Source of the DNA: a virus
Length of the DNA stretch: 53,933 nt
Strand: one strand, 5' to 3'
IMG/VR virus record: IMGVR_UViG_3300027973_000070
Location: 1 to 53,933 of that record
Shown here: in pieces, positions 1-53,933 of the stretch
Position numbering within the stretch: the stretch's first letter is position 1
Layout of the letters: every line of letters starts with the position of its first letter
Made by a program: the position numbers and the translations under genes
Notes under the pieces: model-generated
Told to the model about the DNA's origin: nothing
The model's database searches: none
What the model saw: only the letters and a program-made list of their open reading frames with translations

Positions 1-134
1 ATTATTGTGTCATTTTCAAAAATATTTCTTTTGTAAAATTCTCTTTTACCTTTGCTGTCTTTTTTTGCGTTTGATTTTTGTCTTGACTTAACAGCGCACT
101 TTGAACAAGAGTTATTGCAAGAATATCGCGTTTT
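1..134. repeat. Terminal direct repeat, left copy
   Basis: Positions 1-134 match 53800-53933 base for base except position 8 (T here, G at 53807), so 126 bases from position 9 onward are identical. The repeat lies inside the coding sequence of one HNH gene, and its frame continues correctly across the join. This is what a circular or circularly permuted genome looks like after linear assembly. A genuine short terminal repeat is possible but less likely, because the repeat has no intergenic or regulatory character. Confidence 0.9.
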
Positions 135-443
135 GTTTCCGCAAATTTGACATGACACGCCTTCAAAAAACATAGTTTTTTGGGCTAAAGCAGCTTTTCG
201 AACAAGGTATTCTGGCGTGTCTTTTCTCGTGCGTATGCCTTTTTTAGCCTCATGTGCACAGCATCGTCCAATATGCCCTTGGATGTGAATAGTTGCAGAC
301 ACCTCATAGTCACCATGTTTTGGGCAAGTAACAACAATCTTTGACAACTTATTTTCATAAACCACTTTATCATAGGTGTATCTATTGCCATGAACCTTAG
401 AGGCTTTGGCAATAAATTCTGCTGTTGTTAACCTTGCTACCAT
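1..443 (-). CDS. DUF723/HNH homing-type endonuclease, N-terminal part (continues at 53799)
   Basis: The ATG at 443 opens a frame that runs off the left edge and continues, in frame, at 53799 down to a stop at 53520, for about 240 residues once circularised. The N-terminal ~60 residues (AEFIAKASKVHGNRYTYDKV, then VTCPKHGDYEVS) look like the DUF723 module, common in phage homing-type endonucleases. A Cys cluster (CQICGNK, then CNNSC and CSKC) follows and probably binds zinc. The HNH motif is in the part at the other end of the window. The gene sits between an S74 tail fibre and small tail-proximal genes. No strong ribosome binding site precedes the ATG. I infer a mobile endonuclease, not a structural protein. 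Confidence 0.8.
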   Translation of the reverse strand, partial: MVARLTTAEFIAKASKVHGNRYTYDKVVYENKLSKIVVTCPKHGDYEVSATIHIQGHIGRCCAHEAKKGIRTRKDTPEYLVRKAALAQKTMFFEGVSCQICGNKTRYSCNNSCSKCAVKSRQKSNAKKDSKGKREFYKRNIFENDTI

Positions 444-457
444 AAATTTAGGTAATG

Positions 458-473
458 AAACCGTTGGCGGTTT
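458..473 (-). terminator. Small hairpin after the S74 fibre gene
   Basis: AAACCG-CCAA-CGGTTT forms a perfect 6-bp stem with a 4-base loop just downstream of the fibre stop at 507 and upstream of the HNH start at 443. Only three T residues end the stem, so termination would be weak. It may only be an intercistronic stem. Confidence 0.25.
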
Positions 474-506
474 GATAGTCGGTTTGGGTGATTGTCCAGT
501 TTATGT

Positions 507-2624
507 TCATGTTTTGCTTTCAAGTTGAGCGACACGGGCGCGTAGTGATTGGAGTTCGGCTACAAGGTCGGCAATGACCTCAGAGGTGCTTGCTTGCATG
601 GCTTGGTACACGGGCTTACCATCAGCGTCCACAGCGTCTTTAGTGCCGCTTACGCTGCTTGCATAGACCTCTTGGAATTGGTGCGCCAAGAATCCGCGAG
701 TGCTTGAACCGTTGCTGTTCCATGTGTACTCAACAGGCTGAAGGGCATCAATTCGTGCGCCTTGACCTGTCACAACACCAACAACAGTTTTTAGGCGGTA
801 GTCGGAGGTTACGTTATACAAAACGCCTGTTGTTCCTGTCTGTGTAATAGAGCCAATATCCGCATTTGCATAATAGAAATAAGCATAGGGACTTCCGCTG
901 CTTGCGCCACTTAAATGGCTTGTAACTGTAAATGTGTTGAGGCTGTTTGGATTTACATAAAAACCACCATTTGCATTTACATTTGCGGCACTCGTACCAC
1001 CCACCAGCAAGTTACCGCTGGAGTCGATACGCATCCGTTCTGTGTTGTTGGTGTGAAACCCAAAATAGTTGTTTGTTCTGGTTCCTAAAAATGCGCCGTT
1101 ACTAGCGTCAACAACCAGATTTGCTGCTACGCTACCATCTGAATTTTGAAGTCTAATTGAAGGGTAGGCCGTGCTTGGGTTAGCAGTACCAGAAACAGTA
1201 AATGTTGTAGAGCCAGTTGTGGCCGAATAAGCAGATGGTGTGGTTGTTCCAACCATCAAATTATTACTTGCATCCAGCGTCATTGCTGAGGTGAAGGTAG
1301 CGGCAGCACCAGCACCTGATGTGTTATTTGGGGCTATTGCCCAAGTATGTGCGCCAGCATTTTGCGAGTAATAAGACGCATAACCATTTGTTATGTATTT
1401 GGTAGCATGTCCAACATCTAAAAATAAATTGGCTGATAAAATAACATCATTGGCTGTTGCATTAGCCCAAAAAGCCCCTTGTGCGCCAATTTGAAATGCA
1501 TCGTAAATTGAACTCCAAACCTGTGGTGTAACCCCCAAGCCCAAGTTACCGCTGGAGTCGAGGCGCATACGCTCTGTGCTGTTGGTTCCAAAAGCCATAA
1601 AACTATTTTCATAGTTGTAAATATAAGCCTCTGAACCATTGCAACTTAACTCAAAACCATCTGTTGCGCCAGAGCCAGATGCTGTTGTAGCAAGTTTTAA
1701 TCTTGAAGTTGTTCCGTCAACAATTGCAATACCTTTACCATTGCTAAATGCGGGACTTGTAGTCCCAATACCCAAGTTACCGCTGCTATCCAGCGTCAAG
1801 CTGGTCGCTGGCGCACTGCCGCTGAAGCTGTACGCTGTGCCGCTTGTGCCGCCGCTTAATGTGCCCGTTGCACTCAGCGTCCCGGTGACTGCTAGGCCGG
1901 CGGAGGTATATCGTGCTACCGTATTAACTGTACTACCGTTATAGTAAGAAACATCTAAATTAGGTATGTTAGAACCACCAGATACTAGACTCGCCCAGTA
2001 CCTAGTATTAGCGGCGTTATTTTGGTAAATAGCACTACTATCACTTCTAACTTCCAAATAAGACGTAAGAGTAGCAGACGTAGCACTCAGCGTAGTAAAA
2101 GCACCCGTGGTCGCAGTTGTAGCGCCGACAGTGCCGTTGATGTTGATGCTGGCAGTGCCTGTCAGATTGGTGACTGTGCCGCTGCTGGGTGTGCCAAGTG
2201 CCCCGCCGTTGACGACAGGGGAGCCAGCAGTGCCTACGTTAACCGCCAACGCAGTTGCAATGCCTGTACCCAAGCCGCTTACGCCCGTGGAGATTGGCAA
2301 GCCTGTGGCGTTGGTTAAGGTTGCACTTGCGGGTGTTCCTAAAACGGGAGCAACAAGAGTCAGTGCTGTGCCGTTGGTTGTAGCGCCCGTAATCCCTGCC
2401 AGTACGCCAGCATTGTTGTACTGCACCTGAGTGGTTGAGCCACCCGCAGGGCCAGAAGTTGACCCTGCCAGCAGGGTGACTACGCCTGAACTGTTTTTGA
2501 AGTACAGCTTGCCGTCGTTGGTATTGAGTGCCAACTCACCAGCAACTAGGTTCCCAGCCGACGGGACAGCAGCGCCTGTTGCCGAGTAGTAAAGGGAGAT
2601 TGGGGTGTAGCCGCTTTGTGCCAT
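507..2624 (-). CDS. Tail fibre with C-terminal S74 intramolecular chaperone
   Basis: A 705-residue fibre-like protein. It begins MAQSGYTPISLYYSATG and is Gly/Ser/Thr/Ala-rich throughout. Recurring units such as NSTERMRLDSSGNLGLGVTP and NNTERMRIDSSGNLLVGG are typical of trimeric beta-helical phage fibres. The last ~100 residues carry the SDYRLK signature, FLAHQFQEVY and a terminal heptad helix (VIADLVAELQSLRARVAQLE). That is the S74 auto-cleaving chaperone that trimerises and then releases the fibre. The ATG has an AAGGAA site upstream. It lies directly after another fibre gene and likely carries receptor binding. The repeat region would make it prone to recombination. Confidence 0.85.
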   Translation of the reverse strand: MAQSGYTPISLYYSATGAAVPSAGNLVAGELALNTNDGKLYFKNSSGVVTLLAGSTSGPAGGSTTQVQYNNAGVLAGITGATTNGTALTLVAPVLGTPASATLTNATGLPISTGVSGLGTGIATALAVNVGTAGSPVVNGGALGTPSSGTVTNLTGTASININGTVGATTATTGAFTTLSATSATLTSYLEVRSDSSAIYQNNAANTRYWASLVSGGSNIPNLDVSYYNGSTVNTVARYTSAGLAVTGTLSATGTLSGGTSGTAYSFSGSAPATSLTLDSSGNLGIGTTSPAFSNGKGIAIVDGTTSRLKLATTASGSGATDGFELSCNGSEAYIYNYENSFMAFGTNSTERMRLDSSGNLGLGVTPQVWSSIYDAFQIGAQGAFWANATANDVILSANLFLDVGHATKYITNGYASYYSQNAGAHTWAIAPNNTSGAGAAATFTSAMTLDASNNLMVGTTTPSAYSATTGSTTFTVSGTANPSTAYPSIRLQNSDGSVAANLVVDASNGAFLGTRTNNYFGFHTNNTERMRIDSSGNLLVGGTSAANVNANGGFYVNPNSLNTFTVTSHLSGASSGSPYAYFYYANADIGSITQTGTTGVLYNVTSDYRLKTVVGVVTGQGARIDALQPVEYTWNSNGSSTRGFLAHQFQEVYASSVSGTKDAVDADGKPVYQAMQASTSEVIADLVAELQSLRARVAQLESKT

Positions 2625-2633
2625 GAGAGTTCC

Positions 2634-4523
2634 TTAAAATGTTCCGCCCGAGATGCCAGACCACACTGGTGCGCTGGCTCCTGCCGATGTTAATACCTGC
2701 CCAGCAGTTCCTGCCGCAGTGAACGCAAATGCAGTTCCAGTGCCGTATGCAGAGCCACCCGCAGTTGCCGTTGCCGTGGAATTGGTTCCACCGTTGGCGA
2801 TGGCTAGGGTTCCACCAACCGTCACCGCCCCGGTCGTCGTGGTTGCTGGTGTCAGCCCTGTTGTGCCAAAGTTGATTGAACTCACGCCAGAGCCAGCGCC
2901 TGAGAACTGCGACCAAGTCATGGCGGTGACATTGATTGTGCCGCCTGCGTCACTTGTGCAGACCCAACCTGTGTCGGCAAGAACCGTTCCTGTTTCAATA
3001 AAGACGTAAGCGCCGGGGACTTGCGCCCATGTACTCATGTCAGCCGCTCTTGCCCATGCTGTGGCCGACGCAACATAAATCCCGTTTTCGGCTGGCGCTG
3101 TTTGGTTCTTTACCAAAACACGGTCAGTTGCAACGATTGAGATGCCGTCAATGGTCTGCGCTCCAGACAATGTGATGTTTGCCGTTGTTCCAGCAACCAC
3201 GGAGGCTTTGGTATCCAAGCCCTGTGCGACAGTATCGACATAGTTTTTGTTGGCAATGTCTGTGGCCGCTGACGGGGTTGTGGCAATGGTTCCTGCCGTC
3301 ACCACAAGGCTTGTAATCGTTCCCAAACTCGTCAGCGATGAGGCCGTAACCCCAGATGCCAGTGTTGCACCAGACAGGGTTCCTGCGGGCGCAATGACTG
3401 CTGCCGTAGTGATGCTTGTCGTCAAGCCCTTGGCATTGATGGTGATGACAGGAATTGCGGTGCTAGACCCTGTAGAGCCTGCCGAAGCCACTGTGGCAAG
3501 CGTGGTTGCATTCCCCACCGATGTCACATCACCTGTCAGATTGGCGTTGGTTGTGACGTTGCTTGCGGTGAAAGCGGTGGCAGTTCCCGTGATGTTTGTG
3601 CCAAGCAAGAAACTTGGAGTGCCAAGATTTGGCGTTACCAGCGTTGGGCTGTTGGACAGCACGACATTTGTCGTTCCTGTGCTTGTGGTGACCCCAGTGC
3701 CTCCGTTGGCTACCACCAAGGTTCCTGCCACCGTTACAGAGCCAGTCGTCGAGGTGGATGGAGTCAGGCCAGTTGAGCCAAAAGAGATGGAGTTGACGCC
3801 AGCTCCGCTGACGATGGAACCCCATGCGCCGTTGGCGTAGCCCTCAAAACTGGCCGTTGTGGTGTTGTACCGCAAATTGCCGTCGCTTGATGTTCCGCGC
3901 TGACCTGTCGTGCCGACGGGCAGAATCATGCCGCCCGTGCCGGGAACTACGGGGTTGTTTGAAATTGACACCGTGGGATTGCCACCTACCCCGGTTCCGT
4001 TGGCTACGTCAATTTGGCTGCTTGTCCCCGTTATCGTGGCCGACGTTACCGCCCCGGCGGTTGACAACACGACCAGTCCGTTGAAACTTGCATTTGCAAA
4101 ATTTAGAGCCTGACCGCTTAAAGCGACGGTAGGGTTGCCAGATACGCCAGAACCGTCTGCAATTGACAGCCCATTGCCAGAAACCGCTATAGAACGGCCT
4201 GTAATGGCCGTAGAAGACGTTTTAACCTGTATGCCAGTGCCAGATGCCACCAAGGACGACAAAGCGCCTGTGGTGCTGATATTGAAGAGTCCCTGCGCAC
4301 CGCCGTCGGTCACAGCCAAGCCGTTGGTCGCGCCCACATACCGACTGTTTGCCAGTTGGGGGGTTTGTGAGACCGTCAGGTAGGAATAGGTCTGAACGGG
4401 TGAGCCAGCAAGCGCCGCAGTCGTGGTCTGGACTGTCACCCCATTTTGGACAATAGGAACCGCCTCAGTGCCTGTGATAGCACCAGCAGCGGGAAGTTGG
4501 AGTATGGTGACTTGTGCAGACAT
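2634..4523 (-). CDS. Tail fibre protein, repetitive
   Basis: A 629-residue Gly/Thr/Ser/Val-rich protein built from repeats such as SINFGTTGLTP and VANGGTG. The segment SINFGTTGLTPATTTTGAVT near the C-terminus resembles SISFGSTGLTPSTSTTGSVT in the middle, so the repeat is internal. A block around residues 420-540 (DTKASVVAGTTANITLSGAQ, then VLVKNQTAPAENGIY) resembles the collar segments of phage tail fibres. The protein ends GISGGTF, close to the SGGTY end of the fibre at 49747. It lies between the small Cys protein and the S74 fibre. I infer a fibre or fibre adaptor; no enzymatic motif was seen. Confidence 0.75.
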   Translation of the reverse strand: MSAQVTILQLPAAGAITGTEAVPIVQNGVTVQTTTAALAGSPVQTYSYLTVSQTPQLANSRYVGATNGLAVTDGGAQGLFNISTTGALSSLVASGTGIQVKTSSTAITGRSIAVSGNGLSIADGSGVSGNPTVALSGQALNFANASFNGLVVLSTAGAVTSATITGTSSQIDVANGTGVGGNPTVSISNNPVVPGTGGMILPVGTTGQRGTSSDGNLRYNTTTASFEGYANGAWGSIVSGAGVNSISFGSTGLTPSTSTTGSVTVAGTLVVANGGTGVTTSTGTTNVVLSNSPTLVTPNLGTPSFLLGTNITGTATAFTASNVTTNANLTGDVTSVGNATTLATVASAGSTGSSTAIPVITINAKGLTTSITTAAVIAPAGTLSGATLASGVTASSLTSLGTITSLVVTAGTIATTPSAATDIANKNYVDTVAQGLDTKASVVAGTTANITLSGAQTIDGISIVATDRVLVKNQTAPAENGIYVASATAWARAADMSTWAQVPGAYVFIETGTVLADTGWVCTSDAGGTINVTAMTWSQFSGAGSGVSSINFGTTGLTPATTTTGAVTVGGTLAIANGGTNSTATATAGGSAYGTGTAFAFTAAGTAGQVLTSAGASAPVWSGISGGTF

Positions 4524-4883
4524 TTATGTACTCGTATTGTCGGGCGGGTTGGGCGCAATTGTGTCCTCGTTGCCCGTCTGTGTTGGCGTCTGGGTGTTCC
4601 CTTGCGTTGAAATCTGGAACTGGCTTGTTCCGCCAGTCATAAGGAAATTGTCGTTTGCCGAAACGCTCACATCAGGGCGTGCAAACCGAAGGTTAATCCT
4701 TTCAGTTTTGCGTGCGGGAAGGCGATAAGGGTCAAGAGTGTCCCAGCATCCTTGACCGCAGACGCGCAGGCCGGGGGAGTTGCCGTCGGGTCTCAAGTCC
4801 ACATAGGCACGCTTCATCTTGCACCTATCGCATACCGCGATGGCAAGTGAAGTCAACCCTTCTGTGTCAATGAAGACTGGCAT
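4524..4883 (-). CDS. Small zinc-ribbon-like virion-region protein
   Basis: 119 residues. An N-terminal Cys cluster (CDRCKMKR, then VCGQGCWD) is separated by a short strand segment (YVDLRPDGNSPGLR), consistent with one zinc-binding ribbon. The C-terminal half is Thr/Asn/Gln-rich and probably disordered. Its start shares one base (TAATG) with the stop of the nozzle/adaptor-like gene upstream, so the two are translationally coupled. I recognise the pattern from head-tail regions of other phages but know no assigned function. Confidence 0.65.
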   Translation of the reverse strand: MPVFIDTEGLTSLAIAVCDRCKMKRAYVDLRPDGNSPGLRVCGQGCWDTLDPYRLPARKTERINLRFARPDVSVSANDNFLMTGGTSQFQISTQGNTQTPTQTGNEDTIAPNPPDNTST

Positions 4884-5953
4884 TATGTTGTATATGGAGA
4901 AATATTCGGGGCGAAGTAAATCGGTGACTTGTCACGCTCCTCCTGCTCTGCTTCGTACAGGTACTTCTCAGCCATCTTCTCCAGATAGCCAATCCTGTCC
5001 ATTGCAACTTGCGGCAGTTCGAGGCTCATGCGGTGAGCCAGCATGAAGACAACAGCCTCGTACCAGCGTTGAGGAATCTGTAGTTCGTTGGTCAAAGCGC
5101 CCACATCCATGATTTGGCTGGAATACCACACGGTCATCTGCACAAATGCATTGCTGGGGGTGGGCCAAAGATAAATCGTTGGGTTTGGAATGGTGCGGTC
5201 GAACCAAAACTGAAAGGGTTGATTTGCCGTGAAGTTCTTGTTGGGCAGGTTGGTGTAGTCGTCGCGGTTCAGGCGCGACATCATCACCTCGGTGCTGTTG
5301 TTTCCGATGTACCACTCACGAAGAGCAAGGGTAGTCCCAGAGGAGGCAAGGATGCGGTAGTAGGCGACGCTTTGACCGGGGTCTATGTCCGTCCACACCC
5401 ATGTGTTGTCTTTGACCGCAACCGCCCCAAGGTTTTGCAAGGTGGAGAACGTCACCCCGTCAGTCGAGTATTGCAGTGAAATATTCCACGTTGCCGACCC
5501 ACCACCAGAGATGTAGGGCAAAAACCCAATAGAGCCTGCATAGATGGGGTTTGTCGTGCCGTAGTTGACCGTGAAACTCCCGTTGGCCGAGGCTTGCTGG
5601 GTGTAGGTGTCGATATTCCCATCGTAGAGGTTTGCAACCGTTCCACCAGCAGAGGAGGTGTATGCCCCGTCAGGACGGTTCAGCGTGCGGTACAGCACGT
5701 TCAGCGTGTCTACAGCGCCATCTGGCAGGGTGTATTGGTACTTGTTGGGGGTCAGGCCAACAACCTCTTTGGTGATGCACCAATACTGGATGCCACGGTT
5801 GATGAGGCTGGAGAGCAAGAACCCAAGCGATTGACGAGCGGAGAGAACTTGCTCGGAAGTCAGTTCTTCAGCCAGCTTGCCGCATCGACGAGCGCCGTGG
5901 TCAATCAGCGTCTGGACGTTGACCGTTTGTCCGTAAGTTTCAGAGTACGCCAT
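4883..5953 (-). CDS. Head-tail adaptor/nozzle-like protein with a lectin-like insert
   Basis: 356 residues from the ATG at 5953, which follows a GGAAG site and the stop of the previous gene. The ends (residues 1-92 and 220-356) resemble phage adaptor or nozzle proteins, with strand-rich segments and a C-terminal helix (EKMAEKYLYEAEQEERDKSP). Residues ~95-218 look like an inserted beta-sandwich of the F5/8 type C (discoidin) kind: NLYDGNIDTY near its start, ISLQYSTDGVTFSTL in the middle and YYRILASSG near its end. Such folds bind carbohydrate. A second, shorter adaptor gene lies at 50982. The insert is inferred from pattern, not from a profile search. Confidence 0.65.
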   Translation of the reverse strand: MAYSETYGQTVNVQTLIDHGARRCGKLAEELTSEQVLSARQSLGFLLSSLINRGIQYWCITKEVVGLTPNKYQYTLPDGAVDTLNVLYRTLNRPDGAYTSSAGGTVANLYDGNIDTYTQQASANGSFTVNYGTTNPIYAGSIGFLPYISGGGSATWNISLQYSTDGVTFSTLQNLGAVAVKDNTWVWTDIDPGQSVAYYRILASSGTTLALREWYIGNNSTEVMMSRLNRDDYTNLPNKNFTANQPFQFWFDRTIPNPTIYLWPTPSNAFVQMTVWYSSQIMDVGALTNELQIPQRWYEAVVFMLAHRMSLELPQVAMDRIGYLEKMAEKYLYEAEQEERDKSPIYFAPNISPYTT

Positions 5954-5954
5954 A

Positions 5955-6203
5955 TCAGCACTTCCATCTTGCAAGAGCCGCTGCCTTGCGGGTAGGCTTG
6001 CCTTTTTCGTCTTTCATCGGCCCCGGCATACCGCTGAATCTGGCGCAAAATGAGTCCTTACGAGCGCCGCCTTGGGGCTGTGGAGCCTTGAGGTTGCTGC
6101 CCGTTGCTGCGTTGTATTTAGCGCGACCCTTGGCAGTCAGACCCGCCCCCTTAGAAACAGGCAACTTTTCACCGCGACCGACTGCAAGGTTGACTTTTTT
6201 CAT
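5955..6203 (-). CDS. Small basic conserved phage protein (DUF6321-like)
   Basis: 82 residues, Lys/Arg/Gly-rich. The distinctive segments GLTAKGRAKYNAATGSNLKA and ARFSGMPGPMKDEKGKPTRK recur in many marine and freshwater phages, usually among structural genes. Its function is unknown to me. It overlaps the gene before it by 4 bases. Its stop is immediately followed by the start of the adaptor-like gene, so the three are coupled. Its high positive charge suggests nucleic acid contact, which is inference. Confidence 0.7.
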   Translation of the reverse strand: MKKVNLAVGRGEKLPVSKGAGLTAKGRAKYNAATGSNLKAPQPQGGARKDSFCARFSGMPGPMKDEKGKPTRKAAALARWKC

Positions 6204-6478
6204 TTCACTTTGGCGGTTTTTGCCGACTGCTTAAAGTCACCAGCCGTTGGCGCACCCTTGCTGCCCACTCGGCGCATTTTCTCGCCAGAGCCTTCAGAAA
6301 TTCTTTCACGTTTTGCATTGATGTTGTCATACAAGCCGCCCCCTTTGAACTTCTTGCCCTCATCGGCCTTGGCAAATTCTTTGCCGACTTTTTGCGAAAT
6401 GCCAACCTTCTTGGCGAACGCAGGGTTATGTGCGACCGCCTCCATCATGCGATGTTGAGCAGGTGACTTACTTGGCAT
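6200..6478 (-). CDS. Small basic conserved phage protein
   Basis: 92 residues. The opening MPSKSPAQHRMMEAVAHNP and the tail EGSGEKMRRVGSKGAPTAGD form a pattern I know from many uncultured-phage head-tail regions. It is strongly basic and contains an FKGGGLY motif like the Gly-Gly motifs of larger virion proteins in this genome. It sits in a coupled run of small genes between a 139-residue protein and the adaptor-like gene. A virion or DNA-associated role is inferred. Confidence 0.7.
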   Translation of the reverse strand: MPSKSPAQHRMMEAVAHNPAFAKKVGISQKVGKEFAKADEGKKFKGGGLYDNINAKRERISEGSGEKMRRVGSKGAPTAGDFKQSAKTAKVK

Positions 6479-6480
6479 GA

Positions 6481-6900
6481 TTAACCCAATGGATTAACGT
6501 AGTGCTTTTGCATTTCAAGAATGACCGTGTAGGCATCACCAGCAGAGCCATCAAGAGTCGTGAAAGTAATCACACCGTCTTTGCCAGTCCCGGCGTTGTT
6601 CCACAAACCGCCAAAACTTGAGTAATCTTGCGTGTAATTTGTATTGGGCGGGATTATTTCAATGACTACTGGTGTGCTTGCTTTCCAATTCATTTGGACT
6701 TCCAAGCCGTGCGTCATTGCTGTGCATTTCAAAATAGTCACAGCATCACAAGCACCGCCTGCCGCTGAAGCGGTAAGCGCGGATGGGGTAACTTTTGCAA
6801 CGGCAGACTCATTTTCAGTCGTGCTCATGGATGCGTAAAACTTCATAATGGCAATGCGCTCACCATCAAAAAGCGTTTGTGAGGTAGCTGTTATAGCCAT
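6481..6900 (-). CDS. Hypothetical virion-region protein
   Basis: 139 residues from the ATG at 6900, which has GGAG six bases upstream; an in-frame TTG at 6912 lies within that site and is unlikely to be the start. The sequence is strand-rich with a compact hydrophobic pattern (VTILKCTAMTHGLEVQMNW, VVIEIIPPNTNY, DAYTVILEMQ) and looks like a folded beta protein. No motif identifies it. Its position between a Gly/Lys-rich virion protein and small basic genes suggests a structural or tail-completion role. Confidence 0.6.
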   Translation of the reverse strand: MAITATSQTLFDGERIAIMKFYASMSTTENESAVAKVTPSALTASAAGGACDAVTILKCTAMTHGLEVQMNWKASTPVVIEIIPPNTNYTQDYSSFGGLWNNAGTGKDGVITFTTLDGSAGDAYTVILEMQKHYVNPLG

Positions 6901-6920
6901 AAATATCTCCAATTAAAGCA

Positions 6921-6934
6921 GGGGCCGTAGCCCC
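6921..6934 (-). other. UNCG-type intercistronic stem-loop
   Basis: On the minus strand GGGGC-TACG-GCCCC makes a 5-bp GC stem closed by a C(UACG)G tetraloop, an exceptionally stable class. It lies between the stop of the gene at 6944 and the start at 6900. Only a weak TGCTTTAATT follows, so it could be a partial terminator or an mRNA-stabilising element. Confidence 0.5.
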
Positions 6935-6943
6935 CACTTGTTT

Positions 6944-7879
6944 TCAACAAGCAACGCCACCACGCTTTTTACCTGCTGGCGTAACCGTTACAGACTCTTT
7001 GGTCTTGGTCACACTATCAGCAGTCTTCTTGGGCATGAAGAAGTCTTTTGCTTTGCCAGCCAGTTCCTTCACCATGCCAAGAGGATTAAATGCATCCTCA
7101 AGGTCACGGCTGTACTTTGGTGCTTTGTCGTAAGCGCCTTTGGTCATATCTTCCCCCTTGTCAGAGGAAGCGCCACCATGATTCATTTTGACCGTGCCGC
7201 CACGTTTAAAAGTGCCAGACAAACGGTCAATACTTACAGGTGCGCTTGGCTTTTTAGCGCCTTGCGGCATCGCGACGGGACGGCCTGAGTTAACAGTTCC
7301 CCCCGTCGCGTAGGCTTTTTTTGAGGATTTACCCCCATGTTTAAAGCCACCAGCATTTCCCATTGTGACGCCGCCCGTTTTGAAACCACCAGCGTTGCCC
7401 ATTGCAACACCACCAGTTTTAAAGCCTCCAGCGTTACCTAGAGCGACACCGCCAGTCTTCAGACCCTTGTGGCCCTTGCTGGCAGGCTTGGACTCGTGAG
7501 ACTTCAGTTCTTTTTCAAGACCCTTCATCTTTGACATCTCGGCCATGTGCGTACCCTTGGACTCACCGCCTTCAGCCTTGCCGCCTTTTTTCATGGGGGG
7601 CATATCGGCGGGAGGAGCCATCATGGGCTTCTTGGGCATCATTGCCCTGCGGCGTGAGGCCATAGAGGGCTTGCCGGGGGCACGGACAGGGGCATTGACA
7701 GCAGGACGGCCTACGAGGGCTGGAGTGCCCATCATCATGTCCATTGACCCGCCGCCCATTGCCATCTTCTTGGTGGCACTACCGCCCTTTTTCATCTTGA
7801 CAGCGCCGCCTTTAGCAAGTTTCAACTCCACTGAAGGCTCCGTGGTCTCCATCTTGACCATTGGTTTAAATTGACCCAT
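6944..7879 (-). CDS. Gly/Lys-rich repetitive virion-region protein
   Basis: 311 residues from the ATG at 7879, which has AAGGAGAG upstream; the longer frame would overlap the preceding gene. It is dominated by Lys, Gly, Met and Ala. Lys-Gly-Gly motifs recur many times (LAKGGAVKMKKGG, MKKGGKAEGG, FKRGGTV), and three 13-residue repeats of the type KTGGVAMGNAGGF lie mid-protein. It ends GGVAC. No enzyme fold is apparent. The charge and low complexity suggest a disordered DNA- or membrane-contacting virion protein. Similar motifs occur in the polyvalent and ejection proteins of this genome. Confidence 0.6.
   Translation of the reverse strand: MGQFKPMVKMETTEPSVELKLAKGGAVKMKKGGSATKKMAMGGGSMDMMMGTPALVGRPAVNAPVRAPGKPSMASRRRAMMPKKPMMAPPADMPPMKKGGKAEGGESKGTHMAEMSKMKGLEKELKSHESKPASKGHKGLKTGGVALGNAGGFKTGGVAMGNAGGFKTGGVTMGNAGGFKHGGKSSKKAYATGGTVNSGRPVAMPQGAKKPSAPVSIDRLSGTFKRGGTVKMNHGGASSDKGEDMTKGAYDKAPKYSRDLEDAFNPLGMVKELAGKAKDFFMPKKTADSVTKTKESVTVTPAGKKRGGVAC
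7340..7456 (-). repeat. Three 39-base tandem repeats within a coding region
   Basis: Three near-identical 39-base units encode the 13-residue repeat KTGGVxxGNAGGF within the Gly/Lys-rich gene. Differences fall mainly at third codon positions and at one variable pair of residues, so the repeat is maintained as protein. Confidence 0.8.
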
Positions 7880-7889
7880 GTCGCTCTCC

Positions 7890-8867
7890 TTATGCTTGAG
7901 TGACGCCAAAAGCGCCAATACGGGTTGCATTCGGGCCTGCCGCAATTGCGGGCAGGGCTATTCCCATCACAAGGCGCTTGATGCCGTCTGCCGCCGAAGA
8001 AGGGAGGTAAGTGCCCCTGACATCACCCGTAGTGGTGGTGGCCGTCAAGGTAGCGGCGGCGGCAAAAGTGCCAGCATCTTCTGCCAAGGTGTTGTTCCAG
8101 CCAGCGCGAGTGATGTACCCGGCATCAGTGATGCGCAGTGGCGCACCCAAGATGTCTGTCGTACCCACCGCAACGGTGACCACGCTTGCGCCAGAAGCAG
8201 TAACACTGGCAATTTGGTAGAAGGCTTTCTTACCACTGACAGTCGTCGATGCCACAGTTCCTGTTGCAATTACCTCGCTCATGGCCTGACCGTAGTAGTC
8301 GTAACCAGAGACAGTAATGTTGACAGAAGTCGGAGTACCAGCGCCTGTGGTGGTAGAAACCGCACGAGGGCAATCAAGCTGCAAGCCTGTTGCTCCACCA
8401 GTAATGGTGGCGGATGTCACACCTGCACCTGCGGCCAGCGTGAGCGTGGTAGCAGTCGTGATGACAGCGGCAACGATGTTGGTCGTCAGTTTTGCCTGTG
8501 GTACAGCGTCCCAGATATAGACTCGACCCAGTGGGCCGACGCCTACGCTCATGGTGGATGGGTTTTGCAACAGTGCATTCCCAGAGCCAATGATGGTGGC
8601 GCTTGCTACAGTTTGTGAAGCACTGACGGTGTAAGTGCCTATGCCGCCTGTACCCGTACCAAATGCCGTGATGTACGTGCCATTGGTGAGCGAGGTTGAA
8701 CTGTCGATGAACATACCCACAGTAATATTGTCACCAGACAGCATGGCGGTGACGGTCAGGGTCGTGGTGGCAATTGAACCAGTGAAGGTTGAAACGGCAG
8801 GGTAGGCGTCCGCACCTTGATAGGTAATGGCGGAGCCTAGAAACAAATCGTCTGAGAATTGGGGCAC
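7890..8867 (-). CDS. Structural protein, probable head decoration or fibre-like
   Basis: 325 residues, rich in Thr, Ala, Gly and Val, beginning [20 protein letters not shown]. Residues ~27-94 form a beta module ([20 protein letters not shown], then [18 protein letters not shown]) that I recognise as an add-on in phage structural proteins. The rest is strand-rich ([17 protein letters not shown]-like). The gene lies two genes after the major capsid gene with only an HNH gene between. A decoration or minor head protein is the most likely role. No catalytic motif is seen. Confidence 0.6.
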
Positions 8868-8901
8868 AATTTTCTCCTTTTGGTCATGAAACCGTTGAGA
8901 G

Positions 8902-9429
8902 TCAAATAATAAAACTAGCTGATTTTTGTTGGTTTATTTTTGCGGGTATTACTTGTAAATTGATTGGAACATGAAGTCCAGATACCTTTTTGCCATGAAG
9001 CGGAAGGACGTGGTCAACGTGCCATTTGAACCCAAACAACTTAGTTCGCATTTGCGCAAGAGAATAAGCCTCTTCAATCAACCAAAAATCGTCGGTCGTT
9101 AACCAACTAGGTGTTCTATTTCGTATTGATGCGCGTCTTTTGGACGCCATGGCGCACACTTTTTGCGGATTTTTCTTTGCATATTCCTGTGCGTAACAGG
9201 TTTTGCAAAGACGTTTAGCAAAGACGTTTGCGTCACATTTCTCTACGCTACATACACCCGTTGCGGGTTCACGAGTTTGCACCTTAGCATCAAATTTTGT
9301 GTGGCGAACCAAACGATTTCGATGCGTAGAGCACAAACCCATGCCCGTGTACTTTGCTGGGAAAGAACAACCCTCCGCAGAACACACAGCGTGTATTCCG
9401 CGTCTAGGTTGGCCTTTTACCCCAGACAC
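8902..9429 (-). CDS. HNH endonuclease downstream of the capsid gene
   Basis: 175 residues if the GTG at 9429 is used. An upstream ATG in this frame (9537) would overlap the capsid gene by about 100 bases, so the short form is preferred. Zinc-type Cys pairs occur early (CSAEGC, CSVEKC, then CKTCY). The nuclease core is [20 protein letters not shown], followed by [17 protein letters not shown], which closely parallels the HNH core at the circular join. It looks like a free-standing homing endonuclease inserted between the capsid gene and its downstream neighbour. Upstream of the GTG there is only a weak AGGG. Confidence 0.8.
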
Positions 9430-9439
9430 TGAGGCTACC

Positions 9440-10354
9440 CTAAACGCCGGGAGTGCCGTACATGGCGCGAGGGTCAGTGAAGCCCACCTGATAACGCTCT
9501 GTGGCCTTGTAGCGCATGGAGTCGGTCTCGAAGTCACCTTCCATCGTCTTCTCCAGCTTGCGGCGCATCAGCAACTTCATACCTTCTGGAGCATCGGTCT
9601 GCACCCAGAATGCGGTAGAGGAAGTCAAACGTGACAAAACAGCCGCGCCCTCGTCAAGCAAGCCAATTGACTTGATTGGGTTGACATCGTTGTTGCCCGT
9701 GCCCGAACGCAAGACGGACTTCAACAGAACTTCAGCTTGGAACACGTTGCCCGGTGCGACGACCAGTTGACGCGGAACCAAACGGATTTTCTTGCCGTTG
9801 TTGTCGACAGCTTGGCGAATCTGAATCAGAATCTGTTCGAGAGATGTCTGAGACAGGTTTGCGGCTGTAGTCAACTGGTTGCTGAAAGTACCGTTCACGA
9901 TTGGGTGAGCAGTATTTATCAGAGACACGCCGTCGCCGCCGGGGTAGCTGGAGTTGAACGCACGGTTCAACACGTTAGCCGACAGAGTTTCCTTGGTTTC
10001 AATCAAAGACTGTGCCAAGTGACGTGCATAAACCTGCCCGATGCGGATGTGGTCGCCATCTTCAACCAACACCTTGGTCAACGCGAAGGCCAAGCCAAAC
10101 ACGTTATACACGTAGCGTTGCAAGAAGAGAACACCACCCTGCTGATACGAAACAGGAGTTCCGTCAGGCAGTTGAGGCGCGGCTCCAAATCCGTAAAGGA
10201 CTGGTTCTTCGTGGTAGTTGCGGGGAATACCTTCCTGCTCACGGAAAACCCGTGACCATTCATCGGTACGTTGGTCATAGACTCCATCGAAGCATTCGTT
10301 GAGGATAGGCTCGACGATACTTCTAAAGTCCGTACTGCGCATTGGTGCGGCCAT
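9440..10354 (-). CDS. Major capsid protein
   Basis: 304 residues from an ATG with AAGGAG upstream. It begins MAAPMRSTDFRSIVEPILNE, has an E-loop-like Gly/Pro region and an extended helix-strand pattern, and ends TDPRAMYGTPGV. Features such as YARHLAQSLIETKETLSANV and WVQTDAPEGMKLLMRRKLE are typical of HK97-fold capsid proteins of environmental phages. Its position after portal, scaffold-like and decoration-like genes fits. I see no prohead protease gene nearby; the scaffold-like gene may serve assembly. Confidence 0.8.
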   Translation of the reverse strand: MAAPMRSTDFRSIVEPILNECFDGVYDQRTDEWSRVFREQEGIPRNYHEEPVLYGFGAAPQLPDGTPVSYQQGGVLFLQRYVYNVFGLAFALTKVLVEDGDHIRIGQVYARHLAQSLIETKETLSANVLNRAFNSSYPGGDGVSLINTAHPIVNGTFSNQLTTAANLSQTSLEQILIQIRQAVDNNGKKIRLVPRQLVVAPGNVFQAEVLLKSVLRSGTGNNDVNPIKSIGLLDEGAAVLSRLTSSTAFWVQTDAPEGMKLLMRRKLEKTMEGDFETDSMRYKATERYQVGFTDPRAMYGTPGV

Positions 10355-10365
10355 GATTGGACTCC

Positions 10366-10938
10366 TTAGATGGCGTTAATGGTTGCAACAAATTGACTGC
10401 GAGAGACTTGTACTTGCACAACTGTGTAAGCGTCGCCCCAAGCGTTGTCAACAGCAGGTGTGAGGCCGATGATACGCATATCACCAACAGCACCAGAACC
10501 TGCTAACGAGGTGGAAATCATGCATTGCGACAAACCAGTGGTTGTAGAACCAGCGGTAATGCTTGCAAAGTCTGCTTGGTCTCCAATGGAGGTCTGAGCC
10601 AGACTACCGTTGGCCTGAATGTCGTAAACGATGTTCGGGTCAGAATAGTAGTAAGTCACTTCAGAACCAGTTTGGTATGCAGTGCTTGCAATCCATTGGT
10701 TGCTGACAAGACGACGACCAGTGAGGTCGGTGTACTCGTGACCAGCAAAAGCACCTTGGTAGGCGCTACCAGCAACAGCGGCAATGATGTTGCCACTGGT
10801 GTTGAGTGCTACGGGTTGGCCTTTCAGAAGACCAGTTCCGTAGGCAGAGGCAATACCGTTAGGCAGTGCAACCGCTCTGTCCAGACCCGAAGGGTGGAAA
10901 GAGGGACGCATACCAAACGGAGCATTAGTTGAAGACAT
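10366..10938 (-). CDS. Head decoration-like structural protein
   Basis: 190 residues opening MSSTNAPFGMRPSFHPSGLD. That start recurs in phage head-region proteins lying next to the major capsid gene. The body is Gly/Ala/Thr-rich beta (GNIIAAVAGSAYQGAFAGHE, VTYYYSDPNIVYDIQ). AAAGGAA precedes the ATG, and it is separated from the capsid gene by 11 bases. A decoration or capsid-stabilising role is inferred from context. Confidence 0.65.
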   Translation of the reverse strand: MSSTNAPFGMRPSFHPSGLDRAVALPNGIASAYGTGLLKGQPVALNTSGNIIAAVAGSAYQGAFAGHEYTDLTGRRLVSNQWIASTAYQTGSEVTYYYSDPNIVYDIQANGSLAQTSIGDQADFASITAGSTTTGLSQCMISTSLAGSGAVGDMRIIGLTPAVDNAWGDAYTVVQVQVSRSQFVATINAI

Positions 10939-10967
10939 AGTCTTATTCCTTTGTTCAGTTAAAAACC

Positions 10968-11507
10968 CTACCCCGAAAAATACGGTGCAGGAATCGGTTT
11001 GTCCATGTCATGTAACCCTTCGCCTTCAATCTGACCGAGGCTTCTGCCTCGACTATCGCGTCCCACGTTCTGCTCTGCTTGAAGTTTGATTTTATTCGCT
11101 TCTTCCTGCGGTGCATCATGGTGAAAATGAGCCATGACATCTTGATAAAGTTCCATTGGAATCTTGTACAAGAGCATCTCATTACACGCAACATAACCTT
11201 CATGCTCTCCAGCCTTTACACGGTTATTTCGCATCTCAGGTAACTCATCCGCTTTCACGGGAACGTACCCTAACCGAATCCGTTTATCAATGCTGTCGTA
11301 ACTGTTGGTTGTCGATAACCAGCAAACGTGCCATCCCGGTATTACAGGGACAGCGGGCAATGCACTTTGTTGCCATTCGTCTTTCCACATCTTTCGACGC
11401 TCATCTGACGATGCCAGCTTATCCTCTGGAGCCTCACGAATCGTGTCGCGAATACCGCGATTGTCGCGGTCTCCAGTATTCAAATTTCTTTTTAAACGAG
11501 AATCCAT
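10968..11507 (-). CDS. Head-region protein of unknown function
   Basis: 179 residues, charged and Asp/Arg/Glu-rich. It starts MDSRLKRNLNTGDRDNRG with AAGGAG upstream. Mid-protein segments such as VIPGWHVCWLSTTNSYDSID and RIRLGYVPV look folded; the C-terminus (QNVGRDSRGRSLGQIEGEG) looks flexible. It lies between the scaffold-like and decoration-like genes. I recognise it as a common but uncharacterised head-module protein. Confidence 0.6.
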   Translation of the reverse strand: MDSRLKRNLNTGDRDNRGIRDTIREAPEDKLASSDERRKMWKDEWQQSALPAVPVIPGWHVCWLSTTNSYDSIDKRIRLGYVPVKADELPEMRNNRVKAGEHEGYVACNEMLLYKIPMELYQDVMAHFHHDAPQEEANKIKLQAEQNVGRDSRGRSLGQIEGEGLHDMDKPIPAPYFSG

Positions 11508-11518
11508 TTTATTACTCC

Positions 11519-12478
11519 TTAACCGTTGTTGTTGCGTGCTTCTAAGGCGTAGCGTCGAATCATCTTCGCTCGTTTCTCAGCGTCATCCCACATACCTGCA
11601 TCTTTCATGGCTCTCACCTGTTCGGGTGATAGGGTGAATGAATTCCCCCTGCCATTATTCGACGCAAATTCGCGGCCTGAACTAGTCACTGCACTTCTTG
11701 GTCTGGAGCGCGGTCTCTCGTTTGCATCCTCAGTATACCTGTGTGGTACTACTCTTTGCAAGCGTTTGTCAAGTTCTTCCCAATACTCGGCAGTTTTGGG
11801 GTCGTACCCCTCTTCTGCAAGGATTGCGTCCTCGTTCAAAGCGCGGCGTGAGTCAGGGTCTTTCCCGTTCGGGTCGTACCAAGTGTTTTCCGCCATCCAT
11901 TTGCTGGCATGGCGTTGTAGTTGGGGGTCTGGAGCCTGAATAGTGCGCTGGTTTTGCGGTGCAACAGCGCGTTTCTTGAGGTTTTGCAGCGCCTCGGCCT
12001 GCCGACGGGCGTCAAACCACATTTCTTGCGCAGAAGTTGACAATTCACCATTTCCAGTCGCGGTAGCCTCTGCCATTTTCTTTTTTGCAAAGATAATGCG
12101 ACCGTTTTGGTCTTCAATGGCTTGGTCAAGGCGTGCAAGGTCACTTCCGTGGGACTTGCGCTCCAAAACAGACAATCGCTCAAGCAGTTGCTGGTTCTGA
12201 CGCTCTAAAAGGGTCAATTTAACGTCTTTTTCGGTCGAAACCTGCCTGTGGTACTCCTTGCGGCGGGTGCGTTTGAGGCGCTTTTGCTCACGAAGAGCCT
12301 CTGCGTCAGCATCTACAGCCCCGCCAACCACCATTTCCTTCTCACGGGCGCGTTCATCTGCCTCGTCAGAGCCGTGTTCATCGCTCCCTTCAGGTGAGGG
12401 AATACTCGGAGGCAACTCAATGGTTGCGGAGCCGTCTTTCTCCTCTTGAATGACGATAACCTCTTGTTCGGTACTCAT
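11519..12478 (-). CDS. Scaffolding-like protein
   Basis: 319 residues. A very acidic N-terminus (residues 1-50), then strongly basic and coiled-coil helices (LLERQNQQLLERLSVLERKS), and a C-terminal helical tail (LSPEQVRAMKDAGMWDDAEK). The acidic-helical-basic layout, with location between portal and capsid genes, fits a capsid scaffold. Its start overlaps the stop of the co-chaperonin gene by four bases. No protease motif was seen. Confidence 0.6.
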   Translation of the reverse strand: MSTEQEVIVIQEEKDGSATIELPPSIPSPEGSDEHGSDEADERAREKEMVVGGAVDADAEALREQKRLKRTRRKEYHRQVSTEKDVKLTLLERQNQQLLERLSVLERKSHGSDLARLDQAIEDQNGRIIFAKKKMAEATATGNGELSTSAQEMWFDARRQAEALQNLKKRAVAPQNQRTIQAPDPQLQRHASKWMAENTWYDPNGKDPDSRRALNEDAILAEEGYDPKTAEYWEELDKRLQRVVPHRYTEDANERPRSRPRSAVTSSGREFASNNGRGNSFTLSPEQVRAMKDAGMWDDAEKRAKMIRRYALEARNNNG

Positions 12479-12900
12479 ATGAATGCCCTCACTTGCAGTG
12501 GATTACCTGTGATTTTGGCAATCACCTCGTGGTCATTCAGCACCATGAATTCGATGTTTTCCTCTCCATGCGAAACAACCCAGCGGTCGCCAGTCCATTT
12601 GGGGACTCGTAGGTAATCGCCTATTTCGCACCAAATACCCTCGACCCAAGGCTCCATCGTGTCGCGTTTCTTGAACGCCAACGGGCCAAATGCAATCACC
12701 TTGGCAACGGGGTTTTGCGCCCGTTCGGTGTCGCGAGTCTCTTCAGGCAAAATAATCCCAGATTGAGTCATTCGCTTCTTGGCTTTTCGCAGTTGTACTA
12801 AAACTCTTGCACCAAGGGGAATCGCACCGGGGTCTACAAGAGGAAATGCATCCTCTAAATCAGCGGCATTACCCGCTACCGTGCTATCTGTCATCTTCAT
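12475..12900 (-). CDS. GroES-like co-chaperonin
   Basis: 141 residues. Residues ~27-135 match the Cpn10 layout: IPLGARVLVQLRKAKK, then a mobile-loop segment with GIILPEETRD (the hydrophobic GIIL corresponds to the IVL tripeptide that docks on GroEL), then AKVIAFGPLAF and GDYLRVPKWTGDRWV, and finally a VLNDHEVIAKI end strand. It would cap host GroEL and adapt it for phage proteins, as T4 gp31 does for the T4 capsid. Its location in the head operon supports capsid folding as its task. ATG codons at 12900 and 12894 are both possible starts. Confidence 0.7.
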   Translation of the reverse strand: MKMTDSTVAGNAADLEDAFPLVDPGAIPLGARVLVQLRKAKKRMTQSGIILPEETRDTERAQNPVAKVIAFGPLAFKKRDTMEPWVEGIWCEIGDYLRVPKWTGDRWVVSHGEENIEFMVLNDHEVIAKITGNPLQVRAFI

Positions 12901-13069
12901 CTTCTTTCAAAAGGTAGTTAAGAATTTCAAGGGACTGTTCAAGTCCGAGGTTTTCTCCGACTAGGCGTTGGTATGCATTGAAGTCGGAAGCATTTCCATG
13001 CCCCAACCCCTTCTCAATCTCAGCCTGACGCGCTTTTACAGCGCCAATAAAGTCGGAAATTAACTTCAT
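12884..13069 (-). CDS. Small acidic helical protein
   Basis: 61 residues from the ATG at 13069, which overlaps the stop of the gene before it (ATGA). The sequence MKLISDFIGAVKARQAEIEK, then FNAYQRLVGENLGLEQSLEI, ends in a run of acidic residues. Helical throughout. Similar small proteins lie beside portal genes in other phages. Function unknown. Confidence 0.6.
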   Translation of the reverse strand: MKLISDFIGAVKARQAEIEKGLGHGNASDFNAYQRLVGENLGLEQSLEILNYLLKEDEDDR

Positions 13070-13245
13070 GCGTTGGACTTTTCCACGCCCTTGTTTTGGG
13101 AGAAATTCCCGTGGTCGCTGTTGGCCTCTGGTAGTGTCGCTTTCGATTGTTCTTTCAAGGTTTCGCCTGTTACCCAAGCGCCAGCCGCCATGCGGGTGTG
13201 CTGACGGACTTGCTCAGATTGTTGGTCTTTGTCGGTGGTAGCCAT
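13066..13245 (-). CDS. Small hydrophilic protein after the portal
   Basis: 59 residues, with TAGGAG upstream and its ATG one base beyond the portal stop. Gln/Lys/Ser-rich, containing RQHTRMAAGAWVTGETLKEQ. Its stop overlaps the next start (ATGA). Coupling and the clear ribosome binding site support a real gene. Function unknown. Confidence 0.6.
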   Translation of the reverse strand: MATTDKDQQSEQVRQHTRMAAGAWVTGETLKEQSKATLPEANSDHGNFSQNKGVEKSNA

Positions 13246-13246
13246 T

Positions 13247-15760
13247 TCATACTCCTAAATTACGTTGAGTGGATTGGTTGAGTTTGATTGCAGTTTCTTC
13301 CTGCTCCTTGCGCAGTTTGGCCTCGTCTACGGTCAACTCTGCGGTCTTGATACGCTCTTGCGTCAAGTTGTTTTCGGCGTTCATAGCCACCTTTGCGTCT
13401 CGGTCTTGTGCTTTTTCTACCTGAGACACTTGCAGTTTCTGGGTGTCAAAGCCCAAACGCGCTTGGTCGGCGGCGGTACGGCGCTGGGTCTCGGCCATAG
13501 ACGCCTGCAACACGGCCTGAGCCTCGCCTTCCATTGGCGGTGCTGGTGGCTTGAACTGCTGCATGAATTGACCAAGTTTCTCAAGGGCTGGCATTACGCC
13601 TTGAAACACTTGTTTGGTATCCATGCTGACATGGTCTGATGCCACCGCAATAGCGCGGTCAATCTCTTTGGCAATCTTGCTATCTTCGTATTTGCCAATC
13701 TTGACGTTGCCAGCCGCAAGGACGTAGCCCTGCACCTGCTGGGTGTACCAGAGCATCATGTGCTGCTTGACATGCTCTAGAGCCTGCGGGATGAACTTGG
13801 GCGCGATAAGGCGGTTTGAGCCAAGCATTGGGTCTAGCCCGAAGGTCAAGTGGGTCTGGATGTGCGCAAGGTGGTCTTGGCGTGGGTAGGCAAAGGCTGG
13901 CCGACCCAGAGCCATTGCGCTGTTCTCGTCAGCCGCGTTCAACTCTGCTGGCTTGCCAGTGTTGGGCATCAACTCGTTGACGTTGGGAACCTTCAACTGC
14001 TTGAGCATTCGGCTCACTACAGCACGCTGGTCAAAGATGGCCGGGAACTGTGCGGACAACTGCATGACCGACTGCATCTGTGAAATACGCTGGGTCTCGC
14101 TGAAGATGTGGGGGTCGGAGACAGGAACCACATCGCTGTTGCGTCGGAAGTCTTCGCGCTTGATGGGCAACTCGGCAACGATGTCACCCTTGCGTTGGTC
14201 GTCCAGATGCCAGCGGTTGATGCGGCCAAGAACGTGCAACACCCGGCGTTGGGCATCATGCAGGCGTGCGTGGATGGACGAGAACACTACCGCACCCTGC
14301 TCAATCAGCGCCTGTGTTGTACCCACGGGCATATTGGAGTTGGCGTTGGCAATCTTCTCTTCTGCCGTGGTGACTACGCCTTTGGCTTCGGTTACCAAAA
14401 ACTGTAGCAACTGAAACAACACCGGGGATGGCGGATTGAACGGCATGGGCATGGCAATTTTGCGGATGTCGTCCACACCAATGCCGCCTTCAATCTCGGT
14501 CACCTGCGTAATTTCAATCTGGTCAGACTGGCCCGAAACTTTTGCGCCCTTCAGTTTCAGCATCGTCAGGGAGTTGTTGACATGTGCAGTGTCCAGCAAG
14601 GCCCGTAATGACCCCGTAGCGGCAGCGGAGAGACCTCCGATGAGGTGAGGTAGCCCAATGGCATACGCGCCCCGCCACGGGATGAATTTGAATTCAATCA
14701 TCCAGTCCAGCTTGGTCATGGTGACATCGCCTTCTTCCCAGTTGCGATACAAACCCAGCACCTTTCGGTCGAGTTCGTCAATCATCATGATGTAGGGCGC
14801 GGTTTCACCATTGGCGCGGGTGTCGTCTTCTAAGTCCAACCAAGTGTAGATGTGGTACACGCGGCGCAAACCGTCTTCTCCGTCCTCAAACTGCTTGCCC
14901 TCAATCTTGGCATTGGCCTTTTCGGCGGCAGTCTGCTCAGGCTCAGACGTTGTTCGGATGAAGTTGATGTCTCGGTACAAGCCCCGGTCGATGCGTTGCT
15001 TGAACTCCCACTCACTGATGTCTTGCTGCTCCGTTACGCGCTGTGAGGTGTAGAAGTTTGCAGACGCAAAGGGCAGCAGGATGTTGTCAATGGCAACGAA
15101 CTCAGCGCAGGGTCGGCGCTTCTTGTCGTCGTACCACAGCTTCATGAACTGTGAGCCGCCCAAAGGCAACTGGGTCAGCATCTGCTCCTGCTCGTCGCGG
15201 AACTCTTCAATCTGTTCGGTCAACTGCCAGTTCATGTAGTCGCGCTTGCGCTCTGCGACCTCGGTCTTCTCTTCTGTCACTTCGCCCAGAATCTTGGTCT
15301 TGGCTGGGCCGTCGGGCGGGAACATCTCTTTGATGGCACGGGAGGCAAAGTCCACGCAGGCTTCGGCCATCATGGGGTGAACTACCTTGGAGGCTCCAAG
15401 GAACTGCGCACCACCGGGGGCATCGTCTCCCATGCCAGTCCTGCGGAGTCCTTCTTCGTACTGCTTGTCGCGCTTCTTGCGTGCTTGGCGGTCGTTGTCA
15501 ATGAGGTCGATGTAGCGCGTAGCCAGAGACTCCAACTCGGTGATGCTGACAACCTCTTCAGCCAAGTTGGCGTAGAAGTCTTCGTCCTCGGCTGGGCCTT
15601 TGAAGTTCTCTAGCTTGACGACAGCAGAGCCGTCAGGCAACTCCTCAACATCGGGTTCCTCGCCGGGGAGCATATCCACCTCAGCCCCGCCCTCTTCGGT
15701 CATGCGGACGCCTTCGATGAAGCGGTCTTCATCTGGGCCAATTGGGTAATCTGTTGCCAT
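13247..15760 (-). CDS. Portal protein
   Basis: 837 residues, preceded by AAGGAT. The N-terminal ~70 residues are acidic. Then comes a portal-type body: helix LESLATRYIDLIDNDRQARK, segment MAEACVDFASRAIKEMFPPD and IDNILLPFASANFYT. A crown/barrel-like C-terminal region has long helices (AVLQASMAETQRRTAADQAR, LTQERIKTAELTVDEAKLRK). Size and order (after terminase, before scaffold and capsid) fit a large podovirus portal forming the dodecameric DNA gate. The long helical C-terminus resembles the P22 barrel, which is inference. Confidence 0.8.
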   Translation of the reverse strand: MATDYPIGPDEDRFIEGVRMTEEGGAEVDMLPGEEPDVEELPDGSAVVKLENFKGPAEDEDFYANLAEEVVSITELESLATRYIDLIDNDRQARKKRDKQYEEGLRRTGMGDDAPGGAQFLGASKVVHPMMAEACVDFASRAIKEMFPPDGPAKTKILGEVTEEKTEVAERKRDYMNWQLTEQIEEFRDEQEQMLTQLPLGGSQFMKLWYDDKKRRPCAEFVAIDNILLPFASANFYTSQRVTEQQDISEWEFKQRIDRGLYRDINFIRTTSEPEQTAAEKANAKIEGKQFEDGEDGLRRVYHIYTWLDLEDDTRANGETAPYIMMIDELDRKVLGLYRNWEEGDVTMTKLDWMIEFKFIPWRGAYAIGLPHLIGGLSAAATGSLRALLDTAHVNNSLTMLKLKGAKVSGQSDQIEITQVTEIEGGIGVDDIRKIAMPMPFNPPSPVLFQLLQFLVTEAKGVVTTAEEKIANANSNMPVGTTQALIEQGAVVFSSIHARLHDAQRRVLHVLGRINRWHLDDQRKGDIVAELPIKREDFRRNSDVVPVSDPHIFSETQRISQMQSVMQLSAQFPAIFDQRAVVSRMLKQLKVPNVNELMPNTGKPAELNAADENSAMALGRPAFAYPRQDHLAHIQTHLTFGLDPMLGSNRLIAPKFIPQALEHVKQHMMLWYTQQVQGYVLAAGNVKIGKYEDSKIAKEIDRAIAVASDHVSMDTKQVFQGVMPALEKLGQFMQQFKPPAPPMEGEAQAVLQASMAETQRRTAADQARLGFDTQKLQVSQVEKAQDRDAKVAMNAENNLTQERIKTAELTVDEAKLRKEQEETAIKLNQSTQRNLGV

Positions 15761-15769
15761 GTGTAATCC

Positions 15770-18700
15770 TTATCGTGCCATTGCGGCCAATCCACCGCGA
15801 CGTTTCTTTGGTGCTTCGGGCTTCTTGCCACTAAATAACTGGACGCCTTTTTTGACGCCCTTTTTAATTAAACCTGCTGGCGTAAGAAGACCAGCGACAG
15901 TCTCTGCTATTGGGAACTCGTTTTCTCCCAACAGTCCCGCTTTGTTCATTGCGTCAAGGTATTGCGCACTACCAAACCACGGCTTCTCAGAAGCCAACTC
16001 GGTTCCCAAAACTGCATCTGGAGCCATCAACAAAAAATTTGCAAGGTCAGGAATTGCGCCAGCGTATGAAGCGCCAACACGAAGAGCAAAATCCTTTATG
16101 CCCCTTGCGCTCTTGAGTTGGCTGACCTCGTCCTTAATTTTCTGCTTTGCCTTCTGCTTTTCCTCCTCATAGACTCCGGGGGCGTTGCGTTTGATGGCGT
16201 CCCAAGTCTTGTCGTCCATGACGCTAAGGTCGCTGGCGCTTATGCCTAACTCTTCAGGAGAGAACGTGCCGCCGCTTGTGGTGATGCCGCCCTTGTCCAT
16301 GAACTGTAGTTTGCTTAATGCGCCGCCGTGGGCCATGCCTTCGGGTGGCCGCAATGCTCTAAGCAACAAATCATCTTGTTCGGCTCTGGTCACGTATTCA
16401 CCAGCGCCAATTGCGTCCAGTTCGTCTGGAGAGAATTTGTCAATCAAATCACTCTTGCGAGTTAACCCGGTGTTCCTCAAGTCACCAACGTCAGACCACT
16501 GACCGCCCTTCACAAAGTCTTGGATGTAGGGCAGGTATTCCTCGTTGGGTGCGCGGTTGCCTTTGCCTTTAATTTGAGTGATGTTCTGCGGAGGAGTAAT
16601 GCCCCTTTCGGCAAGGTTTTTCTCAGCTTCAGCCCACAATGATTCGTTACCGGGAGCCATGTATTTTTGAATGCCACGTTCCTCAGCAAGGCGAATAATC
16701 TCTTTGTTCTTTTCTCCGGCATATTCATGCCCGCCACCAATTTTTGTTTCAACCGTCGCATGAGGCGCACCCTTTGAGTCAACCAGCGAGTACACCTTGG
16801 TCTTGCCGCTCTTGATGGCCTCCCAGCCTCCTTGGCCGTAACTAAGGCTACCCGAGTCTCCAGAGCCTTCAACCCAGTCAGGATGGCCCTTGGGCGGCTC
16901 GTAGCCCCTAACTGAGTGCCCCATCGCTTCGGACTCCTGTGAGAATGCGCCGGGCTTGTTGAGTTGAATCCATTTGTAGCCTTCAGGATACTCTCTGTAA
17001 GTAGGCAACCCCTCACGAGCCGCCGCCCTGCTGGCATTCATCTTGGCCGCAAGTTCTTGGTCGTACTCGAAGGTGCGGCGCACGGCCTGTTCCATGCTGA
17101 CTTTGCTGAGTTGCTCTGGGCGAATGCGGCCAGCAGTCACATCTTCACGCAGCACATCCATGATGTGGTCAAAGCCAAGGTCACCAGTGAACGGCGCATA
17201 CATCGGTGTTTCTGGCGCAAGTTTGTTGATGTAAGGGTTTTGACGCCCAAGTTCCATGTAGTTGTCCATCATTGGGACGTGCGCGTTTATATACTCAGTG
17301 TTAGCTTTTGCATAATCTGTATCGCCAACCATTTTTGCTTTTACATCAAACGCAGTGCCGCGAATCAAGTTGGCTTCTTCTCTTTCGTTGAGCCCGGCAA
17401 CCGCAATATGCTGCTTGAACTTTTCGTCCAACTCACTTCTAGCAGCACGCATTTTGTTCTCGGCCTCAGTGAACTTGGCAAACCTCTCTGGCATCTCTTG
17501 AATGTCACCAGCCCGGTGCGTTGCAATGGCCTCATCGGAGGCTTGCTCCCATGCTTGGGCTGCTGGGGATTGGCCCATGCCCTCTTCTGGGAAACCAGCT
17601 TCCCTGCGTTGCTTTCTCAACGGGGCAGTAGATAAATATGGGTTGTCACGCAAAAGACCGGGATTGTGCGTGATGCCCTGCTCGGCCAGCTTGCGCACTG
17701 GGTCGTCAGCCGTGCCCATTTGCTTCTTGACATAGTTGGTCAGGTTGCTGTCAACCCATTTGTCAATCGCGGCCTCACCCTTGGTTGCGTCAAGCATACG
17801 TTGAACGCGGTCTCGCTGGTCTTGGCTCAGTGTTGGGTTTTTCAACAATTCTTCGTGCTTAGATATTCTTTGAGCAGGCGTTTCACCCACAAAGGTCGGC
17901 GTTTTCAAAGGCTGCAAATCCTTCTCAGTCCGCCCAAGCAAGAAGTTCCCGCCCGTTGGCTTGACCACGTTGGCAGCAGGTTGACCAGCCGCTCGACCAA
18001 AGTCCTTGCCAGCCTTCATGACTGCCTTCGGTAGCCCGCCGACGAGCCGTATAGGCGCTCCCGGCCCAGTGTAGAAGCCCCCGGCTAGTGTCCCCAGCCC
18101 AGATGCTGCTTGCCCAGCAGGCGTGTCTGAGCGGAAGGGCAGGCGTTTCTCAATGTCCTCGGACGTTGGCAAGTAAGTCTCGCGGTGGTTGCCAGTGACT
18201 AGGTCACTGAGCGTCCGAGACCGCTCAAGGCCGGGAATCATGCGGATGAGCGACTCAATGTCACCGGGCGCTCCACCGATGCCTGACACCAAGCCACGGG
18301 CAAAGTCCATCGGCATATTGGCAGCAGCCTTGCGGTCGTTCTGATTCTCTGGCCTGCGCCCAGCAGAGCGGTAGCGCGGAGGGCTGAACTGGTCTAGCGG
18401 GTCACCGCCACCAGCCATCATTAGTCCACCCTTGGCCTTGCTGATGTCTGGGTCAGTGATGTCGTAAGTACCACGGTTGCTTATGGCGGATTTGATTTGC
18501 TCTGGCTCAAATGCCACCCAATTGTCTGAAGAATACTCGTTGCCTTTTGCTAACCCTCTCGGGTTTGCTTTAATCAACAAACCATCATGGCCCTCTTGTA
18601 TCAAAGAATCTTTAAAATCTTGGATAAATTTTTCTGCATCCTTCTTCTTCATGTTTTGCAAAGCCATGCTCTGCAACATATATTGCGATGAAGGTATTTC

Positions 18701-20665
18701 GTAAGGATTTTTTATTGACAGATGAAGAGGCATGATGTTGGCCCCAGATTCATACAGCCCTTTGGAAATGCCAGAGGTTGAGGAAATAAAATCTTCCGTG
18801 CTTTCAGGGTTAGCCGCCGTAAAGAATCCCAGTTTTGCTGTCGGATGTTTTGTGTTGCTACCCATTTTCTTTGGGGAAAACTGGTTGACATCTTGACTTG
18901 TTGCATGATAAACGGTAGGTGGGGCTTTGCTCCCCTCAAGGAACTTGGCAAGGTTGGCATCGCGCTCTGCCGTAGATAGCACATCCTGTGTGCCTTTTAC
19001 ACCATCATTGAGCAGTCCATGCAACTTGGCGTTGGCAAGCGACTCCTTGTCCATTGACATCGGAATACTGTTTACGCCTTGGTCGCGCAAGTAGGCGTAG
19101 CGATGACGGCCATCGCCAAAAGTAATTCGGCCAATCTTGTCTACAGAAACATTGCTGGCATTCATGGACGGGGCTGTCTGGGCAAACTCACCAAACTTGT
19201 TGTATCGGTCGCTAATGCCGCCTTGACCTTGTGGCCCGACATACTGCCATTCCGTCTTCTTAAACGCTTTGTCAAAAGCCTGTGGGTTGACGTTAGCCAA
19301 CACGTTACCTTCACGAGCCTCAATCGGATGCATGGTTACAGGCAAGACCTTGTCGCCAAACTTGACAGCCGACTTCCCCGCCTCGGCTTGGGGGGCGTCA
19401 ACCAAAAACTTCTTGGCAATGTCTCCAAGAGCCTTCAGCTTACCGCCGCCAGCCATGTGGACAACCTTCTCTCCGCCCATGCGGGCTTGGATAGCGGCCT
19501 GCAAACGGGCGTCAGCGGCTTCCATGTCTACCGCCCCACCGTTTGCCATACGGGCTTGTATTGCTTGCGCCAGCCTTGCGTCTGCGGCCTCCATGTCGAC
19601 AGCGCCGCCTTCCTTGTATCCCGCTTTTTGCAGGTACGTCAGGTAGTCTTCGTCAACGAGTTGTGATGGCTCTGCCCTTGCCAAGTCATAGTAGGTGACG
19701 GGCGAAGGCTTTTGATTTTTATCTAGCCGCCCCTCCCGTGCTTTATAGAAGTCGCGCATAGCCTTTTCAGGCGGAACCAGTCCGTACTTCAGGCCAAGGT
19801 CATTTCCTGTCACTTGATAAGCAAACGCCTCGTTCAAGTCTGGGCGCTCAATGATTTTGCCATCCAGCACAAACAGGCGATTGCCCACATCGTAAGTACC
19901 AGCATTTACTAGGTCGGGGTCGGTCTCGCGCTTGAGGATGTTTTCAATGTCGCTTGCGTCGACGAACTTTGTGCCGGGGAATTCATTCTTGAAGTCTTTA
20001 CGCGCCATCGGGCCTTTGACGCCTAGCCCAAGCATGACATCACCAACAGCAGCGCGTCGGGCAAAGGTGTTGGCAACGCTCAGGGCGCTTGGGTCAGTCA
20101 GGTCAAACCCATTCTGGAACACCTTGGCTCCCGTCTTCAGGTCTGTCAGTTCATTCAGGCGTTTGTTCATGAGCATGATTTGCTCAACAGGCACAACGCC
20201 CTGCTTAACGGACTTCTGAAACTCTTTGATGGCGTCGCCAATGACTACGGAGTTGCTTTTGTGTTGGTCGGGTGAGCCAACGAAAGTTGTCCACAGGCTG
20301 TTCTCTGGGTCGTTCTGGCGAATCTTCTTCTCTGCCGTGCCTATGTTGCCAAAGCCCCAAACCGTGTTGGCCTTCTTGTGGGGCTTGGAGAAATGCTGGA
20401 GGCCAGAGAAGCCTACGCCGCCACGGTTCTGGCCCTGTACCCTTGAGCGGTCAGCCTCGGTGAAGTTCAAGGTCTTGCCCTCTGCGCCTGCGTTGCCCAG
20501 TGCCTCGGACATCCGCATGGATGCAGGAGCCGCTGGGTCAGCGAAGTCAACGCCGGGAACCCCAAGACCTCGGGAGCGTGCAGCAGCCACCTCTTCTGGC
20601 GCAAGCAGGCGCTTGGCAAAGTCCAGTCCGCCTTTGATTACCTTGAGTCTTTTTGGGTCAGCCAT
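15770..20665 (-). CDS. Giant polyvalent protein with ParB-like and ADP-ribosyltransferase-like regions
   Basis: 1631 residues, starting two bases past the terminase stop. No single fold explains it. Residues ~500-550 include ITFGDGRHRYAYLRDQG, the ParB-like DGRHR motif. Residues ~582-730 begin PPTVYHATSQ, continue with GFFTAANPES and IKNPYEIPSS, and end WVAFEPEQIKSAI, the layout of ADP-ribosyltransferases found in phage polyvalent proteins. Residues ~1291-1308 (VYSLVDSKGAPHATVETK) are a third recurring module. Two tandem 23-residue repeats (GGAVDMEAADARL type) lie at 353-396. Gly-Gly motifs (MAGGGKL, KGGLMMAGGG, MDKGGITTSGG, RRGGLAAM) punctuate domain borders. Polyvalent proteins are thought to be injected with the DNA to act on the host. 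Catalytic residues were not verified. Confidence 0.65.
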   Translation of the reverse strand: MADPKRLKVIKGGLDFAKRLLAPEEVAAARSRGLGVPGVDFADPAAPASMRMSEALGNAGAEGKTLNFTEADRSRVQGQNRGGVGFSGLQHFSKPHKKANTVWGFGNIGTAEKKIRQNDPENSLWTTFVGSPDQHKSNSVVIGDAIKEFQKSVKQGVVPVEQIMLMNKRLNELTDLKTGAKVFQNGFDLTDPSALSVANTFARRAAVGDVMLGLGVKGPMARKDFKNEFPGTKFVDASDIENILKRETDPDLVNAGTYDVGNRLFVLDGKIIERPDLNEAFAYQVTGNDLGLKYGLVPPEKAMRDFYKAREGRLDKNQKPSPVTYYDLARAEPSQLVDEDYLTYLQKAGYKEGGAVDMEAADARLAQAIQARMANGGAVDMEAADARLQAAIQARMGGEKVVHMAGGGKLKALGDIAKKFLVDAPQAEAGKSAVKFGDKVLPVTMHPIEAREGNVLANVNPQAFDKAFKKTEWQYVGPQGQGGISDRYNKFGEFAQTAPSMNASNVSVDKIGRITFGDGRHRYAYLRDQGVNSIPMSMDKESLANAKLHGLLNDGVKGTQDVLSTAERDANLAKFLEGSKAPPTVYHATSQDVNQFSPKKMGSNTKHPTAKLGFFTAANPESTEDFISSTSGISKGLYESGANIMPLHLSIKNPYEIPSSQYMLQSMALQNMKKKDAEKFIQDFKDSLIQEGHDGLLIKANPRGLAKGNEYSSDNWVAFEPEQIKSAISNRGTYDITDPDISKAKGGLMMAGGGDPLDQFSPPRYRSAGRRPENQNDRKAAANMPMDFARGLVSGIGGAPGDIESLIRMIPGLERSRTLSDLVTGNHRETYLPTSEDIEKRLPFRSDTPAGQAASGLGTLAGGFYTGPGAPIRLVGGLPKAVMKAGKDFGRAAGQPAANVVKPTGGNFLLGRTEKDLQPLKTPTFVGETPAQRISKHEELLKNPTLSQDQRDRVQRMLDATKGEAAIDKWVDSNLTNYVKKQMGTADDPVRKLAEQGITHNPGLLRDNPYLSTAPLRKQRREAGFPEEGMGQSPAAQAWEQASDEAIATHRAGDIQEMPERFAKFTEAENKMRAARSELDEKFKQHIAVAGLNEREEANLIRGTAFDVKAKMVGDTDYAKANTEYINAHVPMMDNYMELGRQNPYINKLAPETPMYAPFTGDLGFDHIMDVLREDVTAGRIRPEQLSKVSMEQAVRRTFEYDQELAAKMNASRAAAREGLPTYREYPEGYKWIQLNKPGAFSQESEAMGHSVRGYEPPKGHPDWVEGSGDSGSLSYGQGGWEAIKSGKTKVYSLVDSKGAPHATVETKIGGGHEYAGEKNKEIIRLAEERGIQKYMAPGNESLWAEAEKNLAERGITPPQNITQIKGKGNRAPNEEYLPYIQDFVKGGQWSDVGDLRNTGLTRKSDLIDKFSPDELDAIGAGEYVTRAEQDDLLLRALRPPEGMAHGGALSKLQFMDKGGITTSGGTFSPEELGISASDLSVMDDKTWDAIKRNAPGVYEEEKQKAKQKIKDEVSQLKSARGIKDFALRVGASYAGAIPDLANFLLMAPDAVLGTELASEKPWFGSAQYLDAMNKAGLLGENEFPIAETVAGLLTPAGLIKKGVKKGVQLFSGKKPEAPKKRRGGLAAMAR

Positions 20666-20667
20666 AG

Positions 20668-22980
20668 TTACACCGCATAGGGGTTGACCCGCTCTTTGCG
20701 GGTATAAGCGTAGTCATCGTCGTCATCATACAGAGGCTCAGGGTTGATGTCGAGGAAACCCATGTCCTTCATTAACCGAATCGCTTGTGTGCAATTGTGT
20801 ACCAGAATCCCGTTGGCATAGTAGCAATGCTCACCCTCCACTGTCAGGTCGAACACATGACGCATGGTATGGGTGTTCGTAACTTGACTTGCCAAGACGG
20901 AGCCGAGACTCTTGGTTTTGGCAGGTGGGGCCGCAAAACTTCTTTCGGTCAGGAACTTTGGCAATCCCGTCAAAACCGCACCAAACGCATTTGTAAGGGG
21001 CTGGATAGTACGAGTTAGGCTTACCCCAAGCCTTGCCCAAAGAGTTCTTTGCGTGTTCTTTGTGCCATGCCTTACCTTTGTCTGACCTGTGCCATTCAGC
21101 GGCTTTGTGTCGAACCTTGTCAAGGTGGGCAATCTGCTTGGGGGATTTGTTCTGCTCGGACAATTCAGCGCGATGTTCATCCCAATGCTGCTTGCGTGTG
21201 ATGCAGGCCAAGTTGCCGATGTCGTTGTTGGCCGTGTTGCCGTCAATGTGGTGAACGTGCATACCTTGAGGGATTGGCCCGTTGTGATGAATCCACACAT
21301 CCCGGTGAAGCCTGTAGCCAGCCCTTGCAAAGTATCGGCGGTGCGCCGGGTTATCACTCTCAGGATAACGGTTGTACTTGCGACCGTTGAAGACCACCGA
21401 CTCAACAGCAACGCCACTTGATTTGAAAACCATGATGCATCCTTGTAAAGGTATACATTGTGGATTGATTGATTCAATGAGTCAACCCTAGTCCAACCAT
21501 GTTGGGTCATCACGCGATGCTCGGCTGTAGCCAATAGCCCGTTGACGTTCCACACCTCTTTTAGTCCGTTGTCGTGTACCGTCGTGACCCGTCGAGCGCC
21601 CACTGGTGTCATCACCATGTCGCCAACCACAATATCCTTGATGACCTTTGTGCCGCTTGCCATTTGCACCTGAGTCAATGAATCAACACAGGAATCTACA
21701 TAATCATCATGGGTTGAGTCGGGGAAGGAGCATATTTGGCTCAGGAAGCCCTCACACCAGTCCTTGACGTAGCCCTTCCTGACGCTGCTCTCGGGTAGCC
21801 ATACCCGGCCTGTGGCGAAGATGGAGGCGGTAATCTGGAGTCGCTGCATCTTGTCAGCCTTGCCGGGGTTGTAGCCCCTGACGGGCAGATGCGCAGCACG
21901 CAGTTCTTGAATCAGGGAGATGCCTGCGGCCTTGTCTTCCACGAGTATCAGGTCAGGGCGCTTGGCCTCCTTGCCTTCGCCGTAGGACACCCGCCACTCC
22001 TCTAGCACCTTGGGCTTGAGCAGGGGGAAGGTCAGGTGTTCGGCCCAGCAGTCGATGAGCAGGACGGACATCGGGCCATCCAGTGGCTTGAATACGCCCC
22101 ACGTTGTCATGGCCGTCGGGTCGTTGTATTCCTTATCGCTGAAGGCACAGTCATAGCTTTGGACTATGAACTCGAACTTGGGGAAGGGTTTCTCGGCGGG
22201 GTACAGCTTGAACATGTCCCTGCCAACCACCTTGCCGTCTTCGAGGTCGACCAGCATACCCATGACCTCCTGCTCGTACAGCTTGCTGCCTTTGTACTGC
22301 TCAAGCTGGTTGCGGAAGGTTGAGGCGAGGTTGGCCTCGTTCTCGTAGGTGCTGGCGCGGTCAATGACTACGTCGTCACCCTCCCTGCCGACCAAGTCGA
22401 TGATGAGGTCTTTGGGTCTCGGGGTGGTTGTCACGATGACACGGGGCTTGTCACCCAGACGCAGGCCCATCATCATCATGTCCCACGCCTCCCCGGCTCC
22501 GAGGTACTGGAATGCCGCCAACTCATCACACCAAGCGTAGTGGAACTGCGGCCCCCGCAGGCGCTCGTAGGAGTCGCCCGAGATGCCCCGGATGATTGCC
22601 CCGTTGCTCAGGCGGATTTGGTGGTCTTGCTTGTTGTAGTCAACCACGAGTTCTGGGGGGATGCAGGCGAGGAGTCCTGACTGCCCCTCAAAGCAGGTGA
22701 ACTTGATGTCGTTGCTGGTTGGAGCCAGCACAAGGCATCGACAGCCGGGGTGACACCATGCCCACCACCAGAGGGCTTCAGCGGCACTGCGGGTCTTCCC
22801 GGCCCCCCGGCCAGCCAGCATCATCCAGACGGTGTAGTCCTGCTCAAGCGGGGGCGGTATCTGGTATCTGTGGGCGCTGGCTACCCATTTGGCGTGGGCA
22901 ATCAGGGCAATGCGGTCATGCTCAGGGCGGCGGTTGAACTCTGCCTGCACCTCTGGGTCTGACAGCATCTCACTCAGCAT
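20668..22980 (-). CDS. terL: Terminase large subunit interrupted by an intein
   Basis: 770 residues as translated, 471 after splicing. The ATG at 22980 follows the stop of the preceding small gene; longer starts would overlap it. The ATPase part has Walker A LAGRGAGKT (residues 55-63), Walker B HYAWCDE (~147-153) and the coupling motif VTTTPRP. The nuclease part has YDCAFSD, ILVEDKAAG and HDDYVDS. The intein starts at the Cys right after DDYVDS and ends at VHN before CTQAIRL, so splicing would rebuild DDYVDSCTQAIRL. TerL packages and cuts phage DNA at the portal, so the intein must splice for the nuclease domain to be whole. Terminase nuclease motifs are frequent intein sites. Confidence 0.9.
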   Translation of the reverse strand: MLSEMLSDPEVQAEFNRRPEHDRIALIAHAKWVASAHRYQIPPPLEQDYTVWMMLAGRGAGKTRSAAEALWWWAWCHPGCRCLVLAPTSNDIKFTCFEGQSGLLACIPPELVVDYNKQDHQIRLSNGAIIRGISGDSYERLRGPQFHYAWCDELAAFQYLGAGEAWDMMMMGLRLGDKPRVIVTTTPRPKDLIIDLVGREGDDVVIDRASTYENEANLASTFRNQLEQYKGSKLYEQEVMGMLVDLEDGKVVGRDMFKLYPAEKPFPKFEFIVQSYDCAFSDKEYNDPTAMTTWGVFKPLDGPMSVLLIDCWAEHLTFPLLKPKVLEEWRVSYGEGKEAKRPDLILVEDKAAGISLIQELRAAHLPVRGYNPGKADKMQRLQITASIFATGRVWLPESSVRKGYVKDWCEGFLSQICSFPDSTHDDYVDSCVDSLTQVQMASGTKVIKDIVVGDMVMTPVGARRVTTVHDNGLKEVWNVNGLLATAEHRVMTQHGWTRVDSLNQSIHNVYLYKDASWFSNQVALLLSRWSSTVASTTVILRVITRRTADTLQGLATGFTGMCGFITTGQSLKVCTFTTLTATRPTTTSATWPASHASSIGMNIALNCPSRTNPPSRLPTLTRFDTKPLNGTGQTKVRHGTKNTQRTLWARLGVSLTRTIQPLTNAFGAVLTGLPKFLTERSFAAPPAKTKSLGSVLASQVTNTHTMRHVFDLTVEGEHCYYANGILVHNCTQAIRLMKDMGFLDINPEPLYDDDDDYAYTRKERVNPYAV
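20794..21690 (-). other. Intein coding region (299 residues) within terL
   Basis: Block A begins with the nucleophile Cys (CVDSLTQVQMASGT, then VVGDMVMTP). Block B is LLATAEHRVMT, with the TxxH motif. Block F is VFDLTVEGEHCYYANGIL, followed by block G VHN and then Cys+1 of the extein. All residues expected for a class 1 splicing intein are visible. Between blocks B and F the intein frame is a low-complexity Thr/Ser/Arg stretch with no endonuclease motif. A complete HNH gene occupies those bases in another frame. The splicing domains therefore look intact, while the linker looks like a by-product of dual coding. Confidence 0.9.
20831..21433 (-). CDS. HNH endonuclease nested out of frame inside the terL intein
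   Basis: 200 residues on the same strand as terL in a different frame, overlaying intein residues ~86-287. The ATG at 21433 has AAGGA upstream with proper spacing, so it can be translated on its own. Residues 16-45 (VFNGRKYNRYPES, RAGYRLHRDVW) and the core GMHVHHIDGNTANNDIGNL match free-standing HNH homing endonucleases: the HH pair lies at 61-62, Asn at 69-70 and His at 83. A zinc pair (CVWC at 149-152, CGPTC at 167-171) follows. Its C-terminus overlaps coding for intein block F by about 35 bases. It would cut terL alleles lacking the intein. Confidence 0.85.
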   Translation of the reverse strand: MVFKSSGVAVESVVFNGRKYNRYPESDNPAHRRYFARAGYRLHRDVWIHHNGPIPQGMHVHHIDGNTANNDIGNLACITRKQHWDEHRAELSEQNKSPKQIAHLDKVRHKAAEWHRSDKGKAWHKEHAKNSLGKAWGKPNSYYPAPYKCVWCGFDGIAKVPDRKKFCGPTCQNQESRLRLGKSSYEHPYHASCVRPDSGG

Positions 22981-22984
22981 GACG

Positions 22985-23188
22985 CTACAACCAGCCCATG
23001 AAGTCCTTGACATGTTGTGGAATCTCGCGATACCCACGGCAGTGCGCCAGCAAGTTGGCTACTTGGTCGGGTATCAGCTTGCCAACGTATGGGGCGTCTT
23101 TGCACCAGATGGTCAGGAGTTTCTGTTGACCATTGGTCAAACCCCTCTCGTCGCTGATTTGGTCTAACCATTCTCTGGTTACTATCAT
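22985..23188 (-). CDS. Small protein upstream of terL
   Basis: 67 residues from the ATG at 23188 (AAGGG upstream). The sequence MIVTREWLDQISDERGLTNG, then CKDAPYVGKLIPDQVANLLA, reads as a compact helical protein with no recognised motif. Its stop is followed at once by the terL start, so it is probably co-translated with terL. A packaging accessory role is possible from position only. Confidence 0.6.
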   Translation of the reverse strand: MIVTREWLDQISDERGLTNGQQKLLTIWCKDAPYVGKLIPDQVANLLAHCRGYREIPQHVKDFMGWL

Positions 23189-23547
23189 TACTGACCCTTG
23201 GTGATTGTTTGAGCAAAGCACAGCCTAACCGTGTCAAAACAGCGGTTCCGCTCTGTGCCTGATGTCTGACCCCCGGAGCCATGTCATCGCGTCGCACTAT
23301 CCCAGACTTCATTAACCACCCGGCTCTAGGACTTCGCCCACCGCCCCTGCTCTGGCTTGCTCGTGTTGCAGGGTTATTTAAGACTCCACCACCGACGTGC
23401 CGCATGGTGTCCGAGTCACTGTGGGAATGCAAAAAGCCGTTACTACTGCCCTCGGTGGTAACCCTACGGTGTGAACCAAGGGCGAAGGCATGAGTAACGG
23501 CTCTCGTCTGTCGCTTACCACAGCAACAACTTGACTGTACCACAGTT
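23189..23547. other. Gap with no convincing gene
   Basis: No frame on either strand gives a protein-like sequence with a ribosome binding site here. The main content is the long hairpin at 23431-23502. A TTGACA lies near 23225 on the minus strand, but no good -10 follows. The rest is G/C-rich with many short inverted segments. It may be an untranslated RNA or spacer upstream of terL. Confidence 0.5.
23431..23502 (-). terminator. Long nested hairpin with T-tract (terminator or small RNA 3' end)
   Basis: On the minus strand AGCCGTTACT (from 23502) pairs perfectly with AGTAACGGCT (ending at 23435), ten base pairs. An inner stem GCCCT/AGGGC plus three pairs is nested within, and TTTTT follows at once. 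The form suits an intrinsic terminator preceded by a structured loop, ending the transcript from the early block before terL. The 48-base apical region is longer than usual, so a structured RNA is an alternative. Confidence 0.6.
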
Positions 23548-23760
23548 TTACCGGGCTGCATAGTAGTTGTCACTGATGTTGTGACGCTCGACCGACCACA
23601 GGATGCGCGGGGCTTGGTGCAGGCGCAAGCGGAATCGGGCACGGAATGAAGTGCGGGTGGCAAAGTCGTACCATGCCCAGATTGCCACAAACCCACCCGG
23701 CGTCTTGCTCAGGTTCAGGCCCAGCTTGAGGTAGCCACCCTCTTGGAAGAGGTGAATCAC
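23548..23760 (-). CDS. Small hypothetical protein, GTG start
   Basis: 70 residues. The GTG start overlaps the stop of the PGDYG-like gene (GTGA), which fits coupling; the longer ATG form would overlap that gene by 45 bases. The sequence VIHLFQEGGYLKLGLNLSKT, then VAIWAWYDFATRTSFRARFR, is strand-rich with Arg-rich ends. No function recognised. Confidence 0.55.
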   Translation of the reverse strand: MIHLFQEGGYLKLGLNLSKTPGGFVAIWAWYDFATRTSFRARFRLRLHQAPRILWSVERHNISDNYYAAR

Positions 23761-23981
23761 TCTACTGCCTCGTAGGTCAGCTTGAAAATTTCGTCTTTGC
23801 AAGGATAAAACTCACCCTTCACGCCTGTGATAATCCAGTCGCCGGGGGTGACGATGTGGTCGCCTTCCAGCGTCTCAATAAAAACCCGCCCATTCCAAGG
23901 ACTGGACTGGACTTTAGGGTGGTCGCCATCCTTGAACCACTGGGTGGCCTCAATCACGACAGGTTTCTTGCGGAACTTCAT
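23757..23981 (-). CDS. PGDYG-family small phage protein
   Basis: 74 residues: MKFRKKPVVIEATQWFKDGD, and later GDHIVTPGDWIITGVKGEF and YPCKDEIFKLTYEAV. The PGDWIITGVKGEFYPC segment is the hallmark of the PGDYG family, widespread in phages. Its biochemical role is unknown to me. It lies 9 bases beyond the terS stop with AAGGAGAA before the ATG. Confidence 0.75.
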   Translation of the reverse strand: MKFRKKPVVIEATQWFKDGDHPKVQSSPWNGRVFIETLEGDHIVTPGDWIITGVKGEFYPCKDEIFKLTYEAVE

Positions 23982-23990
23982 ATTTTCTCC

Positions 23991-24578
23991 TTAACCAGCA
24001 CGTTTTGTCATCTCCATGTTCTTGATGACCTCAAGGAACTTGGAGGCATTAGAGTCCTCGGTCTTGATGGCCGCTCCACCCTCTACGCCCTCTAGCGCCA
24101 CACGGTCGCCGTACTTCTTGGGCTTCAGCTTCATGGCCGTCCACTTGCGGGCCTCAATGCGTTGCTTCTGCCACAGGATGTAGGTTTGGTCGAGGTAAGT
24201 TCGCCCCTTGTCGTCAGTGAACTCGGGCGGCATCTCGTCGGCAATCTCCAAGATTTCATCAGCGTTGGTGTCGGCCTGCTCCTCTCTGGCGCGAGCGTAT
24301 TGCTCCGCAAAGACGGGCTGGCGAATCAACCACTCATATACCGTACTCTGCGCAGGGAGCGTTCCTGCCTTGTCGGCCCTCAGTATCTGGCGTAGGCTCA
24401 TGCCCTCACTGAGCATCATGCATATGAGGTCTGCTGTCTGTTGGTTGTACTTTGTTGGGCGTCCAGTTGGTTTGGGCGCTACAGGAGCCTGTACGGGCGA
24501 ATGGCTACCTTGGGCTTGCTTTGCGGCCTTGGGCGTCTTGGCGGGCGTTTTAGCCCTCTTGCTGGTGGTTTCTGGCAT
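23991..24578 (-). CDS. terS: Terminase small subunit-like protein
   Basis: 195 residues. A basic Ala/Pro/Lys-rich leader (1-40) precedes a helix-turn-helix region, GRPTKYNQQTADLICMMLSE followed by MSLRQILRADKAGTLPAQST, typical of small terminase subunits that bind the packaging site. The central ADEILEIADEMPPEFTDDKG and the IEARKWTAMKLKPKKYGD segment match many phage TerS proteins. It lies upstream of terL with three small genes between. It directs DNA recognition for headful or site-specific packaging, but which mode cannot be told here. Confidence 0.75.
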   Translation of the reverse strand: MPETTSKRAKTPAKTPKAAKQAQGSHSPVQAPVAPKPTGRPTKYNQQTADLICMMLSEGMSLRQILRADKAGTLPAQSTVYEWLIRQPVFAEQYARAREEQADTNADEILEIADEMPPEFTDDKGRTYLDQTYILWQKQRIEARKWTAMKLKPKKYGDRVALEGVEGGAAIKTEDSNASKFLEVIKNMEMTKRAG

Positions 24579-24645
24579 AACCCGTATTCCCCATGTGAGT
24601 GGACAGTGTAATCGATTCGCTTCGGGTCGCTATGGGTTGTTGGTA

Positions 24646-24687
24646 GCCCAATCGCCAGCAGGGTGCTTCCCTCTGGCCGGAGTGGGC
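24646..24687. other. Nested perfect-arm hairpin upstream of terS
   Basis: GCCCA/TGGGC, CCAG/CTGG and AGGG/CCCT arms nest around a 5-base TGCTT loop, with short bulges. There is no T-tract on either side, so it is probably not a terminator. It may be part of a larger RNA fold with the tRNA-like element, or a protein-binding cruciform near the packaging site. Confidence 0.45.
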
Positions 24688-24767
24688 GGTTATTTCAATC
24701 GCAAAGCCCTCACGATGCGACATAGCCAATGCGTCCATCGGCGATACCCTTACCAACACGGCTGGAC

Positions 24768-24884
24768 ATTGATAGGTGGATTCGAACCACTGTGGCAGGG
24801 CTTAATCCCCACCCCCCGGCGTATAGGGCTTGTTACTCGCCCGTCCGACCAGCCTCACCGAACTTTGCTGGCACTCTCATCAAT
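24768..24884 (-). ncRNA. tRNA-like structure, 117 bases
   Basis: The minus strand carries GTGG-TTCGAAT-CCAC, a textbook T-arm (24776-24790). The following TATCAAT can pair with ATTGATG at 24884-24878 as a 7-bp acceptor-like stem with one G.T pair. Between them are CCAGC/GCTGG (24849-24871), GGGC/GCCC with a 9-base loop (24826-24842) and a GTGG/CCAC arm. The total is too long for a normal tRNA, the anticodon loop lacks U33, and no CCA is encoded. It may be a degenerate tRNA, a tRNA mimic or chance. Confidence 0.3.
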
Positions 24885-24930
24885 CCCCATGCGTGTTGGC
24901 TCTCGGCTTTCGCCGGGAACCCATTGTGTT

Positions 24931-25098
24931 TTACTTCGCTTTCGGTTCGTTACACAAGCCACTTGTGAAGGCTTGCGGGGTCTGTTGCTTGCACTCTTCT
25001 TCGGTCAAAAGAAAGTTTGGAACCCAAACCCAAAACGCTGTAAAGGCAATGAACATTGTACCAATAATCACCTTGTCAAGCAATGTTTCCTTCACCAC
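24931..25098 (-). CDS. Small membrane protein, GTG start
   Basis: 55 residues from the GTG at 25098, with AGGAG five bases upstream. Residues ~9-31 (KVIIGTMFIAFTAFWVWVPN) form one clear transmembrane helix. The C-terminus is hydrophilic with two Cys (TEEECKQQT, GLCNEPKAK). It is a single-span small protein upstream of the packaging genes. Superinfection exclusion or membrane signalling is possible, but nothing in the sequence decides. Confidence 0.65.
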   Translation of the reverse strand: MVKETLLDKVIIGTMFIAFTAFWVWVPNFLLTEEECKQQTPQAFTSGLCNEPKAK

Positions 25099-25179
25099 GG
25101 CGACTCCTCATGATTGTTTGGATTGAACGGGATTGGCTTGCTTGGCAAAGCCGGGGGTAGTTTGGTGGGGAAGGGCCAG

Positions 25180-25362
25180 TTATTCATTGGTCTTAACCCA
25201 TGTGCAGCCAAAACAAATTCGCATCATCCACCTGACAAATGCATTCGGCTCTTTGCCTAGTTGCGGGCGATACACCAAGCCGTGGCCGTCAGGGCCACAG
25301 CCAAACATGTAGCACTTCCACTTCGAATACTCTGGCATTTTTATCGACTTGTATTCAGTCAT
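25180..25362 (-). CDS. Small Cys-containing hypothetical protein
   Basis: 60 residues from the ATG at 25362, which overlaps the stop of the gene before it and has AAAGGG upstream. It contains KWKCYMFGCGPDGHGLVYRP and MMRICFGCTWVK, so two Cys groups could bind metal. Last gene of the tightly overlapping early run. Function unknown. Confidence 0.6.
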   Translation of the reverse strand: MTEYKSIKMPEYSKWKCYMFGCGPDGHGLVYRPQLGKEPNAFVRWMMRICFGCTWVKTNE

Positions 25363-25531
25363 TGGTCTTGCCCTTTCTTTTTGTTTCAAACTTGTTCACA
25401 TAATCCAGCAACCGGGCAAGCACTGCTGGCTCCATTGCCACTACTTTGTTTTCGTGGTGATTGACCGCAAGCCAGACTTGATAGCCATCGTGGCTAACGT
25501 AGACCCCATCGCCCAGATATGTTTCATCCAT
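25355..25531 (-). CDS. Small conserved phage protein
   Basis: 58 residues: MDETYLGDGVYVSHDGYQVW, then LAVNHHENKVVAMEPAVLAR. AAGGAG precedes the ATG. I recognise the YLGDGVYVSxDGY opening and the EPxVLxxLLxY end from many phages. Function unknown. It overlaps both neighbours by 8 bases. Confidence 0.7.
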   Translation of the reverse strand: MDETYLGDGVYVSHDGYQVWLAVNHHENKVVAMEPAVLARLLDYVNKFETKRKGKTND

Positions 25532-26084
25532 GATTGCGCTCCTTCAGTCTTGCCTGCGCCCATGCTACGCCTTGGTCAAACGTGTCGGGCATATCTTCAA
25601 TTTTGGCCCAATCCTCATCCGTCAGCCCTACCCACGGGCGCTGTGCTGCAAGTGGGGATGGCTGTTGAACATCGTCAATCTCTCCGCAGCTATAGCACAG
25701 CCATGTATAGCAACCTTTTTTGCTGTGACAAAAGCGACACGCCACCGGCTCCTGCACTGGTAGGGGTGGCGGCAAAGTGAAGTTGACAAAGTGGTCAGCA
25801 AGTTCCCGCGCTTTGTGCTTGTCGATGCCCTCGCGGACTAGGCTAACCACTACCATGTCTCGCCACGGAGTCGGCTCCTGCTCTGGCTGCACTGGTTGTG
25901 CCAAGGCTTCTTTGATGGCGGCGATGGTTTCCAAGTGCCTTATTTCTAAAGGACATTTTTGACCAACCCCGTGTTGGTCTTTTTTAGGATGATGTGCCAT
26001 CTCACATACAAGCGATGGATTTACATTCTCCAACGTCACCAGCGCCTGTTGCACTGTTGCTAAGTCAATTAATATTTTGTTCAT
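25524..26084 (-). CDS. Hypothetical early protein
   Basis: 186 residues from the ATG at 26084, after GAGGGG; a GTG one codon earlier is also possible. It has a His/Cys-containing middle (EPVACRFCHSKKGCYTWLCYSCGE), which looks like a zinc ribbon with three CxxC-like pairs, and ends with LTDEDWAKIEDMPDTFDQGV. That end appears in many phage early-region proteins. No function assigned. Confidence 0.6.
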   Translation of the reverse strand: MNKILIDLATVQQALVTLENVNPSLVCEMAHHPKKDQHGVGQKCPLEIRHLETIAAIKEALAQPVQPEQEPTPWRDMVVVSLVREGIDKHKARELADHFVNFTLPPPLPVQEPVACRFCHSKKGCYTWLCYSCGEIDDVQQPSPLAAQRPWVGLTDEDWAKIEDMPDTFDQGVAWAQARLKERNHG

Positions 26085-26428
26085 CACATCCCCTCATCGG
26101 CCAGTGCCTCGGCCACGATTAAAAGAAAAACACAGCGTTGCTCTTCGCTACTGCTGAAATGACCCTCTTCTCTTAGCAAGGTGACTTCAATGTACGGTAT
26201 ATCAGCGCCATCACAATCGTCGGTCAGTGCTACTTCCCGCAGCGCCGTGCTGATGGGGCCGTACTGCAAGTGCACGTCATCCGGGTGGATGCGGTAGAGA
26301 CTATCGGCGGTTTTGCAATCATGCAGACTGGGCCATAGGCGAAATGCACTCTCCTTCCAGTCTCGGTCTATGGGCGACCTGTACTGAATCCTTGCCCCAC
26401 GGGCAACAGCAAAAAGTAAGCGGCTCAT
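26084..26428 (-). CDS. Hypothetical early protein
   Basis: 114 residues from the ATG at 26428 (AGGAGAG upstream), overlapping the stop of the previous gene by four bases. Mixed charge with folded-looking segments (DVHLQYGPISTALREVALTD, QRCVFLLIVAEALADEGM). No motif recognised. Confidence 0.55.
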   Translation of the reverse strand: MSRLLFAVARGARIQYRSPIDRDWKESAFRLWPSLHDCKTADSLYRIHPDDVHLQYGPISTALREVALTDDCDGADIPYIEVTLLREEGHFSSSEEQRCVFLLIVAEALADEGM

Positions 26429-26691
26429 GTTTGCTCTCCTCTTGCTCGAATAGCGGCAGCGCATTCGTCACGCACATCTTTGTCTTGCTGAACAGCAAGG
26501 TTCTCGCAGATGACCGCACTTGCTTTCATACCGTCTTTGTAGCCACAGCGATAAGCCTCGGCAGTAATGACTTCTGCCTTGTGGGCGGCGATGAGGTTGG
26601 CAAAGGCGAGGAGGTCATCATCGCCCGAATTATTGCCGTCGATAATTAACCCAGCCTCCCGCGCCATGCGATTGATGTCGTTTTTGGTCAT
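26425..26691 (-). CDS. Small early protein of a common phage family
   Basis: 88 residues: MTKNDINRMAREAGLIIDGN, then LLAFANLIAAHKAEVITAEA. The MTxxxIxRMAREAG opening and the FAxLIAAHKAEV helix occur in many phage early regions; no function is known to me. It overlaps the membrane-protein gene upstream by four bases. The ribosome binding site is weak, so coupling may matter. Confidence 0.65.
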   Translation of the reverse strand: MTKNDINRMAREAGLIIDGNNSGDDDLLAFANLIAAHKAEVITAEAYRCGYKDGMKASAVICENLAVQQDKDVRDECAAAIRARGEQT

Positions 26692-26855
26692 ATCATGGCC
26701 CAGACAAACCCCGCCAGCCCAGCGAGGAACACGATGGTCATCAAAAACAAAATGCCGATGGTCACCCAATGCATCATTTCGTCGATGCACCCGTAGTCTC
26801 CGTCGTCTACCTGCCTGTCCTGCGCGGCTTCGCGCTTGCTGTCGAAGCCGCTCAT
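26688..26855 (-). CDS. Small single-span membrane protein
   Basis: 55 residues. The charged N-terminal half (SKREAAQDRQVDDGDYG) is followed by a C-terminal transmembrane helix, WVTIGILFLMTIVFLAGLAG. AAGGTGG precedes the ATG, which overlaps the stop of the preceding gene. A membrane-anchored early protein, perhaps involved in host takeover or exclusion; nothing decides. Confidence 0.6.
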   Translation of the reverse strand: MSGFDSKREAAQDRQVDDGDYGCIDEMMHWVTIGILFLMTIVFLAGLAGFVWAMI

Positions 26856-27034
26856 GCCGCCACCTTCAGGATGGCCTGTAAGCCCTCTAGGAGCCTCTGG
26901 GCTTCGTCTTTGGTCAGCACGGTATGGGCACTGCCACCCCGCAGTTGCAAATGCAGCCAAGCCCCACCGTCATCCCACTCAGAGATGGACACTTTGACAC
27001 CGCTCTCGGTGCTGATGATGATTTCTTTTTCCAT
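26852..27034 (-). CDS. Small hypothetical early protein
   Basis: 60 residues from the ATG at 27034 (AAGGAG upstream). A strand-rich first half (EIIISTESGVKVSISEWDDG) leads to a helix TKDEAQRLLEGLQAILKVAA. It reads as a small folded regulator-like protein without a known motif. Confidence 0.6.
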   Translation of the reverse strand: MEKEIIISTESGVKVSISEWDDGGAWLHLQLRGGSAHTVLTKDEAQRLLEGLQAILKVAA

Positions 27035-27044
27035 GAGAATCTCC

Positions 27045-27290
27045 TTAGTTGAGGTAGTCAGCGATTTCATCTTGAATGCGGGAGTCGTCTGCGTCAGTTA
27101 GCTTGCGTGCCAGCCAAGGGGCAGGGCGGCCCCGGCGGTCAAGTACGTCAAACAGGCACTCACTGCCGCCCTCGTAATCCCAGTCGCTGTCCGCCCCGCA
27201 GTCGCCAGCCACGTTGCTGTACTCCGTCACGCCCACGATGCAGGGGATGCCTGCCACTGTGGTCTCAATCTCGGCAATGTAGTGTGTCAT
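27045..27290 (-). CDS. Hypothetical early protein
   Basis: 81 residues: MTHYIAEIETTVAGIPCIVG, followed by acidic segments with two Cys and a C-terminal helix (DSRIQDEIADYLN). The start lies in the repeated leader AGCGAAATG. First gene after the promoter at 27332-27360. No function recognised. Confidence 0.65.
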   Translation of the reverse strand: MTHYIAEIETTVAGIPCIVGVTEYSNVAGDCGADSDWDYEGGSECLFDVLDRRGRPAPWLARKLTDADDSRIQDEIADYLN

Positions 27291-27331
27291 TTCGCTTTCC
27301 TTCGCTGTTACCTGCTTGTTGCAGTGAGGTT

Positions 27332-27360
27332 AGTATAACCCAAAATTAAACGATGCAACA
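27332..27360 (-). promoter_or_regulatory. Early promoter with AT-rich box in its spacer
   Basis: Minus-strand -10 TATACT (27337-27332) lies 17 bases after TGTTGC (27360-27355); TTGCAT with a 15-base spacer is an alternative -35. The spacer contains CGTTTAATTTTG, which is also found in the promoters at 28791 and 33716. It drives the gene starting at 27290. Confidence 0.55.
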
Positions 27361-27368
27361 CTTTTCTT

Positions 27369-27674
27369 CTAAGTGTTTTCCCTACCATGTTGCATTTTGA
27401 GGTGCGCCAGCAAGGCCAACACGGGGGCATTTCGTTGGGGGTCGTGCGCCTCGCGCTTTATCCACTGCTCCATTTCATTCAAGGCACAGTCCCAGCCAGC
27501 GTCAAAGCCTTTGACGTAGTCAGAGCGTTTACAGCCCTTGTGGGCCTGCGTGAAGGCATCCATCTTGCCTAGGATGGCATCGATGGGCGCAGGCATCTTG
27601 ATAGCCTCGCTGAAGCCACAGTGCTGGCACTCCATCCGCTGATTGGTGTTGTGGATGATGTGGTCGGTGTTCAT
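27369..27674 (-). CDS. Hypothetical early protein with Cys pair
   Basis: 101 residues. A CQHCGF pair near residue 17, then helix-rich sequence with Cys48 (AHKGCKRSDYVKGFDAGWDC). GAGGAG precedes the ATG. It overlaps the gene upstream by four bases. Possibly a small zinc protein; function unknown. Confidence 0.6.
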   Translation of the reverse strand: MNTDHIIHNTNQRMECQHCGFSEAIKMPAPIDAILGKMDAFTQAHKGCKRSDYVKGFDAGWDCALNEMEQWIKREAHDPQRNAPVLALLAHLKMQHGRENT

Positions 27675-27886
27675 GCTTGCTCCTCTTCAGGTTTAAATTC
27701 TTCTGCGTCAACTGTGCCTGCCGCCACCAGCACTTGGTAGCGGATGACATCAATGCGGCGCGTCTTTGGGGTACGCGAGATGCCCCAAGCCACAGCGCAG
27801 TTTGCAATGTCTTCGAAGTTGATGCCGCCACCTTTGTCGTCACCCTCCCATCGGGCCTTAAATTCTTGCTTGGTCATTGCGGTCAT
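27671..27886 (-). CDS. Hypothetical early protein
   Basis: 71 residues: MTAMTKQEFKARWEGDDKGG, then INFEDIANCAVAWGISRTPK. Its ATG overlaps the previous stop (ATGA). The C-terminus is acidic (EEFKPEEEQA). It reads as a compact helical protein. Function unknown. Confidence 0.6.
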   Translation of the reverse strand: MTAMTKQEFKARWEGDDKGGGINFEDIANCAVAWGISRTPKTRRIDVIRYQVLVAAGTVDAEEFKPEEEQA

Positions 27887-28095
27887 GCTGTGTACTCCAG
27901 TGCCTGAAGTTTGCTGATTTGGCTGTTGATGTCTGTGACCGACTTCTGATAGTCGGCCACGACTTTTTGTTTCTGGGCTTTCAACGCTGCAATTTGTTGT
28001 GCCTTTGGGTGATGGTTGCGGCAGTGGCTGTAGCCGTTATCACCGGGGCCAAACTCGCCGCCGCACTGGCTGCAAAAAGTGTTTTGAAATTTCAT
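27883..28095 (-). CDS. Zinc-finger protein with shared coiled-coil tail
   Basis: 70 residues. The N-terminus has a Cys/His cluster (FCSQCGGEFGPGDNGYSHC, then RNHHP), a likely single zinc finger. The last ~38 residues (AQQIAALKAQKQKVVADYQK onward) form a coiled coil almost identical to the tail of the upstream gene at 28092. A shared tail on different heads suggests the two proteins pair. Targets unknown. Confidence 0.65.
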   Translation of the reverse strand: MKFQNTFCSQCGGEFGPGDNGYSHCRNHHPKAQQIAALKAQKQKVVADYQKSVTDINSQISKLQALEYTA

Positions 28096-28397
28096 GATTT
28101 GCTTTCTTCCGCTACTGTTGCTTCGTACTCCAGTGCCATCAGCTTGCTGATGCGGTCGTTGATATCGGTGACAGACTTCTGATAGTCGGCCATGACCTTC
28201 TGTTTCAGCGCCTCCAGCGCCGCCACCTGCTGTGCGCGGGGGTCGTAGTCTTCAGGGACATCAATCTCAATTTCCTGCGGGCCAACGTAAGTACGGTACT
28301 CAGAATCGTCAAGTTGGCAATAAAAAACTTTAAAAGCTCCCTCCTTTTCCCAAGAATGTTTTTGATAGTGAACGTGGATTGTGGTTTTGATTTTCAT
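28092..28397 (-). CDS. Hypothetical protein with shared coiled-coil tail
   Basis: 101 residues from the ATG at 28397 (GAAAGAGAATC upstream); the longer frame overlaps the preceding gene and is unlikely. The N-terminus (KIKTTIHVHYQKHSWEKEGA) is beta-like. The C-terminal ~40 residues (AQQVAALEALKQKVMADYQK, then SVTDINDRISKL) mirror the neighbour at 27883. It arose with that gene by partial duplication or domain exchange. Confidence 0.65.
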   Translation of the reverse strand: MKIKTTIHVHYQKHSWEKEGAFKVFYCQLDDSEYRTYVGPQEIEIDVPEDYDPRAQQVAALEALKQKVMADYQKSVTDINDRISKLMALEYEATVAEESKS

Positions 28398-28431
28398 GAT
28401 TCTCTTTCGTTTGTGGTTGGGGTTGGTTGTT

Positions 28432-28445
28432 GGGGCCGAAGCCCC
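28432..28445 (-). other. UUCG-type intercistronic stem-loop
   Basis: GGGGC-TTCG-GCCCC on the minus strand gives a 5-bp GC stem with a C(UUCG)G tetraloop, right after the stop at 28453. No T-tract follows. The layout copies the hairpin at 6921, so it is probably an mRNA-stabilising or partial-terminating element. Confidence 0.5.
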
Positions 28446-28452
28446 GTTGGTT

Positions 28453-28737
28453 TTAGCGGCTGGTGACCTTGACGCTGAACACAGCAGACACCTTGGTGAA
28501 GGTAGCGTAGGCCGTTGCGCCATGCACTTTGATAAAGGCTTCCTTGTCGAATATTGACTTGTTGGACTCGCTGTAGGTAGCCTTGAACAAGACACCTTCG
28601 ACGACCGTTGCACCGCCTGCGGATGCAGACTCTTTGATGCCGTCTTTGATGGCATCTGCCTGTGCAGTCAGGTCTTTGATTTGAGCCAACAAAGAGCCGA
28701 GTGTGTCGATGTTGTTGAGGTTGAGGTCGTTGTTCAT
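28453..28737 (-). CDS. Hypothetical early protein, Siphovirus Gp157-like in pattern
   Basis: 94 residues. The N-terminal helix (DTLGSLLAQIKDLTAQADAI) is followed by a beta region (VVEGVLFKATYSESNKSIFD). The layout resembles small phage proteins made of an alpha-helical linker and a compact domain. The start lies in the AGCGAAATG leader downstream of the promoter at 28791. Function unknown. Confidence 0.6.
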   Translation of the reverse strand: MNNDLNLNNIDTLGSLLAQIKDLTAQADAIKDGIKESASAGGATVVEGVLFKATYSESNKSIFDKEAFIKVHGATAYATFTKVSAVFSVKVTSR

Positions 28738-28790
28738 TTCGCTGTTCTTTCGCTGGTTCTGCCTTGCGGGATTGCTTGGTCAGTGCGTGT

Positions 28791-28818
28791 AGTTTAAGGC
28801 CAAATTAAACCTCGTCAA
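28791..28818 (-). promoter_or_regulatory. Early promoter with AT-rich box in its spacer
   Basis: Minus-strand -35 TTGACG (28818-28813), 16 bases, -10 TAAACT (28796-28791). The spacer holds GGTTTAATTTGG, a close relative of the boxes at 27341 and 33724. It drives the gene at 28737. Confidence 0.6.
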
Positions 28819-28860
28819 CAACTTTCTTAAAATATTTTTCTAAGGAAAACCCTAATGTTG

Positions 28861-29151
28861 TTATTTGACAACACCAAGCAGTTTGAGGGTGTCGTCCAGC
28901 AAGTCCTGCTCAGTGAAGCCCCAGTGAGCCGGGAAACCCTTCGTGCCAAGGCCGTGGACGCCGTCAGAGCCTCTGTGATGGGCTGGGCAGAGTGGCAATA
29001 CGTTCATGTGGCTTGCGCGTCTCCCAGCCCCCATTCCAGCCCTTGGATGGTGCAACTCAGCCGGGGTTCCTTCATGCCCTAGCCTTCTGCAAACGGCACA
29101 ACCTAGTTCCGCCACCCGGCTCATGTGTTTCTTTTCTTTGAGAGTAGTCAT
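28861..29151 (-). CDS. Ref-like HNH nuclease (recombination-type)
   Basis: 96 residues from the ATG at 29151, overlapping the stop of the previous gene. HMSRVAELGCAVCRRLGHEG is followed by the HH core (AELHHPRAGMGAGRR, then SHMNVLPLCPAHHRGSDG). This is the pattern of RecA-dependent nucleases of the phage P1 Ref type, which cut DNA in D-loops formed by RecA. Presence of RusA and a RecB-like exonuclease fits a recombination role. The HNH residues are seen; RecA dependence is inferred from the family. Confidence 0.7.
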   Translation of the reverse strand: MTTLKEKKHMSRVAELGCAVCRRLGHEGTPAELHHPRAGMGAGRRASHMNVLPLCPAHHRGSDGVHGLGTKGFPAHWGFTEQDLLDDTLKLLGVVK

Positions 29152-29369
29152 GGTCGGGGGCAATCTTCAGGGACGGCGACGAGGCAATGCACAGCAGCAA
29201 AGTTCCAGCCTTCTTTGACCCAGCGGTCGATGTAGCTGTCGCCCATTCTGGACAATGCTTTGCGGATAGCCTCGGGACTGCCACGGACTGTTAGCACCAG
29301 TTGACTGACGGTCATGCCGTCTTCGTGCTTGTGGAGGGCATCACGAATTCTGTTTTGGAGTGGCGTCAT
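29148..29369 (-). CDS. Winged-helix-like small protein
   Basis: 73 residues from the ATG at 29369, coupled to its upstream neighbour. MTPLQNRIRDALHKHEDGMT, then VSQLVLTVRGSPEAIRKALS, is a helix-turn-helix arrangement of the winged type. It ends AVHCLVAVPEDCPRP. Probably a DNA-binding regulator; target unknown. Confidence 0.6.
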   Translation of the reverse strand: MTPLQNRIRDALHKHEDGMTVSQLVLTVRGSPEAIRKALSRMGDSYIDRWVKEGWNFAAVHCLVAVPEDCPRP

Positions 29370-29590
29370 TTCTTGCCGCTCCTGATGAGGTTGTGCAGTC
29401 TGTCTTCGATGGGTTCTACAACCCCTTTGCCTTCCCAAGACTCCCACAGCCCGTTGCGGCGGTCATCAATGGTCAGGTCGCCATCGGGGCTTTGACTGAG
29501 CAGTATTCCCATCTCCTTGCAACTTGCTGTAAAGCGTTTCGGTGCTTCTTGCGTCGGGCAAATGGTGTAGGTGTAGGGTAATTTAGCCAT
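29366..29590 (-). CDS. Hypothetical early protein
   Basis: 74 residues: MAKLPYTYTICPTQEAPKRF, then a charged middle (DGDLTIDDRRNG) and a helical end. It overlaps both neighbours. No motif recognised. Confidence 0.55.
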   Translation of the reverse strand: MAKLPYTYTICPTQEAPKRFTASCKEMGILLSQSPDGDLTIDDRRNGLWESWEGKGVVEPIEDRLHNLIRSGKK

Positions 29591-29801
29591 TGTTCTTTCC
29601 CTTCAATGCCTTCTCAATTGAGCGGTACAGACCCCACGCTGTTGAGCCATTGGCGTCAGTCCAGCGGTTGTAAATTGCCGCAAACTCGTACTCAGTCAAC
29701 CCTTTCCACGGTGATGCGTAAATTTGGGCATCATCATTCACTGTTCGACGCTTGATATCTGCTTCCAACTGTTCAAACGCTTCGTCTTCTGGTGTCTTCA
29801 T
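29583..29801 (-). CDS. Hypothetical early protein
   Basis: 72 residues from the ATG at 29801 (GGAAAGG upstream). An acidic helix (EDEAFEQLEADIKRRTVNDD) is followed by a Trp/Tyr-rich segment (ASPWKGLTEYEFAAIYNRWT). Coupled to its neighbours. Function unknown. Confidence 0.55.
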   Translation of the reverse strand: MKTPEDEAFEQLEADIKRRTVNDDAQIYASPWKGLTEYEFAAIYNRWTDANGSTAWGLYRSIEKALKGKNNG

Positions 29802-30130
29802 ATCGTTGCCTTTCCTTCTGCTCTGTTGTTTGCTTGCTCTGTCCGCCAGATTTCCACTCGCATCTCGGCGGCGGTGATGTCCCACTTCAGCTTCTCTTCA
29901 ATCTCCACCGCCGCTTGCAAGCCTTTAATCATCTCCAGCATCTCTGGATGGGCGTAGGCTTCGCGCTCCTGCGCACCGAGGGCGGTCTCCATGCTGCGCT
30001 TCATCAGGATAGCCTTGAGGCTTTTGCGGTACTGTTCGATGTAGGTGCGTTCTGCCTTTGCCTTTGCAAACAAAGCCGCGTTTTTCAGGATGTAGTCCAC
30101 AGCCCTGTGGGGGTCTCGCTCTTCACTCAT
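29798..30130 (-). CDS. Conserved early phage protein
   Basis: 110 residues: the SMETALGAQEREAYAHPEML segment and the following helix are a signature I know from Burkholderiales phages in the RusA region. Mostly helical with two charged helical halves. AAGGAGAA precedes the ATG. Function not known to me; it accompanies recombination genes in several phages. Confidence 0.7.
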   Translation of the reverse strand: MSEERDPHRAVDYILKNAALFAKAKAERTYIEQYRKSLKAILMKRSMETALGAQEREAYAHPEMLEMIKGLQAAVEIEEKLKWDITAAEMRVEIWRTEQANNRAEGKATI

Positions 30131-30303
30131 TCTTTCTCCTTTTTTTTCCTCTTCTCTACAAAATCTTCGCGGATTTCAATCATTGCGTAAGCCTGTTCAA
30201 ACGCCTCGTAGGCCACATCAATCTTTGACTTGCCCTTGACGGGCTTTTGCATCATCAGCGCAAACATGGCATAGAGGTCAATCAGTTCTGGTTCTGTGTT
30301 CAT
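30127..30303 (-). CDS. Small acidic/basic helical protein
   Basis: 58 residues: MNTEPELIDLYAMFALMMQK, ending in a lysine-rich KRKKKEKE. Its ATG overlaps the rusA stop, and its own stop overlaps the next start. Probably real given the tight overlaps. Function unknown. Confidence 0.6.
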   Translation of the reverse strand: MNTEPELIDLYAMFALMMQKPVKGKSKIDVAYEAFEQAYAMIEIREDFVEKRKKKEKE

Positions 30304-30647
30304 TCAATTCCCTCAATTTTTATTTTGACCATGCCGCCAATTTCATCTGCCCAGTACACGCGCAAGTCTTCAATCAAGGCGTCGTCCTGCATCACACCAG
30401 CGTGCGTCATGGAGTCCAGCAATGCCTTCAAGAGGTTGTCCAAGTCACGACGGCGGCGGTCTGGGCGATACGCTTTGATTTCTACCTTGACTGCGTAGTC
30501 GATGTGCTTTGCGGCACGTTGTATCAGCACTTGGTCAGCAACCGCCTTGCGGTACTCGCGCCCCTTTGCACTGATGAGGACGCGCCCGTTGAAACTGCGC
30601 CAGTAGGTGTTGACTGTGGGAGGCCAAGGGAGTGTGAGTTCAATCAT
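30300..30647 (-). CDS. rusA: RusA-type Holliday junction resolvase
   Basis: 115 residues. The opening LTLPWPPTVNTYWR and the catalytic core RRRRDLDNLLKALLDSM, followed by MQDDALIEDL, are the RusA hallmarks: Asp68, Asp70 and Asp88/89 coordinate Mg2+, and Lys74 lies in the conserved helix. RusA dimers resolve four-way junctions before packaging. It is positioned among other small early genes, separate from the exonuclease on the opposite strand. Confidence 0.85.
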   Translation of the reverse strand: MIELTLPWPPTVNTYWRSFNGRVLISAKGREYRKAVADQVLIQRAAKHIDYAVKVEIKAYRPDRRRRDLDNLLKALLDSMTHAGVMQDDALIEDLRVYWADEIGGMVKIKIEGIE

Positions 30648-30853
30648 TTTTTACTCTGGTGATTGCGGATGCCCTCAGCCAATTCATGTTGACCAAAAGC
30701 CATTGCAATGTCAGCGTAGGCATGGCGCTCTATTTCAAGAGCGTGTTTGGTGGCCTGAATTGCAGTCGCCATGATTTCCGCTTTGGCTTTAGCCAAGGCG
30801 TCATTGAATTCGTTCTGCGTGTAAAGGGTCTTGCCCTGTTCAAAAATGTTCAT
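30644..30853 (-). CDS. Small helical hypothetical protein
   Basis: 69 residues, mostly helical (FNDALAKAKAEIMATAIQAT) with a charged tail (GIRNHQSKK). It overlaps the gene upstream and rusA by four bases each. No function recognised. Confidence 0.55.
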   Translation of the reverse strand: MNIFEQGKTLYTQNEFNDALAKAKAEIMATAIQATKHALEIERHAYADIAMAFGQHELAEGIRNHQSKK

Positions 30854-31062
30854 TTCATTGCCCTAATTTTTCTGTGAATCATCAGCGTGATGCCGGGGAA
30901 TGGGGTCTCAAGTTCTTTAAAGCGGTGTATCAAGTAATCTCTCCTGCCATCCTTGAGGGCTTGTTCTCCACCCGCCAAGGCCAGTTCCGCATAAGTCTGG
31001 GTCAAGGTCTCCAACCAGTCCGAGTGCGACTGTGATGTCGGCGTAGGTGTGATTGTGTCCAT
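30850..31062 (-). CDS. Hypothetical protein overlapping the gene at 30917
   Basis: 70 residues from an ATG with GAGG six bases upstream: a Thr/Ser-rich start (MDTITPTPTSQSHSDW), then SDWLETLTQTYAELALAGGE, and a basic end (MIHRKIRAMK). It overlaps the next frame by 146 bases in another frame. Both have plausible starts. Either dual coding or a programmed or accidental shift may join them. Confidence 0.45.
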   Translation of the reverse strand: MDTITPTPTSQSHSDWLETLTQTYAELALAGGEQALKDGRRDYLIHRFKELETPFPGITLMIHRKIRAMK

Positions 31063-31105
31063 CGCGTACCTCGTCTAAAAGTTTATGGGCTTGAAAGTAG
31101 TTCAT
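30917..31105 (-). CDS. Small conserved phage protein (MNxFxAxKLLDxVRDG type)
   Basis: 62 residues: MNYFQAHKLLDEVRDGHNHT, then YADITVALGLVGDLDPDLCG. The opening and the LGLVGDL segment are familiar from Burkholderiales phages. It is coupled to the methyltransferase stop (ATGA). Its 3' half lies under the gene at 30850 in another frame, so its normal length is uncertain. Confidence 0.5.
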   Translation of the reverse strand: MNYFQAHKLLDEVRDGHNHTYADITVALGLVGDLDPDLCGTGLGGWRTSPQGWQERLLDTPL

Positions 31106-32043
31106 ATAAAGTCCAGTGATTGTTGTGCAGTGCGAATGTTTTGCAGTTGGCAATAGTCTGGATTCAATTCACATCCAATGTATTGCCGCCCAAGGTTCTG
31201 CGCTACCTGTGCAGTTGTGCCGCTGCCCATAAATGGGTCAAGGACAATGCCTCCCACTGGTGCGCCAGCCAGGATACAGGGTTCAATCAGATGAGACGGA
31301 AAAACGGCAAAGTGAGCGCCAGCGTAAGGCTTGGTAGTCACTGTCCAGACGCTGCGTTTGTTTCTTTTGCCAATTTCACCAAAAGTTGATGCCTCAATTG
31401 TTTGACCTGTTTGAGCAATTCTTTCTGACGTATTGTTGTATTTCCATGTATCAATTCCTTTTGCTCTTTGTTTAGCAAATCCAGAATCTTCGTTTGCTTC
31501 TTCTTTTATCGCATCCGCATCGTAGTAATACTTCTGCGACTTGCTCATCAGGAAGATGTACTCATGCGCCTTAGTGCATCGGTCTTGCACCGACTCAGGC
31601 ATGGGGTTGGGCTTGTGCCAGATGATGTCTTGGCGCAGATACCAACCATCAGCACGTAGTGCAAAGGCCATCATCCACGGGATGCCAATTAGGTCTTTGG
31701 GTTTTATGCCGTCAATTTTTATTGCCTTGCCGCCACGCCCTTCTGCCGCTTCTTTTGACATGATGTTAGGTTTTGTGCCTTGACCGCCTGACCCGTTGTA
31801 ACTATCTCCGATGTTCAGCCACAGCGTCCCATCGTCCTCCAGCACATCCCACACGCAGCGGAACACTTCGACCATTGCCGTGATGTACTGCTCTGGTGTT
31901 TCCTCAAGGCCAAGCTGCCCCTCATGTCCGTAGTCTCTCAGACCGTAGTAGGGTGGGCTGGTCACGCAAGTCTGCGCTTTGATGCCCTGCTCTTTCCAGC
32001 GGCGCATGGTTTCTCGGCAATCGCCAAATTCAATTTTGTTCAC
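31102..32043 (-). CDS. Beta-class DNA methyltransferase (probably N4-cytosine)
   Basis: 313 residues from a GTG at 32043 that overlaps the stop of the gene before it (GTGA); the longer frame would run through that gene. Motif IV TSPPYYGLRDYG (28-39) lies near the N-terminus and motif I VLDPFMGSGTTAQVAQ near the C-terminus, the beta-class order. The SPPY form of motif IV is more usual in N4-cytosine enzymes, but N6-adenine cannot be excluded. No partner restriction enzyme is nearby, so it is probably a solitary methylase masking phage DNA from host restriction. Confidence 0.8.
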   Translation of the reverse strand: MNKIEFGDCRETMRRWKEQGIKAQTCVTSPPYYGLRDYGHEGQLGLEETPEQYITAMVEVFRCVWDVLEDDGTLWLNIGDSYNGSGGQGTKPNIMSKEAAEGRGGKAIKIDGIKPKDLIGIPWMMAFALRADGWYLRQDIIWHKPNPMPESVQDRCTKAHEYIFLMSKSQKYYYDADAIKEEANEDSGFAKQRAKGIDTWKYNNTSERIAQTGQTIEASTFGEIGKRNKRSVWTVTTKPYAGAHFAVFPSHLIEPCILAGAPVGGIVLDPFMGSGTTAQVAQNLGRQYIGCELNPDYCQLQNIRTAQQSLDFI

Positions 32044-32276
32044 CACGGCTCCTTGGGCAACCACGAGGCAACCGTTTTGGCTGGATTGTTTTTGTCTGCC
32101 AAATATTCCTTGTAGGTCTTCGTAGCACCATACTCGGGGCGCTGCCACTGGTGAAAGCTGCATTTGGGCATCTGCCCTTCCAGCTTCACGCTCCAGCGGG
32201 AGGCGCACCCCGGCACGCTGCAAAGCAGGCTTGGGCCGTCATCACGGTCTTTTGGTTCAGGTTTAGCAAAACTCAT
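32040..32276 (-). CDS. Small Cys/His protein upstream of the methyltransferase
   Basis: 78 residues with LLCSVPGCASRWSVKLEG followed by KCSFHQWQRPEYG, a Cys-Cys-Cys-His cluster that could bind zinc. Tightly coupled to both neighbours, the DUF1376 protein upstream and the methyltransferase downstream. Function unknown. Confidence 0.65.
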   Translation of the reverse strand: MSFAKPEPKDRDDGPSLLCSVPGCASRWSVKLEGQMPKCSFHQWQRPEYGATKTYKEYLADKNNPAKTVASWLPKEPW

Positions 32277-33040
32277 TTTGAATATTTTCCATCTATGATT
32301 TTTTGGAAATTTGTTGCATTAACGACCCATTCCAAATCTGGTCGCCACGTTCTGCCTTGCGACTCAAACCCGGTTGACAGGGTCGTGTCGTTTGCAATGT
32401 AGCCAAAAAAGCTGTCCCACCATTGGACGCCTGCTCCCTGCGTCTCGTAGCCCTCTGGGCTGTACTGGCTTGGTTTGCTGGCTTGGTTCCACCTCTGCCT
32501 CAGATTTGCCCTGCGATTCCCCTCCCAGATTCTTGGCTGGGCAAGGTGGGGTAGATGCTTTGACCAAAGTTTGAGAATCACATCCTGCGGACAGGCCATC
32601 AGCTTTGCTGTGGACAAAGAAGGTTTACCTTCTTGTATTAAAGATGGTTCTTGGTTACTGGTTATTGGTTCTTGGTTATTGGTTAGTTGAACGTCCGTTT
32701 GAACGTCCGTTGGACGGGCGTTAGACCTTCGTTCAGCAGAAGCCTTGCCAGCACGCGATGCTTGGTCAACCTTTGACCTGTAGTGTGCAATTTCTTTGTC
32801 GGCGCGATTGCTTGTCCAGCCCTCTTCGCCAAGCACGAAGAACTCTTGGAGAACCATGCCCACCTCCTGCTCATGTTCCCGCAAACCTATCTGGCGTGCA
32901 ACGGACGTTACACCGCTGTTCAACGGGCGTTCACTCAAATAGTAGGCATCAAGCAGTCTTCGATAGGCAATGTCTTCGATGGGCGACAGATGCCGAGTGT
33001 GACTGACATAGTCACCGATATTAAACTGGTAGTAGTGCAT
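32273..33040 (-). CDS. DUF1376 replication-type protein
   Basis: 255 residues from the ATG at 33040 (AAGG upstream); a TTG two codons earlier is unlikely. The N-terminal ~95 residues (MHYYQFNIGDYVSHTRHLSP, then EDIAYRRLLDAYYLSERPLN) are the DUF1376 domain found in phage replication proteins of the YdaU kind. A Gln/Asn/Pro-rich linker and a basic helical C-terminus (EGNRRANLRQRWNQASKPSQ) follow. Such proteins are thought to begin phage replication and load host machinery. A second, shorter DUF1376 gene lies directly upstream. Confidence 0.7.
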   Translation of the reverse strand: MHYYQFNIGDYVSHTRHLSPIEDIAYRRLLDAYYLSERPLNSGVTSVARQIGLREHEQEVGMVLQEFFVLGEEGWTSNRADKEIAHYRSKVDQASRAGKASAERRSNARPTDVQTDVQLTNNQEPITSNQEPSLIQEGKPSLSTAKLMACPQDVILKLWSKHLPHLAQPRIWEGNRRANLRQRWNQASKPSQYSPEGYETQGAGVQWWDSFFGYIANDTTLSTGFESQGRTWRPDLEWVVNATNFQKIIDGKYSK

Positions 33041-33141
33041 TGACAACCTTACGTTCTAGGTCAGCCGTTACTGTGGGTGGGTCTGGCAGGGCGGTAACGA
33101 ATCGCCTTTTCCCCCGCTAAGGGTAGCCATGCCCAATTCTA

Positions 33142-33462
33142 TCATAGTGCTTTTTTGGGCCTGCCGCCAAGTTTGCCTAACTCTTTGTTGACGGCCACCT
33201 GTTTGGTGTACCGGGCAATTTCTGCGTCACAGCGGCCATTGCGATAGCCGTCAACGCCCTTGACGAAGAATTCTTCCAAGACAATCTCGGTGATGTCCAA
33301 GTCAAGTTTGATTTTTCTGGCAACCGCTTCGGTATCCAAAGGGATTGGCTTTTCGCTGATGTAGTACAAATCCAACAGTCTGCGGTAGGCCAAGTCCTCG
33401 GCATCCGACAGGTGCGTGGTGTGGGTAAGGTATTCGCCCAGATAAAATTTGTACCAAATCAT
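33142..33462 (-). CDS. Short DUF1376 protein
   Basis: 106 residues that cover only the DUF1376 domain: MIWYKFYLGEYLTHTTHLSD, then EDLAYRRLLDLYYISEKPIP. It ends in a basic KLGGRPKKAL and lacks the linker and C-terminal domain of the longer homologue at 32273. It may be a duplicated, truncated copy or a dimerisation partner. The start carries the AGCGAAATG leader. Confidence 0.7.
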   Translation of the reverse strand: MIWYKFYLGEYLTHTTHLSDAEDLAYRRLLDLYYISEKPIPLDTEAVARKIKLDLDITEIVLEEFFVKGVDGYRNGRCDAEIARYTKQVAVNKELGKLGGRPKKAL

Positions 33463-33671
33463 TTCGCTGTCTTTCCAAAGATGTCGGGCCGAAGTTCAGC
33501 CCTCTTTACTTTCCTGCCAGTCTGCACTTCAATGTCTCGGGCCAGTTCTGGGCTAGGCAGTTGTCTCCCGGTCACCACCAGCGAGAACCAAGTCTTGCTG
33601 ATGCCCAGCTTGCGGGCCATTGCAATCATCGACCCCCTTGGCTTGTCCTTAAAAAATTCTTGAAGCGTCAT
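33459..33671 (-). CDS. Cro/YdaS-like helix-turn-helix regulator
   Basis: 70 residues. MTLQEFFKDKPRGSMIAMAR, then KLGISKTWFSLVVTGRQLPS, is a helix-turn-helix of the Cro or YdaS-antitoxin type with the typical QLPSPELARDIEVQTG follow-on helix. AAAGGAA precedes the ATG. It is the first gene of the minus-strand early block and diverges from the recombination block. It likely represses the divergent promoters. I see no CI-like partner. Confidence 0.75.
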   Translation of the reverse strand: MTLQEFFKDKPRGSMIAMARKLGISKTWFSLVVTGRQLPSPELARDIEVQTGRKVKRAELRPDIFGKTAK

Positions 33672-33694
33672 TGGGTTCCTTTGTGGTTAAGCGC

Positions 33695-33723
33695 ATATTA
33701 CACCCAAAAAAATAGTTGTGCAA
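33695..33723 (-). promoter_or_regulatory. Leftward early promoter
   Basis: -35 TTGCAC (33723-33718), 17-base spacer, -10 TAATAT (33700-33695), close to the sigma-70 consensus. It drives the Cro-like gene starting at 33671 and probably the entire early block. Confidence 0.65.
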
Positions 33724-33746
33724 GACAAAATTAAACGTGGTACACT
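33716..33746 (+). promoter_or_regulatory. Rightward promoter, weak, overlapping the leftward one
   Basis: TTGTGC (33716-33721) and TACACT (33741-33746) are separated by 19 bases that include ACAAAATTAAACG, the same AT-rich box as in two other promoters (reverse orientation). It overlaps the -35 of the leftward promoter, so the two cannot be used freely together. The spacing is loose, so confidence is limited. Confidence 0.4.
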
Positions 33747-33774
33747 TGAGCCAGTTTAATCCCAAAGTGAACCT

Positions 33775-33960
33775 ATGCACAACGAAATGCACGAACTCAT
33801 GCTGGAACGAATGCAAATGCTTGAAGAGGCTCTACAAAGGGCTGAGGCAGGCACTGCTAGTGGGGACGACTGGGACATCATCCGCAGTGAATGCGGGGTG
33901 TCCAAGCGGCCAATTGTGACTTTAGAAACTGTATCAATCAGGAGCGAATCATGGGACTAA
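33775..33960 (+). CDS. Small acidic helical protein
   Basis: 61 residues: MHNEMHELMLERMQMLEEAL, then QRAEAGTASGDDWDIIRSEC. First gene of the rightward block, overlapping the SSB-like start by 10 bases. The ribosome binding site is weak. Helical and acidic, function unknown. Confidence 0.6.
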   Translation: MHNEMHELMLERMQMLEEALQRAEAGTASGDDWDIIRSECGVSKRPIVTLETVSIRSESWD

Positions 33961-34604
33961 TAGCGAAAAGTAGCGGCGGCGGTGGTGGATTTACCCCCGT
34001 CCCACCGGGGATGCATCTTGCACGATGCTACCGAGTCATCGACTTGGGAACTCAAAACTCAACCTTCCAAGGAGTGGTTACAAAAAAGCCAAAGTTGATG
34101 TTTCAATTTGAGGTGCATAGTGAGGACGATGCAGGCAATCCCCTTGTCACGGACAAGGGTGAGCCAATGTCTATCTCAAAGAACTTTAGCCTCTCGCTGG
34201 CCGAAAAGGCCACACTCCGCAAGGATTTGGAGACTTGGCGGGGGAGGGCGTTCACGGGGACAGAACTCAATGGCTTTCAACTCAAGAACGTGTTGGGCGT
34301 GTGGGCAATGATTTCGGTCATCAAAGCAATGGGCAATGACGGCAATGAGTACACCAACATTTCGGCCATCATGCCCGTGCCCCCCGCAATCAAAAGGGGT
34401 GGTATGCCCCAAGGTCACAACAATTTGAAGGAGTTCTCAATTGATGAGCCTGACATGGAGTTGTTCAGCACCTTCAGCAACACCCTGAAGGAGAAAATCC
34501 AAAAGTCGCCAGAGTGGCAGGCACGGGGTAATTCAAACGCCCCAGCGCCCGTTAAAGCCCCTTCTAGTGGCTTTGATGACATGGACGATTCAATTCCCTT
34601 TTGA
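33951..34604 (+). CDS. SSB-like ssDNA-binding protein with acidic tip
   Basis: 217 residues from the ATG at 33951 (GGAGCG upstream). Gly-rich start (SSGGGGGFTPVPPGMHLARC), strand-rich body (PKLMFQFEVHSEDDAG, LKNVLGVWAMISVIKAMG), then a flexible tail ending GFDDMDDSIPF. The last residues mirror the DDDIPF tip of E. coli SSB, which docks host repair proteins. An OB-fold or recombination ssDNA binder is inferred. It could also serve as the annealing partner of the exonuclease, since no RecT/Redbeta/Erf gene is visible. Confidence 0.7.
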   Translation: MGLIAKSSGGGGGFTPVPPGMHLARCYRVIDLGTQNSTFQGVVTKKPKLMFQFEVHSEDDAGNPLVTDKGEPMSISKNFSLSLAEKATLRKDLETWRGRAFTGTELNGFQLKNVLGVWAMISVIKAMGNDGNEYTNISAIMPVPPAIKRGGMPQGHNNLKEFSIDEPDMELFSTFSNTLKEKIQKSPEWQARGNSNAPAPVKAPSSGFDDMDDSIPF

Positions 34605-34606
34605 CT

Positions 34607-34984
34607 ATGAGGTTGATGCGTAACCAAAACGCGGCGCACATTGATTTCTTTCAGTTCAAGGGACTGATTGAGACCAATCCCAAGGCGACGCCTTGCGACA
34701 TTGACATGGTGTTTGAGCGCAAGTGCAAATTCTTTGTTGGTGAGTGGAAGCGGGAGGGTGAAAGCATCAGTCAAGGACAGGGGTTGCTGCTGCGCAATTT
34801 GGCAAGGCAACCCCAGTTCACCGTAGTCATCATCCAAGGCAACACGGACGGTGAGACGGTGGTGGAGAAGTTTGAGCAACTCTGCGTAGACGGGGTTTTT
34901 AGGTTGCGTGGGAAGTCTTTTGATGACCTCAAAAAATTTGTTACGCGGTGGTACAACTGGGCAAATGCCCAAGAATTTCAATAG
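34607..34984 (+). CDS. PD-(D/E)XK nuclease-like protein
   Basis: 125 residues. The pattern PCDIDMVFERKCKFFVGEWK gives Asp31/33, Glu46 and Lys48, then GQGLLLRNLAR with Gln57, as in PD-(D/E)XK enzymes. Small size fits the VRR-like or phage DNA-junction nucleases. The ATG at 34607 follows the SSB-like stop directly, hence likely coupling. Substrate unknown; a DNA-processing role in recombination is inferred. Confidence 0.6.
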   Translation: MRLMRNQNAAHIDFFQFKGLIETNPKATPCDIDMVFERKCKFFVGEWKREGESISQGQGLLLRNLARQPQFTVVIIQGNTDGETVVEKFEQLCVDGVFRLRGKSFDDLKKFVTRWYNWANAQEFQ

Positions 34985-34992
34985 GAAAAATC

Positions 34993-35199
34993 ATGGCAAC
35001 TAGGATTTATATCGTCGGCTCTTTGGATGGCACTACGCGCCTTGTTCGCGCAGCCACGCCCCATCAGGCCATCAGTCATGCTGCGCACTCGCAGTTCACC
35101 GTTCGTGTACCAACGCAAGATGAACTGGTCACCGCCGTCAGCGAAGGCGTAACCGTGGAGAACTACAAAGACCAAATGGAATTGGGAGAAATGGTATGA
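34993..35199 (+). CDS. Small hypothetical protein
   Basis: 68 residues: MATRIYIVGSLDGTTRLVRA, then ATPHQAISHAAHSQFTVRVP. AGGAAAAATC precedes the ATG. Common alongside phage SSB/exonuclease genes in my recollection; its Ala/His-rich helix resembles small regulators. No assigned role. Confidence 0.65.
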   Translation: MATRIYIVGSLDGTTRLVRAATPHQAISHAAHSQFTVRVPTQDELVTAVSEGVTVENYKDQMELGEMV

Positions 35200-35417
35200 A
35201 CACAGGAGGCCCAGCGTTTCCATTTTCGCCGTCTGATGACAGCACAATCAAGCCCCAACTTGGCATGACCCTGCGGGATTATTTTGCGGCCAAGGCGATG
35301 CAAGAAATTATTTCCAGCGATGGTGATTTTCTTGATGCTCGTTACAGTTCACCAGAAACTATTGCTAATGCGGCTTACCACATGGCAGACGCCATGCTGA
35401 ACGCGAGGGAATCATGA
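35196..35417 (+). CDS. Small conserved phage protein
   Basis: 73 residues: MNTGGPAFPFSPSDDSTIKP, then GMTLRDYFAAKAMQEIISSD. The GGPAFP and GMTLRDYFAAKAMQ motifs recur in phages of Burkholderiales and beyond. Function unknown. It overlaps both neighbours by four bases, so all are read as one unit. Confidence 0.7.
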   Translation: MNTGGPAFPFSPSDDSTIKPQLGMTLRDYFAAKAMQEIISSDGDFLDARYSSPETIANAAYHMADAMLNARES

Positions 35418-36184
35418 CTATCACAATCCCGGCAATACGAGCCAGTGAATCCAATCATTGGTACACCCGTGACGGCGTGCCACAGTACACCGTGGAGGCC
35501 AAGAAGGGCGGACAGCGCAACACTACCTTGCGTGATGCACGAACCATGAACTTGGTTCCAAGTGTCACTACAATTTTGAGTGTTGCGGCAAAACCCGCGT
35601 TGACAGCTTGGCTTCAACAACAGGTCTTGCTTGCTGCCCTCACGCTCCCGCGTCGAACAGACGAGCCTGAAAAGGAGTACGTCGACCGAATCATCAACGA
35701 CTCGAAAGAGCAAGGTCGGTCGGCGGCGGATGCTGGAACGGACATTCATGCAAGCATTCAAGGATACTATGAAGGAAGAAGCACAGGCAAACACCAAGAG
35801 AGTGTCCGCGCCTGCACATACGCAATCGACAGTTGGGTCGGACTACGAACATGGGTCAGCGAACGAGCCTTCGCTCACGAGGCAGGCTTTGGGGGAAAGT
35901 GCGACCTCTATTGTGAATCTGACGGAGGATTTGTGGCTGACATCAAAACCAAAGAGTTCACCGACCCCACAAAGGTCGATGGCTACGACGAGCATCTCAT
36001 GCAACTCTCAGCCTACCGAGTTGGCCTAGGCATTCCCAAGGCACGCTGTGCTAACGTCTTTGTCTCTCGTAGCGTTCCTGACCTTGTTGTGGTGCGCGAG
36101 TGGAGTCTTGAAGACCTTGACCGTGGTTGGGAGATGTTCGTGCATCTCCTGCAATTTTGGCAACTTAAAAACTCTCACAAATAA
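35414..36184 (+). CDS. RecB/Cas4-like PD-(D/E)XK exonuclease
   Basis: 256 residues. RecB-family nuclease motifs appear in order: PSVTTILSVAAKPALTAW (49-66), GTDIHASI (His112), FGGKCDLYC (Asp164), FVADIKTKEF (Asp176, Lys178) and MQLSAYRVG (Gln197, Tyr201). That is the set expected of a 5'-3' dsDNA exonuclease feeding strand annealing. Together with the SSB-like gene it makes a recombination module. Its stop is followed by two small genes and then a convergent junction. Confidence 0.8.
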   Translation: MTITIPAIRASESNHWYTRDGVPQYTVEAKKGGQRNTTLRDARTMNLVPSVTTILSVAAKPALTAWLQQQVLLAALTLPRRTDEPEKEYVDRIINDSKEQGRSAADAGTDIHASIQGYYEGRSTGKHQESVRACTYAIDSWVGLRTWVSERAFAHEAGFGGKCDLYCESDGGFVADIKTKEFTDPTKVDGYDEHLMQLSAYRVGLGIPKARCANVFVSRSVPDLVVVREWSLEDLDRGWEMFVHLLQFWQLKNSHK

Positions 36185-36193
36185 GGACTGAAA

Positions 36194-36415
36194 ATGTTGA
36201 GCGAAGAAACCATCAAGCAAATCTTCTTTCAGAGCGACCGTCCCCGCAAAGACCCCCTGATTGCGGATGAGGTAGACATCATTCAATTTGCTCACAACAT
36301 TGAGTTGTTTGTAGAGGTGGCATTTGCCAGAAGGGAACACGCCCGTTGCGTTGAGATTGTCAAACACATGAATTGCGCAGTTGGTGAGGCTTTAGAGAAC
36401 CAGAAACCGGGGTAA
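36194..36415 (+). CDS. Small hypothetical protein
   Basis: 73 residues: MLSEETIKQIFFQSDRPRKD, then VDIIQFAHNIELFVEVAFAR and HARCVEIVKHM. AAGGACTGAAAATG gives a clear start. Helical, with one Cys near the centre. Familiar small phage protein without a known role. Confidence 0.6.
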   Translation: MLSEETIKQIFFQSDRPRKDPLIADEVDIIQFAHNIELFVEVAFARREHARCVEIVKHMNCAVGEALENQKPG

Positions 36416-36417
36416 TC

Positions 36418-36600
36418 ATGGACAGCCTCATCGTTCACTTGGCAAAACAATACGAAGAGGGAAGTCGAGACCCAGAGGCGGTTTTGGCTTTTGCTTGCAT
36501 GGAAGCCTACCAACAAGGGTTTGATGAGGGCGTAGAGCAGGGAGAAAAGCAGATGGCGCAAACTCATATGCTCTTGATGTGTACCGCTGGACACGCATAA
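36418..36600 (+). CDS. Small acidic hypothetical protein
   Basis: 60 residues: MDSLIVHLAKQYEEGSRDPE, with two Cys (AFACMEAYQ, LLMCTAGHA). Last gene of the rightward block, ending just before the terminator that serves the opposite strand. Confidence 0.6.
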   Translation: MDSLIVHLAKQYEEGSRDPEAVLAFACMEAYQQGFDEGVEQGEKQMAQTHMLLMCTAGHA

Positions 36601-36626
36601 AAAAGCCCCCCGATTCAAGGGGGGCG
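36599..36626 (-). terminator. Rho-independent terminator of the leftward late transcript
   Basis: Reading leftward, GCCCCCC, loop TTGAATC, then GGGGGGC form a 7-bp GC stem immediately followed by seven T residues. It lies just past the stop of the transglycosylase gene (36656) and ends the leftward transcript. The opposite direction lacks a T-run, so it works mainly one way. Confidence 0.85.
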
Positions 36627-36655
36627 AAAAGGAGAGTGGCAACTGCTCCTACAAA

Positions 36656-38494
36656 TTATTCTACTGGTTCTTTGGTAAGACGATTGTAAATATCACGCCC
36701 ACCCAAACCGATAAGTCCAGCCAAGCCAGCCTTGCGTGCAGCCCGCAACGGCTTGCCCACTGGGGGTACTAGCATCGCACCCGCAGAACCAGCCTGTAGA
36801 ACCTTTAAGACGCCTTCGCTGGTGTCTCCAGCCTTGAACCGCTCCATCGCCTCTTGGTAACTCATGACGCCAACCGCGCCAGCTAAAGCGCCCAAGCCTG
36901 CACGGCCAACAATTCTTCCAGTGTTTGCGGTGAATTTGCCAGCAGGGGTTGTCGGTTCTGGCGCACGACGCAGTTTTCGTTGAGCCAATTCGGCGTTTGT
37001 TTGTGCTTGGGTCACTGCACGTTGCAGTGGAGCCGTTGTCCTTCTTTGTTCAGCAAGGACGTTGTGCTGTTGCCCAGCTTGCGCACGCTCTTGCCGTATA
37101 CGTTCCAAATCAGCCTCGTAGGAAAGCCGTTGCTGTTCGAGTTGCTGGGCTTGAGCCTCTTGCTGGATGCGTCCCTGTTCGGTTCTATTTTGCAACTCAG
37201 CTTGGCTTGCTTGGGCTTGACGGTCTATGTCAGCTTGACGTTCTGCTACTGTGGTGGGGGGCAGTTGAAGTTGCACGCCGCCCTCGGTCGTTACCAACCC
37301 AAAATCACCAGCACCAAGCCGTTTGATTTTTTCTATGTTTGCAAGGTCTTGGTCAATTAAAGCCTTGCCACCAGTTGGGCTGTCTTTTGATTTCCCCGTA
37401 GCCACATCAAGAACGGCTTCAGGCAACTGATGTTTTTGCCCAGCCTCTTGAATCATCCAGTTTCTTGTGCCCGAATCACCCTCAACTTTTGGGCCACTCG
37501 CCCTGCCCTCTCGGATTACTTGCGGAAATGGCGACGATGGTGCAGGCGGCTCAATCACTGGAGCGGCCCTTGGCACTCCCCTCAAACGCTCTTGAGCCAG
37601 ACGCTGTTCGTTTTTGAGGCGCTCAAGTACATCTTGACTTTCCCTGTAAGCATCCTCAAGGTCGCCGGGGCGGTGGGCGCTGGCATTCTCTAAATTGCGG
37701 CGTGCCAATTCCAATTTATCTTGCGCAGAAAGATTTGCCTCTTCTGCTGAAGAGAGGATTGGCTTGGCAAACATGGGGCCAGCCAAATTGATGGCCGCAC
37801 CCATATAAGCTGCTTCTGCTGGTTGAATATCGTTGGCAAAATCCTTTGCCCGCTCAAGCAAGGTTTTGGGCGGTGGAGGAGGCTTGTTCTTATCCGCTTC
37901 CGCTTGGCGTAGAGCCTCTGCCTCTTGTTCTTTTTTAAGTTTGGCTGCTTCTGACTCGTAATTTGCAAAACGACTTGGTTGTTTTGTAGCGCCAATCAGG
38001 CCAGTCTCTGCGTCATCATCCAAATCAAAATTTTGAGAAACACGCAAAGCGTATTTGCGCGTTTCTGGACGCAAAGACATGATTGCTTCGTCTGGATTGG
38101 TGTCGTATTGCTTGATGAATTCAGCGTTTGCTTTTGGGCTGGCGTTATACATCGCCACGGCAATGCGCGGACTTTTGTATTTGGTCAACAAGTCTTTCAG
38201 AATGAAGACGCCGCCTTTGATGTTGCTGTCTTCATCATCAAGGTCAATGTCTGCATTTAAATTCTTGTTGTACAAACGAGCGGTGTCAGGCATTATTTGC
38301 ATAAGACCACGCGCTCCAGCAGGGGAGGTTGTAACTTTGTCACCGCTGAAGTGATTGAACTTTCCAGCGGTCTCCGCCTCCGCAATTGCAACAGCAAACG
38401 CTGGATTCACGCCTTGGCGCTCTGCCTCTACGGCAATCTTAATCACCACATCTTGCTGAGGTTTTGACAGTGCGGTAAATTTTTTCTCGTCCAT
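36656..38494 (-). CDS. Lytic transglycosylase ejection protein
   Basis: 612 residues. The N-terminal ~160 residues are an SLT-type transglycosylase: AVAIAEAETAGKFNH with catalytic Glu (39 or 41), GARGLMQIMPDTARLYNKNL and IAVAMYNASPKAN. The middle is Gln/Glu/Arg-rich coiled coil (QAEALRQAEADKN, AQQLEQQRLSYEADLERIRQ), and the C-terminus is hydrophobic (GRAGLGALAGAVGVMSYQEA). The layout fits a virion-borne enzyme that opens peptidoglycan during entry, like T7 gp16. GGAGG precedes the ATG. Last gene of the leftward transcript. Confidence 0.75.
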   Translation of the reverse strand: MDEKKFTALSKPQQDVVIKIAVEAERQGVNPAFAVAIAEAETAGKFNHFSGDKVTTSPAGARGLMQIMPDTARLYNKNLNADIDLDDEDSNIKGGVFILKDLLTKYKSPRIAVAMYNASPKANAEFIKQYDTNPDEAIMSLRPETRKYALRVSQNFDLDDDAETGLIGATKQPSRFANYESEAAKLKKEQEAEALRQAEADKNKPPPPPKTLLERAKDFANDIQPAEAAYMGAAINLAGPMFAKPILSSAEEANLSAQDKLELARRNLENASAHRPGDLEDAYRESQDVLERLKNEQRLAQERLRGVPRAAPVIEPPAPSSPFPQVIREGRASGPKVEGDSGTRNWMIQEAGQKHQLPEAVLDVATGKSKDSPTGGKALIDQDLANIEKIKRLGAGDFGLVTTEGGVQLQLPPTTVAERQADIDRQAQASQAELQNRTEQGRIQQEAQAQQLEQQRLSYEADLERIRQERAQAGQQHNVLAEQRRTTAPLQRAVTQAQTNAELAQRKLRRAPEPTTPAGKFTANTGRIVGRAGLGALAGAVGVMSYQEAMERFKAGDTSEGVLKVLQAGSAGAMLVPPVGKPLRAARKAGLAGLIGLGGRDIYNRLTKEPVE

Positions 38495-38497
38495 GCT

Positions 38498-40693
38498 TTA
38501 ACCTCCACGTGCTTTTTGCAGACGCCTTAATTTTTCTGAATAGGTTTCTTTCTTTTCAGTAATAATTTCGGTTGGCTTCACAACAGGAGCGGCTGGCCTT
38601 GGAGAAACAGCGGCGGCTTCTTGTTCTGCTCTCTGTAAGGCTGCAATCCTTTCGCTTTCTGCTATTACCGAAGATTTGTCAGGGGCGGCGACAGGGGCCG
38701 CAGGTGCTGGCCTTGAAGTGGCCGCAGGTGCAGGTTGCGGAGCAGGGGGAGCAGGTTGCGGAGCAGGCCTTGGAGGGGCCGCAGGAGGCGCAGAGGCCGC
38801 AGGGGCCGCAGGTGGTGCGGAAGCCGCTGGAGCCGCAGGAGCGGAAGCCGCTGGAGCAGGAGGTGGGGCCGCAGATGCCGCTGGGGGTTTCTTCTGAGAC
38901 AACAAATCCACGTTGTCTGCACGCACCCGGTCAAGCGTTTCCCTGTAGTCTGACTTGAGGGACTTGTAGTCATCGTCAACCATGAAGTCGTTGTAGGTAT
39001 AACCGGGCTTCTTGCTTTTTTGACTCCACAATTTGAAGCGGTCTTCGTCAAACATGCTTTGCAGCTTGAGTGCTTCTGACTTCAGAATCAATGCACGTTG
39101 GCTGTCTGTTGGCAAAGCGTAAATGGCTCCAAGAAGTTTTGTTTCGTAATCGGACATTGAACCTTCGCTTGGCGTCCTGTTCAACTGACGACCGCGAACT
39201 TGCAATTCCGCAAGTTTTTGCGCAAGCATTTGCAAAGCAGTCAAATCGTCCTTGGTCAGATTTGCTTCAGCAAGAGTTTTGGCAGGCAGATTGACGCTAA
39301 AGTTGCCAAAACTGATGCCCTCTTGCGCGGCGCGTGTAAGAGCGCCAAATACTCCGGGTTGGTTCATTGCCTGTGTAATTCTTGGGTTGCCTTTTGCGTA
39401 AGCAATTATGTCGTTTGAAGCGGTGATGTTTCCAAATGCCAACTCCGCCTGCGTTGCCAGCTTGATAGCTTTTTCCTCAGCACCTTTTGACCTTAATTTG
39501 GCTGTTTCTTCGTCCCCGGCTTGTTGAACGGCAATAGGCAATTTGCCTCGTGCAATGTCTATATCTCTTTGCACCTCAACTGCGGCTTTGCCAGTGGCAG
39601 CAGCAATTTCTGCTGCTACTTTCATATCTGACAGTTTTTGCGCTTGGGTTATTTCACCCGGCGCAAGCGCCAATTGCTCCGCAACTTTTTGGTCTGTTAC
39701 CAATTCTTGGGCGGTTTTTGCAATCAAGTTGTTGTAATCTACGTCGGAAATGTTTTTTCTTGTTCCATCTTTTCCAGCCAAGTTGCGAACCTGCTCTTGC
39801 TCTAACCAACCCTTGTCATCAAAATATTGAAGTAACGCTTTTTCGTTGCCAGTTTTGTTATATTCTTTTAACTTGGCTTGGTACTCAGCGTACTCTGCTA
39901 CGTCCATTGAACGCTTAGTGGTAAGACCGCGAGGGACGACATCGCGTTTATCTTGGCCTAATTTTTCTCGTTCAAAACCAAGCCTCTCGCGGTCGATGAG
40001 GTTTTTCTCATCGGCTTCTTGAGACCTACGCATTTCTTGCAAGAAAGGAAGTATTTTGGGGTAAGAGCGAGCCATCAGCAACACTTCATCGGTAACTTTT
40101 ATGCGCCCTTGAACGGCTGCATTCAACACTTGCTGGGGGTTCTGACCAGCAGGAACAGCAGCAGTAGGAGCGACCATAGGCGGCATTGTGCGACCAGCCT
40201 CGCCGGGAGCCTGCGTGATAGGAGCAGGAACACCAGCGGGAGCGGTTCTGCCCATCAGCTTGTTGACAAAGGCATCACCACCCAACTGCTGGCGTAATTC
40301 CATCTCTTTGCCCGCCAGTTCCATCTCCAATTTTTGGTTCTCTCTCTGGCGGAGCATTTCCTTCTCTGCCTCTACTCCAGCGTTTTCTGCGGCATACCCC
40401 AAGGACTCGCCAAACGAACCCGTCTTGGTGGGTTTTAAGAAGCCTGCGGCGGTCTGCATCAAGACAGGGTCAAACATCCTGTTCTTGCGGTCGTCCAATC
40501 CTGCGCGAAGACGCAAGAGAATATTGTTCATCGCCTCGCGCTGGTCGCTTAGGTCGTCAGTAACCGACTCTTTTAACCCAGTTGACTTGGTTATCTCTTC
40601 AATGTTTTCAGCTTGTTTTTCACCTGCGTCAAATTTACCCCCAACTTGCTGAGGTTTCATTTGGCTTAATGCGCCCTGTGCTGGAATTGCCAT
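38498..40693 (-). CDS. Internal virion/ejection-like protein, coiled coil with Pro-Ala tail
   Basis: 731 residues. The first half is strongly helical (EKEMLRQRENQKLEMELAGK, AEIAAATGKAAVEVQRDIDI). Its last ~130 residues are a Pro/Ala-rich disordered tail built from AASAPPAAP-like repeats, closing with a basic helix (ETYSEKLRRLQKARGG). It lies between the transglycosylase and a Gln-rich ejection-like gene. Size, helicity and neighbours suggest an inner core or ejection protein. No enzymatic motif seen. Confidence 0.6.
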   Translation of the reverse strand: MAIPAQGALSQMKPQQVGGKFDAGEKQAENIEEITKSTGLKESVTDDLSDQREAMNNILLRLRAGLDDRKNRMFDPVLMQTAAGFLKPTKTGSFGESLGYAAENAGVEAEKEMLRQRENQKLEMELAGKEMELRQQLGGDAFVNKLMGRTAPAGVPAPITQAPGEAGRTMPPMVAPTAAVPAGQNPQQVLNAAVQGRIKVTDEVLLMARSYPKILPFLQEMRRSQEADEKNLIDRERLGFEREKLGQDKRDVVPRGLTTKRSMDVAEYAEYQAKLKEYNKTGNEKALLQYFDDKGWLEQEQVRNLAGKDGTRKNISDVDYNNLIAKTAQELVTDQKVAEQLALAPGEITQAQKLSDMKVAAEIAAATGKAAVEVQRDIDIARGKLPIAVQQAGDEETAKLRSKGAEEKAIKLATQAELAFGNITASNDIIAYAKGNPRITQAMNQPGVFGALTRAAQEGISFGNFSVNLPAKTLAEANLTKDDLTALQMLAQKLAELQVRGRQLNRTPSEGSMSDYETKLLGAIYALPTDSQRALILKSEALKLQSMFDEDRFKLWSQKSKKPGYTYNDFMVDDDYKSLKSDYRETLDRVRADNVDLLSQKKPPAASAAPPPAPAASAPAAPAASAPPAAPAASAPPAAPPRPAPQPAPPAPQPAPAATSRPAPAAPVAAPDKSSVIAESERIAALQRAEQEAAAVSPRPAAPVVKPTEIITEKKETYSEKLRRLQKARGG

Positions 40694-40696
40694 TTT

Positions 40697-41731
40697 TTAC
40701 CCCACTAAGTAGCCATCGACATCGTAAAAATTTCCGTTGCCGTCGTGATATTCTGAGCCAGAAGGAGCCATGCCGCCATCGGCAAGACGTACACCGCCAC
40801 CCGATTTAAAAGTGCTTGTTTTTACTGGAGTAGCTGGTGTTCCTGACTTCTTGGCGTTTTCTGTTAATGCCTTGTAATACTCGGTTTCAGCATCCGTTTT
40901 AGCAGTGTTGGGGAACAACGAAGCAAACATAGTACCCAAGCCAGCAATCTGTGACAACGGACTGCCTGAATATGCTGTGCCAGTTTCTGTGCCAGTCGTC
41001 TGCGTAGTCCTGCCCATAGGCATTTGGTAGCCTTGGAGCAACTTGGCAAACTGCTGGGTTTGTGCCATTGGGTAGTCGAGCAGCTTCTGGCCTTGCGCCT
41101 GTTGTTGAGAGCCGTAGTCGGACATGGTCTTCAGACCAGCCAGCCCTAAACCCTGCTGGGCTTGGCCCAAGTTCTCAAACCCCTGCCCAGCCTGTAGGGC
41201 GCGAGTCAGGTCTGCCTGAGCCTGACTTCCTGCGGTTGTGTAGCCTTGCTGAAGCGCCTGCATCTGCTTGCCCAGCAAGTCAGCTTGGATGTCGCGCAAA
41301 GAGTTTCCAGTAATCTGAGACTGACGACGAGAACCAAACTGACCAGAGCCAATAGCCGCCGCGCCAAGGTTGGGCAGGATGTTTTCTTGGACATTGCGCT
41401 CAGTCAGGCGACCCATCTCATCCACCACACTTGAGGTGTAGGGGTTCATGTAGTCAGCAATGACATCAGGAACCGTTGTAGCGCCCGCCTCGCCCAGCAA
41501 TTGGGACGCTGCACCCATAGACCCCGCGCCAGCAAACGCAACGTCTGGGGCCATCTGGAAGGCTTGCTGCTGCAAAGGGCTGAAGCCAGCAATACCGCCC
41601 TGCTGGACAGCGTTCTGGCCTAAATTGGCAATGTCTTGCAGGTAGTTCGTGTAAAACTCTGGAGCCGACTGTTGGTCTTCCGTCGTCTTGGTAATCGGGG
41701 GCAGTGGGTCACCCTGAAATAAGCCAGCCAT
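40697..41731 (-). CDS. Gln/Ala-rich ejection-like virion protein
   Basis: 344 residues. Segments such as FSPLQQQAFQMAPDVAFAGA, YMNPYTSSVVDEMGRLTERN, and GSGQFGSRRQSQITGNSLRD recur in internal virion proteins of marine and freshwater phages. Long Gln/Ala helices follow (ALQQGYTTAGSQAQADLTRA). A Lys-Gly-Gly motif (FKSGGGVRLADGGMAPSG) ends it. It shares one base (TAATG) with the gene upstream. A role in the core or DNA ejection is inferred. Confidence 0.65.
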   Translation of the reverse strand: MAGLFQGDPLPPITKTTEDQQSAPEFYTNYLQDIANLGQNAVQQGGIAGFSPLQQQAFQMAPDVAFAGAGSMGAASQLLGEAGATTVPDVIADYMNPYTSSVVDEMGRLTERNVQENILPNLGAAAIGSGQFGSRRQSQITGNSLRDIQADLLGKQMQALQQGYTTAGSQAQADLTRALQAGQGFENLGQAQQGLGLAGLKTMSDYGSQQQAQGQKLLDYPMAQTQQFAKLLQGYQMPMGRTTQTTGTETGTAYSGSPLSQIAGLGTMFASLFPNTAKTDAETEYYKALTENAKKSGTPATPVKTSTFKSGGGVRLADGGMAPSGSEYHDGNGNFYDVDGYLVG

Positions 41732-44484
41732 TATCTTGCTCCTTTGAGATACGAGGTTAGCACTTTTGTCTTGGGCGGTATTTTATTGATGGGTGCTGAC
41801 CGCTTGTGGGCGCGGATGTTCTCGCGGAACCTGTCCAAAGCCTGTGCGCCTGCCTTGGTCGAGCCATTGCCAATCTGCGCAACAATTTCAGAATCAAACA
41901 CGTATTCGCCATCCGCAAGCATTGCCGGGATGTCGTCAGACTGGCCGTCGCCTTCTCCATGTACAGCGGAACCTTGACGGAAGTCCATGCGGCCCTGAGT
42001 CATTGGCACGTTGGAAACGTGAGACAACCCACCCCTGCGCATTTGGGGAGGCATCCCCTGCTGAGGCATCATGGGCGACATTTGTTGTGGAGCCATTGGC
42101 GGAGCCTGCTGTGGCAACCTTTGTTGTTGGGCTTGTTGTGCAGGTTGTTGCTGCCCCACTTGAGTCATCATCTCTGGGGGGTTCATAGGGGGCTGTGGGC
42201 GCATTCCCAAGTTTGCCAAGATGTCCGCAGGTTGCCCAAAGGTGTAGTACGAGGACACAGGAGTCGCCATAGAAGACAGACCGCCAGAGGCCATCCCCTC
42301 GGCGGCAACCTCTTCGTCGGCGGCAACCTCTTCGTAGCCGTAGTCGCCTTCGTTCACCGGGTTGTAGCCGGGGGCGTTCAGGTTCCGCAACAACTCCTCG
42401 TTTGGCGTGTAGTCGTCGCCACTTGTGCCGTAGTCTTCGTAGCCAACAAAGTTGGTCGGGCCAATTCCAAAGTCAGTGGTGCGTGGGTTGATAGCGCCGA
42501 CCTTCGACATATCAAAACCTTGATATTGCTCACCACCGCCAGAATCATTGCCAAGCAAAGAAGCAACCAAAGCGCCAGCGCCAGCCGCTGGAAGTGCGCC
42601 AATTATTTTTGCAACCGTTTCGTCGCTTGCGCCAGTTAAATTTTGGAAGCCTTTCGATACGGTATTTCCTATATTGTCGAAGGAAAAAGGATTGCCACTG
42701 GTCGCCACGGCTTTGGTGGTGACGTTAGGGTCATAGACCGTGCCGTATTCTGGGTCGTCAAAAGTGTAGTATGTGCCATCGCTGTAATATTGAGTGTAGG
42801 TTCCATCTTTGTTGTCAACAGACTTGCGGACGGTCACATCATCAATTGCTGTATCGTATGTGCCAGAGGATGCAACGGGATACGGGTCTTCAAGAGTGCT
42901 AGATATTTCATTCCCGTTATAATCTACGGTCACATAACCTCGATTTTCATCGTAATAGGTGTAGGAATTGTCGCCGTTATCGGTGTACTGGACATCGCTA
43001 CGAAATACATCTCCACCGGGTGCGTAGCCTGCTACTCCGCCTTTGTTCATCATAGTCATCAAGCCTCCGCGTTTTGCGTACTCTTCACCAGAATAATCCG
43101 TGTAGTCGTTGTAGTCTGTGTAGCCGCCATTGTCTACGTAATCATCGCTGACCGCATAATCCGCGTTATCTACGTAATCAGTGCCGTCTGGATAATTGGT
43201 GTAGTCGTCGTAGTTAAAGTCTGTAGTCCACTCGCCGTCACCGCCCAGTGTCCATTCAGCGCCAGTGTCTGGGTCTGTGTAGGAGGTAAATTCTGGTTCT
43301 TCCGCCTCCACAGCATCTTCTGGAATGGAGCCGTCAGCGTAGTACGCCAAGTCATACCCACCATCATCATTCATGGTGTAGTAGTTTCCCTCGCCGTCTT
43401 GGAAGTATTGAGTACCCTCAGAACCTTCACTGACTCCGTCGCCGCTGGTTGTATCAATTGTTTCGCCATCTCCACCGCCGCTTGCGGCATCTTGATTGGC
43501 TTCATCATAAATTGATTCAACTTCCGCTGGGTTTACATTTGTATCGGCCACCATGCCCGTAATAACCCCGCTGGAGTCATAGGTTGTAATCATGCCGTCT
43601 TCAAAAACAGAATAAGTTCCGTTGCCATTGTCTACAGCGCCCTCTGGAGGCGCACCTGTCCCTTCTAATGCTTTTGCTCGGTCAAGTTCTGCTTGAATTT
43701 GTTCTTCAGTCAATACCGTGCTAGTGATTGGTTTTGTTCCGCCCGCAGGAGTCTTTGTACCCCCCACAGGGGTCTTGGTTCCGCCAATAGGTGTTTTTGT
43801 ACCACCAGCAGGTGTAGGGCCAGTTTTAACCACCGTTGGCTTGCCAGTAATCTTGTCGATGATTAGCTTTGTTCCAGCACCAATCGCCGCGCCCGTGAGC
43901 GAGTTGACTAGTGTGTTTGTGGCCGTACTTGGCTTTGTAACGACAGGCTTGACTACAGAAGTGGGAGTCGTCTTTGTCGTAATTACAGGCTTTGTTGTAG
44001 TTACAGGTTTTGTTGTGACGACAGGCTTGGTCGTAACAGTTGGCTTGACCGCTGGGGTTGTTACCTTGGGCGTAGTGGTCTTTGTTGTCGGCGTAGTGGT
44101 CTTGGATGTCAGCGTAGACTTGGTCGGCAAAAGAGTCTTTGGGGCAAGCGTAGTCCTTGGAACCATGCTAGTCTTTGTGGTCAAAGATGCAGGCGGCTTT
44201 GTAGGTAAAGTTGCTTTTTGTGCTGGCGGCAAAGTTAGCTTGTTTGTTGGGCTTGTAACCGTCGAGGTGACTGGAGGAGGACTTGCGCCGCCACCCATAG
44301 GGGTTGTACCAGTGTTTAGGCTTGAACGAGTACCAGAGCCTTCAGAAGTCATTGAGCCAGAAGTGCGACCAGTCAATGAAGGACGGTCGTTCAAATTGCT
44401 GATGACGCTTTTCAGTGGCGCAACGTCAAAATCTTTAGCCTCTGGAAGTTGCTTGGTTGATGTGCGTTTTTTCAAAATCGCCAT
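41731..44484 (-). CDS. Large low-complexity virion protein with conserved C-terminal module
   Basis: 917 residues. Residues ~60-240 are Thr/Lys/Pro-rich (TKPVVTTKPV and GGTKTPxG repeats). The middle is Asp/Tyr-rich (DYVDNADYAVSDDYVDNGGY). Gly-Gly motifs follow (AKRGGLMTMMNKGGVAGYAPG). The C-terminal ~100 residues carry a recurring phage module, DGQSDDIPAMLADGEYV, then GNGSTKAGAQALDRFRENIR. The layout suggests a disordered cell-wall- or DNA-contacting protein packed in or near the core, with an anchoring C-terminus. Role inferred. Confidence 0.6.
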   Translation of the reverse strand: MAILKKRTSTKQLPEAKDFDVAPLKSVISNLNDRPSLTGRTSGSMTSEGSGTRSSLNTGTTPMGGGASPPPVTSTVTSPTNKLTLPPAQKATLPTKPPASLTTKTSMVPRTTLAPKTLLPTKSTLTSKTTTPTTKTTTPKVTTPAVKPTVTTKPVVTTKPVTTTKPVITTKTTPTSVVKPVVTKPSTATNTLVNSLTGAAIGAGTKLIIDKITGKPTVVKTGPTPAGGTKTPIGGTKTPVGGTKTPAGGTKPITSTVLTEEQIQAELDRAKALEGTGAPPEGAVDNGNGTYSVFEDGMITTYDSSGVITGMVADTNVNPAEVESIYDEANQDAASGGGDGETIDTTSGDGVSEGSEGTQYFQDGEGNYYTMNDDGGYDLAYYADGSIPEDAVEAEEPEFTSYTDPDTGAEWTLGGDGEWTTDFNYDDYTNYPDGTDYVDNADYAVSDDYVDNGGYTDYNDYTDYSGEEYAKRGGLMTMMNKGGVAGYAPGGDVFRSDVQYTDNGDNSYTYYDENRGYVTVDYNGNEISSTLEDPYPVASSGTYDTAIDDVTVRKSVDNKDGTYTQYYSDGTYYTFDDPEYGTVYDPNVTTKAVATSGNPFSFDNIGNTVSKGFQNLTGASDETVAKIIGALPAAGAGALVASLLGNDSGGGEQYQGFDMSKVGAINPRTTDFGIGPTNFVGYEDYGTSGDDYTPNEELLRNLNAPGYNPVNEGDYGYEEVAADEEVAAEGMASGGLSSMATPVSSYYTFGQPADILANLGMRPQPPMNPPEMMTQVGQQQPAQQAQQQRLPQQAPPMAPQQMSPMMPQQGMPPQMRRGGLSHVSNVPMTQGRMDFRQGSAVHGEGDGQSDDIPAMLADGEYVFDSEIVAQIGNGSTKAGAQALDRFRENIRAHKRSAPINKIPPKTKVLTSYLKGAR

Positions 44485-44486
44485 TT

Positions 44487-47183
44487 TTATCCTGCCTTTT
44501 TAACCAGTGAGGTCAAGCCTGCAATATTGCTCACAGGGCTTAGTTTTGCGGTGCTTGCCAAAGTTTTAGCTGGGCCAACCGCTGTTGGTTTTTTGATTGG
44601 AACCGCTTTTTGAATCGGTATCAATTTAGCCACATCCATCCTTGCCGGGGGCTTGACAGCCGCTGGCCTGATGCTTGCCGACCGCAAGCCGCCAACAGGT
44701 CTAGCCGCTGTCGGTCTCCTGTTCAAGGATGACTTGATTAAGCTACCAATAGTGGAAATCACAGGTTTTGCAATGTCAATGGCTTTTATTCCTGATGACG
44801 AAGCTATTTTTTCTTGAGGTGCTTCCGTTAGAACCGCATTCAATCCACCAATAGGTTGTTCTTCTGTTTCGTCTTTTGCCAAAGTCTTGACAACATCAGG
44901 AACTTCCGCTTCAGAAATAACTGCACCTTCTTGACTTTGAGTGTCAGGTAAATTTATAGGCTGAAAAGTTTCCGACACGGAAGCCAACGGGCTAGTTGTG
45001 CTTACAGACGCTACTTCTGAAGGAGTTTCTGATGCATCATTGAAATCAATATTTTCAGAAACTGCGGCCAATGCACCAGTTGGTGCGCTACTTGTGACTG
45101 CGTAGTCTGGGAACGCTTCTGCAATATCTACAACTTCTTTTGGAATATTTGTTGCCGTATCGGCCACCACAGCATCGCCAGTAGTTGCGCCTGTTGCGGC
45201 GATTAAATCTTTGAAATCAGAAGTGGTTTGTCCAGTCGGCACTTCAGAAACTATTGTGTCTGCTGCACTTGTTGTACCCGCCGTTGTGCCCCCAGTGTCT
45301 GCTGTACTTGATGCAATCGTTGTACCTGCTGTACTCGTTCCATCCAATGTACCCGCTGTGGTGTCTGCTGTAGCTGCTGTCCCTGCCGTACCCGCTGTAC
45401 TCGCTGTGTCTGTTCCACTTGCTCCACTTGTTCCACTTGTTCCACTAATTCCACTAATTCCACTTGTTCCACTGGTTGAACCTGTTGAACTTGTTGAACC
45501 TGTTGTGCCTGCTTGTGCTGCGTTGTAGGCTTGCAAATCACCACCGTACTGCATGTACGTTGCAAAATCAGAAAACCCAGCGTTGGTTGCCGTCTGCAAG
45601 TTTATGGCGTCTGTGTCTACAGTTGTTGCATCGGTACTTGTCACAATATTGTTTAGCGAGTCAAAAGCGCCCTCAGTCAAATTGATAGCGCCATTACTGA
45701 ACCCATCCATTGCCGCCGTTACGCCTGCATTGATTGCGGCGTTGGTCATGGCTGTAGTTCCATCACCAGTTAGAATTGTGCTAACAATACCTGCCTTTAT
45801 GACACCGACGGCTTCTTTAGGTAATTCATCTATAGACAAGCCAGAAATAATTTTATCTGCGCCAACATTTGCAACGCCGCTTGCTAGAGAGCCAACAAAA
45901 GCATCGCCAATATTGTCACCCGTTGCGACGGCTTTGCCAGCCGACACAACAGCGTTTGTAATAATTCTTGTTGCCGTTTCATTTCCAACAACTTCTTGTA
46001 CTACGTTGCTAATTCCGGGAGTAAAAGAGGCTCCAGCAACACTTAGCACCGCATTGGTAAATGCCTTTTCAACGGGCACACCTGTTGCCAGTTGAATACC
46101 AGTATTCAATATCGTGCTGCCAACCGTGGTTGCAAAAGCGGTTGCTGCTGCCCCCGCAGCCGCTGCTCCCGCTGCGGTAGCACCACCCGCCAAAGCCGCC
46201 GCTGATGCTGCGGAGGCGCTAGTGACTAAACCAGAACTGACTAAAGATTGCCCAATAGCGGCCCCTGCACCGGGGGCCAATACATTGATGGCTAACGCCA
46301 CTATAAGCGGGGCGTTTTTAGATAACCCTAAATCAGAATCTAATTGTGCCAGTGAGTTAGATAATTCGTTGATAAACCCACTGGGGCTGGTGTTTATTAT
46401 CCCGGTGTAATTGCCTTGAGCGTCATAGGTATGTGAATATCCTTTGGTTCCCGTTGGCGCAAAATATCCTGCTAGGGCAAGCGGTGAGTACGATGCGGCT
46501 TCAACTTCCTCGCCTTGATATAACCTAGCTGCAACATCTCCCCCGGTGTAAATGGGTGTAGCACCAAAAGTTTTGGCAAATGACGCGGATTTATCTTGAA
46601 GACTTGTATCCGCTTGTTTTTGGGTTGCCAAAGCTGTTGCAGCCGCCGATTTTTGATTTTGAGTGTCAAGATACGCTTGGGTGTTTGGCACTTCAACGTA
46701 GTAAGTGCCCTCTTGGTTCTCTCGTAGTTCTCGATGCGTGCCCGTCACAGGGGCAGCAGGGGCAGGGGTAGGCTCAGATGCAGGGGCAGGGGTAGGGGCA
46801 GGGGTAGGGGCGGGAGCAGGCGTAGGGGCAGCAGAGGTGAAAATACCCTGTCCTTGACCTGCTGCGAAAGCGTTGGTTAAGGCAGCAGGAAGGCTGGAAA
46901 AAACCCCCGAACTGGCAGGAGCAGCAGCAGCAGCGCGTTGGGATTCAACAGCGGCAACTTCCGCAGCCGCCATCTCTCTGAAGGTTTCAAGTTCTTTGGC
47001 ACTGACATCCGTACCAAAACGGTCGGCAAAGTACGCCAGTCCACCAGCGTCAGGCTCTCTGCCGACGTTCTGTATGTACATCTGCCGTATTGCTTCGTTT
47101 GCCGAAGGGGTGCTGTAATCGTAATCACCATCCGCACGATACACATACCCCAAAGCCTTGCGACGATATTCTGAAATATTCAT
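44487..47183 (-). CDS. Large Ala/Thr-rich virion protein, DUF4214-like start
   Basis: 898 residues. The N-terminal ~75 residues (MNISEYRRKALGYVYRADGD, then GREPDAGGLAYFADRFG) look like a DUF4214-type repeat, in which Y-GR-PD-GL is diagnostic. An Ala/Pro region leads to a hydrophobic Ala/Gly-rich stretch (ASAASAAALAGGATAAGAAA), possibly membrane-active. A Thr/Gly/Ser repeat tract (SGTSGTSGAS) and charged C-terminal segments follow. It has no enzyme signature. It heads the ejection cassette. A membrane-spanning ejection role is only inferred. Confidence 0.6.
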   Translation of the reverse strand: MNISEYRRKALGYVYRADGDYDYSTPSANEAIRQMYIQNVGREPDAGGLAYFADRFGTDVSAKELETFREMAAAEVAAVESQRAAAAAPASSGVFSSLPAALTNAFAAGQGQGIFTSAAPTPAPAPTPAPTPAPASEPTPAPAAPVTGTHRELRENQEGTYYVEVPNTQAYLDTQNQKSAAATALATQKQADTSLQDKSASFAKTFGATPIYTGGDVAARLYQGEEVEAASYSPLALAGYFAPTGTKGYSHTYDAQGNYTGIINTSPSGFINELSNSLAQLDSDLGLSKNAPLIVALAINVLAPGAGAAIGQSLVSSGLVTSASAASAAALAGGATAAGAAAAGAAATAFATTVGSTILNTGIQLATGVPVEKAFTNAVLSVAGASFTPGISNVVQEVVGNETATRIITNAVVSAGKAVATGDNIGDAFVGSLASGVANVGADKIISGLSIDELPKEAVGVIKAGIVSTILTGDGTTAMTNAAINAGVTAAMDGFSNGAINLTEGAFDSLNNIVTSTDATTVDTDAINLQTATNAGFSDFATYMQYGGDLQAYNAAQAGTTGSTSSTGSTSGTSGISGISGTSGTSGASGTDTASTAGTAGTAATADTTAGTLDGTSTAGTTIASSTADTGGTTAGTTSAADTIVSEVPTGQTTSDFKDLIAATGATTGDAVVADTATNIPKEVVDIAEAFPDYAVTSSAPTGALAAVSENIDFNDASETPSEVASVSTTSPLASVSETFQPINLPDTQSQEGAVISEAEVPDVVKTLAKDETEEQPIGGLNAVLTEAPQEKIASSSGIKAIDIAKPVISTIGSLIKSSLNRRPTAARPVGGLRSASIRPAAVKPPARMDVAKLIPIQKAVPIKKPTAVGPAKTLASTAKLSPVSNIAGLTSLVKKAG
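45412..45510 (-). repeat. 9-base tandem repeats within the 898-residue gene
   Basis: Eleven 9-base units (plus-strand gttccactt and variants) give a Ser/Gly/Thr periodicity in the protein. It is a coding minisatellite, likely to change length by slippage, and could produce size variants. Confidence 0.8.
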
Positions 47184-47232
47184 TTTGCGGTCTTTGTTTT
47201 GAATGTGAGATAAATAATACTAGGCAAAGTTA

Positions 47233-47490
47233 TCAAGAAGGTGCATCCGTTGGCTGGTTAACAGCGCCAACTAAAGCTGTTGCCCAATCTTGCCAGTTTT
47301 CAAATATATACGGGCCGGGGATGCCCTCGTTTACAAAAATGTCGATTGCTTTTAAACCCGCCGCCCATTCTTTCCAACCCTCTTCAGAGGTGTTCATTGA
47401 TAGCTGCTGCGCCGCATATGCCTCGCACATAAGGCTCGACCACGAGTCCCACGTATGATAGCGGGGGTCGTATACGAGAGCAAGCGCCAT
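47233..47490 (-). CDS. Small protein after the tail-hub gene
   Basis: 85 residues from the ATG at 47490 (GGAAG upstream); a longer frame would overlap the gp10-like gene. MALALVYDPRYHTWDSWSSL, and later EEGWKEWAAGLKAIDIFVNE and ENWQDWATALVGAVNQP, show regularly spaced Trp. It appears next to gp10-like hubs in related phages in my recollection. Role unknown. Confidence 0.6.
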   Translation of the reverse strand: MALALVYDPRYHTWDSWSSLMCEAYAAQQLSMNTSEEGWKEWAAGLKAIDIFVNEGIPGPYIFENWQDWATALVGAVNQPTDAPS

Positions 47491-47491
47491 G

Positions 47492-49747
47492 TTAGCTTCC
47501 GTATGGTCTGGAGTCGCCCAAAGTGACCGTGAGCAAAACCTTACCCATTTGGTAATTACCACCCTGTACGTTGCTCTTAAAAATCAACCGTATTTCTCGC
47601 CGTTGCTGGCGCATATCAATCTTGCCTGTGTCCGGGGCAAACACATAAGGGTCAGACGTTACATCAGCAGACTGAGCGTAAGGTCGACCCGTGACTTGGA
47701 ACGTCATCTCTTCTTGCTGGATGAAGTCAGGCTCCACCCGCTCCAAGTTCAACCAGAAGTTGTCGCCCACGGGAGATGTCTGAGCAGGCCCACCAGCCAC
47801 AAAACCCAAATCACTTGTTTGGAAGAAACTTTCAATGGCGTTGGCCTCTTCGTTGATGACCTCATCCGTTCCAATTTCGTGTTGCCACAAAATAACTTGA
47901 CCAGCCACAGTCTCAAAATTTGCGGTCTCAATCAATGTTGCCGTTGCGTTTGCAGACAAGGTCAAACTCAAACCAGCGAACGACATGGCTCCCGATACAG
48001 CCCCGCTGTTGACCACGGACAGCGTGATAGTCGTCCCCGCGATGATGGTCACAACAGCGCCCACACCAACGCCAGTTCCTACAACGGATTGGTTCAACAC
48101 AACCCCAGTTGCGCTGCTGACCACAATGGTGCTTGCCCCAGAAGTTCCAGTCGCTGTGGGTGATGCCGCATTGGGCGTAATCAAAGACACCAATGCGCCA
48201 GATGGAACGCTGGCAGACACAACCTGCTGTCCAACAGCAACCAAATTATTGGGCGCAATTGTGATGACGGCACTTGCATTCGTTGTTGAAATTGACGCCG
48301 TAAAAATTACCTCTTGCTCACTCAATGTTGCGCCAGCGTTGATGGGGTAATGAAACACTTGTGAGAAGTAGCCAGCAGTGCGACGAGCGCCCAAAGCCTC
48401 GCCAGCGTCGTACCAGCAGTCTTCTCGCACGTTGTAGATGATGCAATCATTGCACTCCTCTGAGTTGCCAGAGGGAAAGAACCACCAAATTTCACCAAAG
48501 CGCGGAACCTTGTTCACAAAGACTTTTTGCTGTTGCTCGTAGTTCAGGTTGTCAAAAAAGTAGTTCTGGTTAAAAGTGTTCTTGATTTCCTTGACCACGC
48601 CGTTGTACAACAAGAATCGGTCAACGCCAATCCAATAGTAGATGCCGTCATATTCGATGACACATTGGCTGGAGAGAATAGAAGACTGACTGGAGATGAT
48701 GTCATAGCGCCAGTAGAAGGTTTGGGGGACTGAGGCGACCGTAATCGTGGTGGGGCTGTAGGACACACGAATCAGTGAATCAAGCGCCCAGAACAGCCCA
48801 GAGGGCGCGTTAGAGCCACCTCGCACTGGCAAGCCCTTGACAATCTTTGTGGAGGCCACGTTGACCTCGTTGGAGTCTGGCCCGTTCCAATCAAATGGGT
48901 CTCCAGCCACACAATTCTTGATGAGGCCGTTGTCGCCATACACAAAAACGTAGGGGTGCAAAACAACTACACCGCCAGCAACTTCAATGACATCGCCTGT
49001 TGGGGTTGTTCCAGTAGTGTCCGTAAGCGGAGACAGGACTGTGCCATTGATGTCCCCAGCCAAAACCGGGGTCACAGTTGTCTGGTCAATCTGGGCTAAG
49101 TTCCGACCGGGATGCGCCAACAGCAACTGGTTTCCAGAACCCTGAGCGTCAAACGTAGAGTCAAACTGCCACAGGTTCAAATCGCTTTCCGTGAAGCCGT
49201 CATTGATTGTTGCCACATTGATGGAGAAACCGCTGCCCGTGCCGCCAATGCTTGCGGCGGTTGCGCTCAACGTGTTGCCAACCACATACCCGTTGCCAGC
49301 CGTTGTCAGCGTGACTGTGGTCACTACCGTACCAGCAACCACAATAGTTGCCTTTGCACCAGAACCAGAACCGCCTGTGAGCGTCACATTTGTGTATGTG
49401 CCATTGACATAGGTAGTCCCGCCAACCAAGGTGTTGAGGGTCAGAATCAAGCCTGTGAAAGTAAATTCAGTTACGCCAGCACCGATGCCAAGGTTGTTGA
49501 TGTTGACAACCTCAAGGCCGTTGTTGTACCCGTTAAAAACTGAGTTGACACCATCAACCGAGTTGACATAAATGCCGCGAGAGTACCCAAGTGCGTTACT
49601 GACAATTGCGCGATAGCCACCAACTTTTCTTGGACGACCGCGCTGGAAGCGAACCCAACGAGCGTCCGTGTAAAAGTTCATGTCAAAGATAGTGCCGTCG
49701 CGCTGGACGCCCGGTAGCGTATCAATGGTAAAGACCTTCTTGACCAT
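47492..49747 (-). CDS. P22 gp10-like tail hub protein with inserts
   Basis: 751 residues. VFTIDTLPGVQRDGTIFDMN at the start, WIGVDRFLLYNGVVKEI in the middle and IDMRQQRREIRLIFKSNVQG near the end fit the P22 gp10/packaged-DNA stabilisation fold that forms the tail hub. Two low-complexity beta inserts interrupt it: around residues 95-180 (VNGTYTNVTLTGGSGSGAKA, GNGYVVGNTLS) and ~480-600 (NNLVAVGQQVVSASVPSGAL). The first resembles add-on modules of phage structural proteins. The hub joins portal and fibres and must open for DNA exit. Start and stop overlap both neighbours. Confidence 0.7.
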   Translation of the reverse strand: MVKKVFTIDTLPGVQRDGTIFDMNFYTDARWVRFQRGRPRKVGGYRAIVSNALGYSRGIYVNSVDGVNSVFNGYNNGLEVVNINNLGIGAGVTEFTFTGLILTLNTLVGGTTYVNGTYTNVTLTGGSGSGAKATIVVAGTVVTTVTLTTAGNGYVVGNTLSATAASIGGTGSGFSINVATINDGFTESDLNLWQFDSTFDAQGSGNQLLLAHPGRNLAQIDQTTVTPVLAGDINGTVLSPLTDTTGTTPTGDVIEVAGGVVVLHPYVFVYGDNGLIKNCVAGDPFDWNGPDSNEVNVASTKIVKGLPVRGGSNAPSGLFWALDSLIRVSYSPTTITVASVPQTFYWRYDIISSQSSILSSQCVIEYDGIYYWIGVDRFLLYNGVVKEIKNTFNQNYFFDNLNYEQQQKVFVNKVPRFGEIWWFFPSGNSEECNDCIIYNVREDCWYDAGEALGARRTAGYFSQVFHYPINAGATLSEQEVIFTASISTTNASAVITIAPNNLVAVGQQVVSASVPSGALVSLITPNAASPTATGTSGASTIVVSSATGVVLNQSVVGTGVGVGAVVTIIAGTTITLSVVNSGAVSGAMSFAGLSLTLSANATATLIETANFETVAGQVILWQHEIGTDEVINEEANAIESFFQTSDLGFVAGGPAQTSPVGDNFWLNLERVEPDFIQQEEMTFQVTGRPYAQSADVTSDPYVFAPDTGKIDMRQQRREIRLIFKSNVQGGNYQMGKVLLTVTLGDSRPYGS

Positions 49748-50979
49748 CAGTACGTCCCGCCAGAAACACCACCTGTGAAGTTACCAGTCCCAACAATTGC
49801 CAAACCAGAAGCAGACACTGTTGAGCGCAATACACCAAGAATTGCAATGTTGAATTCACCAGAAGCGGCGCGATAAACACCTGTTGTTGTTTCTGACGCA
49901 AAGTTCAACGACGGTGCGCCAACGGAGCCGTTATTCAAACTCACAACTGAAGCGCCAGCAAGAACTGTGTTGGCGTTGTATAGGTTCACAGAATCGCAAA
50001 CCAACGTGGCTTGACTGCCTGCGGTCAAAACAGCAGTGCCGCCAGAACCCGTTGTGATTGTGACGGTGTAAGCACCCGATGTCTCGTTGAGAATGTAATA
50101 AACCTGAACTGTTGACGGAACAACAATTGTGACGTTGCCTGTCAAAGTCCCGGTGTATTTTTGAATCACGTTTGAGGCTTCAGAAGCCGTCAAGGTGTAA
50201 GAGCCAGTCGTCACAGCCTTGCTCAACTGAGTAAAAGCAAACTGTGTATTCCGACCCAAGCCGACTGTATAAAACTGTGAACCACTGCAAACAATGATGC
50301 AAGAGTCTGTCGGTTGCAGAGCAATTGACGCAGAACCGTTGACCAAGTCGCCACTGGTTCCAGTGACAGTCAAAGCCCCTGTCCCGCTGTTGCGCAAGAA
50401 CATGAACCAGTTATCGCCAAGAGTTGATGCCAGTGACAGGGTCAGCGTTCCAGCACCGCCAGTCCACACATAAGTGCTTGAGCGGTCTGTCGTCAACGCC
50501 GTGTAGTTGGAAGAAAAAGTCGTGACTGGCTGACTCTGGTTCAGCGTCTGACCAATCGCCAGCAGGCCGTACCCGGCAAGGGTTGCCGCATCTTGACCAG
50601 AGGAGCCAATACCAAAAGCAATAATGCCCCAAACACCTTCCTCAGTGCTGTTGTCGGTAATGTAGATGTACTGGGCCTCGCCTACCAACACGGTCACAAT
50701 CGTGTTGATTCCCGCATAATCCATGACGGTGAAGTCTTCCCCACCAATATTACGAATCAATGCATCCTGCCCTACCGAAGCCTGATTGGCAGGAGGCATC
50801 CACAACTCAGAAACTCCAGTTGTAGTGACCTCCATAATACGAGCGGCGGCATCATCAGTTGTGGTTCCGTTGATGGGCCACTCCAACTGAAGATTTGTGT
50901 TCGCTATAGAAATATTGCGATACGAAACGTCTGTTGGTTGAATGACGTTGCCTGTGAAGGGGGAGTTAAATGACGGCAT
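49747..50979 (-). CDS. Tail fibre/tip protein
   Basis: 410 residues. It starts MPSFNSPFTGNVIQPTDVSY, a fibre opening known from marine phages, and continues as Thr/Gly/Val-rich beta. It ends FTGGVSGGTY, like the SGGTF end of the fibre at 2634. It lies between adaptor and hub genes, so a tip or side fibre is likely. No enzymatic motif seen. Confidence 0.6.
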   Translation of the reverse strand: MPSFNSPFTGNVIQPTDVSYRNISIANTNLQLEWPINGTTTDDAAARIMEVTTTGVSELWMPPANQASVGQDALIRNIGGEDFTVMDYAGINTIVTVLVGEAQYIYITDNSTEEGVWGIIAFGIGSSGQDAATLAGYGLLAIGQTLNQSQPVTTFSSNYTALTTDRSSTYVWTGGAGTLTLSLASTLGDNWFMFLRNSGTGALTVTGTSGDLVNGSASIALQPTDSCIIVCSGSQFYTVGLGRNTQFAFTQLSKAVTTGSYTLTASEASNVIQKYTGTLTGNVTIVVPSTVQVYYILNETSGAYTVTITTGSGGTAVLTAGSQATLVCDSVNLYNANTVLAGASVVSLNNGSVGAPSLNFASETTTGVYRAASGEFNIAILGVLRSTVSASGLAIVGTGNFTGGVSGGTY

Positions 50980-50981
50980 GA

Positions 50982-51617
50982 TTAAGTATCCAAAACGGTT
51001 GCTTGGCGGTCGCCAATGCGCTGTACGTCCTCAGACTTCAGGGTCTGAATGATGAGGTCGTAATTCTGTTGCCACATGGGCATCCGCTCGTCGTTCTTGA
51101 CGTAGGGCATGGCCTGCAACAAAGACCCGTACAGTAAAGCCTGTGGGGCGTAAATGGTGAACCAATTGGTTTGATTGGAAGAATCAAGCGGTTGAAGTCG
51201 TTCGTAGTACAACACCTCAAAATCATACGCAACATCAGGCGAGGGAGCGACCAACCAGTGGGTGTAGTCGTAGTCCCCGTAATACTCTGGCGCACCAGTC
51301 GTTGTGGCGTCTGGGGTGTACTCACGCAAGTATTCGTACTTACGAAGCAACACGGGCTGTTTCTGTCCGTCTACGGTGACGTTGAAGGAGACTGTTTTGT
51401 GCCAACGAGCAGGTTTATCAAGGATGGGTTGACCAATTGTCATGGTCGAGGTCTGCACTGTCAGGTTGCCAAGAAACTTGATTTGGCTGGCAATGATTTG
51501 CTCTGCCAGCATGATGAACAGAGGAATTTTGGCAATAGTGTCCGCATCAGTACGGTCTAGGTAAGACTGGATGTTTTCGACCAAAGAATCGTAGGTCATT
51601 ACCGAAGCGGTTGCCAT
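50982..51617 (-). CDS. SU10-type head-tail adaptor protein
   Basis: 211 residues. MTYDSLVENIQSYLDRTDAD, then PLFIMLAEQIIASQIKFLGN, and later LREYTPDATTTGAPEYYGDY, match the adaptor proteins of C3-type podoviruses. It would bind the portal and hold the nozzle. This is the ordinary short form. The longer relative with a lectin-like insert is at 4883. Confidence 0.7.
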   Translation of the reverse strand: MATASVMTYDSLVENIQSYLDRTDADTIAKIPLFIMLAEQIIASQIKFLGNLTVQTSTMTIGQPILDKPARWHKTVSFNVTVDGQKQPVLLRKYEYLREYTPDATTTGAPEYYGDYDYTHWLVAPSPDVAYDFEVLYYERLQPLDSSNQTNWFTIYAPQALLYGSLLQAMPYVKNDERMPMWQQNYDLIIQTLKSEDVQRIGDRQATVLDT

Positions 51618-51619
51618 GT

Positions 51620-51961
51620 TTACCCCACGTTTCGTTCAAAATGCGGACAGTCCACCAGCGATTTAAATGACCCGCCCCACAAATTTTTGGGGTGCAAAGA
51701 CTCCCAGTAAGCGCCCAGCGGAGCAATGATGCCCTTGTCCCAGATTATCTTCCCATCCTTGAAGAAGTTCAAGTCGATGGCACACCTCTTGAGGTGGATG
51801 GAGTTCATGGTCTTCGAGCGACCTGTTTTGAAATAAATGGCTTGCTGTTCGGGTGTGCGGGCCAACTCCCCACCAGTGACCATAAAACCCTGCTCAGTGG
51901 CGTGCTGGATAAGTTTGCAGACATCCAGCAGGAAAGCGGCCTGCTCTTGACTGAGGCTCAT
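51620..51961 (-). CDS. Endolysin, M15-type peptidase
   Basis: 113 residues from the ATG at 51961, which overlaps the holin stop (ATGA) and has GAGGAG upstream. The ELARTPEQQAIYFKTGRSKT segment is followed by the metal site MNSIHLKRCAIDLNFFKDGK (His56, Asp63) and CPHFE (His107). That is the HxxxxxxD...H zinc signature of L-Ala-D-Glu/D-Ala-D-Ala peptidases of the M15 family, common as phage lysins. No cell-wall binding domain. It cleaves peptidoglycan at lysis. Confidence 0.8.
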   Translation of the reverse strand: MSLSQEQAAFLLDVCKLIQHATEQGFMVTGGELARTPEQQAIYFKTGRSKTMNSIHLKRCAIDLNFFKDGKIIWDKGIIAPLGAYWESLHPKNLWGGSFKSLVDCPHFERNVG

Positions 51962-52470
51962 TTTCGACTCCTCATGTCCGCCAGCTTTTCGATTGTCCGT
52001 CCGCCAAAGTAAGCACCCATAATCAGCATCCCCCATTGCCCTAGCAACTGGACATAGGACTCATTGGCGTTCAGGCCGAATGCAGACATCATGGCGAAGA
52101 TGAAGTACCCCACGAAGATGGCTACAAGGCTCATAGGGCGAATATTTTTGGACAGCCATGAGTCACTACCCATGTCCGCCTTCCAGCGGTCTGTGACGTT
52201 GTTATCCTCGTTCTGAGAGGCCAGAGCAAATACCTTGAGTTCCTCCAACTCAGCTTGGGCTTTCATAATCCCAAGTTCAATCAACCGCTCTTCGTGGTCG
52301 TATTGCAACTGGCGCAGTTTGCTGACCTCTTCAGGGCTGGGGTTGTCGGAAATCTTCACGCCCAGTGCGTTTTCAACAACTTCTTTGCCCTTGGCCTGAA
52401 GCGCAGATGACAAGAGGCCCAGACCGTTCTGAGCCAATGTACCGAGGAGGGATGCAACAATTGGAATCAT
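51958..52470 (-). CDS. Holin of the three-TM type
   Basis: 170 residues from the ATG at 52470 (AAAGG upstream); a GTG two codons earlier is possible. An N-terminal short hydrophobic helix (MIPIVASLLGTLAQNGLGLL) is followed by charged coiled coil and two C-terminal membrane helices (MSLVAIFVGYFIFAMMSAFG and WGMLIMGAYFGGRTIE). The FGGRTIEK end matches the 3-TM holin family associated with phages and gene-transfer agents. Precedes the endolysin gene, so the lysis pair is clear. Confidence 0.75.
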   Translation of the reverse strand: MIPIVASLLGTLAQNGLGLLSSALQAKGKEVVENALGVKISDNPSPEEVSKLRQLQYDHEERLIELGIMKAQAELEELKVFALASQNEDNNVTDRWKADMGSDSWLSKNIRPMSLVAIFVGYFIFAMMSAFGLNANESYVQLLGQWGMLIMGAYFGGRTIEKLADMRSRK

Positions 52471-52472
52471 GG

Positions 52473-52928
52473 TCACCCTTTAAGGTCAAAACTTAAATTT
52501 GCATGGCGAGGGTATTGAACGACACGCTCACCCTCGGGGCATTTGTATTTGATGGTTGCCAGCAACGTAGCTGTGCCAAGTGCAATCTTTTCTTTTCGCA
52601 CCATCGTCAACTGGTATGAAAAAGTATCAATCTGTGGCCCCGCTGGGCCGCTGAACTTGCTTGCGGTGGTGGTCGCCTCATGCACCATACCTGCGGCATC
52701 ACGGATGCTTGGGGTAAAACTCTCAACAGAGCAGTCGTCCCGCTTTTTGATTCGGGCCACTGTGACGTTGATGGGCTGTCCAGCATCTGCCACAATTTTA
52801 AAATGCTCTGGTGACCACTCAAGGATGGCTCGGTCAAACCAACCAAACTTGTCGGCAAGCGTGTAACCGCCGCCGATGGCTGCAATGCTGGCTGCGACTG
52901 CTCCAATGGCTTTGGTGAGGTCAATCAT
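52473..52928 (-). CDS. Membrane-anchored lysis-region protein
   Basis: 151 residues. The first ~25 residues (AIGAVAASIAAIGGGYTLAD) form a membrane segment or signal anchor. The remainder is a beta-type domain with two Cys (RDDCSVESFTP, KYKCPEGERVV) that could be disulfide-linked outside the cytoplasm. Next to the holin, it might act in lysis, perhaps a spanin-like or inhibitor role, but no spanin signature is visible. Function unknown. Confidence 0.55.
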   Translation of the reverse strand: MIDLTKAIGAVAASIAAIGGGYTLADKFGWFDRAILEWSPEHFKIVADAGQPINVTVARIKKRDDCSVESFTPSIRDAAGMVHEATTTASKFSGPAGPQIDTFSYQLTMVRKEKIALGTATLLATIKYKCPEGERVVQYPRHANLSFDLKG

Positions 52929-52930
52929 TT

Positions 52931-53098
52931 TTACCGATGCAGCGTCAAGCTGGCATAGACGATTGCAGACATGGAAAAGATGAGCACCCCGGCGGTCTTG
53001 ATGAGGATGCCCTCCAGTCGCTTGAGCCGTGCGTTGATTTGCGCGTACCGTTCGGCGCAGACCTGTTCGTGTGCTGAGAATTGTGTTTCAAGGCTCAT
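52931..53098 (-). CDS. Small helical protein with C-terminal membrane segment (XhlA-like)
   Basis: 55 residues from the ATG at 53098. Its amphipathic helix (HEQVCAERYAQINARLKRLE) and terminal transmembrane helix (ILIKTAGVLIFSMSAIVYAS) resemble XhlA/haemolysin-type holin partners. It overlaps the end of the gene before it. Lysis-associated by context. Confidence 0.6.
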   Translation of the reverse strand: MSLETQFSAHEQVCAERYAQINARLKRLEGILIKTAGVLIFSMSAIVYASLTLHR

Positions 53099-53234
53099 CT
53101 TTGGCTTTCTGAACTTGCGTCTCGGCCTGCTCTTTGATTTTGACAATCAGAGGCCACACGCCTGACTTGCTGGGCAACTCGCCAAGCGTTTGCAGGACGA
53201 AGTTGATTTCGTTTACGTCGAGTTCTAGGTTCAT
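53088..53234 (-). CDS. Very small conserved phage protein
   Basis: 48 residues: [20 protein letters not shown], then PSKSGVWPLIVKIKEQAETQ. I recognise MNLEL-V-xNFxLxTLGxLP...WPL as a widespread phage micro-protein. Its ATG overlaps the stop of the gene before it. Function unknown. Confidence 0.7.
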   Translation of the reverse strand: MNLELDVNEINFVLQTLGELPSKSGVWPLIVKIKEQAETQVQKAKDEP

Positions 53235-53536
53235 GCTTGGCTCCACGGAGTTCCGGTGGCGGTTACGGGGTTCTTCTGCAACTCAATCTGCTGTGCCAGT
53301 GCTGCCTCGGTAGCGTCTTTTGAAACTCCGCTGTCCCATACCCACTGCAAGACTTCCGACATTGTTACCTCGGAATAGGGGATAGTCGGTGTGCCATCAG
53401 CCCATGAACAGGTTGACCAGATGGATGCGGTGTAGCCCTCGTCTACTGCTGTGGCAGTCCAGTGGGCACAAAAAATAAACTTGTCAGAAGTCTGATAGTT
53501 TGTTTCAGTAATTACCCATTTATAAGAGATTGACAT
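53231..53536 (-). CDS. Phage protein of the DUF7936-like type
   Basis: 101 residues: [20 protein letters not shown], then [16 protein letters not shown] and [20 protein letters not shown]. Found often near fibre or lysis genes of environmental phages. AAAAGGAA precedes the ATG. It overlaps the HNH stop by 17 bases. Role unknown; a tail- or host-interaction protein is possible. Confidence 0.65.
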
Positions 53537-53933
53537 TTTGTGCTTCCTTTTTTAAATTCCAAGGCTGTGCAGATGAATGCACCGATACGCCGCCTACCGA
53601 CTTAGAACCTTCTTCGGTTCCAATTTTTGCTTGTTTTGAACAATTAAATCTTGCCGATGTAATCATCATATTCCAAGGCACATGAAGACCGCATACATTT
53701 TTTCCTTGCAACGGAACAATATGGTCTACATGAAGTTTAACCCCAAAGTCTTTTTGCATTTTCTTTTTAAACACATAAATGCCATGTATCCAATTTTGAA
53801 TTATTGGGTCATTTTCAAAAATATTTCTTTTGTAAAATTCTCTTTTACCTTTGCTGTCTTTTTTTGCGTTTGATTTTTGTCTTGACTTAACAGCGCACTT
53901 TGAACAAGAGTTATTGCAAGAATATCGCGTTTT
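53520..53933 (-). CDS. DUF723/HNH homing-type endonuclease, C-terminal part
   Basis: Continuation of the gene that begins at 443. The HNH core [20 protein letters not shown], followed by [18 protein letters not shown], lies in the last ~80 residues and closely parallels the HNH gene at 8902. The frame is continuous across the join (residue phase preserved). At the mismatch the two copies give Thr versus Pro, so one is an assembly error or a population variant. The C-terminus ([18 protein letters not shown]) is not conserved-looking. Confidence 0.8.
53800..53933. repeat. Terminal direct repeat, right copy
   Basis: Equals positions 1-134 except 53807 (G versus T at position 8). See the left copy. 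It shows the contig closes into a circle of about 53.8 kb and that no sequence is missing at the join. Confidence 0.9.

Follow-up and report, generated by a model that had tools for sequence, protein, structure and literature searches.

Intein endonucleases are usually fused in frame with the intein that carries them. The HNH intein described by Dalgaard in 1997 reportedly belongs to this canonical class, in which LAGLIDADG endonucleases are also carried in frame. In the fractured genes said to have been described by Dassa in 2009, the endonuclease gene instead lies between two intein halves. A 2025 preprint on actinobacteriophage inteins with non-canonical architecture, reportedly from the group that named the ShiLan domain, may describe inteins similar to ours. 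In group I introns, too, HNH homing enzymes such as I-HmuI have an ORF of their own inside a splicing element. However, their splicing takes place at the RNA level, so a second open frame is not required. The ShiLan domain is a hidden HNH within a phage DNA methylase (Arsenault, Gosselin, Gogarten 2025, PMC11855218). In mycobacteriophages, the TerL6-f intein of Chandler gp6 was reported to splice rapidly (Kelley 2016, PMC5050341).

We analyzed a viral DNA of 53,933 nucleotides (IMG/VR record IMGVR_UViG_3300027973_000070), here called the window, whose terL gene carries an intein with a complete HNH gene in another reading frame. Among published cases, ShiLan is the closest to this nested HNH. 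Both have a complete HNH out of frame in an open phage host gene, and both have a disjunct, homing-like distribution. However, the ShiLan insert has the features of neither an intein nor an intron, and no ribosome binding site was detected for it, whereas the window has a canonical intein and a Shine-Dalgarno-like site. The window thus meets one part of a ShiLan-type definition, the out-of-frame HNH in an open host gene, and fails the other, an insert that is neither intein nor intron.

Compared with canonical inteins, the window has the same splicing blocks, and its endonuclease also lies between blocks B and F. The endonuclease is, however, a separate gene in the +2 frame and not a domain of the intein protein, so the definition of a full-length intein, with the endonuclease in the intein frame, is not met. 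Nor is the window a fractured gene or split intein, since its TerL is a single uninterrupted ORF whose intein would splice in cis. Only relatives such as L183, L187 and L195 fit that definition; these and L196 look like the fractured arrangement. The Chandler intein is also a TerL intein with an out-of-frame nuclease, which we found to be in the same phase, and it has been shown to splice. It differs in its TerL site (C-motif) and in its nuclease family (Endonuclease_7).

The terL intein and the HNH gene within it

The gene for the large terminase subunit occupies 20668-23037 on the minus strand. It starts with GTG and encodes a 789-aa precursor with the Pfam domains Terminase_6N, Terminase_6C and Intein_splicing; the ORF has no internal stop and is a single unbroken gene. 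A class 1-like, putatively cis-splicing intein of 299 aa lies at 20794-21690 (minus). Its translation runs exactly from Cys1 through TxxH and VHN to Asn299 and is followed by Cys+1. The insertion point, fixed exactly by intein-free alleles, is in the TerL nuclease motif between HDDYVDS and [C/A]TQ. As expected of a class 1 intein, C1, T55, H58, H298 and N299 are invariant and Cys+1 is present. The splicing domain also fits the Hint fold, the nearest structures being the gp41-1, DnaB and RecA inteins.

AlphaFold2 modeled both ends of the intein confidently (about residues 1-80 and 268-299, with pLDDT about 88-96 to residue 80), and pLDDT was <50 across residues 88-260. From this model and block HMMs, the N-terminal part of the splicing domain, with blocks A and B, was assigned to residues 1-87 (21430-21690, minus) and the C-terminal part, with blocks F and G, to residues 261-299 (20794-20910, minus). 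Residues 88-260 (20911-21429, minus) form a read-through segment under the HNH gene that is predicted to be disordered. They occupy the customary endonuclease position of inteins (PMC6801210). No endonuclease domain was found in the intein reading frame, either by Pfam on the TerL frame or in the AlphaFold2 model.

The HNH gene lies at 20831-21433 on the same strand, starts with ATG and encodes a homing-type endonuclease of 200 aa. Its start minus the TerL start is 2 mod 3, so relative to terL it occupies the +2 (-1) frame. Pfam recognized HNH_3 in the protein (E 8.7e-17). The catalytic domain covers residues 40-83 (21185-21316, minus), and H61, H62, N74 and H83 are invariant in 58 relatives. 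So are C149, C152, C167 and C171, a four-cysteine motif that probably binds zinc (20921-20989, minus). With both the domain and the conserved catalytic His and Asn, the protein qualifies as HNH_3/I-HmuI-like. Its AlphaFold2 model has a mean pLDDT of 88.8, and the nearest structure is I-HmuI, although the Foldseek match is only weak (E 0.035). A Shine-Dalgarno-like AAGGA lies inside the intein coding sequence (21440-21444, minus), 6 nt upstream of the HNH ATG, and the HNH C-terminus is encoded over intein block F (20831-20884, minus).

A first-pass annotation, made from the sequence alone, had described a terL intein with intact blocks A, B, F and G and no in-frame endonuclease in its middle. 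The exact translation, Pfam and the block HMM bear out the former, and for the latter Pfam places only HNH_3, in the other frame. ORFs, phase and Pfam likewise confirm the full 200-residue out-of-frame HNH gene that it reported. Its own AAGGA and ATG are present, and its end does overlap block F, in a stretch constrained in both frames.

Phase and stop codons among relatives

A search with the intein region returned 23 contigs (L002-L024) with the intact dual layout at 48-100% identity, together with mini-inteins that lack the HNH and numerous terL alleles with no intein. Using tblastn of the HNH, four more phage records with the same layout were found (TJE1, Highwayman, LS06-2018-MD07 and MT838676). 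Their terL genes are only distantly related to that of the window, and they include isolates infecting Tetrasphaera and Acinetobacter. HNH-alignment scans of viral and genome contigs added 129 loci. The contig titles of the relatives include Bacteroidota, Bacillota, Pseudomonadota, Nitrospirota and Thermoplasmatota. At the DNA level, a search of annotated phages gave only a single 67-base match.

For classification we used 111 distinct HNHs, at most 97% identical to each other. Nesting was judged by HMMs of the intein N and C blocks around the HNH; absence of stops would have been a circular criterion and was not used. Both blocks flanked the HNH in 91 of the 111, and in 87 of these 91 the HNH had phase +2 and the TerL frame was free of stops from one block to the other. 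Only on one Planctomycetota contig (L179 1536-3602) did a TerL intein hold the HNH in the alternative +1 phase. No in-frame HNH fusion was seen among the 111. Pfam on the enclosing ORFs found terminase and intein domains, with Intein_splicing in 57/65. As a separate observation, L121 (160-1045) has its N-intein and C-intein blocks in different frames, with stops, while its close relative L122 is intact; L121 may be a frameshift, an error or a recent split.

Stop codons were then compared with codon permutation. The 65 nested relatives had 0 stops in the TerL frame versus 137.2 expected, whereas the 14 relatives without an enclosing open TerL frame (free-standing HNHs or HNHs between split intein halves) had 87 versus 86.9 expected. 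Permutation also gave far fewer expected stops in the +2 phase than in the other phase. We infer that the phase may be fixed at +2 because it is the easier one to keep open.

Nested members served as seeds in both collection scans, which inflates the proportion of nested loci in the HNH family as a whole; metagenomic contigs also predominate. An intein-alignment scan gave 79/80 nested and was biased by the middle of the query. An endonuclease-free mini-intein used as query returned mostly nested HNHs, a few HNH-free inteins and two distant in-frame ones. The nested layout, kept in dozens of only distantly related phages, is a conserved class and not an isolated curiosity, and it is more widespread than the first-pass annotation saw.

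Since in-frame fusion is the usual state of intein endonucleases, the HNH could in reality be an in-frame domain displaced by a sequencing or assembly frameshift. We give this practically no chance. The same phase recurs in 87/91 distinct loci, from many independent contigs as well as isolate genomes, and an error would need two compensating indels in every genome. The HNH is also equipped with a start, an SD-like site and a stop of its own. An assembly error had been named in advance as one result that would refute the nested reading, and the contigs and isolates rule it out. The other was stops through the same region in relatives. These occur in a few cases, all with the TerL/intein gene split there, and for that reason they support the dual-frame reading.

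Whether the second frame could be open by chance depends on what is compared. Shuffling synonymous codons of the window's gene gave 0.28 expected stops (P(0)=0.74), and recoding the HNH protein with genome codon usage gave 2.4 (P(0)=0.07). The HNH gene has no NTA codons, which account for 2.9% in the genome. In other genes of this phage, 0/136 segments of 600 nt were open in either other same-strand frame. Taken alone, the window's gene makes chance openness only weakly unlikely. The figure of about 7 in 100,000 given earlier is unsupported and wrong for this gene alone, because shuffling and recoding give 0.74 and 0.07. Chance is not excluded for the window alone; across the relatives, with 87/91 in the same phase and no stops, it is rejected. 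We therefore still accept the earlier claim that selection keeps about 600 bases open in two frames, and this rests on the relatives and not on the single-gene probability. For the nested layout as a class, the comparative evidence against chance is overwhelming.

Constraint on the two frames and expression of the HNH

Nine independent pairs from the window's clade were used in a dual-frame substitution test, with the core defined as the HNH before block F. In the core, HNH dNN/dSN was 0.14 (0.11-0.19), and by this measure the HNH codons are under purifying selection. The intein-frame dNN/dNS was 0.77 (0.61-1.0), a near-neutral value, which suggests that in the middle of the intein the frame is kept open while its residues are nearly unconstrained; the low-confidence middle of the AlphaFold2 intein model is in line with this. 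Over block F, the last HNH codons showed 1 NN difference over 190 NN sites, so both proteins are constrained there. The constraint proposed in both frames across 20831-21433 was thus seen throughout in the HNH frame. In the intein frame it was seen over block F and hardly at all in the core.

The overlap could also be a relic in which HNH expression has been lost and the open frames are merely historical. An HNH-less mini-intein derivative (L025, see below) does exist, but purifying selection on the HNH frame and the invariant catalytic and Cys residues in 58 sequences make this reading scarcely credible.

An SD-like core was present upstream of the HNH ATG in all 24 clade members checked. In some distant relatives the SD-like sites are weaker or missing, even with starts picked for the best SD. 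The HNH could alternatively come from a programmed -1 frameshift of TerL/IntN, giving an N-extein-IntN-HNH fusion without separate initiation. The HNH frame is indeed -1 to TerL, and in the window it stays open for 16 codons 5' of the ATG. Against this, L019, L022 and L023 have an HNH-frame stop just 5' of the ATG, which makes frameshifting unnecessary for the HNH, and the SD-like site is conserved. We consider a programmed frameshift highly unlikely as the source of the HNH. Separate initiation appears the more likely route, as inferred from these start regions.

Mobility, split forms and a second nuclease family

As anticipated, intein-free terL alleles were found in related phages. For two of them (L041 and L038), identity to the window's terL is 95-98% across most of the upstream stretch and falls to only 73% in the 30 bp that adjoin the intein site. 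L004 and L052 gave the same pattern, with 90% near the site against 98-100% elsewhere. The +1 residue is Ala in nearly all the intein-free alleles listed and Cys in the intein-bearing ones. Long intein-free records (49-56 kb) had no HNH match in 4/5 and a weak partial match in the fifth. L025 (124-483) is an HNH-less, in-frame mini-intein. Since DNA from the 3' end of the HNH is still present, it has the appearance of a derivative that lost the endonuclease through an in-frame deletion, and for the same reason we rejected it as a pre-insertion state. The polymorphism, the conversion-like flanks and L025 would fit a cycle in which the element invades, is retained and then loses its endonuclease. 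As to cutting of the cognate site and self-copying by the HNH, only the presence/absence polymorphism and the conversion-like flanks are observed.

We also considered that the HNH might be a packaging-associated helper of TerL that is parked in the intein and is not a homing enzyme. Related free-standing HNHs adjoin terL or terS, and HNH proteins are known packaging components (Kala 2014, as cited in PMC12613952). However, most relatives with an intein-free terL lack any HNH match, the protein belongs to HNH_3 with I-HmuI as nearest structure, and the presence/absence polymorphism comes with conversion-like flanks. This role is improbable.

We think it very likely that a complete homing endonuclease gene, translated on its own, resides in a mini-intein that splices in cis, and that the essential TerL keeps the second frame open. 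A class 1 mini-intein in the nuclease motif of TerL would carry the HNH gene at the usual endonuclease position. Ribosomes on terL would pass the HNH region in the intein frame, yielding a long disordered loop, and the two splicing-domain halves would fold and excise the insert to give TerL. A second initiation at the internal AAGGA/ATG would produce free HNH endonuclease. This would cut intein-free terL alleles, and repair would copy in the intein together with the HNH; short flanking conversion during copying may also change Ala+1 to Cys+1. Any mutation placing a stop in the second frame would be purged because TerL is essential. Being out of frame, the endonuclease gene can retain a start and a stop of its own and yet not terminate TerL. 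The sequences themselves show the architecture, its conservation and phase, the pattern of selection and the presence/absence polymorphism. Splicing, HNH translation, cleavage of the terL site and homing in this phage are inferred, splicing by analogy with Chandler.

Such a layout is a third architecture of endonuclease-bearing inteins, besides in-frame and split. Its persistence would be explained by an essential gene policing the second frame, and direct colonisation of inteins by complete endonuclease genes becomes testable. It is also a natural case of overlapping genes for which the free-standing relatives serve as an internal control, and it provides a plausible route to split inteins. 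Annotation hides such nucleases, and TerL inteins called endonuclease-free may hold one in another frame.

In several Bacillota loci and in L184, a contig from Patescibacteria, the ORF of the N-intein stops upstream of the HNH or at its start, and that of the C-intein starts within the HNH 3' end. L183, L184, L185, L187, L195, L196 and L199 appear to have naturally split TerL inteins whose halves enclose an HNH gene; in most of these, the C-intein ORF runs over the 3' end of the HNH. The free, nested and split forms lie dispersed over the HNH tree and therefore appear to interconvert.

An Endonuclease_7 gene lies out of frame in TerL inteins of Gordonia and Mycobacterium phages that are inserted elsewhere in TerL, in each case in the +2 phase (L327 1311-1844; L329 2372-2920; L331 2300-2926; L332 1296-1829; L333 957-1475). 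The Chandler intein is included among them; no mention of its hidden nuclease was found in the part of PMC5050341 that was available. By analogy, Chandler TerL6-f is the nearest experimental support that such nested inteins may splice. We favour, with some reserve, a broader view in which nesting at a fixed +2 phase is general and has been used repeatedly: at least two endonuclease families (HNH_3 and Endonuclease_7) would have complete free-standing genes housed in this way inside cis-splicing inteins of bacterial and archaeal phages. Such nesting would be a stable option beside in-frame fusion, and some of the naturally split TerL inteins would probably have arisen from it.

Two other features of the window were noted. 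A 1631-aa ORF with a repeated GGAVDMEAADARL..AIQARM segment lies immediately downstream of terL (15770-20665, minus). At 33065-33133 (minus), a match to the Rfam int-alpA RNA was barely over the gathering score (36.4 vs 35.8 bits).
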